Positions 1-64,000 of a stretch of 64,000 nucleotides of DNA are shown here, piece by piece (within the stretch, counting starts at the first letter, position 1; the number at the start of each line of letters is the position of its first letter). The notes beneath the pieces were generated by a model. It was not told the DNA's origin, made no database searches, and saw only the letters and a program-made list of their open reading frames with translations. The DNA comes from Selenomonas sp. TAMA-11512. GTDB lineage: Bacteria; Bacillota; Negativicutes; Selenomonadales; Selenomonadaceae. The stretch is taken from positions 1,637,001-1,701,000 of the forward strand of contig NZ_AP029018.1 of the NCBI RefSeq assembly GCF_037076525.1, read 5' to 3'. Position numbers and translations under genes: made by a program.

Positions 1-2078
1 ACACGATTGACGCGGGAGATGGTCTGGATCAGGGTATGCTTCTGAAGCGGCTTGTCGATATACATGACAGCCAGCGACGGAACATCGAAGCCCGTGATCC
101 ACATATCCACCACGACGGCAATCTTGAAATTGGAATCGTTGTTCTTGAAGTTCTCGTCTAGGGTTTTGCGATATTCCTTCGTGCCGCAGGCGTCGAAAAG
201 CGTCTTTTCGTCGTTCGCGCCTTGCGTCGCCACGAGATTGATTTTCGGCAGGGCGAGGAGCTTGTCGAGTCGGTCTTTCGGAAGATTGCCTTCCTCGTCC
301 GCTTTATGCGCCTCGCCCCATTCGGGGCGAAGAAGGGTGATGGCTTTCAGCACCGCAAAGGCGATCTTGCGGTCGGCGCAGACAATCATGGCTTTTTGCA
401 CCACTTGCGGCTTTTCGGCGCAAAGAGATTCGTAGTGCTGCACGATGTCGGCGGCGAGTTTCTTAAGACGGTCTGGATGACCGAGGATCGCCGTCATTTT
501 GCTCATCGCTCGCTTGCTCTCTTCGATTTGCTCGAATGTCGAGCCTTGTTCGGCACAGCGTGCATAGTATTTCTCGATTTCCTTCGCCTGCGCATCGGAG
601 ACGATGACCCGTGCCAGACGCGGCTCATAGGCGATGCGTACGGTGATGCCGTCATCGCTGGATTCCTTCATGGTGTAGCTGTCCACCACACCGCCGAAGA
701 CGGCGATGGTCTCATCGATGGGCGTGCCCGTGAAGCCCGCATAGGTGGCATTGGGAAAACCGCTTCGAAGGTAGTGGGCAAAGCCGTAGGTGGTGAAAAC
801 GCCCTTGTCGGTCTTCTTGAGCTTCGCGCCTACTCCCGTTTGCGTGCGATGTGCCTCATCGGAGATGCAGATGATGTTGTTCCGGTTGGAGAGAAGCCCC
901 GTCTTCTCGCAAAACTTCTGGATAGTGATGATATAGACGCCGCCGCTCCGGCGGTCTTTCAGCGTCTTTGCCATGTCTTCGCGATTCTCGATGCTCCGCA
1001 CATCGTTGTCGCGCAGATAGCGTTTCGCCGTGACAAAGAGCCTGGCAGTCTGCGTGTCCAAGTCTTCCCGGTCGGTGAGGATGATGATGGTGGGATTTTG
1101 AAAGAGAGCGTTGTCCCGCAAGGCAATAAGACGTGAGAGAAAGAGCATCGTGTAGGTCTTGCCGCAGCCCGTTGCGCCGAAATATGTGCCGCCCTTGCCG
1201 TCGCCTAGAGGGCGCAGATGCGCCTTGATATTCGCCAGCATCTTGTTGGCGGCAAAAAACTGAGGATAGCGGCAGACAATGGCTTCCTCCTTGCGGCTGT
1301 CGTCGGGGTAGAAGATGAAGTCCCGCAGCAGTGCGGTCAGGCGGTCTTTGGCAAAAGCCCCCTTTATTATGGTGAAGAGGGAGGAGATGCCGTTCGATGC
1401 CTTGTCATGGTCATTCGCCTTGTTCCACGAGTAATAGTAGGCATACGGCGTGAAGATACTGCCCATCCTGGTGTTCGCCCCGTCGCTGAGAACGGAGAGG
1501 AAAGTATACTTCATCAACCGGGGAATATCTCGGCAGTAACGGATGCAGATCTGCTCCCACGCATCGTGAATGGTCGCCTCTTCATTGATAGCGGATTTGA
1601 ACTCAAAAATCGCCACGGGAATTCCGTTCACGAAAACGAGCAGATCGGGGCGGCGCAGATGTTCCCCCTGCACAGAGTATTGATTCACCACACGGAAGCA
1701 GTTGTTCTCAGGCACGTCAAAATCCATGCAGTCTATATGGAGAGCCACGGCTTCGGCATCATCTCGCGCAAGGTCGAAGCCCTCGTCAAAAAGACGGAAG
1801 GCTGTGCGATTGCCGATATAGAGAGGGGCCGTCTGGATATGCTCCAGGCGATGGATGATTTTCGTCATTTCCGCTTCGGAGAGATGCGCCTCGGCATAAC
1901 GATGGCAAAGGAAATCCCGCAGATCATCTTTCAGCAAAATTTCTTCATAGCTTCGATGGAGCATACTGCCGTTCGTATAGGCGTAGCCCTCCTCCCGGAA
2001 AAGCTCGATGATGGCTTCTTCCAGTTCTGCCTCGGTAAAGCTCCCTTTGATGAATTTTGCGTTCGCGTAGTCCGTCAT
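1..2078 (-). CDS. hsdR: Type I restriction enzyme, R (motor/nuclease) subunit, 3' end cut by window edge
   Basis: ATP-dependent translocase and nuclease subunit of a type I restriction-modification system. Reading leftwards from the ATG at 2078 the frame stays open to the window edge, giving about 690 residues; the C-terminal part lies outside. Visible in order: an N-terminal RecB-like nuclease with the PD...ExK pattern (RPDLLVF followed by IFEFKS), a Walker A loop (GATGCGKT), a DEAH helicase box (SDEAHRTQTG), motif III (GFTGTPI) and, at the edge, helicase motif VI (QTISRVNR). The family is usually 900-1100 residues, so roughly a third is missing here. It is the last gene of an hsdM-hsdS-(PIN stub)-hsdR run. 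No internal stop was seen, so the visible part looks functional. Confidence 0.93.
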   Translation of the reverse strand, partial: MTDYANAKFIKGSFTEAELEEAIIELFREEGYAYTNGSMLHRSYEEILLKDDLRDFLCHRYAEAHLSEAEMTKIIHRLEHIQTAPLYIGNRTAFRLFDEGFDLARDDAEAVALHIDCMDFDVPENNCFRVVNQYSVQGEHLRRPDLLVFVNGIPVAIFEFKSAINEEATIHDAWEQICIRYCRDIPRLMKYTFLSVLSDGANTRMGSIFTPYAYYYSWNKANDHDKASNGISSLFTIIKGAFAKDRLTALLRDFIFYPDDSRKEEAIVCRYPQFFAANKMLANIKAHLRPLGDGKGGTYFGATGCGKTYTMLFLSRLIALRDNALFQNPTIIILTDREDLDTQTARLFVTAKRYLRDNDVRSIENREDMAKTLKDRRSGGVYIITIQKFCEKTGLLSNRNNIICISDEAHRTQTGVGAKLKKTDKGVFTTYGFAHYLRSGFPNATYAGFTGTPIDETIAVFGGVVDSYTMKESSDDGITVRIAYEPRLARVIVSDAQAKEIEKYYARCAEQGSTFEQIEESKRAMSKMTAILGHPDRLKKLAADIVQHYESLCAEKPQVVQKAMIVCADRKIAFAVLKAITLLRPEWGEAHKADEEGNLPKDRLDKLLALPKINLVATQGANDEKTLFDACGTKEYRKTLDENFKNNDSNFKIAVVVDMWITGFDVPSLAVMYIDKPLQKHTLIQTISRVNR

Positions 2079-2092
2079 AGCTGATTTTCCTC

Positions 2093-2197
2093 TTATGGCT
2101 GCTCTATTGATAAATTTTTGCAGAAATCATTGTCCCCAAAAGACTCTCGTCTTTGGATTACATCCAGAAAGATATTGGTATCAATCAATATGCGCAT
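2093..2197 (-). pseudogene. PIN-domain nuclease (VapC-like) N-terminal stub
   Basis: A 34-codon frame beginning MRILIDTNIFLDVI and continuing QRRESFG before a stop. The first 17 residues are a near-perfect PIN-domain start: strand 1 with the first catalytic Asp (LIDTN), then FLDV. The rest of the roughly 130-residue domain is gone. It starts inside the last codons of hsdS (17-base overlap) behind a GAGGAG ribosome-binding site encoded in hsdS, and ends 14 bases before hsdR. I infer that a PIN gene was once the next cistron of this operon and lost most of its body by deletion. It cannot be a functional nuclease; a short translated leader is possible but unproven. Confidence 0.6.
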
Positions 2198-3320
2198 TGC
2201 CGAAACGCTCCTCACGAGATTCTTCCAATGAACCTTTGATCAAGATGGGGCAGATGGATTTTATTTGTGCTTTGAGTTTGTCGTTGATGTTTCGACGGAG
2301 AGTATATGCTCGATATATATCGACAAGTGATTTTTGTTGTTCCATATTTGGTAGGGGAAGCTCTATTTCATAAAATCTTGGCAAATCCAAATTGGCTCGA
2401 ACACTAGCGTCACTCATAAACCAACCGAGACGATCAATTTCAGCACGAGAAAACCACATTTGAATAAAATCTTCAATAACTGTGTCGGTTTTCTTTTGCA
2501 AAACTGAATATGCGGGTGAAACGATTATCGGCGTATCATCTTGTAATAATGCAATACGAATACATTTGTCTCTGCCAGTTTGCATGGCACTATAAGCGAA
2601 TTGATTTTTACGGACTATTTTATATCGGTTCAAATCGCTGCTACTGGCAACAGATGGCATGAATTGTTTTGTTATGTTGATACCGTTTGCAGATGTGTAT
2701 TCTCCCTCAGTATTTCTGTTGTCCACTTCGTCGAGCAGTTCTCCGACGCTTACCCTTGCAGCCGTATGCTTGAATTGCTCAATCACGGCATCCATCGACA
2801 GCTTCAAATCCTCAAGACCGCGCTCATAATTTCGCTGATTGGCGAGCATGGCATTGTAGATGTTGACATATTTTTGCTGAACAGAAAGCGGCGGCAGGTC
2901 GATGGGGACATCGCATAGTTCCTCGAAGGAAAACGTCTCCCTTGCAGAACCCCAAGAATTGAATCTGGCATAACGGTCAAACTCCGAGCGATTGAACCAC
3001 ATGAAGAGATAATCTGGGTGCAGAAAATCTGGGCGGCTGACTTTGAAAACGACATACGATGAGGACACCAAATACGTATCATTTGTATCGTTATGCGCAA
3101 TAGTGATTTTTTCGCCATTTCGAGAAGTTACAGTGACATAGGCAAAATCATTCGGGGATACCATGAAATAGGGTGCTAAAGAAACCTTTGTCATATCAGC
3201 TTTAGTGTCGATGAATTTTTTCTGAATAGATATGCCTCTTACAGCATCAAGCCTATACCTTAGCTCCGTGTTCCGCGCCTCACGCAATTCGATATATCTC
3301 CCCAGCTTAGTCAATGCCAT
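2181..3320 (-). CDS. hsdS: Type I restriction-modification system specificity subunit
   Basis: DNA-recognition subunit that directs both HsdM methylation and HsdR cleavage. The product is 379 residues from MALTKLGRYIEL, near the usual 400. It shows two target-recognition halves, each followed by a helical conserved region: the first half ends LPPLSVQQKYVNIYNAML, the second ends with the related ELPLPNMEQQKSLVDIYR, the typical internal repeat of HsdS. The open frame extends upstream, but that part is out-of-frame hsdM sequence; the chosen ATG overlaps the hsdM end by 14 bases, as expected for translational coupling. Base composition is more AT-rich than hsdM, as is common for exchanged recognition domains. 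The target sequence cannot be predicted. Confidence 0.92.
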   Translation of the reverse strand: MALTKLGRYIELREARNTELRYRLDAVRGISIQKKFIDTKADMTKVSLAPYFMVSPNDFAYVTVTSRNGEKITIAHNDTNDTYLVSSSYVVFKVSRPDFLHPDYLFMWFNRSEFDRYARFNSWGSARETFSFEELCDVPIDLPPLSVQQKYVNIYNAMLANQRNYERGLEDLKLSMDAVIEQFKHTAARVSVGELLDEVDNRNTEGEYTSANGINITKQFMPSVASSSDLNRYKIVRKNQFAYSAMQTGRDKCIRIALLQDDTPIIVSPAYSVLQKKTDTVIEDFIQMWFSRAEIDRLGWFMSDASVRANLDLPRFYEIELPLPNMEQQKSLVDIYRAYTLRRNINDKLKAQIKSICPILIKGSLEESREERFGNAHID

Positions 3321-4911
3321 ATCCGATCCCCCGAAATGCCTCTTCCAGCATCTTCTGTGATTTTCGTTCTTCTTCCAGAATCCCGCGCATCTCTGTTTGA
3401 ATCCGCGCCATTTCCTTTTCGTAGTCGATCTCCAAATCGTGGTCGATGAATTCGATGTATTTGCTGGGCGCGAGAGAGTAGTCGTGGGCGCGAATATCCG
3501 CCATCGTTGCCGATTGGCAAAGTTCCGGTACATCGCGGTACTTCGTGCGGTTCGCATCCTGCCAGTCGTGATAGATTCGTTTGACCTCGGCAATCTGCGC
3601 ATCGGTCAGCACGGTCTTTTTCTTCTTCTTGCCCTTGTCGATGACGATTTCCTCAATATTCTCATCCCAACGGCGCAGATCCATGAAAAGAAGCTCACCT
3701 CGGCGGTCGCGGAGATTCCTGCCATGCATTTCGCCGCCCGCCTTGTTCATGTTCAGAATCCAAAGCGTCACGGAAATGTCCGTCGTATAGAACATATCCC
3801 GAGGCAGGACGATGATCGCTTCCACTCGGTCACGCTCCAGAATTTCCTTGCGAAGCGTGTATTCCGCATCGCCAGCGTTCAACGCGCCGTTGGCAAGGAG
3901 GAAGCCGGCGACGCCATGGGTGACATCGAGCTTGGAGAGCATGTGGAGAATCCAAGCATAGTTGGCATTGGCGACAGGCGGCATCACGGAATAGCCGCCC
4001 TTCAGGAAGCGCGGGTCGTCCAAAAGTTCATCCTCGGTGCGCCAGCCCTTGAAGTTGAAGGGCGGGTTCGCCATGATGTAATCTACCTTTTTATCCTTCT
4101 GTAAGTCGTTGGTGAAGGTGGAGGCGTTTGTCGCACCCAGATTGTGGGCGATACCGCGAATGGCGAGATTCATCTTGCACAGGCGCCAGGTGTCGGGATT
4201 GCTCTCCTGCCCGAGGATGGAAACTTCCTGCCGATTGCCGTGATGTCTGTCTACGAATTTCACCGACTGGACGAACATGCCGCCGCTGCCGCAGCAGGGG
4301 TCGTATACTACGCCGCTGTACGGCTCGATCATCTCGGCGATGAGTTTCACGGCGCAGGCGGGCGTGTAGAACTCACCGTCTTCCTTGGTGCCGGAGGCTG
4401 CATAAACTTGCAGGAAATACTCATACACCCGACCGATGAGGTCTTCTTCGTGGAAACGCTGCTCATCAATCTGGTTCACATTGTCGATGAGGCTCTTCAA
4501 CTTCGAGTTTTCCGCACTGAGGGAGGCAAAGAGGTTCTTAGGAAGCGCACCGGAAAGAGACGGATTGAGCTTTTCAATATCCTCCATCGCCTGGTCGATG
4601 AGGACGGCGATGTTGTTTGCCGAGGAATTTGCCGAGAGATACGACCATCGCGCGGTTTCCTTGAGATAGAACACATTGACGGCATTGTAAAAGGAGGGCT
4701 TTTCCAGGAACATCGGGATATTGCCATGCTTTTCCAGAAGTTCCGCGCGCCGTTTTTCAAATTTGTCCCCAGCAAATTTCAGGAACACCAAGCCGATCAC
4801 GGCGTCGCGGTTCTTCTCCGTGCTGCCGACGCCGCGCAGGGCTACCCGGCAATTCCATAGCACCGTCTCCAGGGAAACGGATATATCTTTCGGTTTTGAC
4901 GCACGTGCCAT
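3307..4911 (-). CDS. hsdM: Type I restriction-modification system DNA methyltransferase subunit
   Basis: N6-adenine methyltransferase, 534 residues. The HsdM N-terminal helical domain runs from about residue 10 to 165. The S-adenosylmethionine-binding motif I is DPCCGSGGM at 204-212 and the catalytic motif IV is NPPF at 282-285. A charged C-terminal helix (about 490-530) is typical for docking to HsdS. First gene of the hsdM-hsdS-hsdR operon. The start is supported by family length and by the N-terminal pattern MARASKPKDI. No truncation is seen. With HsdS it would act as a modification enzyme even without HsdR. Confidence 0.95.
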   Translation of the reverse strand: MARASKPKDISVSLETVLWNCRVALRGVGSTEKNRDAVIGLVFLKFAGDKFEKRRAELLEKHGNIPMFLEKPSFYNAVNVFYLKETARWSYLSANSSANNIAVLIDQAMEDIEKLNPSLSGALPKNLFASLSAENSKLKSLIDNVNQIDEQRFHEEDLIGRVYEYFLQVYAASGTKEDGEFYTPACAVKLIAEMIEPYSGVVYDPCCGSGGMFVQSVKFVDRHHGNRQEVSILGQESNPDTWRLCKMNLAIRGIAHNLGATNASTFTNDLQKDKKVDYIMANPPFNFKGWRTEDELLDDPRFLKGGYSVMPPVANANYAWILHMLSKLDVTHGVAGFLLANGALNAGDAEYTLRKEILERDRVEAIIVLPRDMFYTTDISVTLWILNMNKAGGEMHGRNLRDRRGELLFMDLRRWDENIEEIVIDKGKKKKKTVLTDAQIAEVKRIYHDWQDANRTKYRDVPELCQSATMADIRAHDYSLAPSKYIEFIDHDLEIDYEKEMARIQTEMRGILEEERKSQKMLEEAFRGIGYGID

Positions 4912-4967
4912 TTGTACCCCTCATTTCCAGTATCTCTCGGTTCATTCATGCAATATCTTACACCCTA

Positions 4968-5087
4968 TTATAGCATACATTTCAATAAATCTTCCGACGC
5001 TTTTATACGAATCTCAACAACCACTTGACCTGCTTCTGCCTTCTTACGAAAACTTTCCAATATTTCCAGTTCTTTGGCTTCCGTCAT
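4968..5087 (-). CDS. Small hypothetical frame upstream of hsdM
   Basis: A 39-codon frame starting MTEAKELEILESFRKKA. It is helix-prone at first and then strand-like (VVVEIRI), which looks like protein rather than random sequence, but no clear ribosome-binding site precedes it and I recognise no family. It lies on the hsdM strand, in the 4912-5547 interval that otherwise lacks a sizeable gene. It may be the tail of a lost gene. Low confidence. Confidence 0.2.
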   Translation of the reverse strand: MTEAKELEILESFRKKAEAGQVVVEIRIKASEDLLKCML

Positions 5088-5110
5088 GCTGCGATTGTTT
5101 GGCTCTATAA

Positions 5111-5209
5111 TAAATGTTGTGGTTCTCCCATATTGCCGCGGGGAGAATTGCAGCATTTAGGCTCTTTGTTAAATGTTGCAGCACAGCGAGTAAGCGCATC
5201 GCAGCATTT
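5111..5209. repeat. Two tandem stem-loops sharing the same arm sequence
   Basis: First hairpin at 5111-5159: arms TAAATGTTG and CAGCATTTA with an inner stem TTCTCCC/GGGAGAA. Second at 5171-5209: arms AAATGTTGC and GCAGCATTT, followed on the + strand by a T-rich run. The two hairpins share one outer-arm sequence, so they are related copies. They lie between the divergent hsdM and the small + strand frame at 5283. Function unknown; terminator, small RNA or repeat-element remnant are all possible. Confidence 0.5.
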
Positions 5210-5239
5210 ATTTTTTATGCACAAAAAGCATGAAATTTC

Positions 5240-5248
5240 TGCTACAAT
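5240..5248 (+). promoter_or_regulatory. Extended -10 promoter for the small frame at 5283
   Basis: TGC-TACAAT gives an extended -10 element with no clear -35. The predicted transcript start (about 5256) lies about 27 bases before the ATG of the small frame, which has a good AGGAGA ribosome-binding site. Confidence 0.35.
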
Positions 5249-5282
5249 ATAGTTACGCTGCATCATGGAAAGGAGAATTTCC

Positions 5283-5393
5283 ATGCCTGAAGAAAACTTT
5301 GGCACATGCATGCTCAATCTGCCAAGAGCGCATATCGACGCCTCTCCGTCCGACGCCATCATCTTTGCCCTACCCGTTACGCCTCACCCATAG
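5283..5393 (+). CDS. Small hypothetical peptide or gene remnant
   Basis: A 36-codon frame (begins MPEENFGTCML, ends FALPVTPHP) preceded by AGGAGAATTTCC, a well-placed ribosome-binding site, and by an extended -10 promoter. I recognise no family. It ends just before a degenerate copy of the TAGGAAACGCTGATAAA repeat, which suggests a longer gene cut off by a rearrangement at that point. The good start signals make translation likely; function is unknown. Confidence 0.35.
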   Translation: MPEENFGTCMLNLPRAHIDASPSDAIIFALPVTPHP

Positions 5394-5400
5394 ATTTTAT

Positions 5401-5418
5401 TTTATCAGCGCTCCTCTA
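5401..5418. repeat. Degenerate copy of the dispersed TAGGAAACGCTGATAAA repeat
   Basis: On the minus strand this reads TAGAGGAGCGCTGATAAA followed by ATAAAATCT, close to the copy at 21525-21541 with its flank (ATGAAGTCT). It lies 8 bases after the stop codon of the small frame at 5283. Confidence 0.4.
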
Positions 5419-5547
5419 TCGCAAAAAGGCAGCGGATGAATCTTTCTCTGTATCCCCCAGCGCAAGACAGGGCAAAGGACTTCGAACGACGTAGAGGTCA
5501 TGCGCCCTCCAACAGCGACGAAAAGCATAATCACAGGAGGTCTTATG

Positions 5548-6609
5548 ATGCGTACCAAGAAAATCTTAAAGGCCATGGCAAGGATGCTCAGCCTCATGGC
5601 TGTCATGTCCATCGGCGTCACGGCACAGGCGGAGGAGGTCGCCATGAAGGAAATTCCCTTTACCGCACTGGATGGTGTACGAGTCGGCAATGCCCAAAGC
5701 GACGAGGGAAAGACGGGCGTGACGGTTCTCTTTTTCCCCGACGGCGCCAAGACGGGAGTGGATATCAGCGGCGGCGGCCCCGCTTCACGGGAAACGCCCG
5801 TCCTCGACCCCACGAAAGAGGACATCGCTATCCACGCCATTGTATTGTCCGGCGGCAGCGCCTACGGATTGGCGGCGGCCGACGGCGTGATGAAGTGCCT
5901 GGAGGATCACGGCATCGGCTATGATACAGGTTTTTCCTTGGTTCCCTTGGTGGTGCAAAGCGCTATTTACGATCTTTCCTATGGCAGTGCGGCGATCCGC
6001 CCCGACAGCGCCATGGGCTATGCAGCCTGTCAAAAGGCCTTATCCGAAAATCAGCCCCTGAGCGGCTCCATCGGCGCCGGTACGGGCGCCACCGTCGGCA
6101 AGCTCTGCGGCATGATGCAGTCGCAAAAGGGCGGCATCGGCTACCATGCAGTGCAGGTCGGCGATCTCAAGCTTGGCGCCGTAGTCGTGGTAAACGCCCT
6201 CGGTGATATATACGCCGGGGAGCATAAGATTGCCGGGCTGATGAATAAGCACCGCACAGGATTTCGCGACAGCGTAGCGGAACTATACCGCAGCACCGCT
6301 CCCAAGGATCTGTTCACCCGCACGAATACCACCATCGGCGCCATCGTCACGAACGGACATTTCAGCAAAGCGCAGCTCACCCGTATCGCCGAGCAGGCGC
6401 GAAACGGCTACGCCCGCTCCATCAAGCCGGTGGGAACCCTGGCCGACGGCGATACGATATACGCTTCCGCCTGCGGTCACCTGGTAGAAACCGACATCAA
6501 CATGGCGGGGACATTGGCGGCAGAGGTAATGGCCAAAGCCATCGAGGACGCGATCCGAGCCGCGAAAATCGACGATGCAGACTATCTGCCTCACTGCCTG
6601 CCCCGATAA
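5548..6609 (+). CDS. P1 family (S58, DmpA-type) peptidase with signal peptide
   Basis: Member of the self-processing L-aminopeptidase/D-esterase family (MEROPS S58; DmpA, BapA). The start MRTKKILKAM is chosen because AGGAGG ends 7 bases upstream; a neighbouring ATG at 5545 is possible. A cleavable signal peptide runs to about AQA-EE, indicating export. The mature part has the family features: an early glycine-rich segment (DISGGGPASRET), the SGGSAYGL turn, a GAGTGATVGK segment, and the NTTIGAIVTNG block, where a Thr/Ser becomes the N-terminal nucleophile after autocleavage. At 353 residues it is a normal length. It stands alone between the restriction cluster and a debris region. Substrate unknown. 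Confidence 0.85.
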   Translation: MRTKKILKAMARMLSLMAVMSIGVTAQAEEVAMKEIPFTALDGVRVGNAQSDEGKTGVTVLFFPDGAKTGVDISGGGPASRETPVLDPTKEDIAIHAIVLSGGSAYGLAAADGVMKCLEDHGIGYDTGFSLVPLVVQSAIYDLSYGSAAIRPDSAMGYAACQKALSENQPLSGSIGAGTGATVGKLCGMMQSQKGGIGYHAVQVGDLKLGAVVVVNALGDIYAGEHKIAGLMNKHRTGFRDSVAELYRSTAPKDLFTRTNTTIGAIVTNGHFSKAQLTRIAEQARNGYARSIKPVGTLADGDTIYASACGHLVETDINMAGTLAAEVMAKAIEDAIRAAKIDDADYLPHCLPR

Positions 6610-6639
6610 CGGGCGCAGTATGGACAGGATAGCCGATCA

Positions 6640-6923
6640 GACGGTCAGGTTCGCCTATCTGGTAAGAAGTCTGCCGGAGATAGGCGCTGTTGTCCTTGAG
6701 CTTGCCAATGAGCCCATATTGGCTCACAGCTTCCTCGCATTGGATGAAGCGGGCAAAGGCCTGGGCATAGCTTTCGAGCAAACGTGGATTTACGAATCGT
6801 TCACAACCACGCCCCTTCCGCCACAGCCATGTTTCACGGAAAATCTTGTCCGCTCCGAGGGGCTTGCCGTTTCTCTGCCGCGCGGACAGTTACTCGCTCG
6901 GGTTTGGCATTTGGCCGGGACAT
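6640..6923 (-). pseudogene. Decayed gene resembling a P27-type phage terminase small subunit
   Basis: On the minus strand an ATG at 6923 starts MSRPNAKPERVTVRAAEKR, which soon hits a stop. A second frame then reads KPLGADKIFRETWLWRKG, a cysteine-containing link, NPRLLESYAQAFARFIQCEE and AVSQYGLIGKL. The second part is coherent and resembles small terminase-type proteins of phage and mobile-element operons that share a GCE..VNP.L...YA....RWIQCEE pattern (from memory, not searched). So the gene carries a frameshift near 6860 and loses similarity towards 6640, close to the end of the peptidase gene. It looks like a phage or ICE leftover. Family assignment is moderate. Confidence 0.5.
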
Positions 6924-7155
6924 AAAAGAACAGGCCGGAGCGTTGTTTTCCGTCCTTGGCCTGGATATGTCCGGTGCTGTTAATATGTTTCTCCATCAGT
7001 GTGTCCTTCGCGGAGGCATCCCGTTTTCTATCGAAATGCCCCGTTATAAGCAAAGCACCTTGGCGGCTATGGAAGAAGCAAGAAGAATCTCCCGCGCCCC
7101 GAATATCCCTAGCTATGACAATATGGACGACTTGAAGAGGGCATTGGAAGAGTGA
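6904..7155 (+). pseudogene. DinJ/RelB-type antitoxin lacking its N-terminus
   Basis: From about 6916 the frame reads RDIKEQAGALFSVLGLDMSG and continues with AVNMFLHQCVLRGGIPF and a charged C-terminus (NMDDLKRALEE), typical of DinJ antitoxins of YafQ-type systems. The expected first strand of the ribbon-helix-helix (a dozen residues ending ..IRMD) is missing: upstream sequence is the start of the decayed terminase-like gene on the other strand, so the junction lies at 6916-6923. Possible starts are TTG 6904 or an in-frame ATG at 6970; neither has a good ribosome-binding site. The C-terminal half, which binds toxin in this family, is intact, so neutralisation may persist while DNA binding is probably lost. 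Confidence 0.7.
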
Positions 7156-7433
7156 CCTATCGCATCAAGTTTACTACCGCTTATAAGAAAAGTTACAAGC
7201 GTGCCAAAAAACGCGGCTTGAACCTAAATCTGCTGGATGATGTTGTCGAAGCATTGGGACAAGGGCACAAGCTGGATGCCAAATACCGTGACCACGCACT
7301 CCATGGCAATTGTGAGGGATTTCGCGAGTGCCATATTCATCCGGATTGGCTTTTGGTTTACCTCGTTGAAAATGACATCCTAACCTTGCCCCTTATCGAG
7401 ACCGGAACTCATGCAGATATATTCGATGAATAA
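7152..7433 (+). CDS. yafQ: YafQ family toxin (RelE/ParE superfamily mRNA interferase)
   Basis: 93-residue ribosome-dependent endoribonuclease. It starts at GTG 7152, overlapping the antitoxin stop by 4 bases (GTGA), the usual antitoxin-toxin coupling. Residues matching the YafQ active site are present: His63 and Asp65-Trp66 (HIHPDW), His87 and Phe91 (GTHADIF). No disruption is seen, so the toxin is intact although its antitoxin has lost its N-terminus. A hairpin terminator follows immediately. Confidence 0.9.
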   Translation: MTYRIKFTTAYKKSYKRAKKRGLNLNLLDDVVEALGQGHKLDAKYRDHALHGNCEGFRECHIHPDWLLVYLVENDILTLPLIETGTHADIFDE

Positions 7434-7458
7434 GCTGTCCATTTAGGACGGCTTTTTT
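7433..7458 (+). terminator. Intrinsic terminator after yafQ
   Basis: Inverted repeat AGCTGTCC-ATTTA-GGACGGCT followed by a run of T. It starts at the last base of the yafQ stop codon and ends the dinJ-yafQ transcript. Confidence 0.8.
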
Positions 7459-7498
7459 CTTTGATTTCATCTATTTATTTTTTACAGACTTCATACCT

Positions 7499-8487
7499 CT
7501 ACTCCTCCTTTGGAACCGGAATATAAACCTGCTTAAGCGGAATCATCTTCCTGTACTTATCACTCAAATCATCATAGTATTTCAAAATAAGTTCAACCAT
7601 TTCTGCACCATTGATACCACGGATAATAGGAGTACTATCAAGATACTTCCGGGCATGCTTGGTATAACTTGAAAGCGTTACAAACAGACCGTAATCACCT
7701 TCTCTCATTGCACCTTTCAGTGACTGGATTGTTGTTTCCTTTATATCCCCGTTCTGACTCTTAACCTGTACAAGGATACGAGGAGGAATCTCATCCTTAT
7801 ATGCAGTAATGTCTATACCGCTGTCGCCGCCTTGTGGTGACACGGTTGTTCTGTATCCCATTGCACGAAGAAGATCTGCAACAAAGCTTTCGAAGTCATA
7901 TCCCTTAAGCTGGCGGCTTAACCTTTTAGTATGAAGTCTTTTGTGCTTTCGATGATATCGTCTGCTGTTGCTCCAACACTCTCATCCTCAAAATCAGATG
8001 AATAGTTCTTCTTAAAATTCTTATCAAGTGCCCCCAGGAACTCATCCGCGTAATTCTTTACAGAGAAGAAAGACATTGCTGATCCAATCTCATAAAGGGC
8101 ACCCTGGGAAAAAGCCATGCGTGGCAAATGCTTAAGCCACTTCACTTTTCTGGTCTGTACATACTCAACTTGATTTGAGTCATATACATATTCGCCCTCA
8201 ACAACGCCTATATTCACTTCACGGTTGCTCTTAGAAGGGAATACAACATAATCACCAATTTGAACTTCATAGCGGAAGCGGTACAGCATTCCTGCTCCAG
8301 TCGCAATACTTCCTTTCTTTGCATCAGGATAGGTCTGTATATATTTTTCTTTGAAAGCATCTCTATTTGCATCGATGTTGCTCAAGTCCCCCATATCACT
8401 CCAGCCGATCGCAATCACATCATTCTTGAGGAACAGGTTGTCATCCTGCGTATGAATTCCCCAGATTCTCTTTTCATCGTTTGCCAT
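7499..8487 (-). pseudogene. Mrr-type restriction endonuclease split by a frameshift
   Basis: Two consecutive minus-strand frames make one protein. The N-terminal part (ATG 8487, chosen because GAGGAG lies 7 bases upstream) begins MANDEKRIWGIHTQDDNL and runs to KDFILKG, then stops at 7918. Shifting frame near CTAAAAGGTTAAG (7917-7926) continues RLSRQLKGYDFESFVADLL, a helical lead-in to an Mrr nuclease domain with GIDI...VQVKSQ, the D...QxK catalytic pattern. The joined product would be about 325 residues, normal for this group of methylation-dependent or Mrr-like endonucleases. The shift is next to an A4 run, so it may be an inactivating mutation, a phase-variable site or a sequencing error. 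The bases 8494-8726 hold no recognisable gene. Confidence 0.8.
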
Positions 8488-8726
8488 AATCATGCTCCTC
8501 TTTTCTACGGATCTCTTTTAACATACATTTCCGGCGTGTACGGGGGAATATAGGTGATTGTCACATTGCTTGGTATTTGCGCAGTGCTTTCGATTTATAC
8601 CACGCCGCTCCATCGCAAACAAATACAATGAGATCATCTTGAAAGTTCATTGAAGACGGCACTCATGCATTCTGCATTGCAGTATGGCATGACAAGAAAG
8701 AACTGTTCTCCTGTCGTTGTGAATGG

Positions 8727-10091
8727 TCAGTCCGCTTTGACAAGCTTCGTACAAACTTCCACATGCGATGTCTGGGGGAACATATCCACAGGCTGGACTT
8801 CCTGTGTCTTATAGCCGAGCTCTGTCAGGATGGCCAGATCTCTCGCAAGGGAGGCGGGGTTACAGGAGACGTAGACCATGCGCTGAGGCTGCATATCGGC
8901 AACGGTGCGGAGGACGGTCTCCGTACAGCCGGCGCGCGGCGGGTCGACGACAACGACATCCGCGCGCACGCCCTCGCGATAGAGTCTCGGTATAACCTTC
9001 GTCGCATCACCGACGATAAATTCCACGTTCTTGATGTTGTTGTCTCTTGCATTTTTTTGTGCGTCAACGATGGAGGGCTTGACGATTTCGATTCCATAGA
9101 CTTTGCGTGCCCGCTGCGCCAAAAAGAGGGATATCGTCCCTGTACCGCAGTAGGCGTCGATGACTGTCTCACGCCCTGTCAGGTCCGCGTAATCCATTGC
9201 CTTTTGATAGAGGCGCTCTGCCTGTTCGCTGTTGACTTGGAAAAAGGAGCGCGCCGAAACGTGAAAGGAGAGTTTTCCGATGCTGTCCAGAATGGTATTC
9301 TTTCCCCAAAGAAGTTTTGTATCACGTCCCAATATGACGTTGTTGCGATACGTTTGAATATTTTGCTGGACACTGACGAGGCGCGGAATCTTCGCGCGCA
9401 GAAGCTTCACGATCTCCTTCTCTCGAGCGAGTTCTTTCGATGCCGTGACGAGGACGACCATTACGTCACCGCGGGCACCCACGCGCCCCATGATATGACG
9501 CAGCACACCTATATGCCTGTCTTCGTCATACGGGGGGATGCGAAGCCTCTCCACCACATCACGGGCGGCTTTGACGACGACATCATTTTCTTCCTTTTGA
9601 ATATGACAGACATTCGTATCGATGATGTCGTGACTGCCTTTGGCGTAGCAGCCGATCAAGACTTTCCCTTTCCCCTTCGCAACGGGGAACTGCACTTTAT
9701 TACGATAGCGCCAGGGAGAGACGGCGGCAAGTGTCGGATGCACGGTCAATCCCTTAAGATGTCCGATACGCTCAAGCGCATCGATGACCTGCTGTCGCTT
9801 CGCCTCCAGCTGTCCCGCGTAGCTGAGATGCTGCAGCTGACAGCCTCCGCAAGCGGGGTAGATGGGACAGACGGGGTCTGTGCGCAGCGGGCTGTCGTTC
9901 AGACGCTCTACGGGCACGCCCACAGCATAGCTCTTCTTGACTGTCGTCAATCGCACCTTGAGGCGCTCCTCCGGCAGGCTCTCGGGCACAAAGACGGTCA
10001 GGCCGTCGCTCAGGCGTCCTACGCCCTCACCGCCCGCGCCGATGGACGCAATTTGAACTTCTACAACCGCACCTTCTCTTGCTGCCTTCAC
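8727..10091 (-). CDS. rlmD: 23S rRNA (uracil-C5)-methyltransferase, RlmD/RlmCD type
   Basis: S-adenosylmethionine-dependent methyltransferase of the RumA/TrmA family, 454 residues, starting with GTG. An N-terminal TRAM domain (about 10-62) is followed by the iron-sulfur cysteines Cys75, Cys81, Cys84 and Cys162. The methyltransferase fold has DAYCGTGTISLF (motif I), VVVDPPRAGC, and the catalytic cysteine in VYVSCNPASLARDL. In Firmicutes such enzymes modify U747 and/or U1939 of 23S rRNA; which one cannot be told here. It is separated from the upstream DUF1292 gene by a terminator and so probably has its own promoter. Confidence 0.92.
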   Translation of the reverse strand: MKAAREGAVVEVQIASIGAGGEGVGRLSDGLTVFVPESLPEERLKVRLTTVKKSYAVGVPVERLNDSPLRTDPVCPIYPACGGCQLQHLSYAGQLEAKRQQVIDALERIGHLKGLTVHPTLAAVSPWRYRNKVQFPVAKGKGKVLIGCYAKGSHDIIDTNVCHIQKEENDVVVKAARDVVERLRIPPYDEDRHIGVLRHIMGRVGARGDVMVVLVTASKELAREKEIVKLLRAKIPRLVSVQQNIQTYRNNVILGRDTKLLWGKNTILDSIGKLSFHVSARSFFQVNSEQAERLYQKAMDYADLTGRETVIDAYCGTGTISLFLAQRARKVYGIEIVKPSIVDAQKNARDNNIKNVEFIVGDATKVIPRLYREGVRADVVVVDPPRAGCTETVLRTVADMQPQRMVYVSCNPASLARDLAILTELGYKTQEVQPVDMFPQTSHVEVCTKLVKAD

Positions 10092-10114
10092 CGAATACCG
10101 CCTTTCTCATGGTA

Positions 10115-10161
10115 AGGAAAAGGAGGCTGCCACACGCAAACTCCAACGTGCAACAGCCTCC
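10115..10161 (-). terminator. Intrinsic terminator downstream of the DUF1292 gene
   Basis: On the minus strand GGAGGCTGTTGCACG pairs with CGTGTGGCAGCCTCC around a 10-base loop, followed by TTTTCCTT. It ends the ireB-ruvX-DUF1292 transcript just upstream of rlmD. Confidence 0.85.
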
Positions 10162-10557
10162 ATAATCTCTTTACTCGTTTTCTTCGAGTTCATCCATCAG
10201 CGCATCGTACGCTGCCTGCACCTTATCAAACTCATCGTCCGAAGGCTCTACATACTCTTCTTCGCCATCCTCACCGATGATGACTTTCGCAATCAATACG
10301 TCTTCGTCGCCCTCTTCGTGATCGTGTCCGCAGCCGCAATCGGCTCCGTGCTCATGATCTTCGTTCATGCCGACCAGCAGCGCGAACTTCTCTTCCCCGA
10401 CGGGGATGATCATCTCTTCGCGATAGTAGAACTCGTGAAGTGGTAAACTAAAACTGGACACAGAGGGGGTAGAAAATGGACACTGTTTGCAGTATCCTGT
10501 ACACAGGATGACAGGCAGCGGACAGCCTATCTCCCGATGCAGACAGGAGGTTGCCAC

Positions 10558-10926
10558 GTGAAGTACACCAAGGAGCAACGTTTGGACATAGGCCGTCGGA
10601 TCTACGACGGCGAGCTCACGAGATATGAAGCAGCAGAAGAATACGGGATCAGCGAGCAGACCGCACGGGATTACATGCGCCACTACCGGGATGCCAACCA
10701 GCTCCCGCCGAAAAGGGGGGTGCGCAGCTGCTTGGGTCTTGCCAAGACCAAATCCATACCAGTTCCCACCGGCCTGGAAGATCTCCAGTCCATGACGAAA
10801 AAAGAACTAATCGATGCCCTCGTTATGGCAAGGATCACAGAGGCACGCTTAAAAAAAGGTTATCTGGTGGAAGGAGTTGGTGCGGAAAAGACGTTCATTC
10901 CTATCGGCAGGAAGAATACCAAGTAG
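10558..10926 (+). CDS. IS3-family transposase OrfA (helix-turn-helix protein)
   Basis: 122 residues from GTG 10558, which follows AGGAGG by 7 bases; an earlier in-frame ATG at 10537 lacks such a site. Helix-turn-helix: LTRYEAAEEYGISEQTARDY. It alone acts as the end-binding or inhibitory protein; with a -1 shift at the A7G run (10851-10858) it is fused to OrfB to make the active transposase. Confidence 0.9.
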   Translation: MKYTKEQRLDIGRRIYDGELTRYEAAEEYGISEQTARDYMRHYRDANQLPPKRGVRSCLGLAKTKSIPVPTGLEDLQSMTKKELIDALVMARITEARLKKGYLVEGVGAEKTFIPIGRKNTK

Positions 10927-10928
10927 TC

Positions 10929-11798
10929 ATGGAGCTTTCCGGACAGTTCCCCATCCGGCTGCTCTGTACAAAGACCGGAATCCCACGCAGCAGCTTCTAC
11001 AACTGGAAGAAGAGCGTGGAACATCCACCCGAACAGAAGAAACGGCTTGTGCAGAGCATCGGATTGTTTCAGGAATACCATGGGCGCTTTCCCTCCCATG
11101 GCTACCGCTGGCTGAATGCCAAAATCCGATTGGACAAAGGAATCGTATTTTCCGATCCCTATGCCCATAAATGCTGTAAGATCGCAGGGATCAAGAGCCT
11201 TTGCAAACATTACAGCTACAAGAAGGAGGGCGATCCGTCCAGAACCTATCCGAACTTGTTGCTTGCAGGAATCAACATCACCGGCCCCATGGAATGTGTG
11301 GTGAGTGATATGACCGCCTTTTATGTGGAGCGCACATACTACGAGCTCACACTATATATGGATTTGTGGAATGACGAGCTCATTGCCCACGCGCTCTCAT
11401 CCAAGCGCGGCGATCGTATGACCTACCTCGACGGCTTGCAGGACGTGCTTGCGTTCAAGAAGCAGTATCCGAATCAGAAGCTCATCCTGCACAGCGATCA
11501 AGGCTCTGTTTACGCATCCAAGAGCTACAACGAACTCCTGCCCATGTACAACATTGTCAGGTCAATGTCCAGAGCCGGCACACCGACAGACAATGCCGCG
11601 ATGGAGGCGATTAATGGTTGGATCAAGGCCGAACTCTTTACAGATTTCCATATTACTTCGCCGGAGAATGTCCCCGCTCAGGTATCCGACTACATCCGCT
11701 TCTTCAACGAGGAGCGCCCTGCATATGCCCTTGGATACCTTACGCCGAAGCAGTATCGGGAGCAGTTCGCGCCAAAGCACGAAGGTGCGGCTCCTTGA
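10929..11798 (+). CDS. IS3-family transposase OrfB (DDE integrase core)
   Basis: 289 codons from the first ATG. Catalytic triad: Asp127 (VVSDMT), Asp190 (LHSDQGS) and Glu226 (AMEAING), with exactly 35 residues between the second Asp and Glu as in IS3 transposases. The frame is open upstream to the slippery run, and the fused reading (RQEEYQVVMELS) matches how OrfAB proteins join, so the ATG is probably not the main start. No stop or frameshift inside; the element looks active. Confidence 0.92.
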   Translation: MELSGQFPIRLLCTKTGIPRSSFYNWKKSVEHPPEQKKRLVQSIGLFQEYHGRFPSHGYRWLNAKIRLDKGIVFSDPYAHKCCKIAGIKSLCKHYSYKKEGDPSRTYPNLLLAGINITGPMECVVSDMTAFYVERTYYELTLYMDLWNDELIAHALSSKRGDRMTYLDGLQDVLAFKKQYPNQKLILHSDQGSVYASKSYNELLPMYNIVRSMSRAGTPTDNAAMEAINGWIKAELFTDFHITSPENVPAQVSDYIRFFNEERPAYALGYLTPKQYREQFAPKHEGAAP

Positions 11799-12008
11799 TA
11801 CGTGTCCTTTGAATGGAGGTCATGGATATTCTGTGTATCACATCTTCGATGAATATGTACAGTATCTCAATTCTAATGACTAATTTTTAGGTTTTTGTGT
11901 CCAGTTTTTGTTGACTAGTGCACTCGTTGCCTTCCTCGTCGGTCATAACAACGACGACGCCCTCTTCTTCCATATCTTTTTCATTTGCCATCGCATATAC
12001 CCCTTTCT

Positions 12009-12431
12009 CTATCTCTTCATTCCGTCTAAATAGCCCTGCAGGATGAACACCGCCGCCATCTTGTCAATGACCTTGCGGCGCTTTTTCCGGCTGACGTCTG
12101 CCTCCAAAAGAGAACGCTCCGCTGCCACGGTCGACAGCCGCTCATCCTGATAGACGGGCTCTATTGCCGGGATGCGTTCCCGCATCTCTCGAATAAACTC
12201 TTTGACGACCGCGCAGCGATCGCCTTCCGTGCCGTCCATATTCTTCGGAAGCCCGACGACGAGCTTGTATGTCTCGTATTCATCCATGAGCTCTTTGAGG
12301 CGTTTCGCGTCCTGCTCCAGCGTCGTGCGACGTATGGTTTCCACGCCCTGCGCTGTGAGTCCGAGGAGATCGCTCGCCGCGATCCCCACCGTGCAATCGC
12401 CTACATCCAGCCCCAGATATCGCTGCATCAT
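12009..12431 (-). CDS. ruvX: RuvX/YqgF family putative pre-16S rRNA nuclease
   Basis: 140 residues, RNase H-like fold; family members act in 16S rRNA 5' end maturation and were earlier called Holliday junction resolvases. Motifs: GLDVGDCTVGIA at the start with the first catalytic Asp, VVGLPKNMDGTEG in the middle, and DERLSTVAAE with the conserved Asp-Glu. The start overlaps the ireB stop by 4 bases (ATGA). Confidence 0.93.
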   Translation of the reverse strand: MMQRYLGLDVGDCTVGIAASDLLGLTAQGVETIRRTTLEQDAKRLKELMDEYETYKLVVGLPKNMDGTEGDRCAVVKEFIREMRERIPAIEPVYQDERLSTVAAERSLLEADVSRKKRRKVIDKMAAVFILQGYLDGMKR

Positions 12432-12688
12432 CGCATGTCCTTGTGTGCTTCCAGATAGAAGTGCACAAGCTCTTCCAGGATGTCATCACGTTCGAGCGTG
12501 CGAATCTTGCTGCGTGCTTCCTTGTGGCTCGTCACATAGGCCGGATCTCCGGAAAGGAGATATCCGACGAGCTGATTGATGGGATTGTAGCCCTTTTCCT
12601 CCATGGCGCCGCACGCTTCCTGTATGATTTTTTCCACTTTATTTTCTTCGGTGCCAAAGCGAAACATCATAGTTTCTTCGCTGACCAT
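12428..12688 (-). CDS. ireB: IreB family regulatory phosphoprotein
   Basis: 86 residues, formerly DUF965. The start MVSEETMMFRFG and the block GYNPINQLVGYLLSGDPAYV are diagnostic. In enterococci IreB is a substrate of a PASTA-domain Ser/Thr kinase and affects cephalosporin resistance; the same role here is inference. First gene of ireB-ruvX-DUF1292. The alanyl-tRNA synthetase gene that often precedes it is not present; asd lies upstream instead. Confidence 0.92.
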   Translation of the reverse strand: MVSEETMMFRFGTEENKVEKIIQEACGAMEEKGYNPINQLVGYLLSGDPAYVTSHKEARSKIRTLERDDILEELVHFYLEAHKDMR

Positions 12689-12804
12689 AGGTATGTACCC
12701 CCTTTATGCATGCCGCACAGCTTAGCCGAGTAACCCTCCGTCCGGCGTAAGCCTGTCCCTTCCCCGAATGGAGGAAAAGCACGCCCCTTCGATGTATCGC
12801 CGCA

Positions 12805-13845
12805 TTATTTCTTAAGCATGTCGTGGTCAATCATGTACTCCGCAATCTGCAGCGCGTTGAGAGCCGCGCCCTTGCGAATCTGATCGCCGCAGACCCAGAG
12901 GTTGAGACCGTGCTCGACGGACTCATCCTTGCGGATGCGGCCAACCTCGACGTCATTCTTGCCCGACGTGTTGAGCGGCTGCGGATAGCTCTGCGTCGCA
13001 GGATCATCGTTGAGCTCCGCGCCCGGGAATGCCGCGATTGCCTTGCGCGCAGCCTCGACCGTGACCTCATCGGCGAACTCGACATTGACCGACTCCGCGT
13101 GACTGCGGTAGACCGGCACGCGAATCGTCGTTGCCGTGATGCGCATATCCGGACGCGACATGATCTTGCGCGTCTCGTCAATCATCTTCATCTCTTCCTT
13201 GGTGTAGAGATTTTCCTTGAATACGTCAATCTGCGGGAGCAGATTGAAGGCAATCTGATAGTGTCGCTCCAGCGAAGCTCCGGGAAGAATTTCCGCCTTT
13301 ACGGGGCGTCCTGCAACGAGGTCCTGTACCTGCTGCTCGAGCTCCGCCATCGCTTCCTTGCCGCCGCCGGAGACAGCCTGATACGTCGAAACGACGACAC
13401 GCTTGATCTTCGACAGGTTCTCCAGCGGCTTGAGCGCCATAACCATGATGATGGTCGAGCAGTTCGGGTTCGCGATGATGCCCTTGTGCTCGGCGATTGC
13501 CTCCGGATTCACCTCGGGAACGACGAGCGGCACCTCCGGGTCCATACGGAATGTCGAGGAGTTGTCGATAACGACCGCCCCGGCCTTGACGGCTGCCGGC
13601 GCGAATGTCTTGCTGGCGCCTCCGCCCGCAAAGAGCGCGATATCGATATCCTTGAAGCTGTCCTCGGTCGTCTCCTCAACGGTATACTCTTTGCCCATAA
13701 ACGAGATCTTTTTGCCCGCGGACCGAGAGGATGCCAGGAGGCGAAGTTCCGCGAAAGGGAAGTTACGCTCTTCGATGAGGTTTAGAAATTCCTGTCCGAC
13801 GGCACCGGTGGCACCCATGATGGCAACATTATAGCGCTTGCTCAT
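12805..13845 (-). CDS. asd: Aspartate-semialdehyde dehydrogenase
   Basis: Converts aspartyl phosphate to aspartate semialdehyde, the branch compound for lysine, diaminopimelate, threonine and methionine. 346 residues. NADP-binding GATGAVGQEFL near the N-terminus, catalytic cysteine in NPNCSTIIMV, and the substrate-binding TYQAVSGGGKEAM segment. It follows dapB by 12 bases, so the two form an operon for diaminopimelate supply; lysC, the preceding step, is 29 kb away in the window. Confidence 0.96.
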   Translation of the reverse strand: MSKRYNVAIMGATGAVGQEFLNLIEERNFPFAELRLLASSRSAGKKISFMGKEYTVEETTEDSFKDIDIALFAGGGASKTFAPAAVKAGAVVIDNSSTFRMDPEVPLVVPEVNPEAIAEHKGIIANPNCSTIIMVMALKPLENLSKIKRVVVSTYQAVSGGGKEAMAELEQQVQDLVAGRPVKAEILPGASLERHYQIAFNLLPQIDVFKENLYTKEEMKMIDETRKIMSRPDMRITATTIRVPVYRSHAESVNVEFADEVTVEAARKAIAAFPGAELNDDPATQSYPQPLNTSGKNDVEVGRIRKDESVEHGLNLWVCGDQIRKGAALNALQIAEYMIDHDMLKK

Positions 13846-13857
13846 ATATAACTCTCC

Positions 13858-14649
13858 TTAATCCAACAAATTCTCCAATCCGATAACAAGTCCGTCCAAA
13901 GCCCGAACCTTTTTGCAGGCGAGGACGACACCCGGCATGAAGCTCGTGCGGTCGATTGAATCGTGCCGTATCGTGAGTGTCTGCCCAAGGCCTCCGAAGA
14001 TGACCTCCTGGTGCGCCACATAGCCCGGCAGACGCACACTGTGGATGCGCATTCCGTCGACATCGGCACCGCGGGCGCCCGCGACCTTCTCACTCTCCTC
14101 CGGATGTCCCTGCCGCATGGAGGCACGCACTTCCCGAATGAGGTTCGCCGTCTGCAGCGCCGTCCCGGAAGGCGCGTCCAGCTTGTTGTCGTGGTGCATT
14201 TCGATGATCTCGACGTGCGGCATATACTTTGCCGCCTGCTTCGCGAAGAGCATCATCAGGACAGCACCGATAGCAAAGTTCGGTGCGATAAAGACCGGTG
14301 TACTGTGCTCCTTCGAGAGCTGCTTCAGGCTCTCAATGTTCTCCGCCGTCATTCCTGTCGTGCCGATGACAGGCGAGACGCCGAGCGAAATCGCCGTGCA
14401 CGCATTCTTATAGACCACGTGGGGCTGCGTGAAGTCCACCATGACTTCCGGCTTTGTCCTTTTGACAGCCGCCTCCAAGTCCACGTCAACGGCAACACCC
14501 GACTTACCGGCACCAACGACCTCGCCTATATCCGAAGCACTCTTGATATCGACGGCTGCCACAAGCTCCAATTCGCTGTCATCCAAGACGGCTTTGACGA
14601 CTGTCTGCCCCATTCTGCCCAGGGCACCGCTTACCAAAACCTTTACCAT
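13858..14649 (-). CDS. dapB: 4-hydroxy-tetrahydrodipicolinate reductase
   Basis: 263 residues from MVKVLVSGALGRMGQ; an upstream in-frame ATG (14676) would add nine residues absent from the family. Motifs: the nucleotide-binding SGALGRMGQ, the E(I/M)HH catalytic block (EIIEMHHDNKLDAPSGTA) with the conserved Lys, and the C-terminal TIRHDS(I)DR. Catalyses the second step of the diaminopimelate branch. First gene of dapB-asd, read from a promoter at 14708-14736. Confidence 0.96.
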   Translation of the reverse strand: MVKVLVSGALGRMGQTVVKAVLDDSELELVAAVDIKSASDIGEVVGAGKSGVAVDVDLEAAVKRTKPEVMVDFTQPHVVYKNACTAISLGVSPVIGTTGMTAENIESLKQLSKEHSTPVFIAPNFAIGAVLMMLFAKQAAKYMPHVEIIEMHHDNKLDAPSGTALQTANLIREVRASMRQGHPEESEKVAGARGADVDGMRIHSVRLPGYVAHQEVIFGGLGQTLTIRHDSIDRTSFMPGVVLACKKVRALDGLVIGLENLLD

Positions 14650-14707
14650 ACTGCAAGCCCCCGTTCGAGGAAGCAATTACTTCCCATGATTTATATCGTA
14701 CTGCTTT

Positions 14708-14736
14708 ATTTTATAAAGAGATCCGGAAAAAGTCAA
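14708..14736 (-). promoter_or_regulatory. dapB-asd promoter
   Basis: TTGACT, 17 bases, TAAAAT on the minus strand. The leader to the dapB ATG is about 50 bases, too short for a lysine riboswitch, so no attenuation element is apparent. Confidence 0.6.
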
Positions 14737-14857
14737 GGAAACTGTATTGTATTCATGCGATTCTCAACGGTTCGCGTGACCGCGGTGCATCGCCTCTTCG
14801 GCACCGCTTTTCGTGCCCCTGGCGAACGGTCTCTCCTATCTGTTTCTTTCAGTCGAC

Positions 14858-14928
14858 GTAAGGAAATCCCCCTTGCATACGCCGGTCTGCACCCGAGCGC
14901 ATCTCAAGGGGGATTCTCGCTTCCTTAC
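14858..14928. repeat. Long two-part inverted repeat at the end of narI
   Basis: Outer arms GTAAGGAA/TTCCTTAC, inner arms ATCCCCCTTG/CAAGGGGGAT, 29-base loop. The outer right arm contains the narI stop codon. There is no T-run on either side, so this is not a standard terminator; it may stabilise the 3' end of the nar mRNA. Confidence 0.6.
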
Positions 14929-15596
14929 TTCTTTCTGTAAATGATGTTGTTTCTAAAGAGGTACTCCACAGGCAGACTCAAACAGTGGACAAGACGCGTA
15001 AACGGGAAGAGCATCGCCGTCGTCATCCAGCCGAGCATGTGCGCGCGAAAATAGTACGGCACGGTTTCCATGTAGGAAATATCCGGCTGCCCCGTCAAAA
15101 TGCTGCGGAACCAAGGCGATATCGTATCTCGATAGTTGAACGTATTGTCCGCGGGAATGCCGGAGATCGTTCCCCAGCAGCCTGTCACAATCGTCAGGAA
15201 CAGGACGAGGTAGAGCCACCTATCCATCGTGCTCGTATTGACCGCCATGCGGTCCTTGCCCGCGAAGCGGCGCTTCATCAGGAGCAGGAATCCGCCAAAG
15301 AAGAGAATCCCCGCGGGAATTCCTCCCCCAAGCGCGATCATGTGGTAGAGGTGCTGGTCGATGCCCGCCGACTCCGTCATGTACTTCGGTATCAATATAC
15401 CGATTACGTGTCCGCCGAGCGCCATGACAAGGCCGAGGTGAAACAGCGGCCCCGCGAACTTCAGATCGCGCTTGGATAGGAACTGGCTTGACTTCGTCGT
15501 CCAGTTTCTCTCAAAGACGGTATAGCGGACAATCGTGCCGACAATGAGAACGGTAAAGGCGATATAAGGCAGCACGCCAAACAAGAACTGATCCAT
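14925..15596 (-). CDS. narI: Respiratory nitrate reductase gamma subunit (cytochrome b)
   Basis: 223 residues, five predicted membrane helices. It anchors NarGH and takes electrons from quinol. The four haem-ligand histidines are visible: His53 and His63 (LFHLGLVMALGGH), His186 (FRAHMLGW) and His204 (TRLVH), positions close to those of E. coli NarI (56, 66, 187, 205). One base separates it from narJ. Last gene of narGHJI. Confidence 0.95.
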   Translation of the reverse strand: MDQFLFGVLPYIAFTVLIVGTIVRYTVFERNWTTKSSQFLSKRDLKFAGPLFHLGLVMALGGHVIGILIPKYMTESAGIDQHLYHMIALGGGIPAGILFFGGFLLLMKRRFAGKDRMAVNTSTMDRWLYLVLFLTIVTGCWGTISGIPADNTFNYRDTISPWFRSILTGQPDISYMETVPYYFRAHMLGWMTTAMLFPFTRLVHCLSLPVEYLFRNNIIYRKK

Positions 15597-15597
15597 C

Positions 15598-16119
15598 TTA
15601 CTTCGCCTCCAATCCGGCCGCTACGGTGAGCACAACGTCGATCAAAAAGGTATAGACGAGCTTCGCCTCAATGAAGCGCGAGCGCAGGAGCTCGATCTTC
15701 TCTTTGAAGATCGCGAAAACGGCAGCCGCTTCTCGTTCATCCTCCATGCCGGCGATGAGCTCAAGAATAGCCGGCAGATAGTCCGGCAGCTCATTCTCAA
15801 TGTCATAGCCGTGGTCGAGAAAAACACTCTTATAGGCAAGCATCTCATTCGCCTGCTTGCCGAAATCCGTACGATCGTGCATCGTCAGGTAGAGGTTCGT
15901 GTTCTGCGAGAACTCGAAGAATTCGACGTAGTTCTCCTCGTACTTGCCGCGTCCCGTATCCTCGACATAAGCGATAAACTCTTCGATAATTGTTCGGTTT
16001 TGCGCGGACTCAATCTCTTTCACCGCCGCCTTGCACGCATCGAATTCCTTCCACCACGTCTCGTCGGGATAGGCAAGCAGGAAGGAGATCACGCGAAGGG
16101 TCTTTTCGTAGTCTTTCAT
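15598..16119 (-). CDS. narJ: Nitrate reductase assembly chaperone
   Basis: 173 residues from MKDYEKTLRVISFLLAYPDE. TorD/NarJ-family helical chaperone that holds apo-NarG while the molybdenum cofactor and iron-sulfur cluster are inserted. The conserved YVEFFEF segment is present. The upstream in-frame extension lies inside narH; this ATG follows the narH stop by one base and has GGGAGGG upstream. Confidence 0.93.
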   Translation of the reverse strand: MKDYEKTLRVISFLLAYPDETWWKEFDACKAAVKEIESAQNRTIIEEFIAYVEDTGRGKYEENYVEFFEFSQNTNLYLTMHDRTDFGKQANEMLAYKSVFLDHGYDIENELPDYLPAILELIAGMEDEREAAAVFAIFKEKIELLRSRFIEAKLVYTFLIDVVLTVAAGLEAK

Positions 16120-16120
16120 C

Positions 16121-17539
16121 TCAGCACCCTCCCGGGCAGGAGTATCCTGCCGATCCCTGCAGCGCATTCAGCTTTTTCTGATCCGTCTCCTGCAGACCTG
16201 CCGGCACCTTGAAGCGCTCGCTGAACTTGGCAATGCCCAAGAGGCGATACATCGCCTCGTAGCGCTCTCTATCACCTTCCAGATGCGCGGGTACCGGCTC
16301 GCCCGTATCCTTCGCCCGCATGACGGCGCGCATGTTGATGAGGCGCTGCAGGACGCGCTCAATGACCTCGGTATTGCCGGCGGAAAAGAGCGCGGACAGG
16401 TACGAGACGGGGATGCGCATCTCCTCCGCCTCCGGGAGGTATACATCCGCCTCACGGCGCCGCACGATCGGGCTCATCGGTGGAATGTACCAGACCATTG
16501 GAAGCGTTCGATACTCGGGGTGAAGCGGCAGCGCGAGCTCCCACTTCTTGACGATCTTATAGACGGGCGAGACCTTCGCCGCACGGATATAGTGCTCGGA
16601 GATTCCGGCTTCCCGTGCCGCCTTTTCGATCGCGGGATCGTTCGGATCGAGGAGCGCGTCGAGCATAGCGTCATAGATCTTCTGCGGATTTTCCGTCGAA
16701 GCGATCGCCTTGACCTTATCCATGTCGTAGAGGAGTACGCCGACGTAGCGCATGCGCCCTACACAGGTCTCGGAGCAGATCGTCGGCAGGCCGTTCTCTA
16801 TGCGGGGGAAGCAGAAGATGCACTTCTCCGCCTTATTCGTCTTCCAATTGAAGTAGACCTTCTTATAGGGACATGCCGGGACGCAGTGTCGCCAGCCGCG
16901 GCAGCCATCCTGCGAAACGAGGACGACACCGTCCTCATCGCGCTTGTAAATCGCGCCTGACGGACAGGCCGCGACGCAGGCGGGATTGAGGCAGTGATTA
17001 CAAAGACGCGGGAGATATTTCATGAAGATGTCATGAAACTCCAGCGTGATATCCTCAGCAATCTGACCGAGGTTGTAGTCCCTGCGCGCGGACTCTCCGC
17101 TGGCAAGATCGTCTTCCCAGTTGGGCCCCCATTTGATCTCCATGCGCTTCTGCGTCAGGAGGGACCGCGGTCGAGCCACGGGCTGATGGTTCTTTCGCTT
17201 GGACGATATAAGTGTCGCATAGTCATATGTCCAAGGCTCGTAGTAATCGTCCATCTCGGGCTGATCCGGATGGTAGAAGAGCTTCAGGAGACGCTCCGCC
17301 TTCGACCCCGAGCGGAGGGAAAGCTCTCCATTTTTGAGCTGCCAGCCGCCCTTCCATTGCCGCTGGTCTTCCCAGTTCTTCGGATAGCCGATTCCCGGCT
17401 TTGTCTCGACATTGTTGAAGTAGATATACTCGGCACCCGGACGATTTGACCAGACATTTTTACATGTAATCGAGCAGGTATGGCAGCCGAGGCACTTGTC
17501 TAGGTTGAGTGCCATCGAAATCTGTGCTTTAATCTTCAA
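16121..17539 (-). CDS. narH: Respiratory nitrate reductase beta subunit (iron-sulfur)
   Basis: 472 residues, carries four iron-sulfur clusters between NarI haems and NarG. First cluster group CLGCHTCSITCKN near the N-terminus; second group LCNHCLNPACVAACPSGA; third group GCRGWRHCVPACPYKK, in which a Trp stands where a Cys would be, as expected for the 3Fe-4S cluster; fourth group CIFCFPRI. Its start overlaps the narG end by 11 bases. Slightly shorter than E. coli NarH (512). Confidence 0.96.
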   Translation of the reverse strand: MKIKAQISMALNLDKCLGCHTCSITCKNVWSNRPGAEYIYFNNVETKPGIGYPKNWEDQRQWKGGWQLKNGELSLRSGSKAERLLKLFYHPDQPEMDDYYEPWTYDYATLISSKRKNHQPVARPRSLLTQKRMEIKWGPNWEDDLASGESARRDYNLGQIAEDITLEFHDIFMKYLPRLCNHCLNPACVAACPSGAIYKRDEDGVVLVSQDGCRGWRHCVPACPYKKVYFNWKTNKAEKCIFCFPRIENGLPTICSETCVGRMRYVGVLLYDMDKVKAIASTENPQKIYDAMLDALLDPNDPAIEKAAREAGISEHYIRAAKVSPVYKIVKKWELALPLHPEYRTLPMVWYIPPMSPIVRRREADVYLPEAEEMRIPVSYLSALFSAGNTEVIERVLQRLINMRAVMRAKDTGEPVPAHLEGDRERYEAMYRLLGIAKFSERFKVPAGLQETDQKKLNALQGSAGYSCPGGC

Positions 17540-20500
17540 GCCAATCCACCTCTTCCTCGTTCAGCTTACGCGCAACAACGTAGATATCTCGCTGATTTCC
17601 CGTCGTGCCGTAGTAGTTAAATCCGTAGGAAAGCTGACCGTAGCCGCCAATCATGTGCGTCGGCTTCATGTGTATGCGCGTCGGCGTGTTATGCGTACCC
17701 GCGCGCGAGTTTGAGAGCTTCGTGCCCGGAACGTTGATGTGCCGATCCTGCGCGTGATGCATGAATACCGTGCCGCGCGGCAGGCGCGGCGTGACCGCCG
17801 TACGAGAGACAACGACGCCGTTTCTGTTGTAGAGCTCGATCCAGTCGTTGTCTCGGATGCCCATCTCCGCCGCGTCCTTTTCATTGATCCAGACGGTCTG
17901 CCCTCCGCGGAACAGCGTCAGGAGCTGCTGGCTGTCGAAGTACATGGAGTGCGTCGACCACTTATTGTGCGGTGTGAGGTACTGCAACGTGAGCTCCTTG
18001 CGGTCGCCGACTGGCTTTTTCAAGGGACGATACTCGAGCATCGGCTTGAATGTCGCCAGCTGCTCCCCCCACTCCATGATCATCTCATGATCCAGATAGA
18101 AGGACTGTCGCCCCGTTACCGTGCGGAACGGCAGCAGATTCTCAATGCTCGTCGTAAAGGCGGAGTAGCGGCGTCCCTTATTGCTGCCCGTAAAGGACGG
18201 CGAGGTGATCGTCTCTTTCGGCTGGATAGCGACCTGATCAAAGGTGAAGAGCTCCGCCTCCCGATCGGAGGCAAGCTCTTTGAGCCCCGTGAGGCCCGTA
18301 CGTTTCTCATACGATTCCCATGCGCGAACGGCAACCGAACCGTTCGTCGTCGTGGAGAGCGCCATGACCGCATCACAGGCCTGCTTTGCCTCCATGATGG
18401 ACGGCATGCCGTAGGAGATGAGGGACTTGTCCTCAATCGTACCGTTTCTCTTCCGGATGAGCTCGTAGTCCTGTTTGGACTCCCAACCGAAGCCGTGGCT
18501 CTTCATCCCCTTCTCGACGTTAGGCCCGAGCGCGACCCACTTATCATAGACCTTCGTGTAATCGCGATCGACAATCTGCAGACCCGGCATCGTCTTGCCG
18601 GGGATCGGCTCGCACTCGCCCTTCTTCCAGTCGCGAATCCTGCCTTCCGGCTGCGAAAGCTCCGCTTCTGAGTCATGACCGAGCGGCGTCGGGACGATAT
18701 CGCGATAGACAGGGAAGTCAATCTCCTTCGCAAGCTTGGATACAGCTTCCGCAAGCGTCCTGAAGATATTCCAGTCCGTCCTTGATTCCCAGAGCGGATC
18801 GACCGCGGCCTGAAATACGTGAACAAACGGATGCATATCTGTCGAGGAGAGATCGTCTTTCTCGTACCAGGTTGCGGTCGGCAGGACGACATCGGAATAG
18901 AGCGCCGTACTTGCCATGCGGAAATCGAGATCAACGAGAAGGTCGAGCTTGCCTTCCGCGGCACCGCCCGGCTTCCGAATTTCCTCTTCCGAGCGGATTT
19001 TGATTTCTTTCGTATCGAGTTCCGTGGTCTCTTCGGCGAAGAGCGTATTCTCCGTACCGAGGAGATACTTCAGGAAGTAATCGCTGCCCTTTGCCGACGA
19101 GCCGAGCAGATTGGCGCGCCAAACAAAGAGATTGCGGGGGAAGTTCACCGGATTATCCGGATCTTCGCAGGCGAACTCCAGCGTCCTGTCCTTGAGAGAC
19201 TGGACGATGTAGTCCTTGTAACCATCTTCCGCTGTGAAGCCGGCCTCCTGTGCATCCTTGTAAATCTGATTCGGGCTCTTGTTGAACGTCGGATAGCTGG
19301 GCAGCCAGCCCATGCGAGCCGACAGGACGTTGTAGTCCGCCGCGTTCTGGTAGCGCGCCTTGCCTCCGTAAAGCGGCGAGACCAGTTCATCGGAATTGAC
19401 CTCCTCCGAGCGGTGCTGGCTCGTCGCGAAATAGTAGAAGGATGTCGTGTTCTGCAGACGTGCCGCCGGATTCCAGTCCGTTGCGCTCATGACGCGCGCC
19501 CAGCCCTCGTGCGGACGGAGCTTCTCCTGCCCGACATAGTGCGCCCAGCCGCCGCCGTTGCGGCCTTCCGCGCCGATGAACATGAGCAGGTTCAAAATCG
19601 TGCGGTAGACAATATCCGCGTGGAACCAGTGGTTGATACCGCCGCCCATGATGATCATCGTCCGCCCCTTCGTCGCGATGGAGTTGTCCGCCATCTCACG
19701 AGCCGTGTGTATGACCGTCTCTGCGGGTATCCCCGTATAGCGCTCCTGCCACTTCGGCGTATATGGCACAGGGTCGTCATACGTCGACGCCGCCTCACCG
19801 CCGAGACCGCGATCGATGGCATAGTTCGCCATCGTGATGTCGCAGACGGTCGTGACGAGACGCTCACCCTCTGCCGTGCGAATCTTCATCGCGGGGACGC
19901 TGCGAACGAGGACGCGCTCCTCGCGCTCATTGCCAAAGTACGGGAACTCCGTCGGACAGATGACGTCGTGCTTATGGATAAGCGTCAGGCGCGCGTCAAT
20001 CTCCTCGCCGTTGTCACTGTCAACGCTCTTGAGGTTCCACTTCTCCTGACGATCCCAGCGATCACCCATCGTGCCGTTCGGCACCACGAGCTTGCCCGTC
20101 TTGTCATCAATGACGTAGAACTTGAAATCGGCATGCTTATCGTCGCGGCCGAGATCCTTGCCGTTGAGGAAGCGGCCCGGACGATATTTGCCGTTCTCGC
20201 CCTCATCCAGCAGCAAGAGGAAGGGCATATCCGTGTATCGCTTCTGATAGTCGAGAAAGAATTCGCACGGCTCCCCGTAGAAGTATTCCTTCAGGATGAC
20301 ATGTCCCATCGCCATAGCGAGCGCCGCGTCGGAACCGACCTTGAGATTGATCCACGTATCGGCAAACGTCGACGATTCCGCGTAGTCCGGCGCGATCGAT
20401 ACAATCTTCGTTCCCTTGTAGCGGACTTCCGCGAGGAAGTGCGCGTCCGGTGTTCGCGTGACCGGCACATTCGATCCCCAAGTGATCAGATAGCCTGCAT

Positions 20501-21233
20501 TGTACCAATCCGACGACTCCGGCACATCCGTCTGCTCACCCCAGACCTGCGGGCTGGAGGGCGGCAAATCTGCGTACCAGTCATAGAAGGAGAGCCCGGA
20601 GCCGCCCATCAGCTGCGTAAAGCGAATGCCCGCCGCATAGGAAAGCATCGACTTCGCGGGGATGACGGAAAAGCCGAATATGCGATCCGAGCCATACGTC
20701 GCCACCGTATAGAGAAGCGATGCCGCAACGAGCTCCGAAGCCTCTTCCCACGTGGAGCGCACAAATCCGCCCATACCGCGCGCTTCCTTGTAGAGCTTCT
20801 GCTTCGCCGGGTCGGACGCGATGGACTTCCATGCCTCGTAAGCATTCGGAGCGTTTTTCTTCGCCTCACGCCAAAGCTTGGCAAGCTCGCCGCGAAGGTA
20901 CGGATACTTGATGCGATGCGGACTGTAGAGATACCAAGAGAACGACGCGCCGCGCGGACACCCTCGGGGCTCGAAATCCGGCATATCCGGCGCCGTCTCC
21001 GGGTAGTCGTGTATCTGATTTTCCCAAGCTACGAGACCGTTCTTGACGAAGATGTTCCACGCGCACGATCCCGTGCAGTTGACACCATGCGTCGAGTGGA
21101 CGACCTTGTCAAACGACCAGCGATTGCGGTAGGTGTCTTCCCACTCGCGCCCGCCCTCGTTGAGCTGCTGATGTCCACTTGCGGATTTCTCTTTGGGGAT
21201 AAGATACTTGAACTTTTGAAAGATGCTGTTCAC
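17529..21233 (-). CDS. narG: Respiratory nitrate reductase alpha subunit (molybdenum catalytic)
   Basis: Catalytic subunit that reduces nitrate to nitrite with bis-MGD molybdenum. Start is GTG 21233, eight to nine bases after GGAGGG. With this start the FS0 iron-sulfur ligands are His49, Cys53, Cys57 and Cys92, the same numbers as in E. coli NarG, which supports it strongly; the frame extends 139 codons further upstream but those codons are promoter and repeat sequence. The Asp molybdenum-ligand block GEQTDVPES is present. 1234 residues against 1247 in E. coli. No twin-arginine signal like that of periplasmic enzymes, so the active site faces the cytoplasm. No nitrate transporter or cofactor genes are adjacent. 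Confidence 0.97.
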   Translation of the reverse strand: MNSIFQKFKYLIPKEKSASGHQQLNEGGREWEDTYRNRWSFDKVVHSTHGVNCTGSCAWNIFVKNGLVAWENQIHDYPETAPDMPDFEPRGCPRGASFSWYLYSPHRIKYPYLRGELAKLWREAKKNAPNAYEAWKSIASDPAKQKLYKEARGMGGFVRSTWEEASELVAASLLYTVATYGSDRIFGFSVIPAKSMLSYAAGIRFTQLMGGSGLSFYDWYADLPPSSPQVWGEQTDVPESSDWYNAGYLITWGSNVPVTRTPDAHFLAEVRYKGTKIVSIAPDYAESSTFADTWINLKVGSDAALAMAMGHVILKEYFYGEPCEFFLDYQKRYTDMPFLLLLDEGENGKYRPGRFLNGKDLGRDDKHADFKFYVIDDKTGKLVVPNGTMGDRWDRQEKWNLKSVDSDNGEEIDARLTLIHKHDVICPTEFPYFGNEREERVLVRSVPAMKIRTAEGERLVTTVCDITMANYAIDRGLGGEAASTYDDPVPYTPKWQERYTGIPAETVIHTAREMADNSIATKGRTMIIMGGGINHWFHADIVYRTILNLLMFIGAEGRNGGGWAHYVGQEKLRPHEGWARVMSATDWNPAARLQNTTSFYYFATSQHRSEEVNSDELVSPLYGGKARYQNAADYNVLSARMGWLPSYPTFNKSPNQIYKDAQEAGFTAEDGYKDYIVQSLKDRTLEFACEDPDNPVNFPRNLFVWRANLLGSSAKGSDYFLKYLLGTENTLFAEETTELDTKEIKIRSEEEIRKPGGAAEGKLDLLVDLDFRMASTALYSDVVLPTATWYEKDDLSSTDMHPFVHVFQAAVDPLWESRTDWNIFRTLAEAVSKLAKEIDFPVYRDIVPTPLGHDSEAELSQPEGRIRDWKKGECEPIPGKTMPGLQIVDRDYTKVYDKWVALGPNVEKGMKSHGFGWESKQDYELIRKRNGTIEDKSLISYGMPSIMEAKQACDAVMALSTTTNGSVAVRAWESYEKRTGLTGLKELASDREAELFTFDQVAIQPKETITSPSFTGSNKGRRYSAFTTSIENLLPFRTVTGRQSFYLDHEMIMEWGEQLATFKPMLEYRPLKKPVGDRKELTLQYLTPHNKWSTHSMYFDSQQLLTLFRGGQTVWINEKDAAEMGIRDNDWIELYNRNGVVVSRTAVTPRLPRGTVFMHHAQDRHINVPGTKLSNSRAGTHNTPTRIHMKPTHMIGGYGQLSYGFNYYGTTGNQRDIYVVARKLNEEEVDWLED

Positions 21234-21330
21234 AAGTTTTACCCTCCTCTGAACGGACAAATGAGACGCATCCGAAGATGTATGATGCGTCCCGCCCTGT
21301 GGAGATATATGCTTCCCCACGTTATTCCGA

Positions 21331-21374
21331 ATTATAGCAGATAGGAACGGGGCCTTCATGTGATAAACCTCACT
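21331..21374 (-). promoter_or_regulatory. narG promoter with Crp/Fnr-family site at about -42
   Basis: A consensus -10 (TATAAT, 21331-21336) lacks a recognisable -35. The palindrome AGTGA-N6-TCACA (21359-21374) is centred at 21366.5, about 42 bases upstream of the predicted start near 21324: the class II activator position. The pattern is closer to Crp-like sites (TGTGA-N6-TCACA) than to Fnr (TTGAT-N4-ATCAA). Which family member binds is unknown. Confidence 0.65.
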
Positions 21375-21375
21375 G

Positions 21376-21541
21376 TTAAGGAAGCACGGATAAATGCAGC
21401 ACAGCCATCTTGGCGTATCTTTTCCGCCCTCTCTGCGTCGGCAACTCCTCCACAGAGCATCACTCTGCGTCCGGGTCGCCTCCTTGACAGAACGAAAAAT
21501 CTGCACCAATCGGACAGACTTCATTTTATCAGCGATTCCTA
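21376..21541. mobile_element. MITE-like element, about 166 bp, between hslO and narG
   Basis: Left end TTAAGGAAGCACGGATAAA and right end TTTATCAGCGATTCCTA are imperfect inverted repeats. It has no coding capacity. The interior is GC-rich with short internal palindromes (CTCTGCGTC.. and ..CACAGAG). The right-end sequence recurs alone at other places in the window. It ends next to the narG activator site. Confidence 0.5.
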
Positions 21542-21561
21542 TGATTTCGTGATCGACATAC

Positions 21562-21594
21562 GAAAAGAGCCACCGCGCTGCTTCGCGATGGCTC
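21562..21594 (-). terminator. Intrinsic terminator of the rib-yfcE-hslO operon
   Basis: Minus strand GAGCCATCGCG, short loop, CGCGGTGGCTC, then TTTTC. About 50 bases after the hslO stop; it insulates narG from the riboflavin operon. Confidence 0.85.
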
Positions 21595-21646
21595 TCAAAT
21601 ACGAGCTGCTTCCTAAGCAAATATTTCGTTTTAACTGTGTGAAAAA

Positions 21647-22507
21647 TCACTTCAGCAGCGACTCTAATGCCGCTTTATCGAACGTGTATGCCTCATTGCA
21701 GAAGTGACATTTGACCTCGGCATGTCCCTCTTCGACGAGCGATTCGAGCTCCGCTCGGCCGAGACCCAGCAAGACACCTTCAACGCGCTCCTTGGAGCAA
21801 TGGCAGCGGAAGGACAGGTCTGTCTCCGTGAGATAATCGACGTGCGCGAACCCTTTCAAAATCTCCTTGATCATGGCTCTCGCGTCCATGCCGTCATGCA
21901 CCATATCGGAGACGGGACGAAGTGTCTTCAAGTTCTCCTCAAGACAGGTCAGCACCTCGTCCGTCGCATCGGGGAGCGGCTGCAGAAAAAACCCACCCGC
22001 CGCTTTTGCCCGAAAATCGGTATCCACGAGAACGCCAAGCCCGACGCTCGACGGAGTCTGCTCGCTGACGGCGAGGTACGCCGTCAAATCGTCCGCGATC
22101 TCTCCGCTGACGATCTCGCTGCTTCCCGTCTGCGGATCGCCGATCCCCGTGAAGCGCGTTACGGAGAGGAACCCGTGTCCGACAGCTCCGCCCACGTCGA
22201 GCTTCCCCGCCTCGTTCAGGGGAAGGGCAGCCTCCGGATGATCAACGTAACCGCGGGCATATCCCTCGGGCGTCGCATCGACGACGATCTGCCCGAGCGG
22301 TCCGTCGCCCGCGAAGCGTATGGTCAGCGCCTCGTCATTTTTCAGGTTCGCGGCAAAGAGAAGTCCTCCCGTGAGCGTCCTCCCAAGAGCCGCAGCCGCA
22401 ATCGGCAGCAGGCCGTGACGGCGAACAGCTTCATTGACGAGGTTCGTGGTCGTTGCCGTGTAGATGCGCACGCCGTCGGCAACGGCTTTTACGATTGTAT
22501 CTTTCAA
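21647..22507 (-). CDS. hslO: Redox-regulated chaperone Hsp33
   Basis: 286 residues. Holdase activated by oxidation and heat. The C-terminal zinc-binding cysteines CHC and CHFC are present (RCHCSKE and KCHFCNEA), and the N-terminal domain has the family GLLFAANLK and GGAVGHG..SV segments. Last gene of the riboflavin operon, two bases after yfcE; this placement ties a redox chaperone to FMN-controlled transcription. Confidence 0.96.
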   Translation of the reverse strand: MKDTIVKAVADGVRIYTATTTNLVNEAVRRHGLLPIAAAALGRTLTGGLLFAANLKNDEALTIRFAGDGPLGQIVVDATPEGYARGYVDHPEAALPLNEAGKLDVGGAVGHGFLSVTRFTGIGDPQTGSSEIVSGEIADDLTAYLAVSEQTPSSVGLGVLVDTDFRAKAAGGFFLQPLPDATDEVLTCLEENLKTLRPVSDMVHDGMDARAMIKEILKGFAHVDYLTETDLSFRCHCSKERVEGVLLGLGRAELESLVEEGHAEVKCHFCNEAYTFDKAALESLLK

Positions 22508-22509
22508 TA

Positions 22510-23067
22510 TTAAATCTTCAACTCCATCAGAACTTCATCCGCATCGATATCATAAATGCGAACCACATCCTGCTCGAGGACGGCAACAGTCGCCTTTTCA
22601 TCCTCGCGCTTGGAAAGCGAAGGCGATCCCGGATTCAGGAACACGGTCTCCCCGCGCTTTTCGAGGACATTCGTGTGAATGTGTCCCGAAACGAAGATAT
22701 CCGCTTTCATCGCCTTCGCGAGGCTGTCCTTTTCCTCATTACTCATGCAGCAATGTCCATGGTTGACGACAATCCTGCGCCCGTCGACAAACGCCAGCGC
22801 ATAGGGCACCTGTATCGGTGTCTCGAGGACAAGCTGATCGACCTCGGAATCGCAGTTGCCGCGGCAAATGATCACAGGACAATGCACCGCGTTGATATGC
22901 TCGGCGAGCTTTGCCGGATTGTAATCCGGGAGAATGGGATTTCGAGGGCCGTGATAGAGCACATCGCCCGCGTGGACGATGACATCGGCATCCTTGAAGT
23001 ACTTGTTGTATGCGAGCATCCAGCGGGACTCGGAGCCGTGGGTGTCGCTGATAAATCCTACCTTCAT
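22510..23067 (-). CDS. yfcE: YfcE/MJ0936-type metallophosphoesterase
   Basis: 185 residues with all calcineurin-like metal motifs in order: SDTHG, HAGDVLYH, GNCDSE, VNHGH and SGHIHTN. Family members hydrolyse phosphodiesters with Mn; natural substrate unknown. It starts directly after the ribH stop. Its place in a flavin operon could mean a role in flavin-nucleotide turnover, but this is only guilt by association. Confidence 0.92.
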   Translation of the reverse strand: MKVGFISDTHGSESRWMLAYNKYFKDADVIVHAGDVLYHGPRNPILPDYNPAKLAEHINAVHCPVIICRGNCDSEVDQLVLETPIQVPYALAFVDGRRIVVNHGHCCMSNEEKDSLAKAMKADIFVSGHIHTNVLEKRGETVFLNPGSPSLSKREDEKATVAVLEQDVVRIYDIDADEVLMELKI

Positions 23068-23535
23068 TTACTTTACCGCCTTCAGAAGATTTACCATCTC
23101 GATTGCCGATACGGCGGCATCCACGCCTTTGTTGCCGGCTTTTGTCCCGGCGCGCTCAATCGCCTGCTCGATGTTCTCGGTCGTGACGACGCCGAAGATC
23201 GTCGGCACGCCCGTCTGCATGCCGACCTGCGCGATGCCTTTTGCCGCCTCATTGCAGACGTAGTCGTAGTGCGTCGTGGAGCCGCGGATGACGGCGCCGA
23301 GGCAGAGCACGGCATCGTATCTCTTCGTCTCCGCCATCGTCTTGGCGAGCATCGGCAGTTCAAAGGCGCCCGGTACCCAAGCGACATCAATATCGTCATC
23401 CTTGCCGCCATGGCGGCGGATGGCGTCCAGCGCTCCCGTCAGCAGCTTCGATGTGATGAATTCATTGAAGCGACTGACGACGATACCGAACCTGAGACCT
23501 TCCGCGGTAAGTTTTCCCTCTAAGATATTTGGCAT
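23068..23535 (-). CDS. ribH: 6,7-dimethyl-8-ribityllumazine synthase
   Basis: 155 residues. Condenses the ribityl-pyrimidine from RibD with the four-carbon product of RibBA. Typical segments: [10 protein letters not shown] at the N-terminus, [26 protein letters not shown] with the active-site His, and [13 protein letters not shown]. Fourth gene of the operon, 14 bases after ribBA. Confidence 0.96.
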
Positions 23536-23549
23536 GTTCCTATTCTCCT

Positions 23550-24758
23550 TTATTCCACGTCGTGCAGTATATGACCCATTTTGATCTTCTTCACAGTCAG
23601 ATACTTTTTGTCAAACTTATTTGCCCGGATCTCCAGCGGCACACGCTTTGTGATGGAGAGACCGTACCCTTCGAGGCCGGCGCGCTTCGCGGGATTGTTC
23701 GTCAAGAGAGCAATCGTCGTCAATCCGAGGTCCGCGAGTATCTGTGCACCTATGCCGTAATCGCGAAGATCGGGTGCAAATCCGAGCTCGACATTCGCTT
23801 CCACGGTGTCGCGCCCCTTATCCTGCAGCGCGTAGGCACGCATCTTGTTTGCAAGCCCGATGCCGCGCCCTTCTTGACGCATGTAGAGGACGACGCCCTC
23901 GCCCGCCTTCTCGATCGTCTCGAGCGCGATGCCGAGCTGCTCCCCGCAATCACAGCGCATGGAGCCGAGCGCATCTCCCGTGAGACATTCCGAGTGCACA
24001 CGGACCAGAACATCGCTCTTGCCGCTCACATCGCCCTTGATGACGGCAAGATGGCACTGCCCGTCGATCTTGCTCTCGTACGCCTTGATGCGGAAGTGCC
24101 CGTATTTGCTCGGGAAATCGACGTCCGCGACGGCTTCTATGAGTGATTCGGTGCGCTTTCTGTACTCGATCAGGGCCTTGACCGTGATGAGCTTGAGCCC
24201 GTGCTTCTTTGAGAACGCAATGAGCTCCGGCGTGCGCATCATCGTCCCGTCGTCCGCCATGATTTCACAGCAGAGACCTGCCGGATAGAGCCCCGCGAGA
24301 CGCGCCAGGTCGGTCGTCGTCTCCGTATGCCCCGCGCGACGAAGCACGCCGCCCTCGACGGCACGCAGCGGGAAAATATGTCCCGGACGGCGGAAGTCTG
24401 TCGGCTTCGCTGCGGGATCCAGCAGCTTCAAGACCGTCATGCAGCGCTCCTGCGCGGATATTCCCGTCGTCGTCTCCACCGCGTCGATCGTCACCGTAAA
24501 GGCCGTCTCATGGTTGTCCGTATTTGTCGCAACCATCTGTCCGATCTCAAGTGCATCGAGCCGCGCGCCGTCAATCGGCGTACAGATCAGACCTTTGGCG
24601 TGCGTTGCCATGAAGTTGATGTTCTCCGCCGTCAGATTCTCCGCGGCGCAGATGAGATCCCCTTCGTTTTCTCTATCCTCGTCATCGACAACGACGACAA
24701 GTTTACCGGCCTTGATATCCTCAATCGCCTCTTCGACCGTCGCGAAATCACTTGCCAT
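23550..24758 (-). CDS. ribBA: Bifunctional DHBP synthase / GTP cyclohydrolase II
   Basis: 402 residues. N-terminal RibB half (1-about 200): [13 protein letters not shown] and [17 protein letters not shown], making 3,4-dihydroxy-2-butanone 4-phosphate. C-terminal RibA half: [10 protein letters not shown], zinc cysteines in [11 protein letters not shown], and RQEGRGIGL, opening GTP. It supplies both precursors of riboflavin. Eleven bases after ribE. Confidence 0.97.
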
Positions 24759-24769
24759 AAAATTGCCTC

Positions 24770-25405
24770 CTAAAATCCGTTTTTCCTTAAAAAATCCATC
24801 GTAACCGCCGAGGTCTTTGATGTCTCCCGCGGCTGTGTCACGAATCGCTCAATGTACTTGGCGACGACATCCGTCTCGATGTTGATCGCATCGCCTTCCT
24901 TGCGGACGGCGAGATTTGTTATCGCTCGCGTGTGCGGGATTAATGACACGGAGAAGCGGTCGGCAGCGACATCGACGACCGTCAGGCTGATGCCGTCAAG
25001 GCATACCGAGCCTTTCGGAATGATGTAGCGAAGAAGCGCTGCGCCCGCTTTGACCGTCATTACACTCGCATTTCCCTCGTCCGTGAATCCCGTGATCGTC
25101 CCCGTACCGTCAATATGTCCGCTGACAATATGACCGCCAAGTCTCGATGAGAGGGTCAGCGCGCGTTCCAGGTTGAGAGGCGTCCCCGCCCCCATCCCTT
25201 CCAGCGATGTGCGCCGCAGGGTCTCCGGCATGACATCCGCGGAGAAGCTGCTGCTGTCCATAGATGTCACGGTGAGGCAGATTCCATTGACCGCGATGCT
25301 GTCGCCAATTGCCGTGCCTTCCAGGACAGACTTCGCGGCAATGACCATGCGGCCCGCCTGAAACGATCGAAGCGTGCCAAGCTCTTCAACAATGCCTGTA
25401 AACAT
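24770..25405 (-). CDS. ribE: Riboflavin synthase alpha chain
   Basis: 211 residues with two lumazine-binding repeats, the first starting [10 protein letters not shown] and the second around [13 protein letters not shown]. Dismutates two lumazines into riboflavin. The C-terminus is slightly extended and basic. It follows ribD by three bases. Confidence 0.96.
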
Positions 25406-25408
25406 GAT

Positions 25409-26497
25409 TTACCTCCTGACCCTGCCGCAGAGCAGAACATCTTCTCCGACAGCCTCCATCGTCACATCGGTAAGCGCGACGGCATCGGCGAGAGATCCGA
25501 TTCCGCGCCCGCCTACAGGCGTAAGCGCTGTCTCTCCGCCGACGAGCTTCGGCGCGATGAACGCCGCGACCGCATCGACGAGTCCCGCCTCCAGAAAGGC
25601 AAAATTCACCGTGGCGCCTCCCTCAAGAAGGACGGATACGATATCGCGTTTGGCAAGCTCCTGCAGGAGCCTCGCTATATCCACCCGCGTCTTGCCGCAT
25701 ACGATCACTTCACTTCCCGCGGCTTTCAGCGCTTCGATCCGCTCTGCGGGCGCCGCCTCGGACACGACAATCAAGGTCGGCGCGGCACCGTCGGTCACAG
25801 CCTTTGCCGTAAGCGGCGTACGCGCTCCGCTGTCGAGGATGACGCGCAGGGGATTCCGCCCCGCACCTGCGGGGAGACGAGTCGTCAAGGACGGATCGTC
25901 GGCCAGCACCGTGCCGATGCCGACAAGAATCGAGTCATATACGTCACGCCACGCATGCACGCGCTGACGGGCAGGCTCTCCCGTAATCCAGCGCGATTCG
26001 CCCGTCGCCGTCTGTATCTTGCCGTCAAGAGTCATCGCCGTCTTCAGCAGGATGTACGGCCGCCCTTTCTCCATCCACGTCAGATAAAAGGCATTAAGCG
26101 CTCTTGCCTCCGCCTCCATGACACCGCAGACAACTTCGATCCCCGCCTCCCGCAGGAGGGAGATACCTTGTCCCGCGACCTTCGGGTTGGAATCCTGCAT
26201 GGCGATGACGACGCGCCGGATTCCCGCGTCTCGGACAGCTACGGCACAGGGTCCCGTTCGTCCTTGATGTGAGCATGGTTCCAGCGACACATAAAGCGTC
26301 GCTCCCTTTGCCAGATCGCCTGCCATGCGAAGCGCATGCACTTCGGCATGCGGTGTTCCCGCCTTTCGATGCCAGCCGGCTCCCACGATGCGGTCATTCT
26401 TAACGACGACGGCGCCGACGAGAGGGTTCGGTGACGTCCGCCCGCGCGCATTTGCCGCGAGCGTCAGCGCTTCCCGCATATAATCTTCATCTGTCAT
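25409..26497 (-). CDS. ribD: Bifunctional pyrimidine deaminase / reductase
   Basis: 362 residues from MTDEDYMREALTLA, with GGGGAAG upstream; the longer frame to 26533 has no start signal. The deaminase domain has the zinc motif HAEVHAL...PCSHQGRTGPC; the reductase domain starts near PYILLKTAMTLDGKIQT and ends with GGATVNFAFLEAGLVD. Second and third steps of riboflavin synthesis. First gene after the FMN riboswitch. Confidence 0.96.
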   Translation of the reverse strand: MTDEDYMREALTLAANARGRTSPNPLVGAVVVKNDRIVGAGWHRKAGTPHAEVHALRMAGDLAKGATLYVSLEPCSHQGRTGPCAVAVRDAGIRRVVIAMQDSNPKVAGQGISLLREAGIEVVCGVMEAEARALNAFYLTWMEKGRPYILLKTAMTLDGKIQTATGESRWITGEPARQRVHAWRDVYDSILVGIGTVLADDPSLTTRLPAGAGRNPLRVILDSGARTPLTAKAVTDGAAPTLIVVSEAAPAERIEALKAAGSEVIVCGKTRVDIARLLQELAKRDIVSVLLEGGATVNFAFLEAGLVDAVAAFIAPKLVGGETALTPVGGRGIGSLADAVALTDVTMEAVGEDVLLCGRVRR

Positions 26498-26630
26498 AGC
26501 GTCACTTCCCCGTATTCGTAATAAGCTGCACAATTACAATAAGCTATGTGATCAGACATCCGCAAAGCGTCCTGTGTGCGCCGCCTTCACAAAACGCGCC
26601 GATTCGTCTGCTTGACCTCGCAGCGTTTCA

Positions 26631-26675
26631 TAAAAAGAAAAGGCTGCCGGAATACATCGTACTCCAACAGCCTTC
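26631..26675 (-). terminator. Riboswitch-controlled terminator before ribD
   Basis: Minus strand AAGGCTGTTGGAGTAC pairs with GTATTCCGGCAGCCTT around a short loop, followed by TTCTTTTT. It sits 55 bases after the riboswitch and 134 before ribD, the position expected for FMN-dependent termination. Confidence 0.88.
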
Positions 26676-26729
26676 AGGTTCCTGTATCGTCACAGCATAA
26701 GGACATTCCTCGTCCCGCTCTGACGTGCT

Positions 26730-26846
26730 GTCTTTTCTCCTCCCGACTGTACGGTCGGCTCCGGAATCACACCGAATCAGCAGATGTATAATGCATCCGC
26801 TCGCGGGCTATACCGCCGGTGGGGAATTGCACCCCGCCCCAAAGAC
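26730..26846 (-). ncRNA. FMN riboswitch (RFN element)
   Basis: The conserved FMN aptamer core is read directly: GGGGCGGGGTGCAATTCCCC, ACCGGCGGTA, AGCCCGCGAGCG, GATTCGGTG, and TTCCGGAGCCGAC followed by GTCGGGAGGAGA. The closing helix is GTCTTT/AAAGAC. FMN binding should favour the downstream terminator and shut the six-gene operon. Confidence 0.97.
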
Positions 26847-26862
26847 TGCCTGTCTGAAAGAC

Positions 26863-26892
26863 AGAATACCATATGGCAATAATGATTGTCAA
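26863..26892 (-). promoter_or_regulatory. rib operon promoter
   Basis: TTGACA, 18 bases, TATTCT, with the riboswitch starting about 16 bases downstream of the -10. Confidence 0.7.
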
Positions 26893-26988
26893 GAGATGTA
26901 CCCTGCACAATGGAAGCCCGCAAAGCATCTTTACAAAAGAGTTGACACCGTTCGTGCAAATGCGTAATCATTGAGACAGATTTCACTT

Positions 26989-27005
26989 TATCAGTGATTT
27001 TTAAA
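26989..27005. repeat. Diverged copy of the dispersed repeat
   Basis: Minus strand AAAATCACTGATAAA followed by GTGAAATCTGTC, matching the right end and flank of the MITE-like element at 21511-21541 (AATCGCTGATAAA, then ATGAAGTCTGTC). It lies between the rib promoter and the PTS regulator. Confidence 0.4.
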
Positions 27006-27108
27006 ATCGTATCATTTTGTACATAGCGAAGAAACAAATTCTTATCTGTTCTTATTTTAAATTGTTCTATATAATTATCTATATAATTTATTCAGAAAGG
27101 AGGAGCAG

Positions 27109-29238
27109 ATGTTTAATGAACGCTGTTTGGAAATCCTGCGCGTCCTTCTTCTCTCCAACCGCCCGCTTCTTGTACGGGAGATTGCCGAGCAAGCCAACCG
27201 TTCGGCACGATCCGTGCAGTACCATCTGAAATTTTTGGATGATACCCTGCGCGAGATGCGGCTCCCGCCGCTTGTCCGCAGTGCGCGGAACGGGATTCTT
27301 CTCCCGGCAGCCGTGCGCGAGAGCGCTTCTCTTCGCGCGCTCCTGGATGAGCGCCAAGGGACACATTATGCGGCGTCGCCCGAGGAACGCGCGCAGCATA
27401 TTTTTTTCCTTCTTCTCCCCCAGCCCGGCTATATCAGCATGGAGCTTCTGGCAGAGCGGCTTTCCGTGAGCCGCGCGACCATCGTGCGCGATGTCCGGCA
27501 GCTGAAATCGCTTGCGCAATGCGCGGGCTTCTCTTTGTCGACGGCGCCGAATCGCGGGATTCGCCTCACAGGAGACGAGAATGCCATTCGCTCCATGGCA
27601 TTCCGCTTCTTTGCACGCCGCGTGGAAGAGGCATATACGCTCTCTCCGGAGGATATGCAGCGGGATGTATTTGCTCGCATGTTTGAAGGGCAGCTCCTCA
27701 CGGAAGATTTTTCTTTTTTTGAGAGCTGTATTCACGAGGCGGAATCGAATCTGTCGGTCATCTTTTCCGAGAGCGGGTTTTACGCCCTTGTCCTCCAGCT
27801 CGCCATTATCACCCTGCGCCTCAGAAGCGGCCACACGCTTCAAGAGGTACGTGAGGACAAGTCCGCTCTTCGAGAACAGCTTGCCGCCAAGCAGATCGCC
27901 GAACGGCTGTCGGCACGCTTTCAGGCGGATGTGCCGCATGCCGAGCAGCGCGCGATTGCCATGCATCTCCTGAGCAGCGGGCTCGTGGCCGACAAACGGG
28001 ATTTCGATCTGTCGGAATTTACGCTTCACACACTTGCAGGACGCATTCTGGAACGCATGGGGGACATCTTAAACGATGCGGAAATGGCACGCGACGATCG
28101 TCTGTTTCAAAGCTTCTTTGCGCATTTGCGGCCGGCCGTTTACCGCCTGCAGCAGAAGCTCCCCATCGAGAATCCTCTTCTTGCGGAGATTCGGTCGGAG
28201 TACGGCTGGCTTTTCAATGCCGTGCGCGAGGGTCTCAAACCGGCGGAAGCGTGGGCAGGCACGGCATTTTCCGATGCGGAGGTCGCCTACTTCGTCCTGC
28301 ACTTCGGAGCGGCGCTCGAACGGCACGGAAGGCTTCGCGAGGAGAAGCGACGCGTGCTCATCGTCTGCGACCACGGCATCGGCACATCCGAGCTCATCGC
28401 CGCCAGAATACGCATGTTTTTTAACGTGGAGATCGTCGCAACCGTCTCGCGCAGACAAGCGCATGAGACCCTGCGAAACGCAAACGCGGATCTCATCATT
28501 ACGACGGTCGATCTGCCAAGAGACCTCTTGCGCCATACCGAAAGCGTGCTGCCATGTATTCTCGTTTCGCCGCTTCTCACGCAGCGCGATCTTCTGCAGC
28601 TCGGCAATTTTCTCCCCTTGCGAAGACGGTCGCCGGAATCGCTCCTGCAAGGTGTTCTGCAAGCCGCAACTCGGCACACGATTATTTTGGATTATCCCAA
28701 GCTGGTGGAGGAGCTGTCCGCGCTGCTGGGCGCACAGGAAAAACCCGCATTTCAAAAAGGAGGGCAGATGCCTATGCTGAAAGATGTACTTACAGAGGAC
28801 TGCATTGCACTGAATGTCAAGGCGGATGACTGGGAGGCCGCCGTACGCTATGGCGGCATGATGATGGAGAGGCTCGGCATGACGGAGGCGCGCTACACGG
28901 AATCCATGCTGCGCACAGTCAAGGAGATGGGCTCCTACATCGTCATAGCGCCGGGCCTTGCCATGCCGCATGCGCGGCCGGAAGACGGCGCAAAGCGTGT
29001 GGGCTCGGTCATCGTGACGCTCGCCGAACCCGTCACCTTCGGCAACCCCGACTACGACCCCGTGCGTGTCGTCGTCTTTCTATGCGCCGTCGACAAGGTA
29101 CAGCACCTAAAGGTTCTTTCCGATCTGATGGTCCTCTTCGAGGACGACGATTTCTGCGATGAAATCTGCGCGCAGCGCACAGAGAAGGAAGCGCTCGGCT
29201 ATGTGCTGAAAAAGCTGGAAGACGGCAGTGACTCTTAA
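27109..29238 (+). CDS. BglG/MtlR-type PTS regulator with fused EIIA domain
   Basis: 709 residues. Domain order: N-terminal helix-turn-helix (about 5-55), Mga-like helix-turn-helix (about 95-165), two PTS-regulation domains (about 190-400), an EIIB-like domain with Cys420 in VCDHGIGTS, and an EIIA domain of the mannitol/fructose type with His621 in MPHARPE. Such proteins activate a sugar operon when their PRDs are phosphorylated appropriately. It has AGGAGGAGC before the ATG and is followed by IIB, IIC and a kinase, so it is the local activator and may also be the EIIA donor. A strong internal ribosome-binding site (28757-28764) precedes codon 556, where the EIIA domain starts. Confidence 0.92.
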   Translation: MFNERCLEILRVLLLSNRPLLVREIAEQANRSARSVQYHLKFLDDTLREMRLPPLVRSARNGILLPAAVRESASLRALLDERQGTHYAASPEERAQHIFFLLLPQPGYISMELLAERLSVSRATIVRDVRQLKSLAQCAGFSLSTAPNRGIRLTGDENAIRSMAFRFFARRVEEAYTLSPEDMQRDVFARMFEGQLLTEDFSFFESCIHEAESNLSVIFSESGFYALVLQLAIITLRLRSGHTLQEVREDKSALREQLAAKQIAERLSARFQADVPHAEQRAIAMHLLSSGLVADKRDFDLSEFTLHTLAGRILERMGDILNDAEMARDDRLFQSFFAHLRPAVYRLQQKLPIENPLLAEIRSEYGWLFNAVREGLKPAEAWAGTAFSDAEVAYFVLHFGAALERHGRLREEKRRVLIVCDHGIGTSELIAARIRMFFNVEIVATVSRRQAHETLRNANADLIITTVDLPRDLLRHTESVLPCILVSPLLTQRDLLQLGNFLPLRRRSPESLLQGVLQAATRHTIILDYPKLVEELSALLGAQEKPAFQKGGQMPMLKDVLTEDCIALNVKADDWEAAVRYGGMMMERLGMTEARYTESMLRTVKEMGSYIVIAPGLAMPHARPEDGAKRVGSVIVTLAEPVTFGNPDYDPVRVVVFLCAVDKVQHLKVLSDLMVLFEDDDFCDEICAQRTEKEALGYVLKKLEDGSDS
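28757..28776 (+). promoter_or_regulatory. Internal ribosome-binding site in front of the EIIA domain
   Basis: AAGGAGGG inside the regulator gene is followed by in-frame ATG at 28768 and 28774. The second is 9 bases downstream and begins MLKDVLTEDC, the exact start of the EIIA domain. It would give a free EIIA of 154 residues (28774-29238), supplying the subunit that the cluster otherwise lacks as a separate gene. Confidence 0.55.
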
Positions 29239-29251
29239 GGAGGGAATGTAT

Positions 29252-29539
29252 ATGATCAATATTATTACGGTCTGCGGAAACGGTATCGGGAGCAGCCTCA
29301 TGCTCAAGATGAAGATCGAGGAAATCTGCGAGGAAAGCGGCATCGCCGCCCGCGTGGAATCGCTCGACTTCAACGCGGCACAGGGTGCTTCCGCCGATCT
29401 CATCATCACGGTGAAGGAGCTCGCCTACCAGTTTGAGGGCAAGAACGTCGGCGTTGTTCGCAGTTACATCAACAAGAAGAAGATCAAGGAGGACGTCTTG
29501 GAGCTCCTCCAATCGACAGCAGCAGAAAAGGAGGCGTAA
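29252..29539 (+). CDS. PTS system IIB component (ascorbate/galactitol-like)
   Basis: 95 residues. The phosphorylated Cys8 lies in ITVCGNGIGSSLML, the P-loop of lactate/galactitol/ascorbate-type IIB proteins. ATG 29252 is chosen because AAGGAGGG ends 7 bases upstream; the ATG at 29246 is too close. It transfers phosphate from EIIA to the sugar carried by IIC, which starts 4 bases after its stop codon. Confidence 0.92.
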   Translation: MINIITVCGNGIGSSLMLKMKIEEICEESGIAARVESLDFNAAQGASADLIITVKELAYQFEGKNVGVVRSYINKKKIKEDVLELLQSTAAEKEA

Positions 29540-29542
29540 TTC

Positions 29543-30910
29543 ATGGATATTTTGGAATTTTTGCGTGATGTGCTCTCGCAGCCCGCGCTCTTAATCGGTC
29601 TCATGTCCTTTGTCGGACTTGTCGCTCTGCGGCGTCCCGCACACAAGGTCATGACGGGAACCCTGAAGCCGATCCTGGGCTATCTCATGCTCAGCGCAGG
29701 TGCGGGCGTCATCGTCGCGAACCTCGACCCGCTCGGCAAGATGATCGAGACGGGCTTCCACATCACGGGCGTCGTGCCGAACAATGAGGCCGTCACGTCC
29801 GTTGCACAGAAAATGCTCGGCGTCGAGACGATGAGTATTCTTGTCACCGGTCTTATCTTTAACTTAATCATTGCGCGCTTTACGAAGTACAAATACGTCT
29901 TCCTGACAGGTCATCACAGCTTTTTCATGGCGTGCCTTCTCTCCGCCGTTCTCGGCGCTTCGGGCTTCAGCGGCACGCAGCTCATCCTCGTGGGCGGCTT
30001 TATCCTAGGCGCATGGAGCTCCATCTCTCCCGCAATCGGTCAGCACTACACGATGAAGGTCACGGAAGGCGACGAGATTGCCATGGGGCATTTCGGCAGC
30101 CTCGGCTACTACCTCTCCGCCTGGGCTGGAAAGTTTGCCGGAAAACCGGAGGACAGCACGGAGAAGATCGAGATTCCGGAGAAATGGGGCTTCCTGCGTG
30201 ACACAACGGTATCGACGGCCCTCACCATGATGGTCATTTACCTCATTGCGGCGATTGCGGCAGGCCCGACTTACGTCGCTACTCTTTCCGGATCGATGTC
30301 GCCCTTCCTTTTCGCTCTGATTGCCGCGCTCCAGTTCGCTGTCGGCGTCACCGTCGTCTACGCCGGTGTTCGCATGATCCTCGGCGATCTCATCCCCGCG
30401 TTCCAAGGCGTCGCAACAAAGATCATCCCGAACGCGATTCCTGCCGTGGACTGCGCCGTCTTCTTCACCTATGCGCCGACAGCCGTTGTCATCGGCTTCC
30501 TCAGCTCCTTTATCGGCGGCATCATCGGCATGCTCATCCTGGGCGCGATTGGCGGCGTACTCATCATTCCGGGCCTCGTGCCTCACTTCTTCTGCGGAGC
30601 GACGGCGGGCATCTTCGGCAACGCGACGGGCGGCAGGCGCGGCGCCGTATTCGGTGCGTTCATCAACGGTCTTGCGATCACCTTCCTGCCGGCTCTCCTG
30701 CTCCCCGTCCTCGGCTCGCTCGGCTTCCAGAACACGACGTTCGGCGATGCGGACTTCGGTGTGCTCGGCATAGTCATCGGACAGGCGTCGAACGCGATCG
30801 GCATGACGGGCGTCTACGCAATCATCGGCATCCTCCTCGCCATACTCATCATCCCCTCTCTTATCAAGACGAAGTCGAACGTCATCAACTACTATGAGGA
30901 AGAGGAATGA
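29543..30910 (+). CDS. PTS system IIC component, UlaA (ascorbate) family
   Basis: 455 residues, about ten to eleven membrane helices. UlaA/SgaT features: RPAHKVMTGTLKPILGYLML at 30-50 and the NAIPAVDCAVFF and FFCGATAGIFGNATGGRRG segments. The family includes L-ascorbate permeases, but many members transport unknown substrates. No ascorbate catabolic genes (ulaD, ulaE, ulaF, ulaG) are nearby, so the substrate is open. Confidence 0.88.
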   Translation: MDILEFLRDVLSQPALLIGLMSFVGLVALRRPAHKVMTGTLKPILGYLMLSAGAGVIVANLDPLGKMIETGFHITGVVPNNEAVTSVAQKMLGVETMSILVTGLIFNLIIARFTKYKYVFLTGHHSFFMACLLSAVLGASGFSGTQLILVGGFILGAWSSISPAIGQHYTMKVTEGDEIAMGHFGSLGYYLSAWAGKFAGKPEDSTEKIEIPEKWGFLRDTTVSTALTMMVIYLIAAIAAGPTYVATLSGSMSPFLFALIAALQFAVGVTVVYAGVRMILGDLIPAFQGVATKIIPNAIPAVDCAVFFTYAPTAVVIGFLSSFIGGIIGMLILGAIGGVLIIPGLVPHFFCGATAGIFGNATGGRRGAVFGAFINGLAITFLPALLLPVLGSLGFQNTTFGDADFGVLGIVIGQASNAIGMTGVYAIIGILLAILIIPSLIKTKSNVINYYEEEE

Positions 30911-31845
30911 GCAGAGCCGCGTTTGACATTGTCGGCATCGGAGCGTCTACTCTCGACATTCTGACGGCAGTGGAGAATTTCCCCACCAAGCGTGAAGTGC
31001 ACGAAGCACGTGCGGTCAAAATGGAGGGCGGCGGTCCCGTCGCGACGGCGCTCGCGGCGGCGGCAAAGCTCGGCGCGGCCTGCCAGATGCTCGACGAGCT
31101 CGGAGATGACGCCATCGGACTCGCCATTCAGGCGGACTTTCAAAAATACGGCGTCGATACGAGCGGTCTTCACTTTTTGACCGGATCCTCCTCTGCCGTC
31201 GCAAGCCTCATGGTAAACAGGGCAGGCGACCGTGCCATCTACTTTCAGCGCGGAGGGACGGAGGCTCTGTCTCCCGAGGCGCGAGCCGGCATTCTGTCGC
31301 GCATCCCTCATGCCAAGGTGCTTCACATCAACGGGCGTCATATGGATATTCTTGATGAGGCGATACGCGCGGCGCGCGCAGCCGGCGCTGCCATTTCCTT
31401 TGACGGCGGGGCAGACCGCTACCGCGAGGAAACACGCAGGCTTGCCGAACAAGCGGACATCTGCATCGTCGCGCGCGACTTCGCGGAAAAGTACACGGGT
31501 CTCACGGACTGCGCCGAAATGGTGCGCGCTTTGTTCACGAAGCATACGAAAATTGCCGGTGTGACCGACGGCGCACGCGGCTCCTACCTCATGGAACGCG
31601 GAGGCGATGTTATCCGCCAGCGTGCCTATCCGGTCGAACACGTCATCGACACGACAGGCTGCGGCGACAGTTACCACGGTGCGTTTCTCTACGCGTACAC
31701 GCACGGGCGGAGCGCCGCGGAGGCGGCACGCCTTGCCGCCGCTGTCGCGGCAATGAACACGCGTGCCCTGGGCGGCAGGAGCGCCCTGCCAACCCTGCAG
31801 GAGGTTGAGGCCTTTCTGAAAGCAGCCAACACCCGCTCCATGTAA
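30907..31845 (+). CDS. PfkB family sugar kinase
   Basis: 312 residues, ribokinase fold. The N-terminal KMEGGGPVATALAAAAKLG is the substrate-side glycine motif; the C-terminal DTTGCGDSYHGAF carries the anion hole and catalytic Asp, with Cys where Ala is more usual. It overlaps the IIC stop by 4 bases, so it is translated with the transporter. A kinase behind a PTS, which already phosphorylates its sugar, suggests formation of a bisphosphate (as with 1-phosphofructokinase or tagatose-6-phosphate kinase). Substrate unknown. Confidence 0.88.
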   Translation: MSRAAFDIVGIGASTLDILTAVENFPTKREVHEARAVKMEGGGPVATALAAAAKLGAACQMLDELGDDAIGLAIQADFQKYGVDTSGLHFLTGSSSAVASLMVNRAGDRAIYFQRGGTEALSPEARAGILSRIPHAKVLHINGRHMDILDEAIRAARAAGAAISFDGGADRYREETRRLAEQADICIVARDFAEKYTGLTDCAEMVRALFTKHTKIAGVTDGARGSYLMERGGDVIRQRAYPVEHVIDTTGCGDSYHGAFLYAYTHGRSAAEAARLAAAVAAMNTRALGGRSALPTLQEVEAFLKAANTRSM

Positions 31846-31896
31846 TCCATCCAAGGCATGGTCGACACTCCGGCTACAGCCTTGATCTCCCTACAC

Positions 31897-31936
31897 AAAA
31901 AGCCAACGAGCGAATCACTCAGCTCGTTGGCTTTTT
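31897..31936. terminator. Bidirectional terminator between the PTS and polyamine operons
   Basis: AAAAAGCCAACGAGC and GCTCGTTGGCTTTTT form a perfect 15-bp stem with a T-run on both strands, serving the kinase gene (+) and nspC (-). Confidence 0.92.
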
Positions 31937-31945
31937 ATTATTCAT

Positions 31946-33088
31946 TTACGACAGCCGCATCTTAAAATCCTCATAGCCGAATTTCCTGACGGTCTCAATG
32001 CGCCCGTCTGCGTGTTCCGCCATGATGGCCGGCAGCGGCATACCGTTGAACGTGTTGTTCTTCACCATCGTATAGATGGCCATATCTTCAAACACGATGC
32101 GTGACCCTATGGCAAGCGGTGCGTCAAAGGAATACTCGCCGATGGTATCGCCCGCCAGACAGGTAGGCCCCGCAAAGCGATACGTGTGTGCCTTTTCCTC
32201 CGGCATGCCGCTGTCTTTGACAGGCGGCCGATACGGCATCTCTATGACGTCCGGCATATGGCAGGCTGCCGAGGTATCCAGTATCGCGATCTCTCTGCCG
32301 TCACCGGCGGTCACGAAGTCGAGGACTTGCGCGACGAGACAGCCTGCATGGTAAGCGATCGCCTCGCCCGGCTCGATGTAGACCTTGAGCCGATACTTGT
32401 CCCGCATCCTCCGAATGCACGCTTTCAAGAGCTCGATGTCATAGCCGGGACGGGTGATGTGATGTCCGCCGCCAAAGTTGATCCACTTCATATCCGTCAG
32501 GTATTTGCCGAACTTTGTCTCGACGGCGTCGAGCGTTTCTGCCAAAGGCTCGGCTCCTTGCTCACAGAGCGTATGGAAGTGAAGTCCCGTGATGCCGTCA
32601 AGCCCGACTTCCTCAGCCCCGCGCACGAAGTCGGAAATGCGTATGCCTAGCCTCGACCCCGGAGAGCAGGGATCGTATATGGCAGTCTCCTGCGTAGAGT
32701 GCTCCGGATTGATGCGCAGACCGCAGATCTTCTTCTCGGCAATCGCTCTGTCCTTAAACTTCTTCCACTGCGAAAAGGAATTGAAGACAAAGTGATCGGA
32801 GATGTCGAGCAGAGCTTCAAAGTCCTCGTCCTTAAAGGCGGGAGAGAAGACGTGATTCTCCGTCTCGGGGATGATCTCGTGCGCAAGGCGCGCCTCATAG
32901 AGTCCGCTGGCCGCGGTACCTGCCAGATACTTCGCGACAAGCGGATAGAAGTAATACGCGGAGAAGGCCTTCTGCGCGAGCAGGATGCTCGCGCCTGTAT
33001 CACGCTGAATGCCGGCAAGGATCTCCAGATTTTTGATGAGCTTTGCCTCAGAGATCATGTAGAACGGAGTTGGAACGGAAGGGTACAT
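31946..33088 (-). CDS. nspC: Carboxy(nor)spermidine decarboxylase
   Basis: 380 residues, alanine-racemase-fold PLP enzyme. PLP lysine in LLAQKAFSAYYFYP; GGGHHITRPGYD and the C-terminal AGPTCLAGDTIGEYSF with the catalytic Cys are diagnostic. It removes the carboxyl group from carboxyspermidine (or carboxyaminopropylagmatine) to give spermidine (or aminopropylagmatine). It follows the dehydrogenase gene by two bases; last gene of the polyamine operon. Confidence 0.94.
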   Translation of the reverse strand: MYPSVPTPFYMISEAKLIKNLEILAGIQRDTGASILLAQKAFSAYYFYPLVAKYLAGTAASGLYEARLAHEIIPETENHVFSPAFKDEDFEALLDISDHFVFNSFSQWKKFKDRAIAEKKICGLRINPEHSTQETAIYDPCSPGSRLGIRISDFVRGAEEVGLDGITGLHFHTLCEQGAEPLAETLDAVETKFGKYLTDMKWINFGGGHHITRPGYDIELLKACIRRMRDKYRLKVYIEPGEAIAYHAGCLVAQVLDFVTAGDGREIAILDTSAACHMPDVIEMPYRPPVKDSGMPEEKAHTYRFAGPTCLAGDTIGEYSFDAPLAIGSRIVFEDMAIYTMVKNNTFNGMPLPAIMAEHADGRIETVRKFGYEDFKMRLS

Positions 33089-33090
33089 TT

Positions 33091-34293
33091 TCAGTCCTCA
33101 ACCAATACGGGATTGCGGTCCTCAACCCAAGGAAGGCCCCACCTGTTGAGCGCATCCATATAGGGATCCGGGTCAAATTCCTCGACGTTGTAGACGCCCG
33201 GCTTCTGCCAGGTGCCGTTCATGACAAGCATAGCTCCGATCATGGCGGGAACTCCCGTCGTATACGAGACGGCCTGCGACCCGACTTCCCGATAGCACGC
33301 CTCGTGATCGCAGACATTATAAAGGTAATACGTCTTTTCCCTGCCGTCCTTTTTCCCACGGAAGATGCAGCCGATGTTCGTCTTGCCCTTCGTGCGCGGT
33401 CCGAGGCTCGCCGGATCGGGCAGCACTGCCTTCAGGAACTGGAGCGGAATGATCTCCTTCCCCTCGTACAGGATAGGCTCAATCGACGTCATGCCGACGT
33501 TCTCCAGGCACTTGAGATGCGTGAGATAGCTCTCGCCGAAGGTCATGAAGAAGCGGATGCGCTTGATGCCGGGGATATTGATCGCCAGGGACTCAAGCTC
33601 CTCATGGTGCAGGAGATACATATCCTTTTTGCCGACCTCGGGGAAGTCGTAGACCCTCTTGATCTCCATGGGTTCCGTCTCGACCCAATGGCCGTCTTCC
33701 CAGTAGCTTCCCTTTGCCGAGACCTCGCGTATGTTGATCTCGGGATTGAAGTTCGTCGCGAAGGGATAGCCATGATCCCCCGCATTGCAGTCCAGGATAT
33801 CGATGTAGTTGATCTCGTCAAACTCATGCTTCAGCGCATAGGCGGAAAACACGCCCGTGACACCCGGATCAAATCCGCTGCCAAGCAAAGCCGTAATGCC
33901 GGCTTCTTCAAAGCGCTTACGATACGCCCACTGCCACTTGTACTCGAATTTCGCCGTGTCCTCCGGCTCATAGTTCGCCGTATCGACGTAGTGCGTCTTC
34001 GTCGCCAGGCACGCATCCATGATGGTGAGATCCTGATACGGCAGAGCAAGATTCAATACGACATCGGGCTTCTCTTTCTCCATAAGCGCGATGAGTTCGT
34101 CGACGTTGTCCGCATCGACCTGTGCCGTTGTGATTTTCACACCCCTGCCGTCAAGCACTTCCTTGAGCGCGTCACACTTGGACTTCGTCCGGCTGGCGAT
34201 GCAGACTTCCTCAAAGACTTCGCTGTTCTGTACACACTTGTGGACGGCAACGCCGGCGACGCCGCCGGCACCGATGATTAACACTTTTCCCAT
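33091..34293 (-). CDS. Carboxyspermidine-type dehydrogenase (saccharopine dehydrogenase family)
   Basis: 400 residues with an N-terminal NADPH-binding GKVLIIGAGGVAG. In this pathway aspartate semialdehyde is reductively condensed with putrescine (or agmatine) to give the carboxylated polyamine; nspC then decarboxylates it. The typical GSGFDPGVTGVFSAYA and GDHGYPFATNFNPE segments of carboxynorspermidine dehydrogenases are present. Its substrate aspartate semialdehyde is made by asd at 12.8 kb. Which amine is used cannot be read from sequence. Confidence 0.92.
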   Translation of the reverse strand: MGKVLIIGAGGVAGVAVHKCVQNSEVFEEVCIASRTKSKCDALKEVLDGRGVKITTAQVDADNVDELIALMEKEKPDVVLNLALPYQDLTIMDACLATKTHYVDTANYEPEDTAKFEYKWQWAYRKRFEEAGITALLGSGFDPGVTGVFSAYALKHEFDEINYIDILDCNAGDHGYPFATNFNPEINIREVSAKGSYWEDGHWVETEPMEIKRVYDFPEVGKKDMYLLHHEELESLAINIPGIKRIRFFMTFGESYLTHLKCLENVGMTSIEPILYEGKEIIPLQFLKAVLPDPASLGPRTKGKTNIGCIFRGKKDGREKTYYLYNVCDHEACYREVGSQAVSYTTGVPAMIGAMLVMNGTWQKPGVYNVEEFDPDPYMDALNRWGLPWVEDRNPVLVED

Positions 34294-34314
34294 GACGGAT
34301 TCCTCCTCTATGCA

Positions 34315-34331
34315 TTTATCAGCGTTTCCTA
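34315..34331. repeat. Dispersed repeat copy forming the speB stop
   Basis: Minus strand TAGGAAACGCTGATAAA, an exact core copy. Its first three bases are the TAG stop codon of speB. It fills most of the gap between speB and the dehydrogenase gene. Confidence 0.7.
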
Positions 34332-35210
34332 TATCATGACAGCTTCCTGCAGATGCGGCGCCTCCATCATCAACAGCATCTCGCGCAGAAGCTTCAGCGC
34401 GACGGCGGTTGAGACTCCGCTCTGATCGTAGTGCGGTGACAGCTCCACCATATCGCAGCCGACAATTCGGTTCAGCCGGAAGATCTGATGCAGAGCGTGC
34501 AGCAGCTCCAGGAATGTCACGCCTCCCGCCTCCGGTGTCCCCGTCCCCGGGAATACACTCGGATCCAGCACATCCAGATCAAGTGTTACGTAGACAGGCT
34601 TTCCCATGAGATCCGCAAGCTTTGAGGCAAGCCCCGTAAAGTCGAATTTCGTGAGGTTCGTGTGCGCTTTCGCCCACTCGAACTCCGCTCGCTCACCGCT
34701 GCGGATGCCGAATTGAGAGATGCGCCCGTCACCCAGAATATCCCAAGCGCGTCGCATGACGGATGCGTGCGACAGGCGCACGCCAAGGTATTCGTCCCGA
34801 AGATCGGTATGCGCGTCGAGATGGATGACGTGAAGCTCCGGATACCGTTCATGCAGCGCGCGAATGACGGGCAGTGAGACGAGGTGCTCGCCGCCGATCA
34901 TGAAGGGCCGCTTCCCGTCAGCGATAACAGGTCTTACAAAATCCTCAATCCCCTGCAGAGCAAGCTCCGTGCTGCCCATCGGCAGATCCAGGTCTCCCCC
35001 GTCAAAGACGGAGGCGTCCTCCATATCCAGGTCCAGCCCCGGGCTGTACGTCTCGAGTCCATACGACTCCGCGCGCATTGTTCGGCTCGCAAAGCGCGTT
35101 CCGGGACGAAATGAGGTCGTCGAATCAAACGGAGCACCGAAGAGCACAATGCGCGCATCCGCGTACTCAGAATCACACCCCAGAAATGTCTCGACATTCT
35201 TATTCAACAT
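34329..35210 (-). CDS. speB: Agmatinase / ureohydrolase
   Basis: 293 residues, arginase fold. Manganese ligands: GGEHLVSLP, HLDAHTDLRD and TLDLDVLDPS. Hydrolyses agmatine to putrescine and urea; relatives hydrolyse N1-aminopropylagmatine to spermidine. Its start overlaps the speE end by 11 bases. The last codon is followed by a TAG contributed by a dispersed repeat, so the original C-terminus may have been altered slightly. Confidence 0.93.
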   Translation of the reverse strand: MLNKNVETFLGCDSEYADARIVLFGAPFDSTTSFRPGTRFASRTMRAESYGLETYSPGLDLDMEDASVFDGGDLDLPMGSTELALQGIEDFVRPVIADGKRPFMIGGEHLVSLPVIRALHERYPELHVIHLDAHTDLRDEYLGVRLSHASVMRRAWDILGDGRISQFGIRSGERAEFEWAKAHTNLTKFDFTGLASKLADLMGKPVYVTLDLDVLDPSVFPGTGTPEAGGVTFLELLHALHQIFRLNRIVGCDMVELSPHYDQSGVSTAVALKLLREMLLMMEAPHLQEAVMI

Positions 35211-36051
35211 CTTTCAATAGCTCCTCTACATAGGTGGGCAGCGCAAAAGCCCCCCGGTGCAAGTTGGTATTATAGTATTTTGTCCGCAAACCGAGTGTCT
35301 TCCATGCTTCAAAATTCGCATCGCTGACAGGATGGTACTTCTTTGAAGCAAAGCCGAAGAGCCAATGCCCTGACGGGTAACTCGGGATATGCGCCTGATA
35401 GACGCGACTGATGGGGAACGATTCCTTTATGCGCTTATGCGCTCTCTGCATGGCATAGGCATCTTCCCTGTAGAAGGGGCTCTCATGCTGATTGACCATG
35501 ATGCCGTCTCCGCGGAGCGCCTTAAAGCAATTGCCGTAGAACTCCTTCGTGAAGAGGCCTTCCCCCGGCCCGAAGGGATCCGTGGAATCCACAATGATCA
35601 CATCGTAGGCGTCCTGCGGCTGGCGGATAAATCGAAGTCCGTCCTCAAAGTGAAAATGTACGCGCGGATCCGCGAGCGCATCCGCCGTCTGCGGTAAATA
35701 CTCCCTGCATGCCGTCACGACCAGCTCATCGATCTCGACCAAATCCACGTGCCCAACGCTCGGATAACGGAGCACTTCGCGTACGGTACCGCCGTCTCCG
35801 CCGCCGATGACAAGGACATCCTTCGGATGCGGATGCACGCACATCGCGGGGTGTGTGATCATCTCATGGTAGATGAACTCATCCTTTTCCGTCAGCATCA
35901 TGTAGCCGTCAATCGTCAGGAATCGTCCGTATTCGGCGGATTCAAATATATCGATGCGCTGAAACTCGCTTTTCCCGGAGTAGATCTGCCTCTCCACATG
36001 AATGGAAAAGCCGACATGCGGTGTGTGCTTTTCGGTAAACCACAGCTCCAT
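35200..36051 (-). CDS. speE: Spermidine synthase / aminopropyltransferase
   Basis: 283 residues. Rossmann motif VLVIGGGDGGTVREVLRYP, the catalytic-Asp segment DVIIVDSTDPFGPGEGLF, and N-terminal ELWFTEKHTP with YGRFLTIDGYMMLTEKDEF. Transfers aminopropyl from decarboxylated S-adenosylmethionine to putrescine, or to agmatine in some lineages. One base separates it from the decarboxylase gene. Confidence 0.95.
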   Translation of the reverse strand: MELWFTEKHTPHVGFSIHVERQIYSGKSEFQRIDIFESAEYGRFLTIDGYMMLTEKDEFIYHEMITHPAMCVHPHPKDVLVIGGGDGGTVREVLRYPSVGHVDLVEIDELVVTACREYLPQTADALADPRVHFHFEDGLRFIRQPQDAYDVIIVDSTDPFGPGEGLFTKEFYGNCFKALRGDGIMVNQHESPFYREDAYAMQRAHKRIKESFPISRVYQAHIPSYPSGHWLFGFASKKYHPVSDANFEAWKTLGLRTKYYNTNLHRGAFALPTYVEELLKDVE

Positions 36052-36052
36052 A

Positions 36053-37507
36053 CTAGCCCTCCTTCACCACGTTCAGCCTTCGGATCTCCATATCCTCAGG
36101 CCCCGTCATGGAGCAGCCTTTTTTCTTCGCGTAGCGAATGTAGGTCAGGATATCCTGCGTCACGCGCTCGCCCGGCGCCAGAATCGGAATGCCCGGCGGA
36201 TAACACATGACAAACTCACTGCATACCCTGCCCTCCGTCTCGGTAATCGGCAGGGACTCCTTCTCCGCGTAAAAGGCCTCCTGCGGGCCCATGGCGACCA
36301 CAGGGCTGATGTACTCGCTCTCGAGCATTCCCGTCGGGTTCTTGCGATAATTGCGCTTGATTTCGGCAAGCGCCGAAACAAGACGCTCAATGTCCTTCGG
36401 GCGATCGCCGATGGAGATATAGGCAAGGAGATTGCCGATATCCCCGAACTCGGTCTGAATATCGTATTCATCGCGCAGAAGGTCATAGACCTCAATGCCG
36501 GCAAGTCCCACAGCGCGCGTGAAAATCGAGAGCTTCGTGCGGTCAAAATCATAGATTGAATCGCCGTTGATGAGTTCACCGCTATAGGCATAGTAGCCGC
36601 CGATCGCATTGATCTCCTCCCGCGCGTACTCGACGAGCCGGATGACCTTTTCTATCGAGCTGTGCCCCCGTATCGCCATATTGCGGCGCGACACGTCGAG
36701 GCTCGACAGCAAGAGGTAGGACGCGCTTGTCGTCTGCGTAAGATTGATGATCTGATGCACATACCCCGCATGGACGCGCTCACCGATGAGGAGGATTGAG
36801 CTCTGCGTCAGGGACCCGCCGGATTTGTGCATACTGATCGACGCCATGTCCGCGCCTGCGCGCATAGCCGGTGTCGGCAGTCCCTCATGGAAGTAAAAAT
36901 GCGTCCCGTGCGCCTCATCCGCCAGGAGCAGCATCCCATGCGCATGAGCGAGCTCCGCAAGCCTTTGCAGGTTGGAGCAGATACCATAATAGGTCGGATT
37001 GTTGACGAAGACGGCTTTTGCATCCGGATGCTCCGCGATCGCGGCCTCCACATCCGAAAGGCGCATTCCCAAAGATATGCCCAAACGCCGGTCCGTCTGC
37101 GGATTCACATAGACAGGAATCGCACCGCACAGAATCATTGCATTAATGACGCTGCGATGGACATTGCGCGGCAGGATGATCTTATCTCCACACTTGCAGG
37201 CAGTCAGTACCATCGCCTGTACGGAAGAGGTCGTCCCTCCGACCATAAAGAAGGCATGCGCCGCGCTGAATGCCTCTGCCGCAAGCTGCTCAGCTTCTCG
37301 TATGACGGAGACGGGATGACAGAGATTGTCCAGCATCTTCATCGAATTGACATCCACGGAAAGACACGCTTCGCCTAGGAAATCGGTCAGCTCCGGATTT
37401 CCTCGGCCGCGCTTGTGCCCCGGCACGTCAAAGGGTACCATCCGCATTGTCTTAAAACGATCCAGCGCCTCGAGGATGGGCATCCGATCTTGGGAATGAT
37501 ACTTCAA
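36053..37507 (-). CDS. speA: Fold I Orn/Lys/Arg decarboxylase, probably arginine decarboxylase
   Basis: 484 residues, aspartate-aminotransferase-fold enzyme of the short Firmicutes type without the wing domain of the large E. coli enzymes. Glycine-rich N-terminal VPGHKRGRG, PLP-stacking and phosphate residues in MVGGTTSSVQAM, LLADEAHGTH, and the PLP-lysine in SMHKSGGSLTQSS. Substrate specificity in this family is not readable with certainty; the agmatinase two genes downstream argues for arginine. Confidence 0.9.
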   Translation of the reverse strand: MKYHSQDRMPILEALDRFKTMRMVPFDVPGHKRGRGNPELTDFLGEACLSVDVNSMKMLDNLCHPVSVIREAEQLAAEAFSAAHAFFMVGGTTSSVQAMVLTACKCGDKIILPRNVHRSVINAMILCGAIPVYVNPQTDRRLGISLGMRLSDVEAAIAEHPDAKAVFVNNPTYYGICSNLQRLAELAHAHGMLLLADEAHGTHFYFHEGLPTPAMRAGADMASISMHKSGGSLTQSSILLIGERVHAGYVHQIINLTQTTSASYLLLSSLDVSRRNMAIRGHSSIEKVIRLVEYAREEINAIGGYYAYSGELINGDSIYDFDRTKLSIFTRAVGLAGIEVYDLLRDEYDIQTEFGDIGNLLAYISIGDRPKDIERLVSALAEIKRNYRKNPTGMLESEYISPVVAMGPQEAFYAEKESLPITETEGRVCSEFVMCYPPGIPILAPGERVTQDILTYIRYAKKKGCSMTGPEDMEIRRLNVVKEG

Positions 37508-37624
37508 TTCTTGTCTGTTCCTCCTGTATTCTGCGATTTCTATTATCGTCCTATCGGATACACGCCCGTTCCGTCATCCTCGCCGGCAGCTCCGCTCGTG
37601 CGGCGCGCCCGAAAGGGACGGACA

Positions 37625-38404
37625 TCAATACACATTGCTGCCGCTGTAGATTTCAATCATTTCCCGGCGCAGGCTGTTGCTGATGGAAAGCCTCGTCTTC
37701 GGGGGTATCTCATAGATATCCGTATTAAAGAGGTAGTTCTGCAGATCTATTTCCTTGATCAGCATTCTCGTATGGAAGATGTTCGCCTGATAGACATTGA
37801 TATCCATCGCATCGTAGACAGCGAGTGTCTCATCCTTGATAAATTCCTGGATGGATGCCATCTTATGATCCATAAAGAGCTTTTTCCCCGTCACATCACG
37901 GGTAAAACCGCGCACTCGATAGTCCATTGTAATGATATCCGAGTCAAACATGCCGATCAGATAGTCCAAGGTCCGAAGCGGTGTGATCTCTCCGCAGGTT
38001 GCTACGTCAATGTCGACACGAAACGTCGCTATGCTCGTCTCCGGATGAAACTCCGGATACGTATGCACCGTAACATGACTCTTGTCGAGGTGAGCGACAA
38101 TCTCATCGTTTGTCAAAGGTTTCTTGTATCCTGCTGTGTCTGCCGCTTCCTCCGAGATGAGAAATGTGACGCTTGCGCCCTGCGGATCATAGTCCTGCTT
38201 GGAAATAGAAAGGACGTTAGCGCCAATCATCTCTGTAACACGCAAGAGAATCTTCGTCAGTCGCTCCGAGTTATACTGGGCATCAATATACTTGATATAG
38301 TCCTGCTGCTCACGCTGCGTCTTTGCATAGCAAATATCATAAATATTGAAGCTCAGCGCTTTCGTTAAATTGTTAAACCCATATAGCTTGAGCTTGTGCT
38401 CCAA
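37625..38404 (-). CDS. speD: S-adenosylmethionine decarboxylase proenzyme (E. coli type)
   Basis: Makes the aminopropyl donor for SpeE. The start is probably TTG 38404 (MEHKLKLYGFNNLTK), which lines up with the E. coli SpeD N-terminus and has AGAGGG upstream; ATG 38437 would add eleven residues. 259 residues. Self-cleavage site LDKSHVTVHTYPE: the Ser becomes the pyruvoyl group. CGEITPLRTLDYLI and the acidic C-terminal segments are conserved. First gene of the operon. The 37508-37624 gap to speA has no recognised element. Confidence 0.94.
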   Translation of the reverse strand: MEHKLKLYGFNNLTKALSFNIYDICYAKTQREQQDYIKYIDAQYNSERLTKILLRVTEMIGANVLSISKQDYDPQGASVTFLISEEAADTAGYKKPLTNDEIVAHLDKSHVTVHTYPEFHPETSIATFRVDIDVATCGEITPLRTLDYLIGMFDSDIITMDYRVRGFTRDVTGKKLFMDHKMASIQEFIKDETLAVYDAMDINVYQANIFHTRMLIKEIDLQNYLFNTDIYEIPPKTRLSISNSLRREMIEIYSGSNVY

Positions 38405-38540
38405 ACTGACCGACCCTCTTTCTTCCTGCACACACATACGAGAAATATAAGAATCATTCACTTCCGGGGCTTTCACCGTTCCCGCGCGAAAATAATCCGT
38501 CGGCTTACGCCATTCGACTCGACTTCTCCGGTTTTCATAG

Positions 38541-38576
38541 TAAAAACAGGTGAACGAGCACCTCTCGTCCACCTGT
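38541..38576 (-). terminator. Intrinsic terminator in the speD leader (possible attenuator)
   Basis: Minus strand ACAGGTGGACGAG, five-base loop, CTCGTTCACCTGT, then TTTTA. It lies about 30 bases after the predicted start from the promoter at 38614-38642 and about 135 before speD, so it could attenuate the operon or end readthrough from the TpsB gene. Confidence 0.7.
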
Positions 38577-38613
38577 CCGTCACGTCATCTTACATCTATT
38601 GCTCTACCTACAT

Positions 38614-38642
38614 ATTATAATCAATCGAAGCTCTTATGACAA
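38614..38642 (-). promoter_or_regulatory. Polyamine operon promoter
   Basis: TTGTCA, exactly 17 bases, TATAAT on the minus strand. The leader to speD is about 200 bases and contains the terminator at 38541-38576. Confidence 0.75.
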
Positions 38643-38685
38643 GTACAGAATTCACACATTTCCCCTTTGGAAGAAAATATATGAA

Positions 38686-40347
38686 TTACCAAATCTTGCC
38701 CATCAGGAACCAAAATCGACCGCTGTCATCATAGTCGACAACAGATCTGCCCAAGCCGATTCGACGCGCATAGTCAAGACGCGCGAACCAATCCCCCGGC
38801 ATGTTGTAGTACAACCCTATACCCCAGCCTTTCAAGGTATCGCCGTTGCCGTTTCCGTAACTCTTGCCATCGTGGCTGAACTTCACATGACCGATATCGA
38901 AATACGTGGAAAGGAGAAGTCCGGGAACATCCGTATGGTAACGGAACTCAATCGACCCCTGGATTCCCTCATCGCCGGAGCCTTCTCCCTGCGGGTAAGC
39001 GCGGACGCCGTTGGCTCCGCCAAGGTACATCTCCTCGGAGCCGTCGAGGTTCTTATCGGCGATCTGTCCGGAAACCTTGACGACCATATCCGTCTTGTGT
39101 CCCAACGGTACGACAGCCGTCGCGCTGGCTTCAAGCTTCGTATAATGACCGTTCGTTCCCGCATTTTTCATGAGCTGCTCACTATAGCGTGAATCCGAGG
39201 AAAGCTCCCCCACCGTCAACGACAGCGCGTAATCGACAGCCGAACCGGTATGCGGATTGCGGGTGAAACCGTTGACGCCGACATGCGCGCTGTCGGAGTG
39301 CTTCTTACCGGCAGCATCGTCACCGAATAGCTGCAGATCATCCTTCAGCTTGCGATGGTCATATCCGTAAGTCACCGTCAGCTTTTCATTGCTCGTATGG
39401 TAAACAGGCGTGCTTCCATAGAGCGTGTACGTATCCGCCTTACCTGTCGCTCCTAAGCTGCGCACGGCGCCGCCGAGGTGGTAGTCCATGCGGCTGTAGC
39501 CCAAACCGAGCGTCGTACCGCCTCTCCCGACAAGTGTCTCATAGTTGACATAGGAATTTCTGAGATTTTCATTGGATCGGAGATGGCCTATGTTCACCTT
39601 GCCGCCCTGTCCGTCTACGTTGTATAAGCTGTGCTGCAAACCATATCGATAGCGTCCCGAATTTTTGCTGCCATAGTTCTCCGTGTAGAGAACCGTATTG
39701 TCCATCTTTCCGTCTTCGATCTGTACCACGACATCGCTTGTACCGAAGCTCTCACCCGGACGAAGCATACCGACTGCGCGCGTGCCGCTCATATCCGAGA
39801 TGGAGTACAGCGCCGTCTCCAAATCGCGCGTGCGGATGATCTTTCCGGGATCAAGCCCCGCAAGAAAGCCCTGTGCTATATTGTCCTTCAAACGGCTCTT
39901 GTTGTCAATCTTGACATCTCCATAACGTCCGGGTATGATGCGTATGGTAATGACACCGGCTTCACTCTCCTGCTCGGGGAGGTAGGCGGCCGTTGCCGGA
40001 TAACCGTTCTGTCGACAATATATGGTCAATCGGTCGAGGACTTCATTCAACGAGGCAAGCGTCATCTCATCGCCGATGGCATCCTGCATGATCGCCTGTA
40101 TTTTCTTTTCGGAGAGCTTGAGCTCCTTGGCATCGAGGATAATCTCCCTGACGGCAAAGACCGTATCACCTGTCGTTCGAGGAGCATCCTCTCCCGTGCG
40201 GTCCACGGAAGCCTTCGGTCTCGGAGCCGCTTGTCGAATATCCTCGCCCGGCATGGATAGGGACGGTGCCGCCAGCGCGCTCTGCGGCAGGAAAAAAGCC
40301 ACGCCCGTTGTCACTGCGAGTACGAGTGGAAAAAAGGTCCGTTTCAT
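38686..40347 (-). CDS. Two-partner secretion outer-membrane transporter (TpsB, FhaC/ShlB family)
   Basis: Outer-membrane beta-barrel that exports a large TpsA partner. From MKRTFFPLVLA: a signal peptide ending near ALAA, a linker rich in Pro and Arg, a POTRA domain (about 60-140; EIILDAKELKLSEKKI onward, with NGYPATAAYLPEQ), a second POTRA-like part (VKIDNKSRLKDN), and a C-terminal 16-strand barrel ending FWFLMGKIW. The conserved barrel motif is GANGVRAYPQGEGSGDEG (VRGY-like). About 553 residues, normal. No TpsA gene is adjacent on either side. Its presence shows the organism has an outer membrane. Confidence 0.9.
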   Translation of the reverse strand: MKRTFFPLVLAVTTGVAFFLPQSALAAPSLSMPGEDIRQAAPRPKASVDRTGEDAPRTTGDTVFAVREIILDAKELKLSEKKIQAIMQDAIGDEMTLASLNEVLDRLTIYCRQNGYPATAAYLPEQESEAGVITIRIIPGRYGDVKIDNKSRLKDNIAQGFLAGLDPGKIIRTRDLETALYSISDMSGTRAVGMLRPGESFGTSDVVVQIEDGKMDNTVLYTENYGSKNSGRYRYGLQHSLYNVDGQGGKVNIGHLRSNENLRNSYVNYETLVGRGGTTLGLGYSRMDYHLGGAVRSLGATGKADTYTLYGSTPVYHTSNEKLTVTYGYDHRKLKDDLQLFGDDAAGKKHSDSAHVGVNGFTRNPHTGSAVDYALSLTVGELSSDSRYSEQLMKNAGTNGHYTKLEASATAVVPLGHKTDMVVKVSGQIADKNLDGSEEMYLGGANGVRAYPQGEGSGDEGIQGSIEFRYHTDVPGLLLSTYFDIGHVKFSHDGKSYGNGNGDTLKGWGIGLYYNMPGDWFARLDYARRIGLGRSVVDYDDSGRFWFLMGKIW

Positions 40348-40526
40348 AGTAACAAAAATCCCCTTGTCTATTGTTTTATAGGATAATATATTCATTATAA
40401 CAGAATTAGATTCTTTTTTGAATACCCTATATTTAGTAAGTTTCCTATAAAGAAAAGCATATTTTGCAAATCTGTGATAAAATGATATCTGTCTTTCCCC
40501 TGCATCATCTACAAAGGAGCATCACC

Positions 40527-42293
40527 ATGAGTCTCGTCATCGATGGATTTTCCCTGCAGCCTTTCGTCGCATCTCTCGCCTCTCTTCTTGTCGGCGGCCG
40601 CATCGATCGCATTACCCAGCCCGGCAAAAGATCCGTCATCCTGCTGATTCGACAGCCGGGCCGCAGCCATCAGCTGCATATCAATATCAATCCGCAGAGT
40701 CCCCTCGTCTACCTCACGGAGAGACAGTTTCCAAATCCGACTCTTCCTCCTCTCTTCTGCATGGTCCTCCGCAAGCAGATCGAAGGCGGACGCATTTCCT
40801 CTTTTCGTCAAGTCGGACTTGATCGAATTCTCGCGATCGACATCGACTTCCTCGGTGCAAAGAGTGAAATCATCACAAAGACACTCCTCATCGAACTCAT
40901 CGGCAAGCAGAGCAACATTATCCTATTGCAGGACGGCATCGTCGTGGACGCCTTCCGAAAAGTCGGGCAGACGAGCAGTCGCGTGCGAGAGATCCTCCCC
41001 GGCAAGCCTTACGCAGCCCCTGCGGCACAAGACAAGTCAAAACTTTCCGAACTGACACCGGAAGATCTGCGTGCCCGTCTTTCCGCACAAAAGGAACAGC
41101 GGCTGTCCAAGGGTCTTCTTTCCATCGTCCTCGGGTTCGGTCCGGTCTCCGTAAAGGAAGCCGTCCGTCGAGCCGGGCTTGCAGATACGACTATCGGCTA
41201 TGTGAGTGATGATATGGTACAGCGTCTGTACGATGCGCTGCAGTCCATCGCCGCGGATATTAAAAACGACATTTCCGGCTATATCACCCTATCCCCTGCC
41301 GGGAAAGTCCTGAGCGTCTCCACCTATCCCATCGCCGAACCTGTTGACGGTGAGCTGCGCGTCTTCCCGACCGTCAGCGAAATGATTGAGTACGGTGCCG
41401 ACGCCGCGGATTCATACACGCCTCCCGAAAAAGAGCAGTACAGGAAGCTCCTTCGCACGGAGCTTTCCCGCGCTGAAAACAAGCATAAAGTGCTTCAGGA
41501 GGAAATCGAGCTTGCACAAAACGCCGAAGACTTCAAAATCCGGGGCGACATTCTGATGACCTACGGGTTTTCTCTGAAAGATCATGAAAACAGCGAGGTC
41601 ACATTGCACAACATATACAGCGAAACGGGAGAGACTGTCACGATTCCCCTTGATCAGCGTCTTACTGTCAAGGACAATATTCAGCTCCTCTACAAGAAAT
41701 ATGACAAGCTGAAGCGAGCGCAAAATCTTCTCATGGAGCAGCTCGCCCGCTGTGAAGAGAATATCCGCTATCTCTCCAGCATCGAGACCTCGCTCGCCGC
41801 TTCAAAAGACCCTTCGGACATCGCCGACATCAAAGAAGAGCTCATCCGCGCAGGACTGCTTCTTGAAAACAGAAAAAAACACCGACAGGAAAAGCCATCG
41901 CTTCCCTATAGCTTCCATACGAAGAGCGGCATCGAAATCCTTGTGGGCAAAAACAACACACAGAATGACCGTCTGACCTTTCATACGGCCGACGCTTCGG
42001 ATATGTGGCTCCACACGAAGGACATCCCCGGTTCTCACGTCATCGTGCGGCTGCAGGGAGCAGAAATTGACGATGACACTCTGGAAACGGCCGCGGAAAT
42101 CGCCGCCTACTTCAGCAAGGGGAAGGACTCCTCGAGTGTTCCTGTCGACTATGTGCTCCGCCGCTATGTCAAAAAGCCTTCCGGAGCCAAACCCGGCTTT
42201 GTCATCTTCACGCGTCAAAAGACACTCTACGTCACGCCTGTATGGGAGGAGCTCTCCAAGAAGCTCGCGGAGGAACTGCCGCACATACAGTAA
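40527..42293 (+). CDS. rqcH: RqcH (NFACT/Rqc2-family ribosome quality control protein)
   Basis: 588 residues from MSLVIDGFSLQPF, with AAAGGAG 7 bases upstream. NFACT-N domain with the conserved Asp99-Arg100 pair (GLDRILAIDI) needed for alanine tailing in B. subtilis RqcH (D97/R98), a helix-hairpin-helix-type middle, a coiled coil (about 310-440), and the NFACT-R domain ending near VPVDYVLRRYVKKPSGAKPG. It adds C-terminal alanine tails to nascent chains stalled on 50S subunits; older annotations call it fibronectin-binding protein. Confidence 0.94.
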   Translation: MSLVIDGFSLQPFVASLASLLVGGRIDRITQPGKRSVILLIRQPGRSHQLHININPQSPLVYLTERQFPNPTLPPLFCMVLRKQIEGGRISSFRQVGLDRILAIDIDFLGAKSEIITKTLLIELIGKQSNIILLQDGIVVDAFRKVGQTSSRVREILPGKPYAAPAAQDKSKLSELTPEDLRARLSAQKEQRLSKGLLSIVLGFGPVSVKEAVRRAGLADTTIGYVSDDMVQRLYDALQSIAADIKNDISGYITLSPAGKVLSVSTYPIAEPVDGELRVFPTVSEMIEYGADAADSYTPPEKEQYRKLLRTELSRAENKHKVLQEEIELAQNAEDFKIRGDILMTYGFSLKDHENSEVTLHNIYSETGETVTIPLDQRLTVKDNIQLLYKKYDKLKRAQNLLMEQLARCEENIRYLSSIETSLAASKDPSDIADIKEELIRAGLLLENRKKHRQEKPSLPYSFHTKSGIEILVGKNNTQNDRLTFHTADASDMWLHTKDIPGSHVIVRLQGAEIDDDTLETAAEIAAYFSKGKDSSSVPVDYVLRRYVKKPSGAKPGFVIFTRQKTLYVTPVWEELSKKLAEELPHIQ

Positions 42294-42301
42294 CGCAATC
42301 G

Positions 42302-42345
42302 CATATGAAAAGAGCCGCTGCGGCCGCAGCGGCTCTTTTCATATG
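42302..42345. terminator. 44-bp perfect palindrome, bidirectional terminator
   Basis: CATATGAAAAGAGCCGCTGC, GGCC, and the exact reverse complement. The GC stem is flanked by A4 and T4, so it can end both rqcH (+) and lysC (-), which converge here. Confidence 0.93.
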
Positions 42346-42348
42346 GCT

Positions 42349-43578
42349 TTATGCACGCGGAAAGAACTCATCGTGGATAGCGTTTGCCGCCTCTTTGAGG
42401 ACGGACTTCTCTATGAGGCACGAAATGCTGATCTCTGAGGTGCTGATGATGTCGATGTTGGCATTCGCCTTCTTCAGCGCACCGAACATGCGCGACGCGA
42501 TGCCCGGATTGCCGAGCATGCCCACACCGACGATGGAAACCTTCGCGACATTTTCATCGATGAGCACGCCCGTTGCCTCGAGCTCCTTGGCTACCCTGTC
42601 GGCGACTTCCTTCGCGATCCCCAAGTCGCTGGACGCGACCGTGCAGACCATGTCGGTGACATTGCGCTCAATGTTTCTCGAGCTCTGTACGATCATATCG
42701 ACGCTGACATTCTCATCGGCCATGGACGAAAAGATCGTATGCGCTATGCCCGGTACATTGGGAACGCCCATAATGGCAATCTTCGCAACCTTATCGTCAT
42801 GTGCTACGCCCCGTATTACAAAGTCCTTTTCTTCCATCGTATATGCCTCCCGAATCATCGTCCCTTTTTTATCCGTAAACGTCGAACGCACGTGGATAGG
42901 TATGCCGAAGTGCTTGCCCATCTCGACGGAGCGCGGCTGCATGACGCCGGCGCCCAGACGAGCCATTTCAAGCATCTCGTCGTAGGTAATCTCCTGCATC
43001 TTGCGCGCTCCCTCGATCAGACGGGGATCGGCAGAGTACACGCCCTCAACGTCCGTGTAGATTTCACAGCTGTCCGCCTTCAATGCACCGGCAAGAGCTA
43101 CCGCTGACGTATCTGAACCGCCGCGGCCGAGCGTGACCATATCTCCCTCGGCATTTATCCCTTGGAAGCCGGCGACGACAACGATATTTCCGGCATCGAG
43201 AGCCTCCTCCACACGCTTCGGATGGATTCCAAGGATACGCCCCTTCGTGTATACCTCATTCGTCTTCATGCCCGCCATCGCGCCCGTAAAGGAAACGGCC
43301 TTGTGACCGAGCGCGTTAAACGCCATGGCCAAGAGCGAAATCGTGACCTGCTCGCCTGTCGTCATCAGCATATCGAGCTCGCGCGCATACCGGTACGGAT
43401 CGCCCGCGACCTCCTTCGCCATGCCGATGAGCTCGTCCGTTGTCTTCCCCATCGCGGAGACGACAAGGACGATTTTATCCTCTTCCTTCTTTTCCGCTAA
43501 AATCCGCTTGGCAACAGCCATGATCTTTTCGGTCGTAGCAACGGACGTACCACCGAATTTCTTCACCACTAGGGCCAT
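42349..43578 (-). CDS. lysC: Aspartate kinase
   Basis: First step from aspartate towards lysine, threonine and methionine. From MALVVKKFGGTSVA (409 residues); AGGAGG lies 6 bases before this ATG and abuts the upstream ATG at 43584. Kinase domain 1-about 245 (TTGEQ and GRGGSDTSAVAL motifs), then two ACT domains (VAKIAIMGVPNVPG and VSIVGVGMLGNPG) for feedback by lysine and/or threonine. Confidence 0.95.
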   Translation of the reverse strand: MALVVKKFGGTSVATTEKIMAVAKRILAEKKEEDKIVLVVSAMGKTTDELIGMAKEVAGDPYRYARELDMLMTTGEQVTISLLAMAFNALGHKAVSFTGAMAGMKTNEVYTKGRILGIHPKRVEEALDAGNIVVVAGFQGINAEGDMVTLGRGGSDTSAVALAGALKADSCEIYTDVEGVYSADPRLIEGARKMQEITYDEMLEMARLGAGVMQPRSVEMGKHFGIPIHVRSTFTDKKGTMIREAYTMEEKDFVIRGVAHDDKVAKIAIMGVPNVPGIAHTIFSSMADENVSVDMIVQSSRNIERNVTDMVCTVASSDLGIAKEVADRVAKELEATGVLIDENVAKVSIVGVGMLGNPGIASRMFGALKKANANIDIISTSEISISCLIEKSVLKEAANAIHDEFFPRA

Positions 43579-43652
43579 ACCCATCCTCCTACATGCTTCT
43601 ATTTCATCTGTATTCCCATGTCGGCACTATACAAAAATGCAGAACGCAATTT

Positions 43653-43681
43653 ATTATACAAGAAGTTTTTACATCTGTCTA
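43653..43681 (-). promoter_or_regulatory. lysC promoter
   Basis: TAGACA, 17 bases, TATAAT on the minus strand; the leader to lysC is about 70 bases. Confidence 0.65.
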
Positions 43682-43698
43682 TATCCACCGTACGCGGA

Positions 43699-44919
43699 TT
43701 ATTCATAGCGAAGCGCCTCAATCGGGTCGAGGAGCGCCGCCTTTCTCGCCGGATAGATGCCGAAGAACAGGCCGATTCCGACGGAAAAAAGGAACGATAT
43801 GATGATCGGCGCCGGCGTGATGACGGATTTGATATCCTCCGATAAGCTTGGAAGCGCTGTCGACACGATAACGGCAAAGGTAATTCCGATGAGACCGCCC
43901 ATGACGCTCAAGACAATCGACTCAATGAGGAACTGCAGCATGATATTGGCATACGTCGCGCCCAGCGCCTTTCTTATACCGATCTCCCGCGTCCGCTCCG
44001 TGACCGACACCATCATGATGTTCATGATGCCGATGCCTCCGACGAGGAGCGAGATCCCCGCGATGCATCCCAAAAAGAGAGTGATGCCCGTCAGGAAGGA
44101 TTCCTGCATCTCGGCAATACTCGTCATATTCTCCACAGCAAAATCATCTTCCTTCGTGCCGAAGATGTGATGTCTCTGCCGGAGCAGCGTCTCAATATCG
44201 CTTTGCACCTGTGTCATATGCTCCGGCGAAACCGCCTTGACGGTGATGCCCTGCACGTAGTTCACGCCCATCAGACGCTCCATCGCCGTCGTGATGGGGA
44301 TAAACGCCATATCATCGATCGTCCCCATCATGGTAAACGTGCCTTTCGGCGCAAGGACCCCGATGACCTTATAGGGCTGGCTGTTGATGCGTATGGTCTG
44401 CCCTACGGCATCTCCATCCGGGAAAAGGTCGCCGGCGACCGTCTTGCCCAAGACCACGACGCGGTTGCGCTTTTCCAGATCCGACTCCGAGATAAAGGCA
44501 CCCGTCGACACCTCCAAAGACTGGGTTGAGATATAGTCCGGCTTGACCCCTCCCACCCCTGCGTTCGTATTGAGATTGCCGCTGACCAGCTGATAGGAGC
44601 CGTTCACGGTCGGCGAGATGTACTGAATGTTTTTCACTTTTTTCTCAATGGCTTCCGCGTCCTCGTATTTGAGCGTTTTTCTGGAACCACGTGCACCTCG
44701 TATGCCGCCCGTGTTCGAAGCGCTCGGTGAAATCGACAGCGTATTGCTGCCCAAATCGCCGAATTGCTCCGACATATTGGCACTGAATCCCTGTCCGATC
44801 GATATCATGACAATGACCGCGGCCACGCCGATGATGATGCCGAGCATCGTAAGGAGTGATCGAAGCTTGTTGGCAAGCAGTGCAGAAAAAGCCATCTGCA
44901 TACTTTCTAAAATAAGCAT
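43699..44919 (-). CDS. MacB-type ABC transporter permease
   Basis: 406 residues: one N-terminal helix (LLTMLGIIIGVAAVIVMISI), a large periplasmic MacB domain (about 45-270), and three C-terminal helices of the FtsX fold with TREIGIRKALGA. In contrast to E. coli MacB, ATPase and permease are separate genes here. Last of the four-gene efflux operon; ends just before the lysC promoter. Confidence 0.92.
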   Translation of the reverse strand: MLILESMQMAFSALLANKLRSLLTMLGIIIGVAAVIVMISIGQGFSANMSEQFGDLGSNTLSISPSASNTGGIRGARGSRKTLKYEDAEAIEKKVKNIQYISPTVNGSYQLVSGNLNTNAGVGGVKPDYISTQSLEVSTGAFISESDLEKRNRVVVLGKTVAGDLFPDGDAVGQTIRINSQPYKVIGVLAPKGTFTMMGTIDDMAFIPITTAMERLMGVNYVQGITVKAVSPEHMTQVQSDIETLLRQRHHIFGTKEDDFAVENMTSIAEMQESFLTGITLFLGCIAGISLLVGGIGIMNIMMVSVTERTREIGIRKALGATYANIMLQFLIESIVLSVMGGLIGITFAVIVSTALPSLSEDIKSVITPAPIIISFLFSVGIGLFFGIYPARKAALLDPIEALRYE

Positions 44920-44928
44920 ATATCTCTC

Positions 44929-45660
44929 CTATACAACTTCCATAACGTCGCCTTTGCCCGCTTCATGCGTAATCTTGCCGTCGCGGACAAGAATCTGACG
45001 GCCGGCACGCGTCGCGATTTCCGGCTCGTGCGTAACCAGGATAATGGTACGCCCTTCTTCGTGCAGCCCCTGAAAGATGTTCATAATCTCTTCTGTCGAC
45101 TTCGTATCGAGGTTACCCGTCGGCTCATCCGCCATGATGATCTTCGGGTCATTGACGAGAGCGCGCGCAATGGCGACGCGCTGCCGCTGTCCGCCGGAGA
45201 GCTCATTGGACTTGTGATGCGCGCGGTCTTCCAGACCGACAGCCTTCAGATAGTACATTGCCCTCTCTTCTCTCTCTCTTCGGCCCACGCCCGCATAGAC
45301 AAGAGGCAGCGCCACATTTTGCAGGGTATCGATACGGGGAAGAAGGTTGAAGTTCTGAAAGACAAAGCCTATTTTTTTATTTCTCGTGGTCGCCAGCGCA
45401 TCGTCGGATAAATGCGCCACTTCCTCACCGTCCAAATAGTACGAGCCCTTCGTCGGGCGATCAAGGCATCCCAATATATTCATCAGCGTCGACTTGCCCG
45501 ACCCCGAAGGCCCCATGAGCGCAGCGAAATCCCCCTGGCAAACATCGAGATTGACGCCGTCTAGCGCCGCAACCGTCTCGCCTCCCATCGCATAGAGCTT
45601 ATATATGTCCTTTAATACGATGGTCTTAATTCGATTTTCCTTCTTATCCGGTTCCTTCAT
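44929..45660 (-). CDS. MacB-type ABC transporter ATPase
   Basis: 243 residues from [13 protein letters not shown]. Walker [14 protein letters not shown]-loop [11 protein letters not shown], signature [13 protein letters not shown] and Walker [13 protein letters not shown]. LolD/MacB subfamily. Nineteen bases after the adaptor gene. The upstream in-frame extension overlaps the adaptor and is not used. Confidence 0.94.
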
Positions 45661-45679
45661 TTTATTCACTTCCCGGCAA

Positions 45680-46789
45680 TTACATGCCGCCCGGCCCATG
45701 GCGATCTGCGCTCTTGTTGGTAACGCTGTAAGTGACGGACAGCTTCTCTCCTTCTTGGAGACCATCCAGAATCTGCACGTATTCATCGCTGTAGATTCCC
45801 GTCTCCACCTGACGCCGCTCCTCCGTGCCGTCTGCCTTGACAACCATGACATAATTTCCGTTTTTATCACTCTTCAATGCGGCAATCGGCACCGCGAGCG
45901 CGTCATCAATGTCCGCTGTAAAGATTTCAATGCGCGCGGTCATCGCGGGAAGCAGTTTCATATCGGTCGGATCAACATCGAGCGTAACATAGTAGTATAT
46001 GACACTTGCCGAGGATGAGGATGTGGACGAAGAACTGGTCTCTACAACACTTCTCCATGAATTCGTCGTATCCGTCTGTGAAATCTTGGACACCGTCGCC
46101 GTAAATGATTTGCCCGTATAGCCGTCAACGGTAAACGTCGCCTTCTGTCCGACCTCGACACCGCCGATATCCGTCTCATCCACCTGCGCCACAATCTGCA
46201 TCTTCGAGAGATCAGCGATATATAGGAGTGTCGACGGGTTCTGATCTCCGCCGAGGGCCATCGTGCCGACCGTCATCGGCGAACCGACGACGATTCCGCT
46301 CATCGGTGCCGTAATCACGGTCTCTGCAAGATCGGACTCCCGCTCCGTCAATGTGCTCTGCGCGGAATCATAATTGTACTGCGCGTCTTCAAGCGCCGCT
46401 TTTGTATCGGCGCCAACCTCATAGAGATAGCGCTGACGCTCATACTTCGACTTTGTATTCGTCACCTGAAACTGCGCGCGGTCTCGCTGCGCTTTCAGAT
46501 TCGTTCCGTCGAGGACAACGACGGTTTGCCCCGCCTCAACGGTATCATTTTCCTTGACATAGACATTCATGATGCGCGCCGTGACCTTGGAACTGACCTT
46601 GACCGAGTCCAGCGGAATGATCGTACCTGTCGCCGAGACGGTGGAGGTCAGATTCTTCCGCATAACCTCTACCGTATTCGTCGGCATCTCGCTTTTTTTT
46701 TGCTCTTCCTGATAGCTTGTCCATCCGTAATAGGCGCCGGCCGCTATCAGGAGGACTGCAAGGCTCCCTGCAATGAGTTTCTTTTTCAT
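45680..46789 (-). CDS. MacA-like periplasmic adaptor (membrane fusion protein)
   Basis: 369 residues: an N-terminal membrane anchor (IAGSLAVLLIAAGAYYGW), a split lipoyl domain (VEAGQTVVVLD and ITAPMSGIVVGSP), an alpha-hairpin (about 100-150), and beta-barrel and membrane-proximal domains. It bridges the MacB-type transporter to the TolC-like channel encoded just upstream. A serine-rich stretch (TSSSSTSSSSASV) in the barrel region is unusual for the family. Confidence 0.92.
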   Translation of the reverse strand: MKKKLIAGSLAVLLIAAGAYYGWTSYQEEQKKSEMPTNTVEVMRKNLTSTVSATGTIIPLDSVKVSSKVTARIMNVYVKENDTVEAGQTVVVLDGTNLKAQRDRAQFQVTNTKSKYERQRYLYEVGADTKAALEDAQYNYDSAQSTLTERESDLAETVITAPMSGIVVGSPMTVGTMALGGDQNPSTLLYIADLSKMQIVAQVDETDIGGVEVGQKATFTVDGYTGKSFTATVSKISQTDTTNSWRSVVETSSSSTSSSSASVIYYYVTLDVDPTDMKLLPAMTARIEIFTADIDDALAVPIAALKSDKNGNYVMVVKADGTEERRQVETGIYSDEYVQILDGLQEGEKLSVTYSVTNKSADRHGPGGM

Positions 46790-46792
46790 GTG

Positions 46793-48196
46793 TTATGCGC
46801 TCCTCCCCGCATCCCGGGCTTCCTGTGCCGCGTCTTTTTCACCTGTCGGCTGTGTCGTTACACGCCGTTCGTCCGCCGCGGATGCCTCCGCGGGAGACGC
46901 TGCAGCGGGGAGCTCATCGAGCGGCTTTCCCATGCGGTTTTCGATCTGCGCGCGATAGCGTGCATAGCTGTACTGCGCCTCGATGTAGTTCAGCTCCGCA
47001 CGGGAGAGCGCCAGCTCGGCATCGATGATATCGAGCATGATGCCTTCACCGACGCGATACTTTTCGCTTGCGATGTATCGCTCTTCACGCGCGAGCCCCA
47101 CAGCGTCCCTGGTCGCCTCCTGCTTGCGCTCTGCCGCCCGCATATTGTGGTAAGCCTCTCGGATGCTGTAATCGACCGTCTCTCGGTCTTTCTGCAGGGT
47201 GAGCTCAGCGGTCTTGATATCGCTTTCAGCGGCTCTGAGCTTTGCCTCTCTCTGTCCGTTATCGAAAATGTTCCAATTGAGGTTGAGGCCTGCGGACACG
47301 CCATGATTGTGATCATTGGAAGGGCGGTAGTTCCACCCGCCGTTTGTGCCTACAGATAACGACAGCGTCGGATGATACGCCGCCTTGACGAGATCCAGAG
47401 ACACCTTCGCACGCTCCACGGCAATCGAGTCCGACTGCAGATCCTTGCGCATGCGCTGTCCATAGGAGAGGACATCATCAAGCTCTTCCAAAAAGGGCAC
47501 ATACGCGACAGAGGTCGTCAATGTCAAGGGCTCATCGCGGTCGATGTTCGTAAGATTGCGAAGATTCGCCAAGGAGACCTCATAGCTGCTTTCCGAGCTG
47601 ATGAGCGTCTGTTTCGCGTTCGACACTTCGACGGCCGCGCGAAGCACATCCATGCGTGCCTTACTGCCTGCCTGATAGAGAATCTCCGTATTTGACAGAT
47701 GCTTTTCGAGATTCGAGAGCGACTCCCGATTGACGGCGATCGTATCACGCGCCTGCAAAGCGTCGTAATAGGCCTCGACCACCGACAGTCGAAGATCCTC
47801 TCTTGCTCTCTCCGCGGCAAGCCGTGCCGTATCAAGTGCCAGCTCCGCACTGTCGATGTTCTTGTCATTGCTCTTATTGATCAAAGGCATCGAGGCATTG
47901 AGATTGGCGCTTGAACTTGCGTTGGAATTGTGATTGCTTGATCCCTCCGACCATGTCTTACTTGTGTTTGCCGATGCACCGGCAGTCACGGAAACGCCCT
48001 TGCTCCTTCTTGCCTCGTCGAGCTCAGCCGCGCGTCGAACCTCGGATTCCTCCGTGATCTTCTGCCCTGTATTATCCTCTATCGAAAGCCGTACAGCCTG
48101 ATCGAGGGACAGATCGGCGGCTTCCGCTCCCGTCAGCCGCCAGCAGCACAGTCCTGCAAGCAAGAGTGCCCAGCGCTTTCCCCTCCATTTTTTCAT
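46793..48196 (-). CDS. TolC family outer-membrane channel
   Basis: About 467 residues from MKKWRGKRWALLLAG with a signal peptide ending near GAEA-ADL; an alternative start is 48247. Two repeated outer-membrane-efflux halves of long helices (about 25-220 and 240-430), as in TolC. Pro- and Ala-rich C-terminal tail. First gene of TolC-MacA-MacB ATPase-MacB permease, a full tripartite pump for export of a drug, lipid or peptide. Substrate unknown. Confidence 0.92.
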   Translation of the reverse strand: MKKWRGKRWALLLAGLCCWRLTGAEAADLSLDQAVRLSIEDNTGQKITEESEVRRAAELDEARRSKGVSVTAGASANTSKTWSEGSSNHNSNASSSANLNASMPLINKSNDKNIDSAELALDTARLAAERAREDLRLSVVEAYYDALQARDTIAVNRESLSNLEKHLSNTEILYQAGSKARMDVLRAAVEVSNAKQTLISSESSYEVSLANLRNLTNIDRDEPLTLTTSVAYVPFLEELDDVLSYGQRMRKDLQSDSIAVERAKVSLDLVKAAYHPTLSLSVGTNGGWNYRPSNDHNHGVSAGLNLNWNIFDNGQREAKLRAAESDIKTAELTLQKDRETVDYSIREAYHNMRAAERKQEATRDAVGLAREERYIASEKYRVGEGIMLDIIDAELALSRAELNYIEAQYSYARYRAQIENRMGKPLDELPAAASPAEASAADERRVTTQPTGEKDAAQEARDAGRSA

Positions 48197-48376
48197 GCCT
48201 CCACCCCATTCTGTTCCATACGCGGGTCGTGTTGTCTTCCCTTCCATCCGCAGGTATCAAGGCAGATTAACAGGGAATTAACTTCGTAAATTAAACGTAG
48301 TATAGTATCCATTTTTTAAGAAAGCACTGCACAAAGATTAGGTTTTTCTTAAAATGAAGTTATGCAAATATGCCCG

Positions 48377-50791
48377 TCAGACAATGGATATCGGGTCAAT
48401 ATCAATCGTCACATCATTCTCCGTATGCAGATGTATCTCTTTAAGGAATGCCTGCACGGGGGCAAGCTTCACCGCCTTGATGAGCAGGCAGCAGCGGTCG
48501 ATCCCGCGAAGCCTCGCAATCATCGCGGGGGCGGGACCGATGATCTCCACGCCTTGCTCGCTGTGAAACGCTGCCCGGAACCGCGCTTTGACCTCCATGG
48601 CCCATGCCTTGACAGCCTCCTCGCCCGCACGGTGAAACGTCAGCTTGACAAGTCGAACGAACGGAGGATACGACAGGGCTTTCCGCAGCTTGATTTCCTC
48701 CCGATAAAAGCCCTCATAGTCCTGTGCCGCCCCCGTTTGTACGGCATAGTGCTCCGGATTGTAGCACTGCACGACGACACGCCCCTCCTGCTCTCCGCGC
48801 CCGGCACGTCCGGCCGTTTGCGTGATGAGCATAAAGGTGCGCTCCGCCGCCCGATAATCGGGAAGATTGAGGCTCGCATCGGCGCTCAAAATACCGACGG
48901 CTGTGACATTCGGTATGTCATGTCCCTTGGCGACCATCTGCGTACCGAGCAGGACGTCATACTTCTTCTCACGAAAGGCGGTCAGGATTTCCTGATGCGC
49001 AAATTTTCTCCCTGTCGTATCACGATCCATGCGAACGACACGCGCTTGGGGAAACTTCTCCTGCAGCTCGTGCTCGAGCTTCTCCGTCCCGGATCCGAAG
49101 TATCGGATATAGGGACTGCCGCACTTCGGACACGTCATAGGCACAGGCACCTTGATATCACAGTGATGGCAGAGAAGCGATCCGTCCTTGTGGTAGACAA
49201 GCGGCAGCTCACAGCACTCGCACTTCAGCGCCTCGCCGCAGGAGCGGCAGAGTACGAACGTCGAAAATCCGCGGCGATTCAGCATCAGGATGAGCTGCTC
49301 CCCTTTGGCAAGCGTCGCCTCGATCAAAGACTCCAAAGCTCTCGACAGGATTCGTCGATGACCGGACTTCAGCTCCTCCCGCATATCCACACTCTGCACA
49401 ATCGGCAGCGGACGATTGCCGATGCGGTCCGGCATAGAGAGCTTCACAATCTCCCCGCACGCCGCTCGATAAGCAGTCTCCAAAGACGGCGTCGCGCTGC
49501 CGAGAAGCAGCACCGCCCGGTGCATCTTCGCCATTGCCTCCGCGACAACGCGCGCATGGTAGCGCGGCGCCTCATCCTGCTTGTAGGATAGGTCCTGCTC
49601 CTCATCCAGGATGATAAGCCCGACCTCATCCGTTGGGACAAAGAGCGCCGAGCGCGCGCCGATGACGATACCGACCTCTCTCTGACGGAGACGCGCGATC
49701 GCATCGTTGCGCTCCGCCAAAGAAATCTGACTGTGCATGACAATCATATCCTCGGCAAATACGCTCTTGAAGGCAATGACGATCTGACTGGTAAGCGCGA
49801 TCTCCGGCACCAGTACGATGACCTGCTTGCCCTTGGCACGTACAAGGCGTGCTGCCTCTATGTAGACTTGCGTCTTTCCGCTGCCCGTAACTCCCTGCAG
49901 CAGAAACGCCTGCTGCCTCCCCGCCTCAATGCAGGGACGGATTGCCTCCATGGCAATTTTTTGACTCTCGCTAAGCTCTACCGCCTGCTGATACGCTTCT
50001 AGATCACGGTAGCTGTCGCGGAGCTTTCTCCGCTCTTCAATGGTGACAAGCCCTGACTTTTCCGCCGTTCGGATGACCGACGACGAGATATCCTGCGCTT
50101 TGAGTTCCGCGACCGACTGCGGTGATCTCGCTTCCAGACTCTCCAGCAGCTGCCGCTGTTTTGGCGTCAGCTTCCGCGGGCTCATCGCCTCCGCACTTTC
50201 CAAAGACACGGCACGCAGGACAATGCGCTCCAGCTTGATGTTTTCCCGTCTCTTGGCCAGATATTCCTTCTGAATGAGCTTATAGTGCACAAGCTTTTCC
50301 AATAGATTCGGAAGCTGCTCCCTATATAGCGGGAACTTGCCGGACAGCTCATTCGCGCGCACAGGCGCATGTTCTTTGATATAGCTGTAGACGGCTCGAT
50401 ACGTGTCTGCAGCCAACATGGCAGACTCTTTTACATCTGTCAACGCTCTGTAGGCAGCCTCGATGCGAAGTCCGCTTTTCCCGGGCATAAAAAGACGCAT
50501 CGTCTCCGCGCGGGAACACAGATAAAAATCGTGCATCCAATCTGCGAGCGCCAGCGTCCTCTCATTGAACCAAGGCTCATCATCAACGAGTGAAAGGATA
50601 TCCTTTAACGCGATATCACTTGACGGCTGCTCCTTGACCTCAAGGACAAAGCCCTCTACGCTGCGCCCGCCAAACGGAACAAATACGCGCCAGCCGACCT
50701 GCAGGAAGGAAAACTGCTCCGGCACGCGATAGCTGAAAGCGGAAGCAATGCTCTTTAGCGGCAGATTCACATATACATTTGCAACGAGCAT
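48377..50791 (-). CDS. priA: Primosomal protein N' (replication restart helicase)
   Basis: 804 residues from MLVANVYVNLPLKSIASAFS; AGGGGG lies 7 bases before this ATG. N-terminal DNA-binding domain, Walker A GVTGSGKTQVY, DEEQ box (ILDEEQDLSYKQ), and the zinc-binding cysteine cluster CRSCGEALKCECC ... CHHCDI ... CPKCGS between the helicase lobes. Restarts stalled forks. The 180 bases downstream, before the TolC gene, hold an AT-rich inverted repeat (TTTTAAGAAA / TTTCTTAAAA, 48313-48355) and a possible TATACT -10 for the efflux operon. Confidence 0.96.
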   Translation of the reverse strand: MLVANVYVNLPLKSIASAFSYRVPEQFSFLQVGWRVFVPFGGRSVEGFVLEVKEQPSSDIALKDILSLVDDEPWFNERTLALADWMHDFYLCSRAETMRLFMPGKSGLRIEAAYRALTDVKESAMLAADTYRAVYSYIKEHAPVRANELSGKFPLYREQLPNLLEKLVHYKLIQKEYLAKRRENIKLERIVLRAVSLESAEAMSPRKLTPKQRQLLESLEARSPQSVAELKAQDISSSVIRTAEKSGLVTIEERRKLRDSYRDLEAYQQAVELSESQKIAMEAIRPCIEAGRQQAFLLQGVTGSGKTQVYIEAARLVRAKGKQVIVLVPEIALTSQIVIAFKSVFAEDMIVMHSQISLAERNDAIARLRQREVGIVIGARSALFVPTDEVGLIILDEEQDLSYKQDEAPRYHARVVAEAMAKMHRAVLLLGSATPSLETAYRAACGEIVKLSMPDRIGNRPLPIVQSVDMREELKSGHRRILSRALESLIEATLAKGEQLILMLNRRGFSTFVLCRSCGEALKCECCELPLVYHKDGSLLCHHCDIKVPVPMTCPKCGSPYIRYFGSGTEKLEHELQEKFPQARVVRMDRDTTGRKFAHQEILTAFREKKYDVLLGTQMVAKGHDIPNVTAVGILSADASLNLPDYRAAERTFMLITQTAGRAGRGEQEGRVVVQCYNPEHYAVQTGAAQDYEGFYREEIKLRKALSYPPFVRLVKLTFHRAGEEAVKAWAMEVKARFRAAFHSEQGVEIIGPAPAMIARLRGIDRCCLLIKAVKLAPVQAFLKEIHLHTENDVTIDIDPISIV

Positions 50792-50856
50792 CCCTCTGCC
50801 CCCTTTTACGATACAAAGGGCCGCCGCTTCCACGGCAGCCCGAAGCATTGCTCACT

Positions 50857-50873
50857 TTTATCAGCGTTTCCTA
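50857..50873. repeat. Dispersed repeat copy forming the stop of the 3D-domain gene
   Basis: Minus strand TAGGAAACGCTGATAAA, identical to the core copy at speB. Its TAG is the stop codon of the 3D-domain protein gene. Confidence 0.7.
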
Positions 50874-51491
50874 ATTCAAAATAAATATCTCTATATTCTG
50901 TCGGCCGAACATGATTGCTTCATAATGCGTATCAAAGGCGATGTCAATCACATTGCCGCGGATGTTGCCGCCGATATCCTCGGCAACTGCCTCTCCGTAG
51001 CCCGGAATAAAGACCCTCGTCCCCATCGGAATCACTGCGGGATCGACGGCTATGACACCGCGGCGAAGGAGCGTTCCCGAGGCAGTATGTGATCCCATCC
51101 CTGGATCCTCCGGGCTATAGGCGAATGCCGTCACAAACAGCGATCGTGCCCCCGCCGGTGCCGAGGCCGTGCTCATCGGCTGCACAGCAGGCATCTCCGG
51201 GGGCTCCTGCCCTCCCGAGAGCGCGCGATACGTTGCTTCGCCACAGACACCATCTGCCTCCAGTCCCTCTGCCGTCTGGAATTTTCGAATCGCCCCTGCG
51301 GTTCGATTGCCACAAATACCATCCGCTTCGCCGGCTGCCAAATAGCCCTTTTCAATCAGGAGCTCCTGTACTTTTCGGACATGCGCTCCCCGGCTTCCCT
51401 GCTTTACGACGAAAGCAGCCGCAAATCCCGTCTGCATTGACAGCAGCAAACAAATAAGCAGCAGTGTAAGACGCAAAATACATTTCTTCAA
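50871..51491 (-). CDS. Secreted peptidoglycan-binding and 3D-domain protein
   Basis: 206 residues: signal peptide (to about GFAAA), one PG_binding_1 domain (about 30-92; GSRGAHVRKVQELLIEKGYL and GICGNRTAGAIRKFQ), a short linker, and a C-terminal 3D domain named for its three Asp residues (FAYSPEDPGMG, IAVDPAVIPMGTRVFIPGYG, AEDIGGNIRGNVIDIAF). Such proteins (YocH, Rpf-like, MltA-like fold) cut or remodel cell-wall glycan. Its stop codon is provided by a repeat; the family usually ends near this point. Confidence 0.9.
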   Translation of the reverse strand: MKKCILRLTLLLICLLLSMQTGFAAAFVVKQGSRGAHVRKVQELLIEKGYLAAGEADGICGNRTAGAIRKFQTAEGLEADGVCGEATYRALSGGQEPPEMPAVQPMSTASAPAGARSLFVTAFAYSPEDPGMGSHTASGTLLRRGVIAVDPAVIPMGTRVFIPGYGEAVAEDIGGNIRGNVIDIAFDTHYEAIMFGRQNIEIFILN

Positions 51492-51568
51492 GCATATCCC
51501 TCCGCACTTATAGACATCCTGTCAACATACCCTCAAGTATACCAAAAAAATGAATGTACGTCAAAAGT

Positions 51569-51615
51569 CCTTGCTATGTTGCTGTCAAATAAAACCTTGC
51601 TATGTTGCTCTCAAA
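51569..51615. repeat. Two 21-bp direct repeats, period 26
   Basis: CCTTGCTATGTTGCT(G/C)TCAAA occurs twice, differing at one base, in the 230-bp interval between the 3D-domain gene and the acyl-ligase gene. No gene is seen in that interval. Confidence 0.6.
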
Positions 51616-51723
51616 GAAACTCCGCTCCGCGGCTGCCTGTGAATTGCTGTACAAGCCCACGGACAGCAGCGGCTGCACGTACAGGAGATACACCTCATGA
51701 TTGACGCTTCCATTTGAACTGTA

Positions 51724-53046
51724 TCAGCTGCCGTTAAATATATAGCTCCTCAGCCTCTCTTTATCCGCTTTGCCTCGATCATTGATCGGAATTTCATTCA
51801 GATAAAACAGCTTTTTAGGACGCTCCACCGCTGGCAGCTCTTTCCGAATGCGCTTCTCTATCGGCCCTCTTTCCACTGACCTCTCAAGCACAAGGAAGGC
51901 AGCCGCCTCCTCATATCGTCTGCTGTCCTCATAGCCGAGCACCTCTGCGGCTTCGACGCCCTGCATCTTCTCAAGCTTTTCCTTCAGCGCGGCGAGACTG
52001 ATCTTATAACCGCCCTTGTTGACAACATCCGAGCGTCTCCCCAGGAGGCGAAGGTTCCCTTTCTCGTCCAGCGTCCCCAGATCGCCGAGCGCGAACGGAC
52101 ACTTGACATTGCTGACGCGATACGGCGTCGTCACGTAAATAAGCGAATCACGCACCTCAAGCTTGACATTTTCAAACGGGCGTCCGAGATTTCGCTCGTC
52201 AAATCCCTCTCCTTCGAGCTCTCGATATGTGATGTAGTTCAGCTCGCTCGCGCCATAGTAGAGAAAGATATGTGCTGCCGGAAAGCTTCTCCTCAGAGAC
52301 TGCAGCAGTTCTTCGGACAAGAGCTGCGATCCTGTAAAAACGGATTGAATGCCTTGTATGGGCGCCTCTTTTGCCTGCACGAGCAGTCGAAGCTTATTCG
52401 GCACAAGATAGACGACATCCACACCGCTCTCCGACAGCAGATGGTATACCTGTTTGGGCTGGAAGGCTGCCGTTGTAACAAGTGTCGCTCCTCTATAGAG
52501 CACGGCGAGAAAGACATTGAGATTTCCTGTAAACCCGAGGCTGCCGTGCAGATAGAGGCGGCTCTCTTCGCCTATACGAAAGGCAGCGTTTTGCACGGGA
52601 AAGAACGCGGCCCAGCTCGCATACGTCCTGTATAGCACCTTCGGGGCACCTGTGCTGCCCGATGTAAAAACGCCCATGCATCCCTCAGGGGAAGACACAT
52701 TTTCCGTCGTATCCCGGGGACTCCATGAGACTTCTCCCTGCCGCATCGTCAGTATCCCGGCAATATTCTCTGTCGGGCGGCGCGCAAGGCTGTCCATGAC
52801 GCCGGCATGCGCCGCAAGAGGACGCGCTCCTATCCGCTGCAGCGCGAAAAAGAGCGATGCCTCCTCTATGAAATCCTCACTGTAGATGATGACATCGCCC
52901 CTGATGTGAAAATCTTCCAGCTCCTCAGCCAGCGCATCCACATTTGACAGGAATGACGCATACGAAAAAACACGCGCATCCATGCACAAAAAAGGCTTGT
53001 TTCCGTATGCGACGGCTTGCGCCTGTAAGAGCTTATAGTAATTCAT
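51724..53046 (-). CDS. Acyl-adenylating ligase (ANL superfamily, YhfT-like)
   Basis: 440 residues, somewhat short for the superfamily. P-loop VFTSGSTGAPKVLYRT, the YGASELNYITY aromatic/acid motif, hinge GDLGTLDEKGNLRLLGRRSD, and the C-terminal catalytic lysine in INDRGKADKE. It should activate a carboxylic acid to an acyl-adenylate and pass it to CoA or a carrier protein; the acid is unknown. The start overlaps the thiolase stop by 4 bases. In B. subtilis the bioY paralogue yhfU is also grouped with an acyl ligase (yhfT) and a thiolase (yhfS), so this pairing has precedent. Confidence 0.85.
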   Translation of the reverse strand: MNYYKLLQAQAVAYGNKPFLCMDARVFSYASFLSNVDALAEELEDFHIRGDVIIYSEDFIEEASLFFALQRIGARPLAAHAGVMDSLARRPTENIAGILTMRQGEVSWSPRDTTENVSSPEGCMGVFTSGSTGAPKVLYRTYASWAAFFPVQNAAFRIGEESRLYLHGSLGFTGNLNVFLAVLYRGATLVTTAAFQPKQVYHLLSESGVDVVYLVPNKLRLLVQAKEAPIQGIQSVFTGSQLLSEELLQSLRRSFPAAHIFLYYGASELNYITYRELEGEGFDERNLGRPFENVKLEVRDSLIYVTTPYRVSNVKCPFALGDLGTLDEKGNLRLLGRRSDVVNKGGYKISLAALKEKLEKMQGVEAAEVLGYEDSRRYEEAAAFLVLERSVERGPIEKRIRKELPAVERPKKLFYLNEIPINDRGKADKERLRSYIFNGS

Positions 53047-54188
53047 GATGACTCCACCAATATCGCGGTCCCCATGCCGCCGGCGCCGGCGATGGAGAAA
53101 ATGCCCTTGCCGCCTCCGAAAAGCTGCATGGACCGCAGCAGATGCAGGAGATAGACGGCACCGGAAGCGCCATACGGATGTCCGTAGGCAAGCGCGCCGC
53201 CGAGGCGATTATAGCGCTCCTTCAGCTCCGGATGCGCGCGCAAAAAGAGCGCGTTGATAACAGCGAACGCCTCATTGAACTCCACAGCCGCCAATTCTTC
53301 ATAAGAAAGATGATGCTGCCGCAGGAGGCGGTCCGCTGCCTGCATGGCTCCGTAGGGACTGTACGCCGCGTCTCCGCCATAGAGCTCCGTTGCCGATACA
53401 CGCGCCATGGGTGCCATTCCCGTACGCTTCAGATATCGCTCTGAACAAAGGATGACAAAAGCCGCTCCGTCGTTCATCCGACAGGAATTGCCTGCCGTCG
53501 TTGCGCTGTTCTCGCCATAGAAAAGAGGCATCCGCGCGAGCAGCTTTTTCGTGAGCCCGTGATGCGGTCCGTCATCCGCCTTCGCGCCTTGAATCTCATA
53601 GACCAGCGGAGAAAGCCATCCTTCGTTTATTGCACGGCAAGCCTTTTGATGGCTCTCAAGCGCAATCGCATCGAGCTCCGCTCTCATGACGTGCTCTTTG
53701 GCGGCTACACGCTCCGCGCCCTTGAGCATAGCGTCTTCCGCGAGCTCATCGGGAGAGAACTGTGCCGTCATGTACTCCCCCTGCGGGCAGCACGCAGCCC
53801 TCGCATCCCCCTTTGCATATCGGCGGACAGGCTGCAAAGAGCTGCTCTCCATGCCGCCGGCAATGTACACCTCACCCTGCCCCGCCCAAAGACGGGCAGC
53901 GGCATAGTCCACGGCAGCGAGCCCCGAGGCGCACTGCGCGTCGAGCGTCACGGCGGAAATCTCTGCCGGGAGCCCCGCTGTAAGCGCCATGAGCCTGGCT
54001 ATATTCCCGCCTGTCCCGACGGCATTGCCTGCAAAGACGCCGTTCACGTCGGAGACCTCTATATTGTAACGCGTCAAAAGCTTTTGTATGAGCTCGGCGG
54101 CAAGCTTTTCCGGCGGTGTATGCTTATAAAGCCCCATGCGGCGAAGAATAGGCGTCCTGCCGCCGCCCAGAATATAAACGCCTCTCAT
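53043..54188 (-). CDS. Thiolase family protein (YhfS-like) lacking the second catalytic Cys
   Basis: 381 residues from MRGVYILGGGRTP. The acyl-accepting cysteine is Cys86 (LDAQCASGL) and the conserved His337 lies in YGHPYGASG, but the second cysteine, in CxGGGxG of normal thiolases, is Ala367 (SIAGAGGMG). GTG 54197 is an alternative start. With only one catalytic cysteine the enzyme may run in an unusual direction or act as a priming or decarboxylating condensing enzyme. Coupled on both sides: 9 bases after bioY, 4-base overlap with the ligase. Confidence 0.85.
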   Translation of the reverse strand: MRGVYILGGGRTPILRRMGLYKHTPPEKLAAELIQKLLTRYNIEVSDVNGVFAGNAVGTGGNIARLMALTAGLPAEISAVTLDAQCASGLAAVDYAAARLWAGQGEVYIAGGMESSSLQPVRRYAKGDARAACCPQGEYMTAQFSPDELAEDAMLKGAERVAAKEHVMRAELDAIALESHQKACRAINEGWLSPLVYEIQGAKADDGPHHGLTKKLLARMPLFYGENSATTAGNSCRMNDGAAFVILCSERYLKRTGMAPMARVSATELYGGDAAYSPYGAMQAADRLLRQHHLSYEELAAVEFNEAFAVINALFLRAHPELKERYNRLGGALAYGHPYGASGAVYLLHLLRSMQLFGGGKGIFSIAGAGGMGTAILVESS

Positions 54189-54197
54189 GCCCAGCAC

Positions 54198-54734
54198 CTA
54201 CCGTTCCAAGGCGCGATTGAGCTTGACGCCAAGATAGGCCGCCGCGAGCGCTTTCATAATATCTCCGGGGATAAAGGGGAACGCGGACATCACCAGTCCC
54301 TCCCAAAGATTGAGATCCATGACGATCATAATGCCCGCCACACCACCGACATAGGTGATGGGAATGCCGACAAAAATCGCCGCCAGCGCGTAGCGCTTAA
54401 AGTTCGGCTCCTTCCCCTTGAAGTAGCTGATGGCGGGGTATGCCACCATAAAGGCGAAGATAAACCCGCCCGTAGGTCCGAGAATCTTCGCCATGCCGCC
54501 GAATCCGCCCGTAAAGACAGGCAGTCCGACCGCCCCCAGGAGGGTATATGTCAGCATCGTAAAAAATGTCTGCTTCGGTGTCAGAAGAAACGCCGCCAAA
54601 TCCATTGCCAGCGTAATCGCCGAGACCATTCCGGGCGTAAATGGCAGCGGAAAGGCAATGTAAGCGCTGACGCAGCAGAGCGCAACCAGCAGTGCCATTT
54701 TCGTCAACGTCCGCGTATTAAATTCCTGATTCAT
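54198..54734 (-). CDS. bioY: Biotin transporter BioY (ECF S-component)
   Basis: 178 residues from MNQEFNTRTLTKMAL, about six membrane helices. Family signature segments: PFTPGMVSAITLAMDLAAFL and GPTGGFIFAFMVAYP. It binds biotin and works alone or with an ECF energising module, whose genes are not in this window. Its start overlaps the hydratase stop by 4 bases (ATGA). Confidence 0.95.
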   Translation of the reverse strand: MNQEFNTRTLTKMALLVALCCVSAYIAFPLPFTPGMVSAITLAMDLAAFLLTPKQTFFTMLTYTLLGAVGLPVFTGGFGGMAKILGPTGGFIFAFMVAYPAISYFKGKEPNFKRYALAAIFVGIPITYVGGVAGIMIVMDLNLWEGLVMSAFPFIPGDIMKALAAAYLGVKLNRALER

Positions 54735-55273
54735 ACAATCCCCTCTATTCTGTATCTGCACTGTCCGTCGACAATGCCCAAAAATATATTCTCTTTTTCT
54801 TGCAGCTCAACAAGCTCTCCCGCATAGATCGGCGCGCAGAACTTCATCTGCAGCGCCGCTGCTGCCGGATGCATCTCCAGAAACGTATGCAGGAGCAGCA
54901 GCCCGGGAACGACGGGGCACGATGTCCGATGTATCGGATTTTTATCCCCCGTCGCCTCAAGAAAAACCGCGATTTCCTCCGGTGTAAAGCGATGTCCGCC
55001 CGATGACAGCCGATTTCCGGCCTCTCCCTTCTCCCGACGTTCCGCTCGTACATATCCCTCTCCGACAGGACGCAGCAAGTCAATCGACAGACGGCCTTGC
55101 TTTCCCTCCGCGGTCTCTGCCGCTAAAAGCGAGAGTACCCGTCTCGTATCCCGAAGAATGTGCACGCCGCGAGTCTCGCCACGTGTATCCCTTTGCCACG
55201 CGAGCCTGGCGATCATCGCCCCGCTATACGCCTCCGGAGAAATCGCAGAGAGCATTTTTGCCAAGTGAATCAT
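54731..55273 (-). CDS. MaoC-like hot-dog hydratase (enoyl-thioester hydratase-like)
   Basis: 180 residues. The C-terminal half is a MaoC-type hot-dog domain: FTPEEIAVFLEATGDKNPIH, in which Asp110 and His115 form the hydratase catalytic pair, followed by PVVPGLLLLHTFL. The N-terminal half (1-90) does not match a second clear hot-dog and is unidentified; it may be a degenerate one, as in two-domain (R)-hydratases. First gene of the operon. Expected to hydrate or dehydrate a 2-enoyl/3-hydroxyacyl thioester. Confidence 0.7.
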   Translation of the reverse strand: MIHLAKMLSAISPEAYSGAMIARLAWQRDTRGETRGVHILRDTRRVLSLLAAETAEGKQGRLSIDLLRPVGEGYVRAERREKGEAGNRLSSGGHRFTPEEIAVFLEATGDKNPIHRTSCPVVPGLLLLHTFLEMHPAAAALQMKFCAPIYAGELVELQEKENIFLGIVDGQCRYRIEGIV

Positions 55274-55298
55274 CGTCTTGATTTCCTCCCGATTTTGT

Positions 55299-55350
55299 AT
55301 TATACGGGAACTCGCTTATTTCGTCAACTTGTTGTTTTTATAGTTAACCA
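55299..55350 (-). promoter_or_regulatory. Promoter with BirA-like operator for the hydratase-bioY-thiolase-ligase operon
   Basis: TTGACG (55322-55327), 17 bases, TATAAT (55299-55304). An inverted repeat TGGTTAACT-N12-AGTTGACGA (55321-55350) covers the -35 box. Its halves resemble the Firmicutes BirA half-site (TTGTTAAC type), with two mismatches in the promoter-proximal half. The overlap fits repression by biotin-bound BirA. Confidence 0.65.
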
Positions 55351-55456
55351 TATAAAGTCAAATGCGTATCTTTCAGAAAAAGTATATGCGCAAGTATCCG
55401 CTTTCATGACTTGCACCGATTGCCTGTTCCTGCCACACCTTCTATGCATCGGTATA

Positions 55457-55487
55457 AGAAAACAGCCCATCCGCACAGATGAGCTGC
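55457..55487 (-). terminator. Intrinsic terminator-like hairpin between cysE and the bioY operon
   Basis: Minus strand CAGCTCATC, TGTGCG loop, GATGGGCTG, then TTTTCTT. It lies about 90 bases downstream of cysE. Confidence 0.75.
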
Positions 55488-55576
55488 AACCTTATTGTTA
55501 TTCATCTCTTGGCGGATTGAGTACAATGACAGTGCTCGTGCATCCGCCCGCTCTTCCTCTATTCCGGGCACTATAT

Positions 55577-56527
55577 TCAAATCGTATAGAACCAACTGTC
55601 ATCCTCTTCCATATCAATCTGCTTGACGTGCTTTCCCTTTTGGTCAATGCGAAGCTCCTGATTCTTGACACTGATTTGCGTACCAGGAGCGACACTTCTC
55701 GTGATGAACACATTGCCACCGATGGTCGAGCCTTCTCCAATGACAGTCTCCCCACCGAGAATAGATGCACCCGAGTAGATCGTTACATGGTCCTCGATGG
55801 TCGGATGGCGGCGCTTGCCTCGCAGTGATTGTCCTCCCCGCGTCGAGAGCGCGCCGAGCGTCACACCCTGATAGATCTTGACGTGCTCGCCGATGACGGT
55901 CGTCTCCCCAATGACAACCCCCGTCGCGTGATCAATGAAGAAGTACTTTCCGATGGTGGCTCCCGGGTGGATGTCGACGCCCGTCTCGCTGTGGGCGTAT
56001 TCACTCATGATCCGTGGGATGATGGGAACGTTGAGCTTGTAGAGAGCATGCGCCAGACGGTGTACCGTAATCGCATAGAGCCCCGGATACGAATAGATGA
56101 CTTCCGCTTCATTGGCAGCCGCCGGGTCACCCTCAAACGTAGCATGGACATCCAGCTCGATGTAGGCACGAATCGTCGGAATTTCCCGCAGAAATGCGAG
56201 CACGATTTCCTCCGCCTTCTCCTCGCAGCTCGTTTCGGATCCTTCGTCTTGCTTATTGTATTTCAGCGCTACGACGATCTGCTTGTTGAGCAGATAAGCG
56301 ACGTCCTCCATCACCATCGTGAGGTTGTTCTCGATGCTGTAGATGCGATACGTTTCATCCTTGAAATAGCCCGGAAATATAATGCGAATCAGCTTCTCAA
56401 GAATGTTGATCACGGTCTTCTTATCCGGACGGCTAAAGAGATCCATTCGATCGATGGTGCGGCTCTTTCGGTAGTCCGCTAAGATCGAATCGATAACGCC
56501 ATGCAGTTCCTGTTCAATACGTGCCAT
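55577..56527 (-). CDS. cysE: Serine O-acetyltransferase (EpsC-type)
   Basis: 316 residues. N-terminal helical domain (about 1-165) and left-handed beta-helix (about 170-270) with HPGATIGKYFFIDHATGVV, GETTVIGEHVKIYQGVTLGA and GKRRHPTIEDHV, the CysE active-site segments. Makes O-acetylserine for cysteine. The C-terminus is longer than in E. coli. No O-acetylserine lyase gene is adjacent. Confidence 0.93.
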   Translation of the reverse strand: MARIEQELHGVIDSILADYRKSRTIDRMDLFSRPDKKTVINILEKLIRIIFPGYFKDETYRIYSIENNLTMVMEDVAYLLNKQIVVALKYNKQDEGSETSCEEKAEEIVLAFLREIPTIRAYIELDVHATFEGDPAAANEAEVIYSYPGLYAITVHRLAHALYKLNVPIIPRIMSEYAHSETGVDIHPGATIGKYFFIDHATGVVIGETTVIGEHVKIYQGVTLGALSTRGGQSLRGKRRHPTIEDHVTIYSGASILGGETVIGEGSTIGGNVFITRSVAPGTQISVKNQELRIDQKGKHVKQIDMEEDDSWFYTI

Positions 56528-56540
56528 ACAACGCCCTTTC

Positions 56541-57290
56541 TTACTCCCTTTCCCCCAAAAGCCAAGGGAGAAAATGTCCTATCTGCAGTTTCCACCAATA
56601 CCAATTGTGCCCAGAATCCTCGCCCCAGAAATCCGCCCACACACAGATGCGCTTCCAATGCAGAATATTGACCAATTCTTTCGCAGACGCCAGTTCGTGC
56701 TGCTCATCAAAGCTCTGTCCGCTGCAAACGGCAATTTTCTTCGAATTGTAGAGATCGATATAGGGATGCGTATCCGACATATTCGGTAAAAAATCCACGG
56801 GCGAATTGTCATAGAGAAAGCTGTTCAGCCATCCGTCATAGTGAATCTTGGCGTCATAGGTCGCAGACATCGACAAGACGCCCGAGAAGAGCTCGGGACG
56901 ACGAAGGAACATGATCATCGCCGACAACCCGCCGCTGTCCGCCCCCATGCACAGCGGCAAAATACCTGCAAATCCATGCTGCTGAATGTATGTAAAGACT
57001 TCATCTATGATGTACTCGTAGTATGCTTCCTGGCGATTGGCGCGCCACTCGATATCTCCCTGATAGTTGAACCACGTTTCGTGGTCGACGGAATCAACGG
57101 TAAAAACCGTAATCTTTTTCCCCTCAATCCATGGAGACAGCAGATCGATAACGCCTTCCTGATCCCATTCATAGGGTGAGCCATAGCGCGTTGGAAATGC
57201 CAGGATTGGCATGCCGCCGTTCCCATAGATGCAAATCTTCATATCCCGCCCCAAGATTTTGCTGTTCCATGCGTCCTCTCTTCGTTCCAT
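56541..57290 (-). CDS. Esterase-like alpha/beta hydrolase with Asp at the nucleophile position
   Basis: 249 residues, similar to the small esterase family with FPTRYGSPYEWDQ near the N-terminus, SVDHETWFNY, and the C-terminal GEDSGHNWYWW carrying the catalytic His. The nucleophile elbow, normally G-x-S-x-G (GCSFGG), reads G116-A-D118-S-G120: Asp replaces Ser, with Ser119 beside it. Asp nucleophiles occur in haloalkane dehalogenases and epoxide hydrolases of this fold. It lies 13 bases upstream of cysE on the same strand, so the two are probably co-transcribed. Confidence 0.8.
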   Translation of the reverse strand: MERREDAWNSKILGRDMKICIYGNGGMPILAFPTRYGSPYEWDQEGVIDLLSPWIEGKKITVFTVDSVDHETWFNYQGDIEWRANRQEAYYEYIIDEVFTYIQQHGFAGILPLCMGADSGGLSAMIMFLRRPELFSGVLSMSATYDAKIHYDGWLNSFLYDNSPVDFLPNMSDTHPYIDLYNSKKIAVCSGQSFDEQHELASAKELVNILHWKRICVWADFWGEDSGHNWYWWKLQIGHFLPWLLGERE

Positions 57291-57429
57291 AGCGCGACCT
57301 CCTAACCATATATTACGCTATATCCCTCATTAGTATACGATATGGCAGCCTTATCGACAAGGAAAATCTGTTCTTTATCACATATCAGCGCACATGGTAT
57401 AATACAGGAAACCGAAAGGAGAAATCATC

Positions 57430-58167
57430 ATGCAGCTGAAAAAATTCTTGCTCACGGCGCTCCTGCTCACGCTTATCCTTTCTCTTCGACTGACAGAAGC
57501 TGCCGTGCCTCTGCCTCTTCACCCGGCTCTGCCATACTTCACCGAGATGTCCGAGGGAAGGACGCAGTATATCGGCGCACTTGAGCGGCACTTCAAGAAG
57601 CGCACGTTTATAAAGACCGGCAGCGAAGCGGAACGGATGCGTATGCTGCTCACAGACCTTACGTCTCGCCTATCGATGCACGGAGAGCACACGGTTCTGC
57701 TTCTCAATGAAAAGCACTGGAATGCCTACGCGCTCCCCGGAAATATAATCGTCGTGACGAAGGGTCTCGCCGATGGCCTCAACGATACGGAGCTGACCGC
57801 CCTTCTGCTCCATGAGCTGGGTCATATCGCGCTCGATCACCCCGGCTCCGCGCTTCAGCGCACGAAAGATGCGCAGAAATCACTCGATAAAAGTGCCGCC
57901 TTCTTGGAGGCGGGACAATACGAGGCGGCAGCCGAGGAGTTTGTCGCCGCTATCTACAAGGGGCGTGTGGAGCGCTCCGAGGAGATTGCCGCCGACGTAT
58001 GGGCAGCGGAACACCTCCAAGAGACGGGACTCACCGCAGAAGAAGTCACGCAGTATCTCCGCCATGCGCAAAAAAAGCTGGGCGACTCTTTCGACGGCAC
58101 CCAGCATCCCTCTTTTGACGAGAGGATACGCATCTTTGAGCGTGTCAATAAAAATATATCCTTATAA
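57430..58167 (+). CDS. Exported M48-family metallopeptidase
   Basis: 245 residues. Signal peptide to about LTEA; the zinc motif HELGH is at 128-132 (LLLHELGHIALDH) and the third ligand Glu is in SEEIAADVWAAE. Family members (BepA, LoiP, YcaL types) are periplasmic quality-control proteases in diderms. No lipobox Cys is seen. Ribosome-binding site AAAGGAG. It converges with rplQ, with a shared terminator. Confidence 0.9.
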   Translation: MQLKKFLLTALLLTLILSLRLTEAAVPLPLHPALPYFTEMSEGRTQYIGALERHFKKRTFIKTGSEAERMRMLLTDLTSRLSMHGEHTVLLLNEKHWNAYALPGNIIVVTKGLADGLNDTELTALLLHELGHIALDHPGSALQRTKDAQKSLDKSAAFLEAGQYEAAAEEFVAAIYKGRVERSEEIAADVWAAEHLQETGLTAEEVTQYLRHAQKKLGDSFDGTQHPSFDERIRIFERVNKNISL

Positions 58168-58171
58168 AGTA

Positions 58172-58202
58172 AAAACCGCTGCCGGAATTCGGCAGCGGTT
58201 TT
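58172..58202. terminator. Bidirectional terminator between the M48 gene and rplQ
   Basis: AAAACCGCTGCCG-GAATT-CGGCAGCGGTTTT, with A- and T-runs on either side; ends both the M48 gene (+) and the ribosomal operon (-). Confidence 0.93.
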
Positions 58203-58209
58203 CTGACGT

Positions 58210-58548
58210 TTAGACGAGCTCCAGGATTGCCATTGGCGCCGCGTCGCCCTTGCGGACGCCGAGCTTGAGAATACGCGTGTATCCGCCATTGCGGCCCGTG
58301 TATTTTCCTGCAATCTCATCGAAGAGCTTCTTGACTGCTTCTTCATCGCCGATATCGGCAATCGCCTGACGACGTGCAGCGAGGTCGCCACGCTTTGCCA
58401 GCGTGATCAGCTTCTCTGCAAGGCTGCGGGTTTCTTTTGCCTTTGCCTCGGTCGTCTCGATGCGTTCATGCTTGAAGAAAGAGGACAAGATGCTGCGGAA
58501 AAGTGCCTTGCGTGCACCGGAGTTACGTCCGAGTTTTCTTTGGCTCAT
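58210..58548 (-). CDS. rplQ: 50S ribosomal protein L17
   Basis: 112 residues, begins [20 protein letters not shown], with the family [18 protein letters not shown] segment. Last gene of the alpha operon. The ECF transporter ATPase genes that follow rplQ in many Firmicutes are absent; a terminator and the M48 gene follow instead. Confidence 0.97.
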
Positions 58549-58568
58549 GTTTTTCCCTCACTTGTTCT

Positions 58569-59525
58569 TTAATCTTCGCTTGTTTTAAGCGCTAAATCCA
58601 ACTCTTGGAGCTTCTTCTTGACTTCCTCAAGGGACTTCCTGCCAAGATTGCGCACCTTCATCATATCATCCTCTGTCTTGGCAATCAGATCGCCGACATT
58701 GTTGATATTGGCACGCTTGAGGCAGTTGAAGGAGCGGACGGAGAGGTCGAGATCTTCAATCGTCATTTCCATGACCTTGGAGGTATCCGCCTCTTCCGGC
58801 TCTGCCTTTGTCTCGATCAAATCCTCTTCTTCCTCGATACCCGCCATATTCTGGAACAGTCGGAAATGACTGATCAGGATGCTGGCAGACCTCGATACAG
58901 CCTCCTCCGGACGAATGGAGCCATCGGTCCATACCTCGAGGGTAAGCTTATCGTAATCCGTGACGTTACCGACACGCGTATCCTGTACGGTGTAGTTGAC
59001 GCGCTGCACGGGAGAGAAGATAGAATCGATAGGAATGACGCCGATGACATGATCCGGCTTCTTGTTTTTGTCGGCGGGGATGTAGCCTTTGCCCTTCTCA
59101 ACGGTCATTTCGATCTTGAGAGAGCCTTCCGAATTTACCGTAGCGATATGAAGATCCGGATTCAGAATCTCCACGTCGGGGTCGGTAATGATATCGGCGG
59201 CGGTCACTTCCTTTTCCCCTTGGACGTCGATGCGGATGATGCGCGGCTCATCAGTGAACATCTTGAGGCAGAGCGCCTTGAGGTTCAATATGATGGTCGT
59301 GACATCATCACGAACGCCCGGGATGGTGGAGAACTCATGGAGTACTCCTTCGATCCGTATCGAGGTAACAGCGGCTCCCGGCAGGGAGGAAAGAAGGATG
59401 CGACGGAGGCTATTGCCCAGTGTCGTGCCGTAGCCTCGATCTAGCGGTTCGCATACGAACTTGCCGTAGCGGGCATCCTCGCTTGTTTCAACTATATCGA
59501 TCTTCGGCTTTTCGATCTCCATCAT
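58569..59525 (-). CDS. rpoA: RNA polymerase alpha subunit
   Basis: 318 residues. N-terminal assembly domain ([38 protein letters not shown]) and C-terminal domain ([33 protein letters not shown]) that contacts UP elements and activators. The first of two adjacent ATG codons is chosen; GAGGAGGG lies 9 bases upstream. Confidence 0.97.
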
Positions 59526-59582
59526 CGAGTATGTCCCTCCTCAATAATTCTCGTATATGCTGACAATATGGTCATCAAGAGA

Positions 59583-60176
59583 TTATCTGGAGTAGAGTTC
59601 GACGATTGCCTGCTCGGTGACAGGGATGTCGATCTCACTGCGCTCCGGGAAACGCGTGACACTGCCCGACAGCTTGGCCGGATCTGCTTCAAGCCAAGCC
59701 GGAGCCGAAAGGGAATTCTGGCTCTCTGCAATCTCCTTGAACATAGCCTTCGAGCGGCTCTTCTCCGCAACGGTGATAACGTCACCGACGGAGACAAGCG
59801 CGGACGGGATGTCAAGGCGCTTGCCGTTGACGAGGATGTGTCCATGGCGTACGATCTGGCGGGCCTGCTTGCGGGTCTGTGCCAAACCGATGCGATAGAC
59901 AACGTTATCGATGCGGCGCTCGAGAAGTCCGAGGAGGTTCTCACCGGTGACGCCGGGCATGGTCTTTGCCTTTTCGTAGTACTTGCGGAACTGCTTCTCC
60001 AAGACGCCGTAGATGAACTTCGCCTTCTGCTTCTCTTTGAGCTGCATGCCGTATTCGGAAACCTTGCGGTTCGTGCGGCGTACCTGACGCTTGGATTCTC
60101 TGCTGATACCGACGACGCCCGGCTCAAGACCAAGTGCGCGGCAGCGCTTTAGAGCTGGTACTCTATCAATTGCCAT
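59583..60176 (-). CDS. rpsD: 30S ribosomal protein S4
   Basis: 197 residues, S4 RNA-binding domain around [20 protein letters not shown] and [17 protein letters not shown]. It lacks the N-terminal zinc cysteine set of C+ S4 proteins. In many bacteria S4 represses this operon. 20 bases after rpsK. Confidence 0.97.
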
Positions 60177-60196
60177 CTATTGTTACACCTCCGATA

Positions 60197-60589
60197 TTAG
60201 ACTCTGCGACGCTTTGGCGGGCGGCATCCGTTATGCGGGATCGGCGTCACGTCTTTGATCATGTTGACTTCCAGACCCGTTGCCTGTAAGGAGCGAATCG
60301 CCGCCTCACGGCCTGCCCCCGGTCCCTTGACATAGACTTCAACCTGCTTGAGTCCATGCTCCATAGCGGCTTTTGCTGCGACTTCCGCCGCCATCTGCGC
60401 CGCGAACGGCGTGCTCTTGCGAGAGCCGCGGAATCCCAGGCCGCCGGCGGATGCCCACGAAAGGGCATTGCCGTTCTTATCCGTCAGCGTGACAATGGTG
60501 TTGTTGAAGGTGGAGCTGATATGTGCTACGCCATACTCTACGTTCTTACGGTCTCTCTTGCGAGGACGTGTGCTTTTCTTGACTGCCAC
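60197..60589 (-). CDS. rpsK: 30S ribosomal protein S11
   Basis: 130 residues, typical central segment [20 protein letters not shown] and C-terminal [15 protein letters not shown]. Confidence 0.98.
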
Positions 60590-60602
60590 TTAATACCCTC
60601 CC

Positions 60603-60971
60603 TTACTTCTTCTTACCGGCGACTGCACGCTTCGGGCCCTTACGGGTACGCGCGTTGTTCTTCGTGTTCTGACCGCGGACCGGCAGTCCGAGGCGATGAC
60701 GACGGCCGCGATAGCAGCCGATATCTACGAGACGCTTGATTGCCATCTGACGCTCACGGCGGAGGTCACCTTCGACAATGACGTTCTTGTCAACGAGATC
60801 ACGGAGCTTGACAACTTCGTCTTCCGTGAGGTCGCGAGTACGGGTATCCGGGTTGATGCCCCCCATCTTCAGGAGCTTCTGACTCGTGGTGAGCCCAATA
60901 CCATAGATGTATGTAAGAGCGATTTCAATTCTCTTCTCACGCGGTAAATCTACACCGGCGATACGTGCCAT
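60603..60971 (-). CDS. rpsM: 30S ribosomal protein S13
   Basis: 122 residues, begins [20 protein letters not shown], ends in a basic tail with [20 protein letters not shown]. Confidence 0.98.
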
Positions 60972-60983
60972 TAGAGCACCTCC

Positions 60984-61097
60984 TTATCCTTGTCTCTGCT
61001 TATGTTTTGGGTTTTCGCAAATGACCATGACTCTGCCTTTGCGCTTGATGATCTTGCACTTTTCGCAGATCTTCTTTACAGATGGTCTGACTTTCAT
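60984..61097 (-). CDS. rpmJ: 50S ribosomal protein L36
   Basis: 37 residues, begins [20 protein letters not shown]. The zinc-binding set Cys, Cys, Cys, His ([12 protein letters not shown]) is present, so it is the zinc-containing form. It lies between infA and rpsM as usual. Confidence 0.97.
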
Positions 61098-61154
61098 TGT
61101 GCTTTTGCCTCCTTCAGTCTATAGGCTGCCAAATGTGCGACGGTCGAAAGGCTC

Positions 61155-61373
61155 TTATTTGAAACGGTACGTGATGCGCCCGCGCGTCAAATCATACGGC
61201 GTGAGCTCAATCGTTACACGGTCGCCCGGAAGAATGCGGATGAAGTTCATCCGTATCTTGCCCGATACGTGGGCGAGGACGACGTGCCCGTTTTCGAGTT
61301 CGACCTGAAACATCGCGTTTGGCAATGCTTCAAGCACTTTTCCTTCAACTTCGATTACATCTTGTTTTGACAT
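61155..61373 (-). CDS. infA: Translation initiation factor IF-1
   Basis: 72 residues from [20 protein letters not shown], with GGAG 6 bases upstream; an in-frame ATG at 61388 is not conserved in the family. S1/OB-fold with [16 protein letters not shown]. The map gene often found between adk and infA is missing. Confidence 0.97.
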
Positions 61374-61398
61374 GAGCATCTCCTTCAAAGAGCGATCG

Positions 61399-61434
61399 GG
61401 GTTGGGCCAATCTCTCTTGAATGCCCATGCCCAA
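61399..61434. repeat. Stem-loop between adk and infA
   Basis: GTTGGGC and GCCCAAC, 22-base loop. It occupies the 61389-61460 gap where map often lies. It has no T-run, so it is not a standard terminator. Confidence 0.4.
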
Positions 61435-61460
61435 CACGTTTATCATTCGGTGGCATCGCT

Positions 61461-62105
61461 TTAGCCCTTAAGAACCTTTAACAGGTCTTCCGTGACTTTC
61501 TCGATCGGCTGTCTGCCATCGACGGCGGTATAAACGCCCTCGGCCTTGTAGAAGTCGATGAGCGGCTTCGTCTGCTCTTCGTAAACGCCTAAGCGGCTCT
61601 GCATGGTCTCTTCGGTGTCATCGGCTCTCTGGCAGAGTGCCTCGCCGTCGTTATCGCAGACGCCTTCCGCCTTCGGCGGATGAAACTTGACGTGGTAGGT
61701 AGCGCCGCACTTCTTGCAAAGTCTGCGTCCTACGGCGCGCTCAACGAGATCTTCCTTCGGTACATGAATATCGAGCGCCTGTACCGCGGGAAGGCCCAGC
61801 TCTTCAACAATGCCTTTCAGGGCTCTTGCCTGCTCGACCGTTCTGGGAAAGCCGTCCAAGAGGAATCCCTTCTTGCAGTCATCTTTGGCGAGGCGTTCAC
61901 GGACGATGCCAATGGTTACCTCATCCGGTACGAGCTTGCCGGCGTCCATGCAGGCTTTTGCCTGCTTGCCGAGCTCGGTTCCTTCCGCCACGGCCGCACG
62001 GAACATATCGCCCGTGGAGATGTGCGGAATGGAAAACGCTTTGACTAGATTCGCCGCCTGTGTGCCTTTGCCGGCACCCGGAGGCCCCATCAATAGAATG
62101 TGCAT
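61461..62105 (-). CDS. adk: Adenylate kinase
   Basis: 214 residues. P-loop [11 protein letters not shown]; the LID domain carries a zinc-binding set CKKCGATYH ... CDND (three Cys and one Asp), typical of Gram-positive-type enzymes. [10 protein letters not shown] is conserved. Between secY and infA. Confidence 0.97.
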
Positions 62106-62120
62106 GGTAACTCCTCTCTC

Positions 62121-63395
62121 TTAGCCTTTCCCATCTCTTCGATCCATGAAACCTTCATAGTGTCGCATGACAACCATGGACTCTATCTGCTTCATCGTCT
62201 GTAAGGCAACGCCTACGACGATGAGGAGTGCCGTACCACCAAAGTATATTCCCTCGATGTGAGTCGCCCCTGTGACGAGGTTCGGCAAGACTGCGATGAA
62301 GGCCAGGAAAAAGGCACCTGCTAAGGTGATGCGGGTCATGACACGGTCAAGATATTCTTCCGTCGGTGCTCCCGGGCGTATGCCCGGAATGAAGCCACCG
62401 GATTTTTTCAGATTCTCTGCCATATCCGATATCTTTACAGTAACCGCGGTATAAAAGTACGTGAAGAAGAGGATGAGCAGCGCATAGATCGATGTCTGAA
62501 GCGGCGTACCCCACGCAAAATAACCGGCAAGTGTGTTTACCCAGGGAACTTGCACAAACTGGGCAATGGTTACTGGAAACATCAGCACGGATGACGCAAA
62601 GATGATTGGGATGACACCCGCGTGATTGACTTTCAGCGGGATGTGACTGGAGTGCCCGGCATAGCTACGCTGCCCTGCAACACGTTTCGCATGCGAAATG
62701 GGAATTCTGCGATAGCCTTCTTGAATGTAGATGACAAAGACAATCATGGCCAGCGCAATGACGACAAACAGGAACGCGTTGAAGTAGCTGATCGTACCTG
62801 TCTGCAGGTAATTGTACATGGTGCCCAGATTTTTTGGCAGTGCGGCGACGATACCTGCGAAGATGATCAGCGAGATGCCGTTGCCTATGCCGTTTGCGGT
62901 AATCTGTTCACCAAGCCACATGAGGAACACCGTTCCTGCCGTCAAGGTGATGGCAATGATGAAGATGTTCACCGGGCTTGGGTTGAGTATTGCCTCTCGA
63001 AGACCAAAGCTCATGCCAATGGCCTGGAAGAAGGCAAGCGCTACAGTCAGGTAGCGAGTAACTTTTGTCGTTTTCTTGTGTCCTTCTTGCCCTTCCTTGG
63101 ACCACTGTTCCAAGGTCGGAATGACAACCGTGAGAAGCTGCATGATGATGGAAGCGTTGATGTAGGGCGTAATGCTCATCGCAAAAATGGAGAATTTACT
63201 GAACGCGCCGCCGGAGAAGAGATCCAAAAGACCGAACAGATTGCCGGTCGCAAAGAGTCTTTCAATCGCTGACGGATCAACGCCCGGTACGGGTATATGC
63301 GTTCCAAGTCGAAAGACGGCAAACATGACTAAGGTAAAGACGATCTTTTGTCTTAGCTCTGGAATCTTGTATACGTTCTGGAGGGCTGAGAACAA
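62121..63395 (-). CDS. secY: Preprotein translocase subunit SecY
   Basis: 424 residues, ten membrane helices. N-terminal KIVFTLVMFAVFRLGTHIPV, plug and pore regions, and C-terminal MKQIESMVVMRHYEGFM. Ends 15 bases before adk. Confidence 0.97.
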   Translation of the reverse strand: MFSALQNVYKIPELRQKIVFTLVMFAVFRLGTHIPVPGVDPSAIERLFATGNLFGLLDLFSGGAFSKFSIFAMSITPYINASIIMQLLTVVIPTLEQWSKEGQEGHKKTTKVTRYLTVALAFFQAIGMSFGLREAILNPSPVNIFIIAITLTAGTVFLMWLGEQITANGIGNGISLIIFAGIVAALPKNLGTMYNYLQTGTISYFNAFLFVVIALAMIVFVIYIQEGYRRIPISHAKRVAGQRSYAGHSSHIPLKVNHAGVIPIIFASSVLMFPVTIAQFVQVPWVNTLAGYFAWGTPLQTSIYALLILFFTYFYTAVTVKISDMAENLKKSGGFIPGIRPGAPTEEYLDRVMTRITLAGAFFLAFIAVLPNLVTGATHIEGIYFGGTALLIVVGVALQTMKQIESMVVMRHYEGFMDRRDGKG

Positions 63396-63396
63396 A

Positions 63397-63837
63397 TCAG
63401 ATCACCTCGATTGTACCGCCTGCTGCTTCAATTTTTTCCTGCGCGGACTTCGTGAAGCCATTGGCACGAACTGTCAGCTTCTTCTTGAGCTCACCTTTGC
63501 CAAGAATACGAATACCGTCAAGAACATTCTTCAAGATGCCCGCTTCAATGAGTGCAACCGGATCGACCGTCGCGCCATCCTCAAAGCGATTGAGTGTCTC
63601 AACATTGACCTCTGCATAGACCTTCGCGAAGATGTTCTTGAAACCGCGCTTTGGAAGTCTGCGGTACAGAGGCATCTGGCCGCCTTCGAATCCGGGGCGG
63701 ACACCGCCGCCGGAGCGGGCATTTTGACCCTTGTGTCCGCGGCCGGAGGTCTTTCCGTTGCCGGAGCCGATACCGCGTCCGACGCGATTGCGGGTCTTTG
63801 TGGAGCCCGGTGCCGGGGATAATTCATGTAATTTCAT
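63397..63837 (-). CDS. rplO: 50S ribosomal protein L15
   Basis: 146 residues, begins [20 protein letters not shown], with the Gly-rich [20 protein letters not shown] segment. One base before secY. Confidence 0.98.
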
Positions 63838-63849
63838 CGCTGCGCCTCC

Positions 63850-64000
63850 TTAATTCTCTTCGACGCTGATGAGGTGCCGTACTTTGTGGAGCTGTCCACG
63901 AAGCGTCGGGCTGTCCTCACGCTCAACGACGGAGTTAATCTTGCGGAGTCCGAGTGTGCGAACCGTAGCTCTCTGATCCTCAGGACGTCCGATCAGGCTC
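63850..64000 (-). CDS. rpmD: 50S ribosomal protein L30, 5' end cut by window edge
   Basis: The last 49 residues are visible, from [20 protein letters not shown] to the stop, including the [13 protein letters not shown] end. About ten N-terminal residues lie outside the window. It precedes rplO in the spc operon. Confidence 0.95.

Follow-up and report, generated by a model that had tools for sequence, protein, structure and literature searches.

Introduction

YhfS and YhfT are listed BirA targets in B. subtilis and S. aureus, and the combination of BioY, YhfT and YhfS is already known as part of the BirA regulon. The BirA protein of S. aureus binds the yhfS-yhfT promoter and represses it (PMC6391492). 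For Sinorhizobium meliloti, a joint decrease of BioY, SMc00965 and SMc00966 has been reported in a nolR+ strain (PMC12445080). Literature searches returned nothing decisive on the function of yhfST or of a BioY-ligase-thiolase set, and no description of a wide distribution of the set, of a MaoC partner in it or of the loss of a catalytic cysteine in its thiolases. Here, a related operon was analyzed in a window of 64,000 nucleotides from Selenomonas sp. TAMA-11512.

Results

A four-gene operon behind a BirA-type operator

The genes lie on the minus strand in the order HYD, BIOY, THI, LIG and encode a MaoC-like hot-dog protein, BioY, a thiolase homolog and an acyl-adenylating enzyme. The features of the locus are:

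55323..55348, minus strand: BirA-type operator GTTAAC-N14-GTTGAC, the only strict match in the genome, with the motif kept upstream in relatives
55299..55327, minus strand: promoter TTGACG-17-TATAAT, from the sequence, 11 of 12 consensus matches
54731..55273, minus strand: HYD, MaoC/hydratase-2-like double hot-dog protein of 180 aa (family alignment, AlphaFold, Foldseek, profile match)
54198..54734, minus strand: BIOY, biotin transporter S component (Pfam BioY, 5e-32)
53043..54188, minus strand: THI, thiolase-fold protein (Pfam, alignments, AlphaFold, structure comparison)
51724..53046, minus strand: LIG, AMP-forming acyl ligase (Pfam AMP-binding, 6e-26; conserved motifs)

The coordinates bear out the tight coupling of the four genes described in the first-pass annotation, with overlaps of 4 bases at HYD/BIOY and at THI/LIG and a gap of 9 bases between BIOY and THI. 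ATG 54188 was taken as the start of THI instead of the longer alternative, GTG 54197, because the methionine at residue 4 (counted from the GTG) is nearly invariant among orthologs. As in B. subtilis and S. aureus, BioY, an acyl ligase and a thiolase homolog stand behind a BirA-type operator, which supports kinship with the BioY-YhfT-YhfS set, proposed earlier for B. subtilis; unlike in those species, a MaoC-like fourth gene heads the operon.

The promoter -35 element overlaps the right half of the operator, so that its reported position inside a BirA-like inverted repeat was confirmed. The pattern GTTAACN{13,17}GTTRAC matched once in the whole genome of 2.59 Mb, at this operon, and a reversed control gave no match. 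The motif occurred upstream of 25 of 33 related loci versus one match in 293 kb elsewhere, and an occurrence by chance was rejected on these two grounds. The bioB promoter bears an operator variant, GTAAAC-N16-GTTGACGA, one base off the strict pattern. Two S. ruminantium-type genomes have the set in two parts, HYD-BIOY and THI-LIG, with an operator at each half, and several relatives carry a lone BioY with the operator. The genome also encodes a BirA with a DNA-binding domain (331 aa; HTH_11, E 2.4e-15, and BPL domains). An Rfam search of positions 48000-58000 found no match to a riboswitch or other RNA element, and RNA control was rejected on this basis. The operon is thus very probably subject to BirA-type (Firmicutes-type) regulation and predicted to be turned on when biotin is scarce.

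Distribution and linkage of the set

Among 214 Negativicutes genomes surveyed across the class, THI was found in 98 and HYD in 79. HYD was almost confined to THI carriers, THI being present in 71 of the 79 HYD genomes (27 of 28 genera), and the two co-occurred in several gene orders and also when unlinked. HYD was absent from 27 of the 98 THI genomes, which indicates that the core reaction does not require it.

The conserved linkage extends to distant lineages: BioY, LIG and THI are linked again in Azospirillum, Sinorhizobium meliloti, Pseudosulfitobacter and Streptantibioticus. Where the set occurs in Alphaproteobacteria or an actinomycete, the ligase and thiolase are linked to BioY with the full ECF transporter. 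The S. meliloti genes BioY, SMc00965 and SMc00966 and the Azospirillum bioMNY-ligase-thiolase genes represent the same trio linked to a biotin transporter, but a 4HBT thioesterase, an MDR dehydrogenase or an MFS protein takes the place of HYD, and in S. meliloti the published regulator is NolR whereas the operon studied here has a BirA-type operator. The rhizobial sets have a 4HBT thioesterase and an MDR dehydrogenase as neighbors, which fits the needs of a chain-modifying pathway. No ketoreductase or enoyl reductase was found linked to the set in Negativicutes.

THI lacks the second catalytic cysteine of thiolases

THI contains the Pfam thiolase N and thiolase C domains. Its AlphaFold model (pLDDT 93.4) resembled biosynthetic thiolases with Z of about 56, and the structure comparison returned thiolases alone, a result that concerns the fold and says nothing on the reaction. 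Of the features of a canonical thiolase, the fold, the nucleophilic cysteine and the Asn and His motifs are present (Cys89, Asn308 and His340, numbered from GTG 54197), whereas alanine occupies the position of the second catalytic cysteine. In canonical thiolases this residue (Cys378 in Zoogloea) is the base of the Claisen step (PMC3406046). It was absent, replaced by Ala or Gly, in all 28 compared thiolases of the set, which came from Negativicutes, Alphaproteobacteria and one actinomycete and included those of S. meliloti and Azospirillum; all 15 canonical thiolases had cysteine. A branch with support of 100/98 set the canonical enzymes apart from the thiolases of the set. Judged by these residues, THI is not a normal thiolase: it keeps the acyl-accepting cysteine and the Asn/His oxyanion residues and has lost the proton-abstracting cysteine.

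The best NCBIfam equivalog of THI was PRK06690 (YhfS), at 230 bits against a cut-off of 498 bits, so that THI is a relative and not the same equivalog; among 14 control genomes this model matched only B. subtilis. TLP1 of M. smegmatis is a thiolase-like protein with a thiolase fold and an altered CxG motif (PMC3406046). THI shares both properties with TLP1 but retains the CxS, NEAF and GHP motifs, all three of which are lost in TLP1.

HYD and LIG retain catalytic motifs

The HYD sequence alone gave nothing above cut-off in Pfam or NCBIfam (Pfam MaoC, 11.7 versus 27 bits), and its assignment to a known family of either collection was rejected. An alignment of 18 members revealed an invariant D110-x-N112-x-x-H115 motif with the catalytic Asp and His. 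The family profile matched the (R)-specific enoyl-CoA hydratase 1iq6, and the AlphaFold model (pLDDT 87.9) was a double hot-dog; these two results support the earlier call of a MaoC-like protein. The closest Foldseek matches of the model were HtdX (4oob, E 2.4e-7) and hydratase-2 (1s9c, E 8e-7). LIG has the usual adenylation motifs and a C-terminal GK, the motifs being kept across 18 orthologs, and among the models searched its top scores were to acyl-CoA synthetase models.

The set is independent of biotin synthesis

A search of the complete genome found bioB and detected neither bioF nor bioD, and therefore pimeloyl-CoA could not become biotin in this organism. Among the 98 THI genomes bioF was present in 52 and missing in 46, seven of which also lacked bioB. 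Over the 214 Negativicutes genomes, THI showed no association with bioF (Fisher P 0.27 when genomes were counted and 0.82 when genera were) or with bioB (P 0.48). The set persists without bioF, bioD or bioB and hence does not depend on de novo synthesis. The same genome yielded no 3-hydroxyacyl-CoA dehydrogenase (PF00725), though it may have a FabG-type reductase, and no thiolase besides THI.

The observations of the first-pass annotation were thus confirmed, and its interpretation was partly supported. The weaker part of that interpretation, an acyl pathway in use under biotin scarcity, may still apply. The beta-oxidation or reverse cycle that it suggested found no support, for want of the dehydrogenase, of another thiolase and of the Claisen-step base in THI, and a CoA-based beta-oxidation cycle was rejected. 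The set probably does not make a biotin precursor but handles another small acid, possibly damaged biotin.

Discussion

The gene set, the operator, the co-occurrence and the catalytic residues are established by sequence, and the set likely processes a BioY-linked acid. We tentatively propose a biotin-repressed module that takes up a carboxylic acid, activates it and extends it by two carbons; the acid may be a biotin vitamer whose side chain has been shortened. Biotin scarcity would relieve BirA repression and turn the operon on. BioY would bring in the acid (biotin or a biotin vitamer), which LIG may convert to an adenylate and then to a thioester. THI would transfer the acyl group, most plausibly to malonyl-CoA or malonyl-ACP by a putative condensation that, as in ketosynthases, is decarboxylative. 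The product may be handled by the ketoreductase and enoyl reductase of general fatty-acid synthesis, with HYD as a putative dedicated dehydratase, so that the imported acid would leave longer by two carbons.

The model for the THI step is the BioZ pathway of Alphaproteobacteria, in which a dedicated condensing enzyme is aided by general fatty-acid enzymes (PMC11089781). BioZ is KASIII-like and makes 3-ketopimeloyl-ACP, whereas the present genome lacks bioF. Against a decarboxylative step, malonyl-CoA would be consumed, which is itself the product of a biotin enzyme. We favor as the substrate a vitamer whose side chain was beta-oxidized, for instance bisnorbiotin, which the module would restore to biotin; the exact identity of the substrate is a guess. 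Evidence for growth of such bacteria on bisnorbiotin was not found in literature searches, which also gave nothing decisive on a link between valerate and biotin in Selenomonas. A widespread biotin-repressed repair of bisnorbiotin-type vitamers for auxotrophs, by BioY import, LIG, a decarboxylating THI, and HYD together with fatty-acid reductases, is unlikely in our estimate.

The control signals and the LIG scores would also suit a biotin-sparing lipid supply, in which acetyl-CoA carboxylase is limited by biotin and exogenous fatty acids of short or medium length serve as primers for fatty-acid synthesis, LIG activating them and THI and HYD helping to feed them in; the S. aureus study has BirA regulating 'fatty acid elongation' (PMC6391492). 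However, THI is without the base required for acetyl-CoA condensation, and the recurrent linkage to BioY itself, accompanied by the full ECF transporter in Alphaproteobacteria and one actinomycete, points to an imported compound and not to general lipids, which makes this reading rather unlikely. The retention of Cys89 and the oxyanion residues in THI without the Claisen base, like the thioesterase adjoining the set in rhizobia, would agree with acyl transfer without extension, THI moving the acyl group of the LIG thioester to another carrier or acceptor for storage, biotin-analog detoxification or vitamer release. The invariant D-x-N-x-x-H motif of HYD would then be superfluous, and we consider such a transfer quite unlikely.

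A biotin-repressed pathway for making or salvaging a biotin precursor of the pimeloyl type, as suggested by the first-pass annotation, would account for a ligase, a hydratase and a thiolase under biotin control and for the bioF of just over half of the THI genomes. It is very improbable given the complete genome without bioF and bioD and the independence of THI from bioF and bioB, and precursor synthesis was rejected. The possibility that the three enzymes simply accompany bioY as passengers and share no function might be suggested by the lone BioY genes with operator, but is scarcely credible: the co-occurrence persists when the genes are unlinked, the split halves each have their own operator, and the set recurs in distant lineages.

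For sets of the YhfS/YhfT type, the possible function is narrowed, this set being independent of biotin synthesis and, even in distant lineages, linked to the biotin transporter. Vitamer repair, if true, would be a third source of biotin beside synthesis and direct uptake; auxotrophs could use the degraded vitamin, and this would bear on how gut, rumen and soil communities exchange vitamins.

Operon structure and putative BirA-type control

The hydratase-like gene (HYD), the biotin transporter gene (BIOY), the thiolase gene (THI) and the acyl ligase gene (LIG) lie on the minus strand at the positions proposed by the first-pass annotation, and their tight coupling was confirmed from the gene coordinates. 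The HYD/BIOY and THI/LIG junctions are ATGA overlaps, and BIOY and THI are spaced by 9 bases, given a THI start at the conserved ATG (54188). The predicted upstream elements and the genes are as follows.

55348-55323, minus strand: imperfect inverted repeat GTTAAC-N14-GTTGAC, overlapped by the promoter
55327-55299, minus strand: promoter TTGACG-17-TATAAT, from sequence
55273-54731, minus strand: HYD
54734-54198, minus strand: BIOY
54188-53043, minus strand: THI
53046-51724, minus strand: LIG

Downstream of the operon (51536-51620), a direct repeat GCAACATAGCAAGG is followed by a promoter-like TTGACG-17-TATACT, and no GTTAAC half-site was seen there; the next gene (51491) is putatively peptidoglycan-binding-like, as judged by eye.

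In a whole-genome search, the pattern GTTAACN{13,17}GTTRAC matched only the operator of this operon, and its reversed control gave 0 matches. In 25 of 33 bioY loci (the present one and relatives, some of them near and thus not fully independent), a slightly looser pattern occurred at most 250 bases upstream of the leading gene; outside those upstream regions it was seen only once in 293 kb. At the solitary bioB of the same genome, the -35 of the bioB promoter is overlapped by GTAAAC-N16-GTTGACGA. The genome encodes a single biotin ligase, which bears an HTH_11 domain for DNA binding, and an Rfam search of 48000-58000 found no element. Taken together, the unique and conserved operator, the operator-like bioB site, the HTH_11 biotin ligase and the lack of an Rfam element make BirA control of the operon well supported at the sequence level. 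Adjoining the solitary bioB (L038:10436-10951) is a small membrane protein, a putative ECF substrate-binding component, ThiW-like by eye.

Distribution of the gene set

Among 214 Negativicutes genomes (completeness at least 95%), the THI profile sharply separated its own type (at least 450 bits, full-length) from ordinary thiolases (below 300). THI was present in 98 genomes, four partial matches included. HYD was found in 79 genomes, 71 of them with THI (27 of 28 by genus); P values for this co-occurrence are inflated by kinship, while genus counts and unlinked cases span more than one lineage. The linkage is conserved in relatives, with variable gene order (HYD-BIOY-THI-LIG, BIOY-LIG-HYD-THI, BIOY-HYD-THI-LIG and HYD-THI-LIG). 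In two S. ruminantium-type genomes (G123 and G132; L086-L089), HYD-BIOY and THI-LIG lie at distant loci and both halves have their own BirA-type operator, which is strong evidence that the four genes serve one function under one regulator. A few Negativicutes genomes (L099, L101) have HYD and BIOY behind an operator without a THI-type thiolase. In G184 (L104:4861-6090) the ligase gene appears as two matches with a short gap between them, possibly a frameshift.

Beyond Negativicutes, an ECF biotin transporter, a THI-type thiolase and a ligase occur together on plasmids of Azospirillum, Sinorhizobium meliloti (pSymB), Pseudosulfitobacter and Streptantibioticus, and next to the rhizobial sets are genes for a 4HBT thioesterase and an MDR dehydrogenase. 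On Rhizobium plasmids (L077:2999-7137, L080, L085) these two genes cluster with a ligase and a cysteine-less thiolase, and no BioY adjoins. The BioY, ligase and thiolase genes of S. meliloti go down jointly in the NolR response (PMC12445080), and in S. aureus BirA acts as a repressor that binds the yhfS-yhfT promoter (PMC6391492). The NCBIfam model fitting THI best as an equivalog matched only B. subtilis among the control genomes, which would fit YhfS.

Features of the encoded proteins

BIOY, THI and LIG were each assigned to a clear family, and LIG retains the adenylation motifs, the C-terminal GK among them. The HYD sequence alone gave no family match, whereas the profile of its 18-member family, whose members have D110-x-N112-x-x-H115 and a P-G motif in common, matched (R)-specific enoyl-CoA hydratase. 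The predicted HYD model is a double hot-dog, nearest to HtdX and hydratase-2.

THI is an altered, unusual thiolase. It has the fold of biosynthetic thiolases and retains Cys89, Asn308 and His340, but the CIGGG loop of ordinary thiolases is replaced by AGAGG, with alanine instead of the second cysteine. In the Zoogloea thiolase this position (Cys378) is the base that takes the proton in the Claisen step (PMC3406046). The second cysteine is absent from all 22 examined Negativicutes operon thiolases, from six alphaproteobacterial thiolases and from one of Streptantibioticus, and present in 15 of 15 canonical thiolases. The canonical thiolases were separated from the THI type by a branch with support 100/98 (28 cysteine-less rows, one near-duplicate Negativicutes row omitted). 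The Pseudosulfitobacter thiolase, which lacks the Asn too, has a long branch and is poorly placed.

Possible function

The first-pass annotation had proposed a pimeloyl-type precursor or a beta-oxidation-like cycle. Neither bioF nor bioD was found in the complete genome, which has bioB and could at most finish dethiobiotin. Across the Negativicutes sample, THI tracked neither bioF (52 of 98 genomes with THI versus 52 of 116 without) nor bioB, and 46 THI genomes from 22 genera lack bioF, seven of them also bioB. These observations on bioF, bioD and bioB contradict the pimeloyl role, and on this basis biotin synthesis was rejected as the function of the set. As to the cycle, neither a 3-hydroxyacyl-CoA dehydrogenase nor a second thiolase was found in this genome.

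We propose that BioY would import an acid, which LIG would activate, and that the acyl group would be moved on Cys89 of THI. Because the Claisen base is lost yet Cys-Asn-His is kept, which a decarboxylating condensing enzyme could tolerate, THI may be such an enzyme; HYD would then act as dehydratase, and the remaining steps would fall to general FabG-type and enoyl reductases. BioZ (PMC11089781) is the closest working analogy for this mechanism. A lipid-sparing role and plain acyl transfer by the set are both live alternatives; the preferred candidate substrate is a vitamer whose side chain has been shortened, since the linkage goes with the transporter and not with biotin synthesis or lipid genes.

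Judged from its sequences, the set is real, conserved, under BirA-type control and kin to the known YhfT/YhfS/BioY group; it has a MaoC-like protein as an added partner, and its thiolase is altered. The long-standing annotation gap on YhfT/YhfS-like sets is thereby sharpened into testable chemistry.
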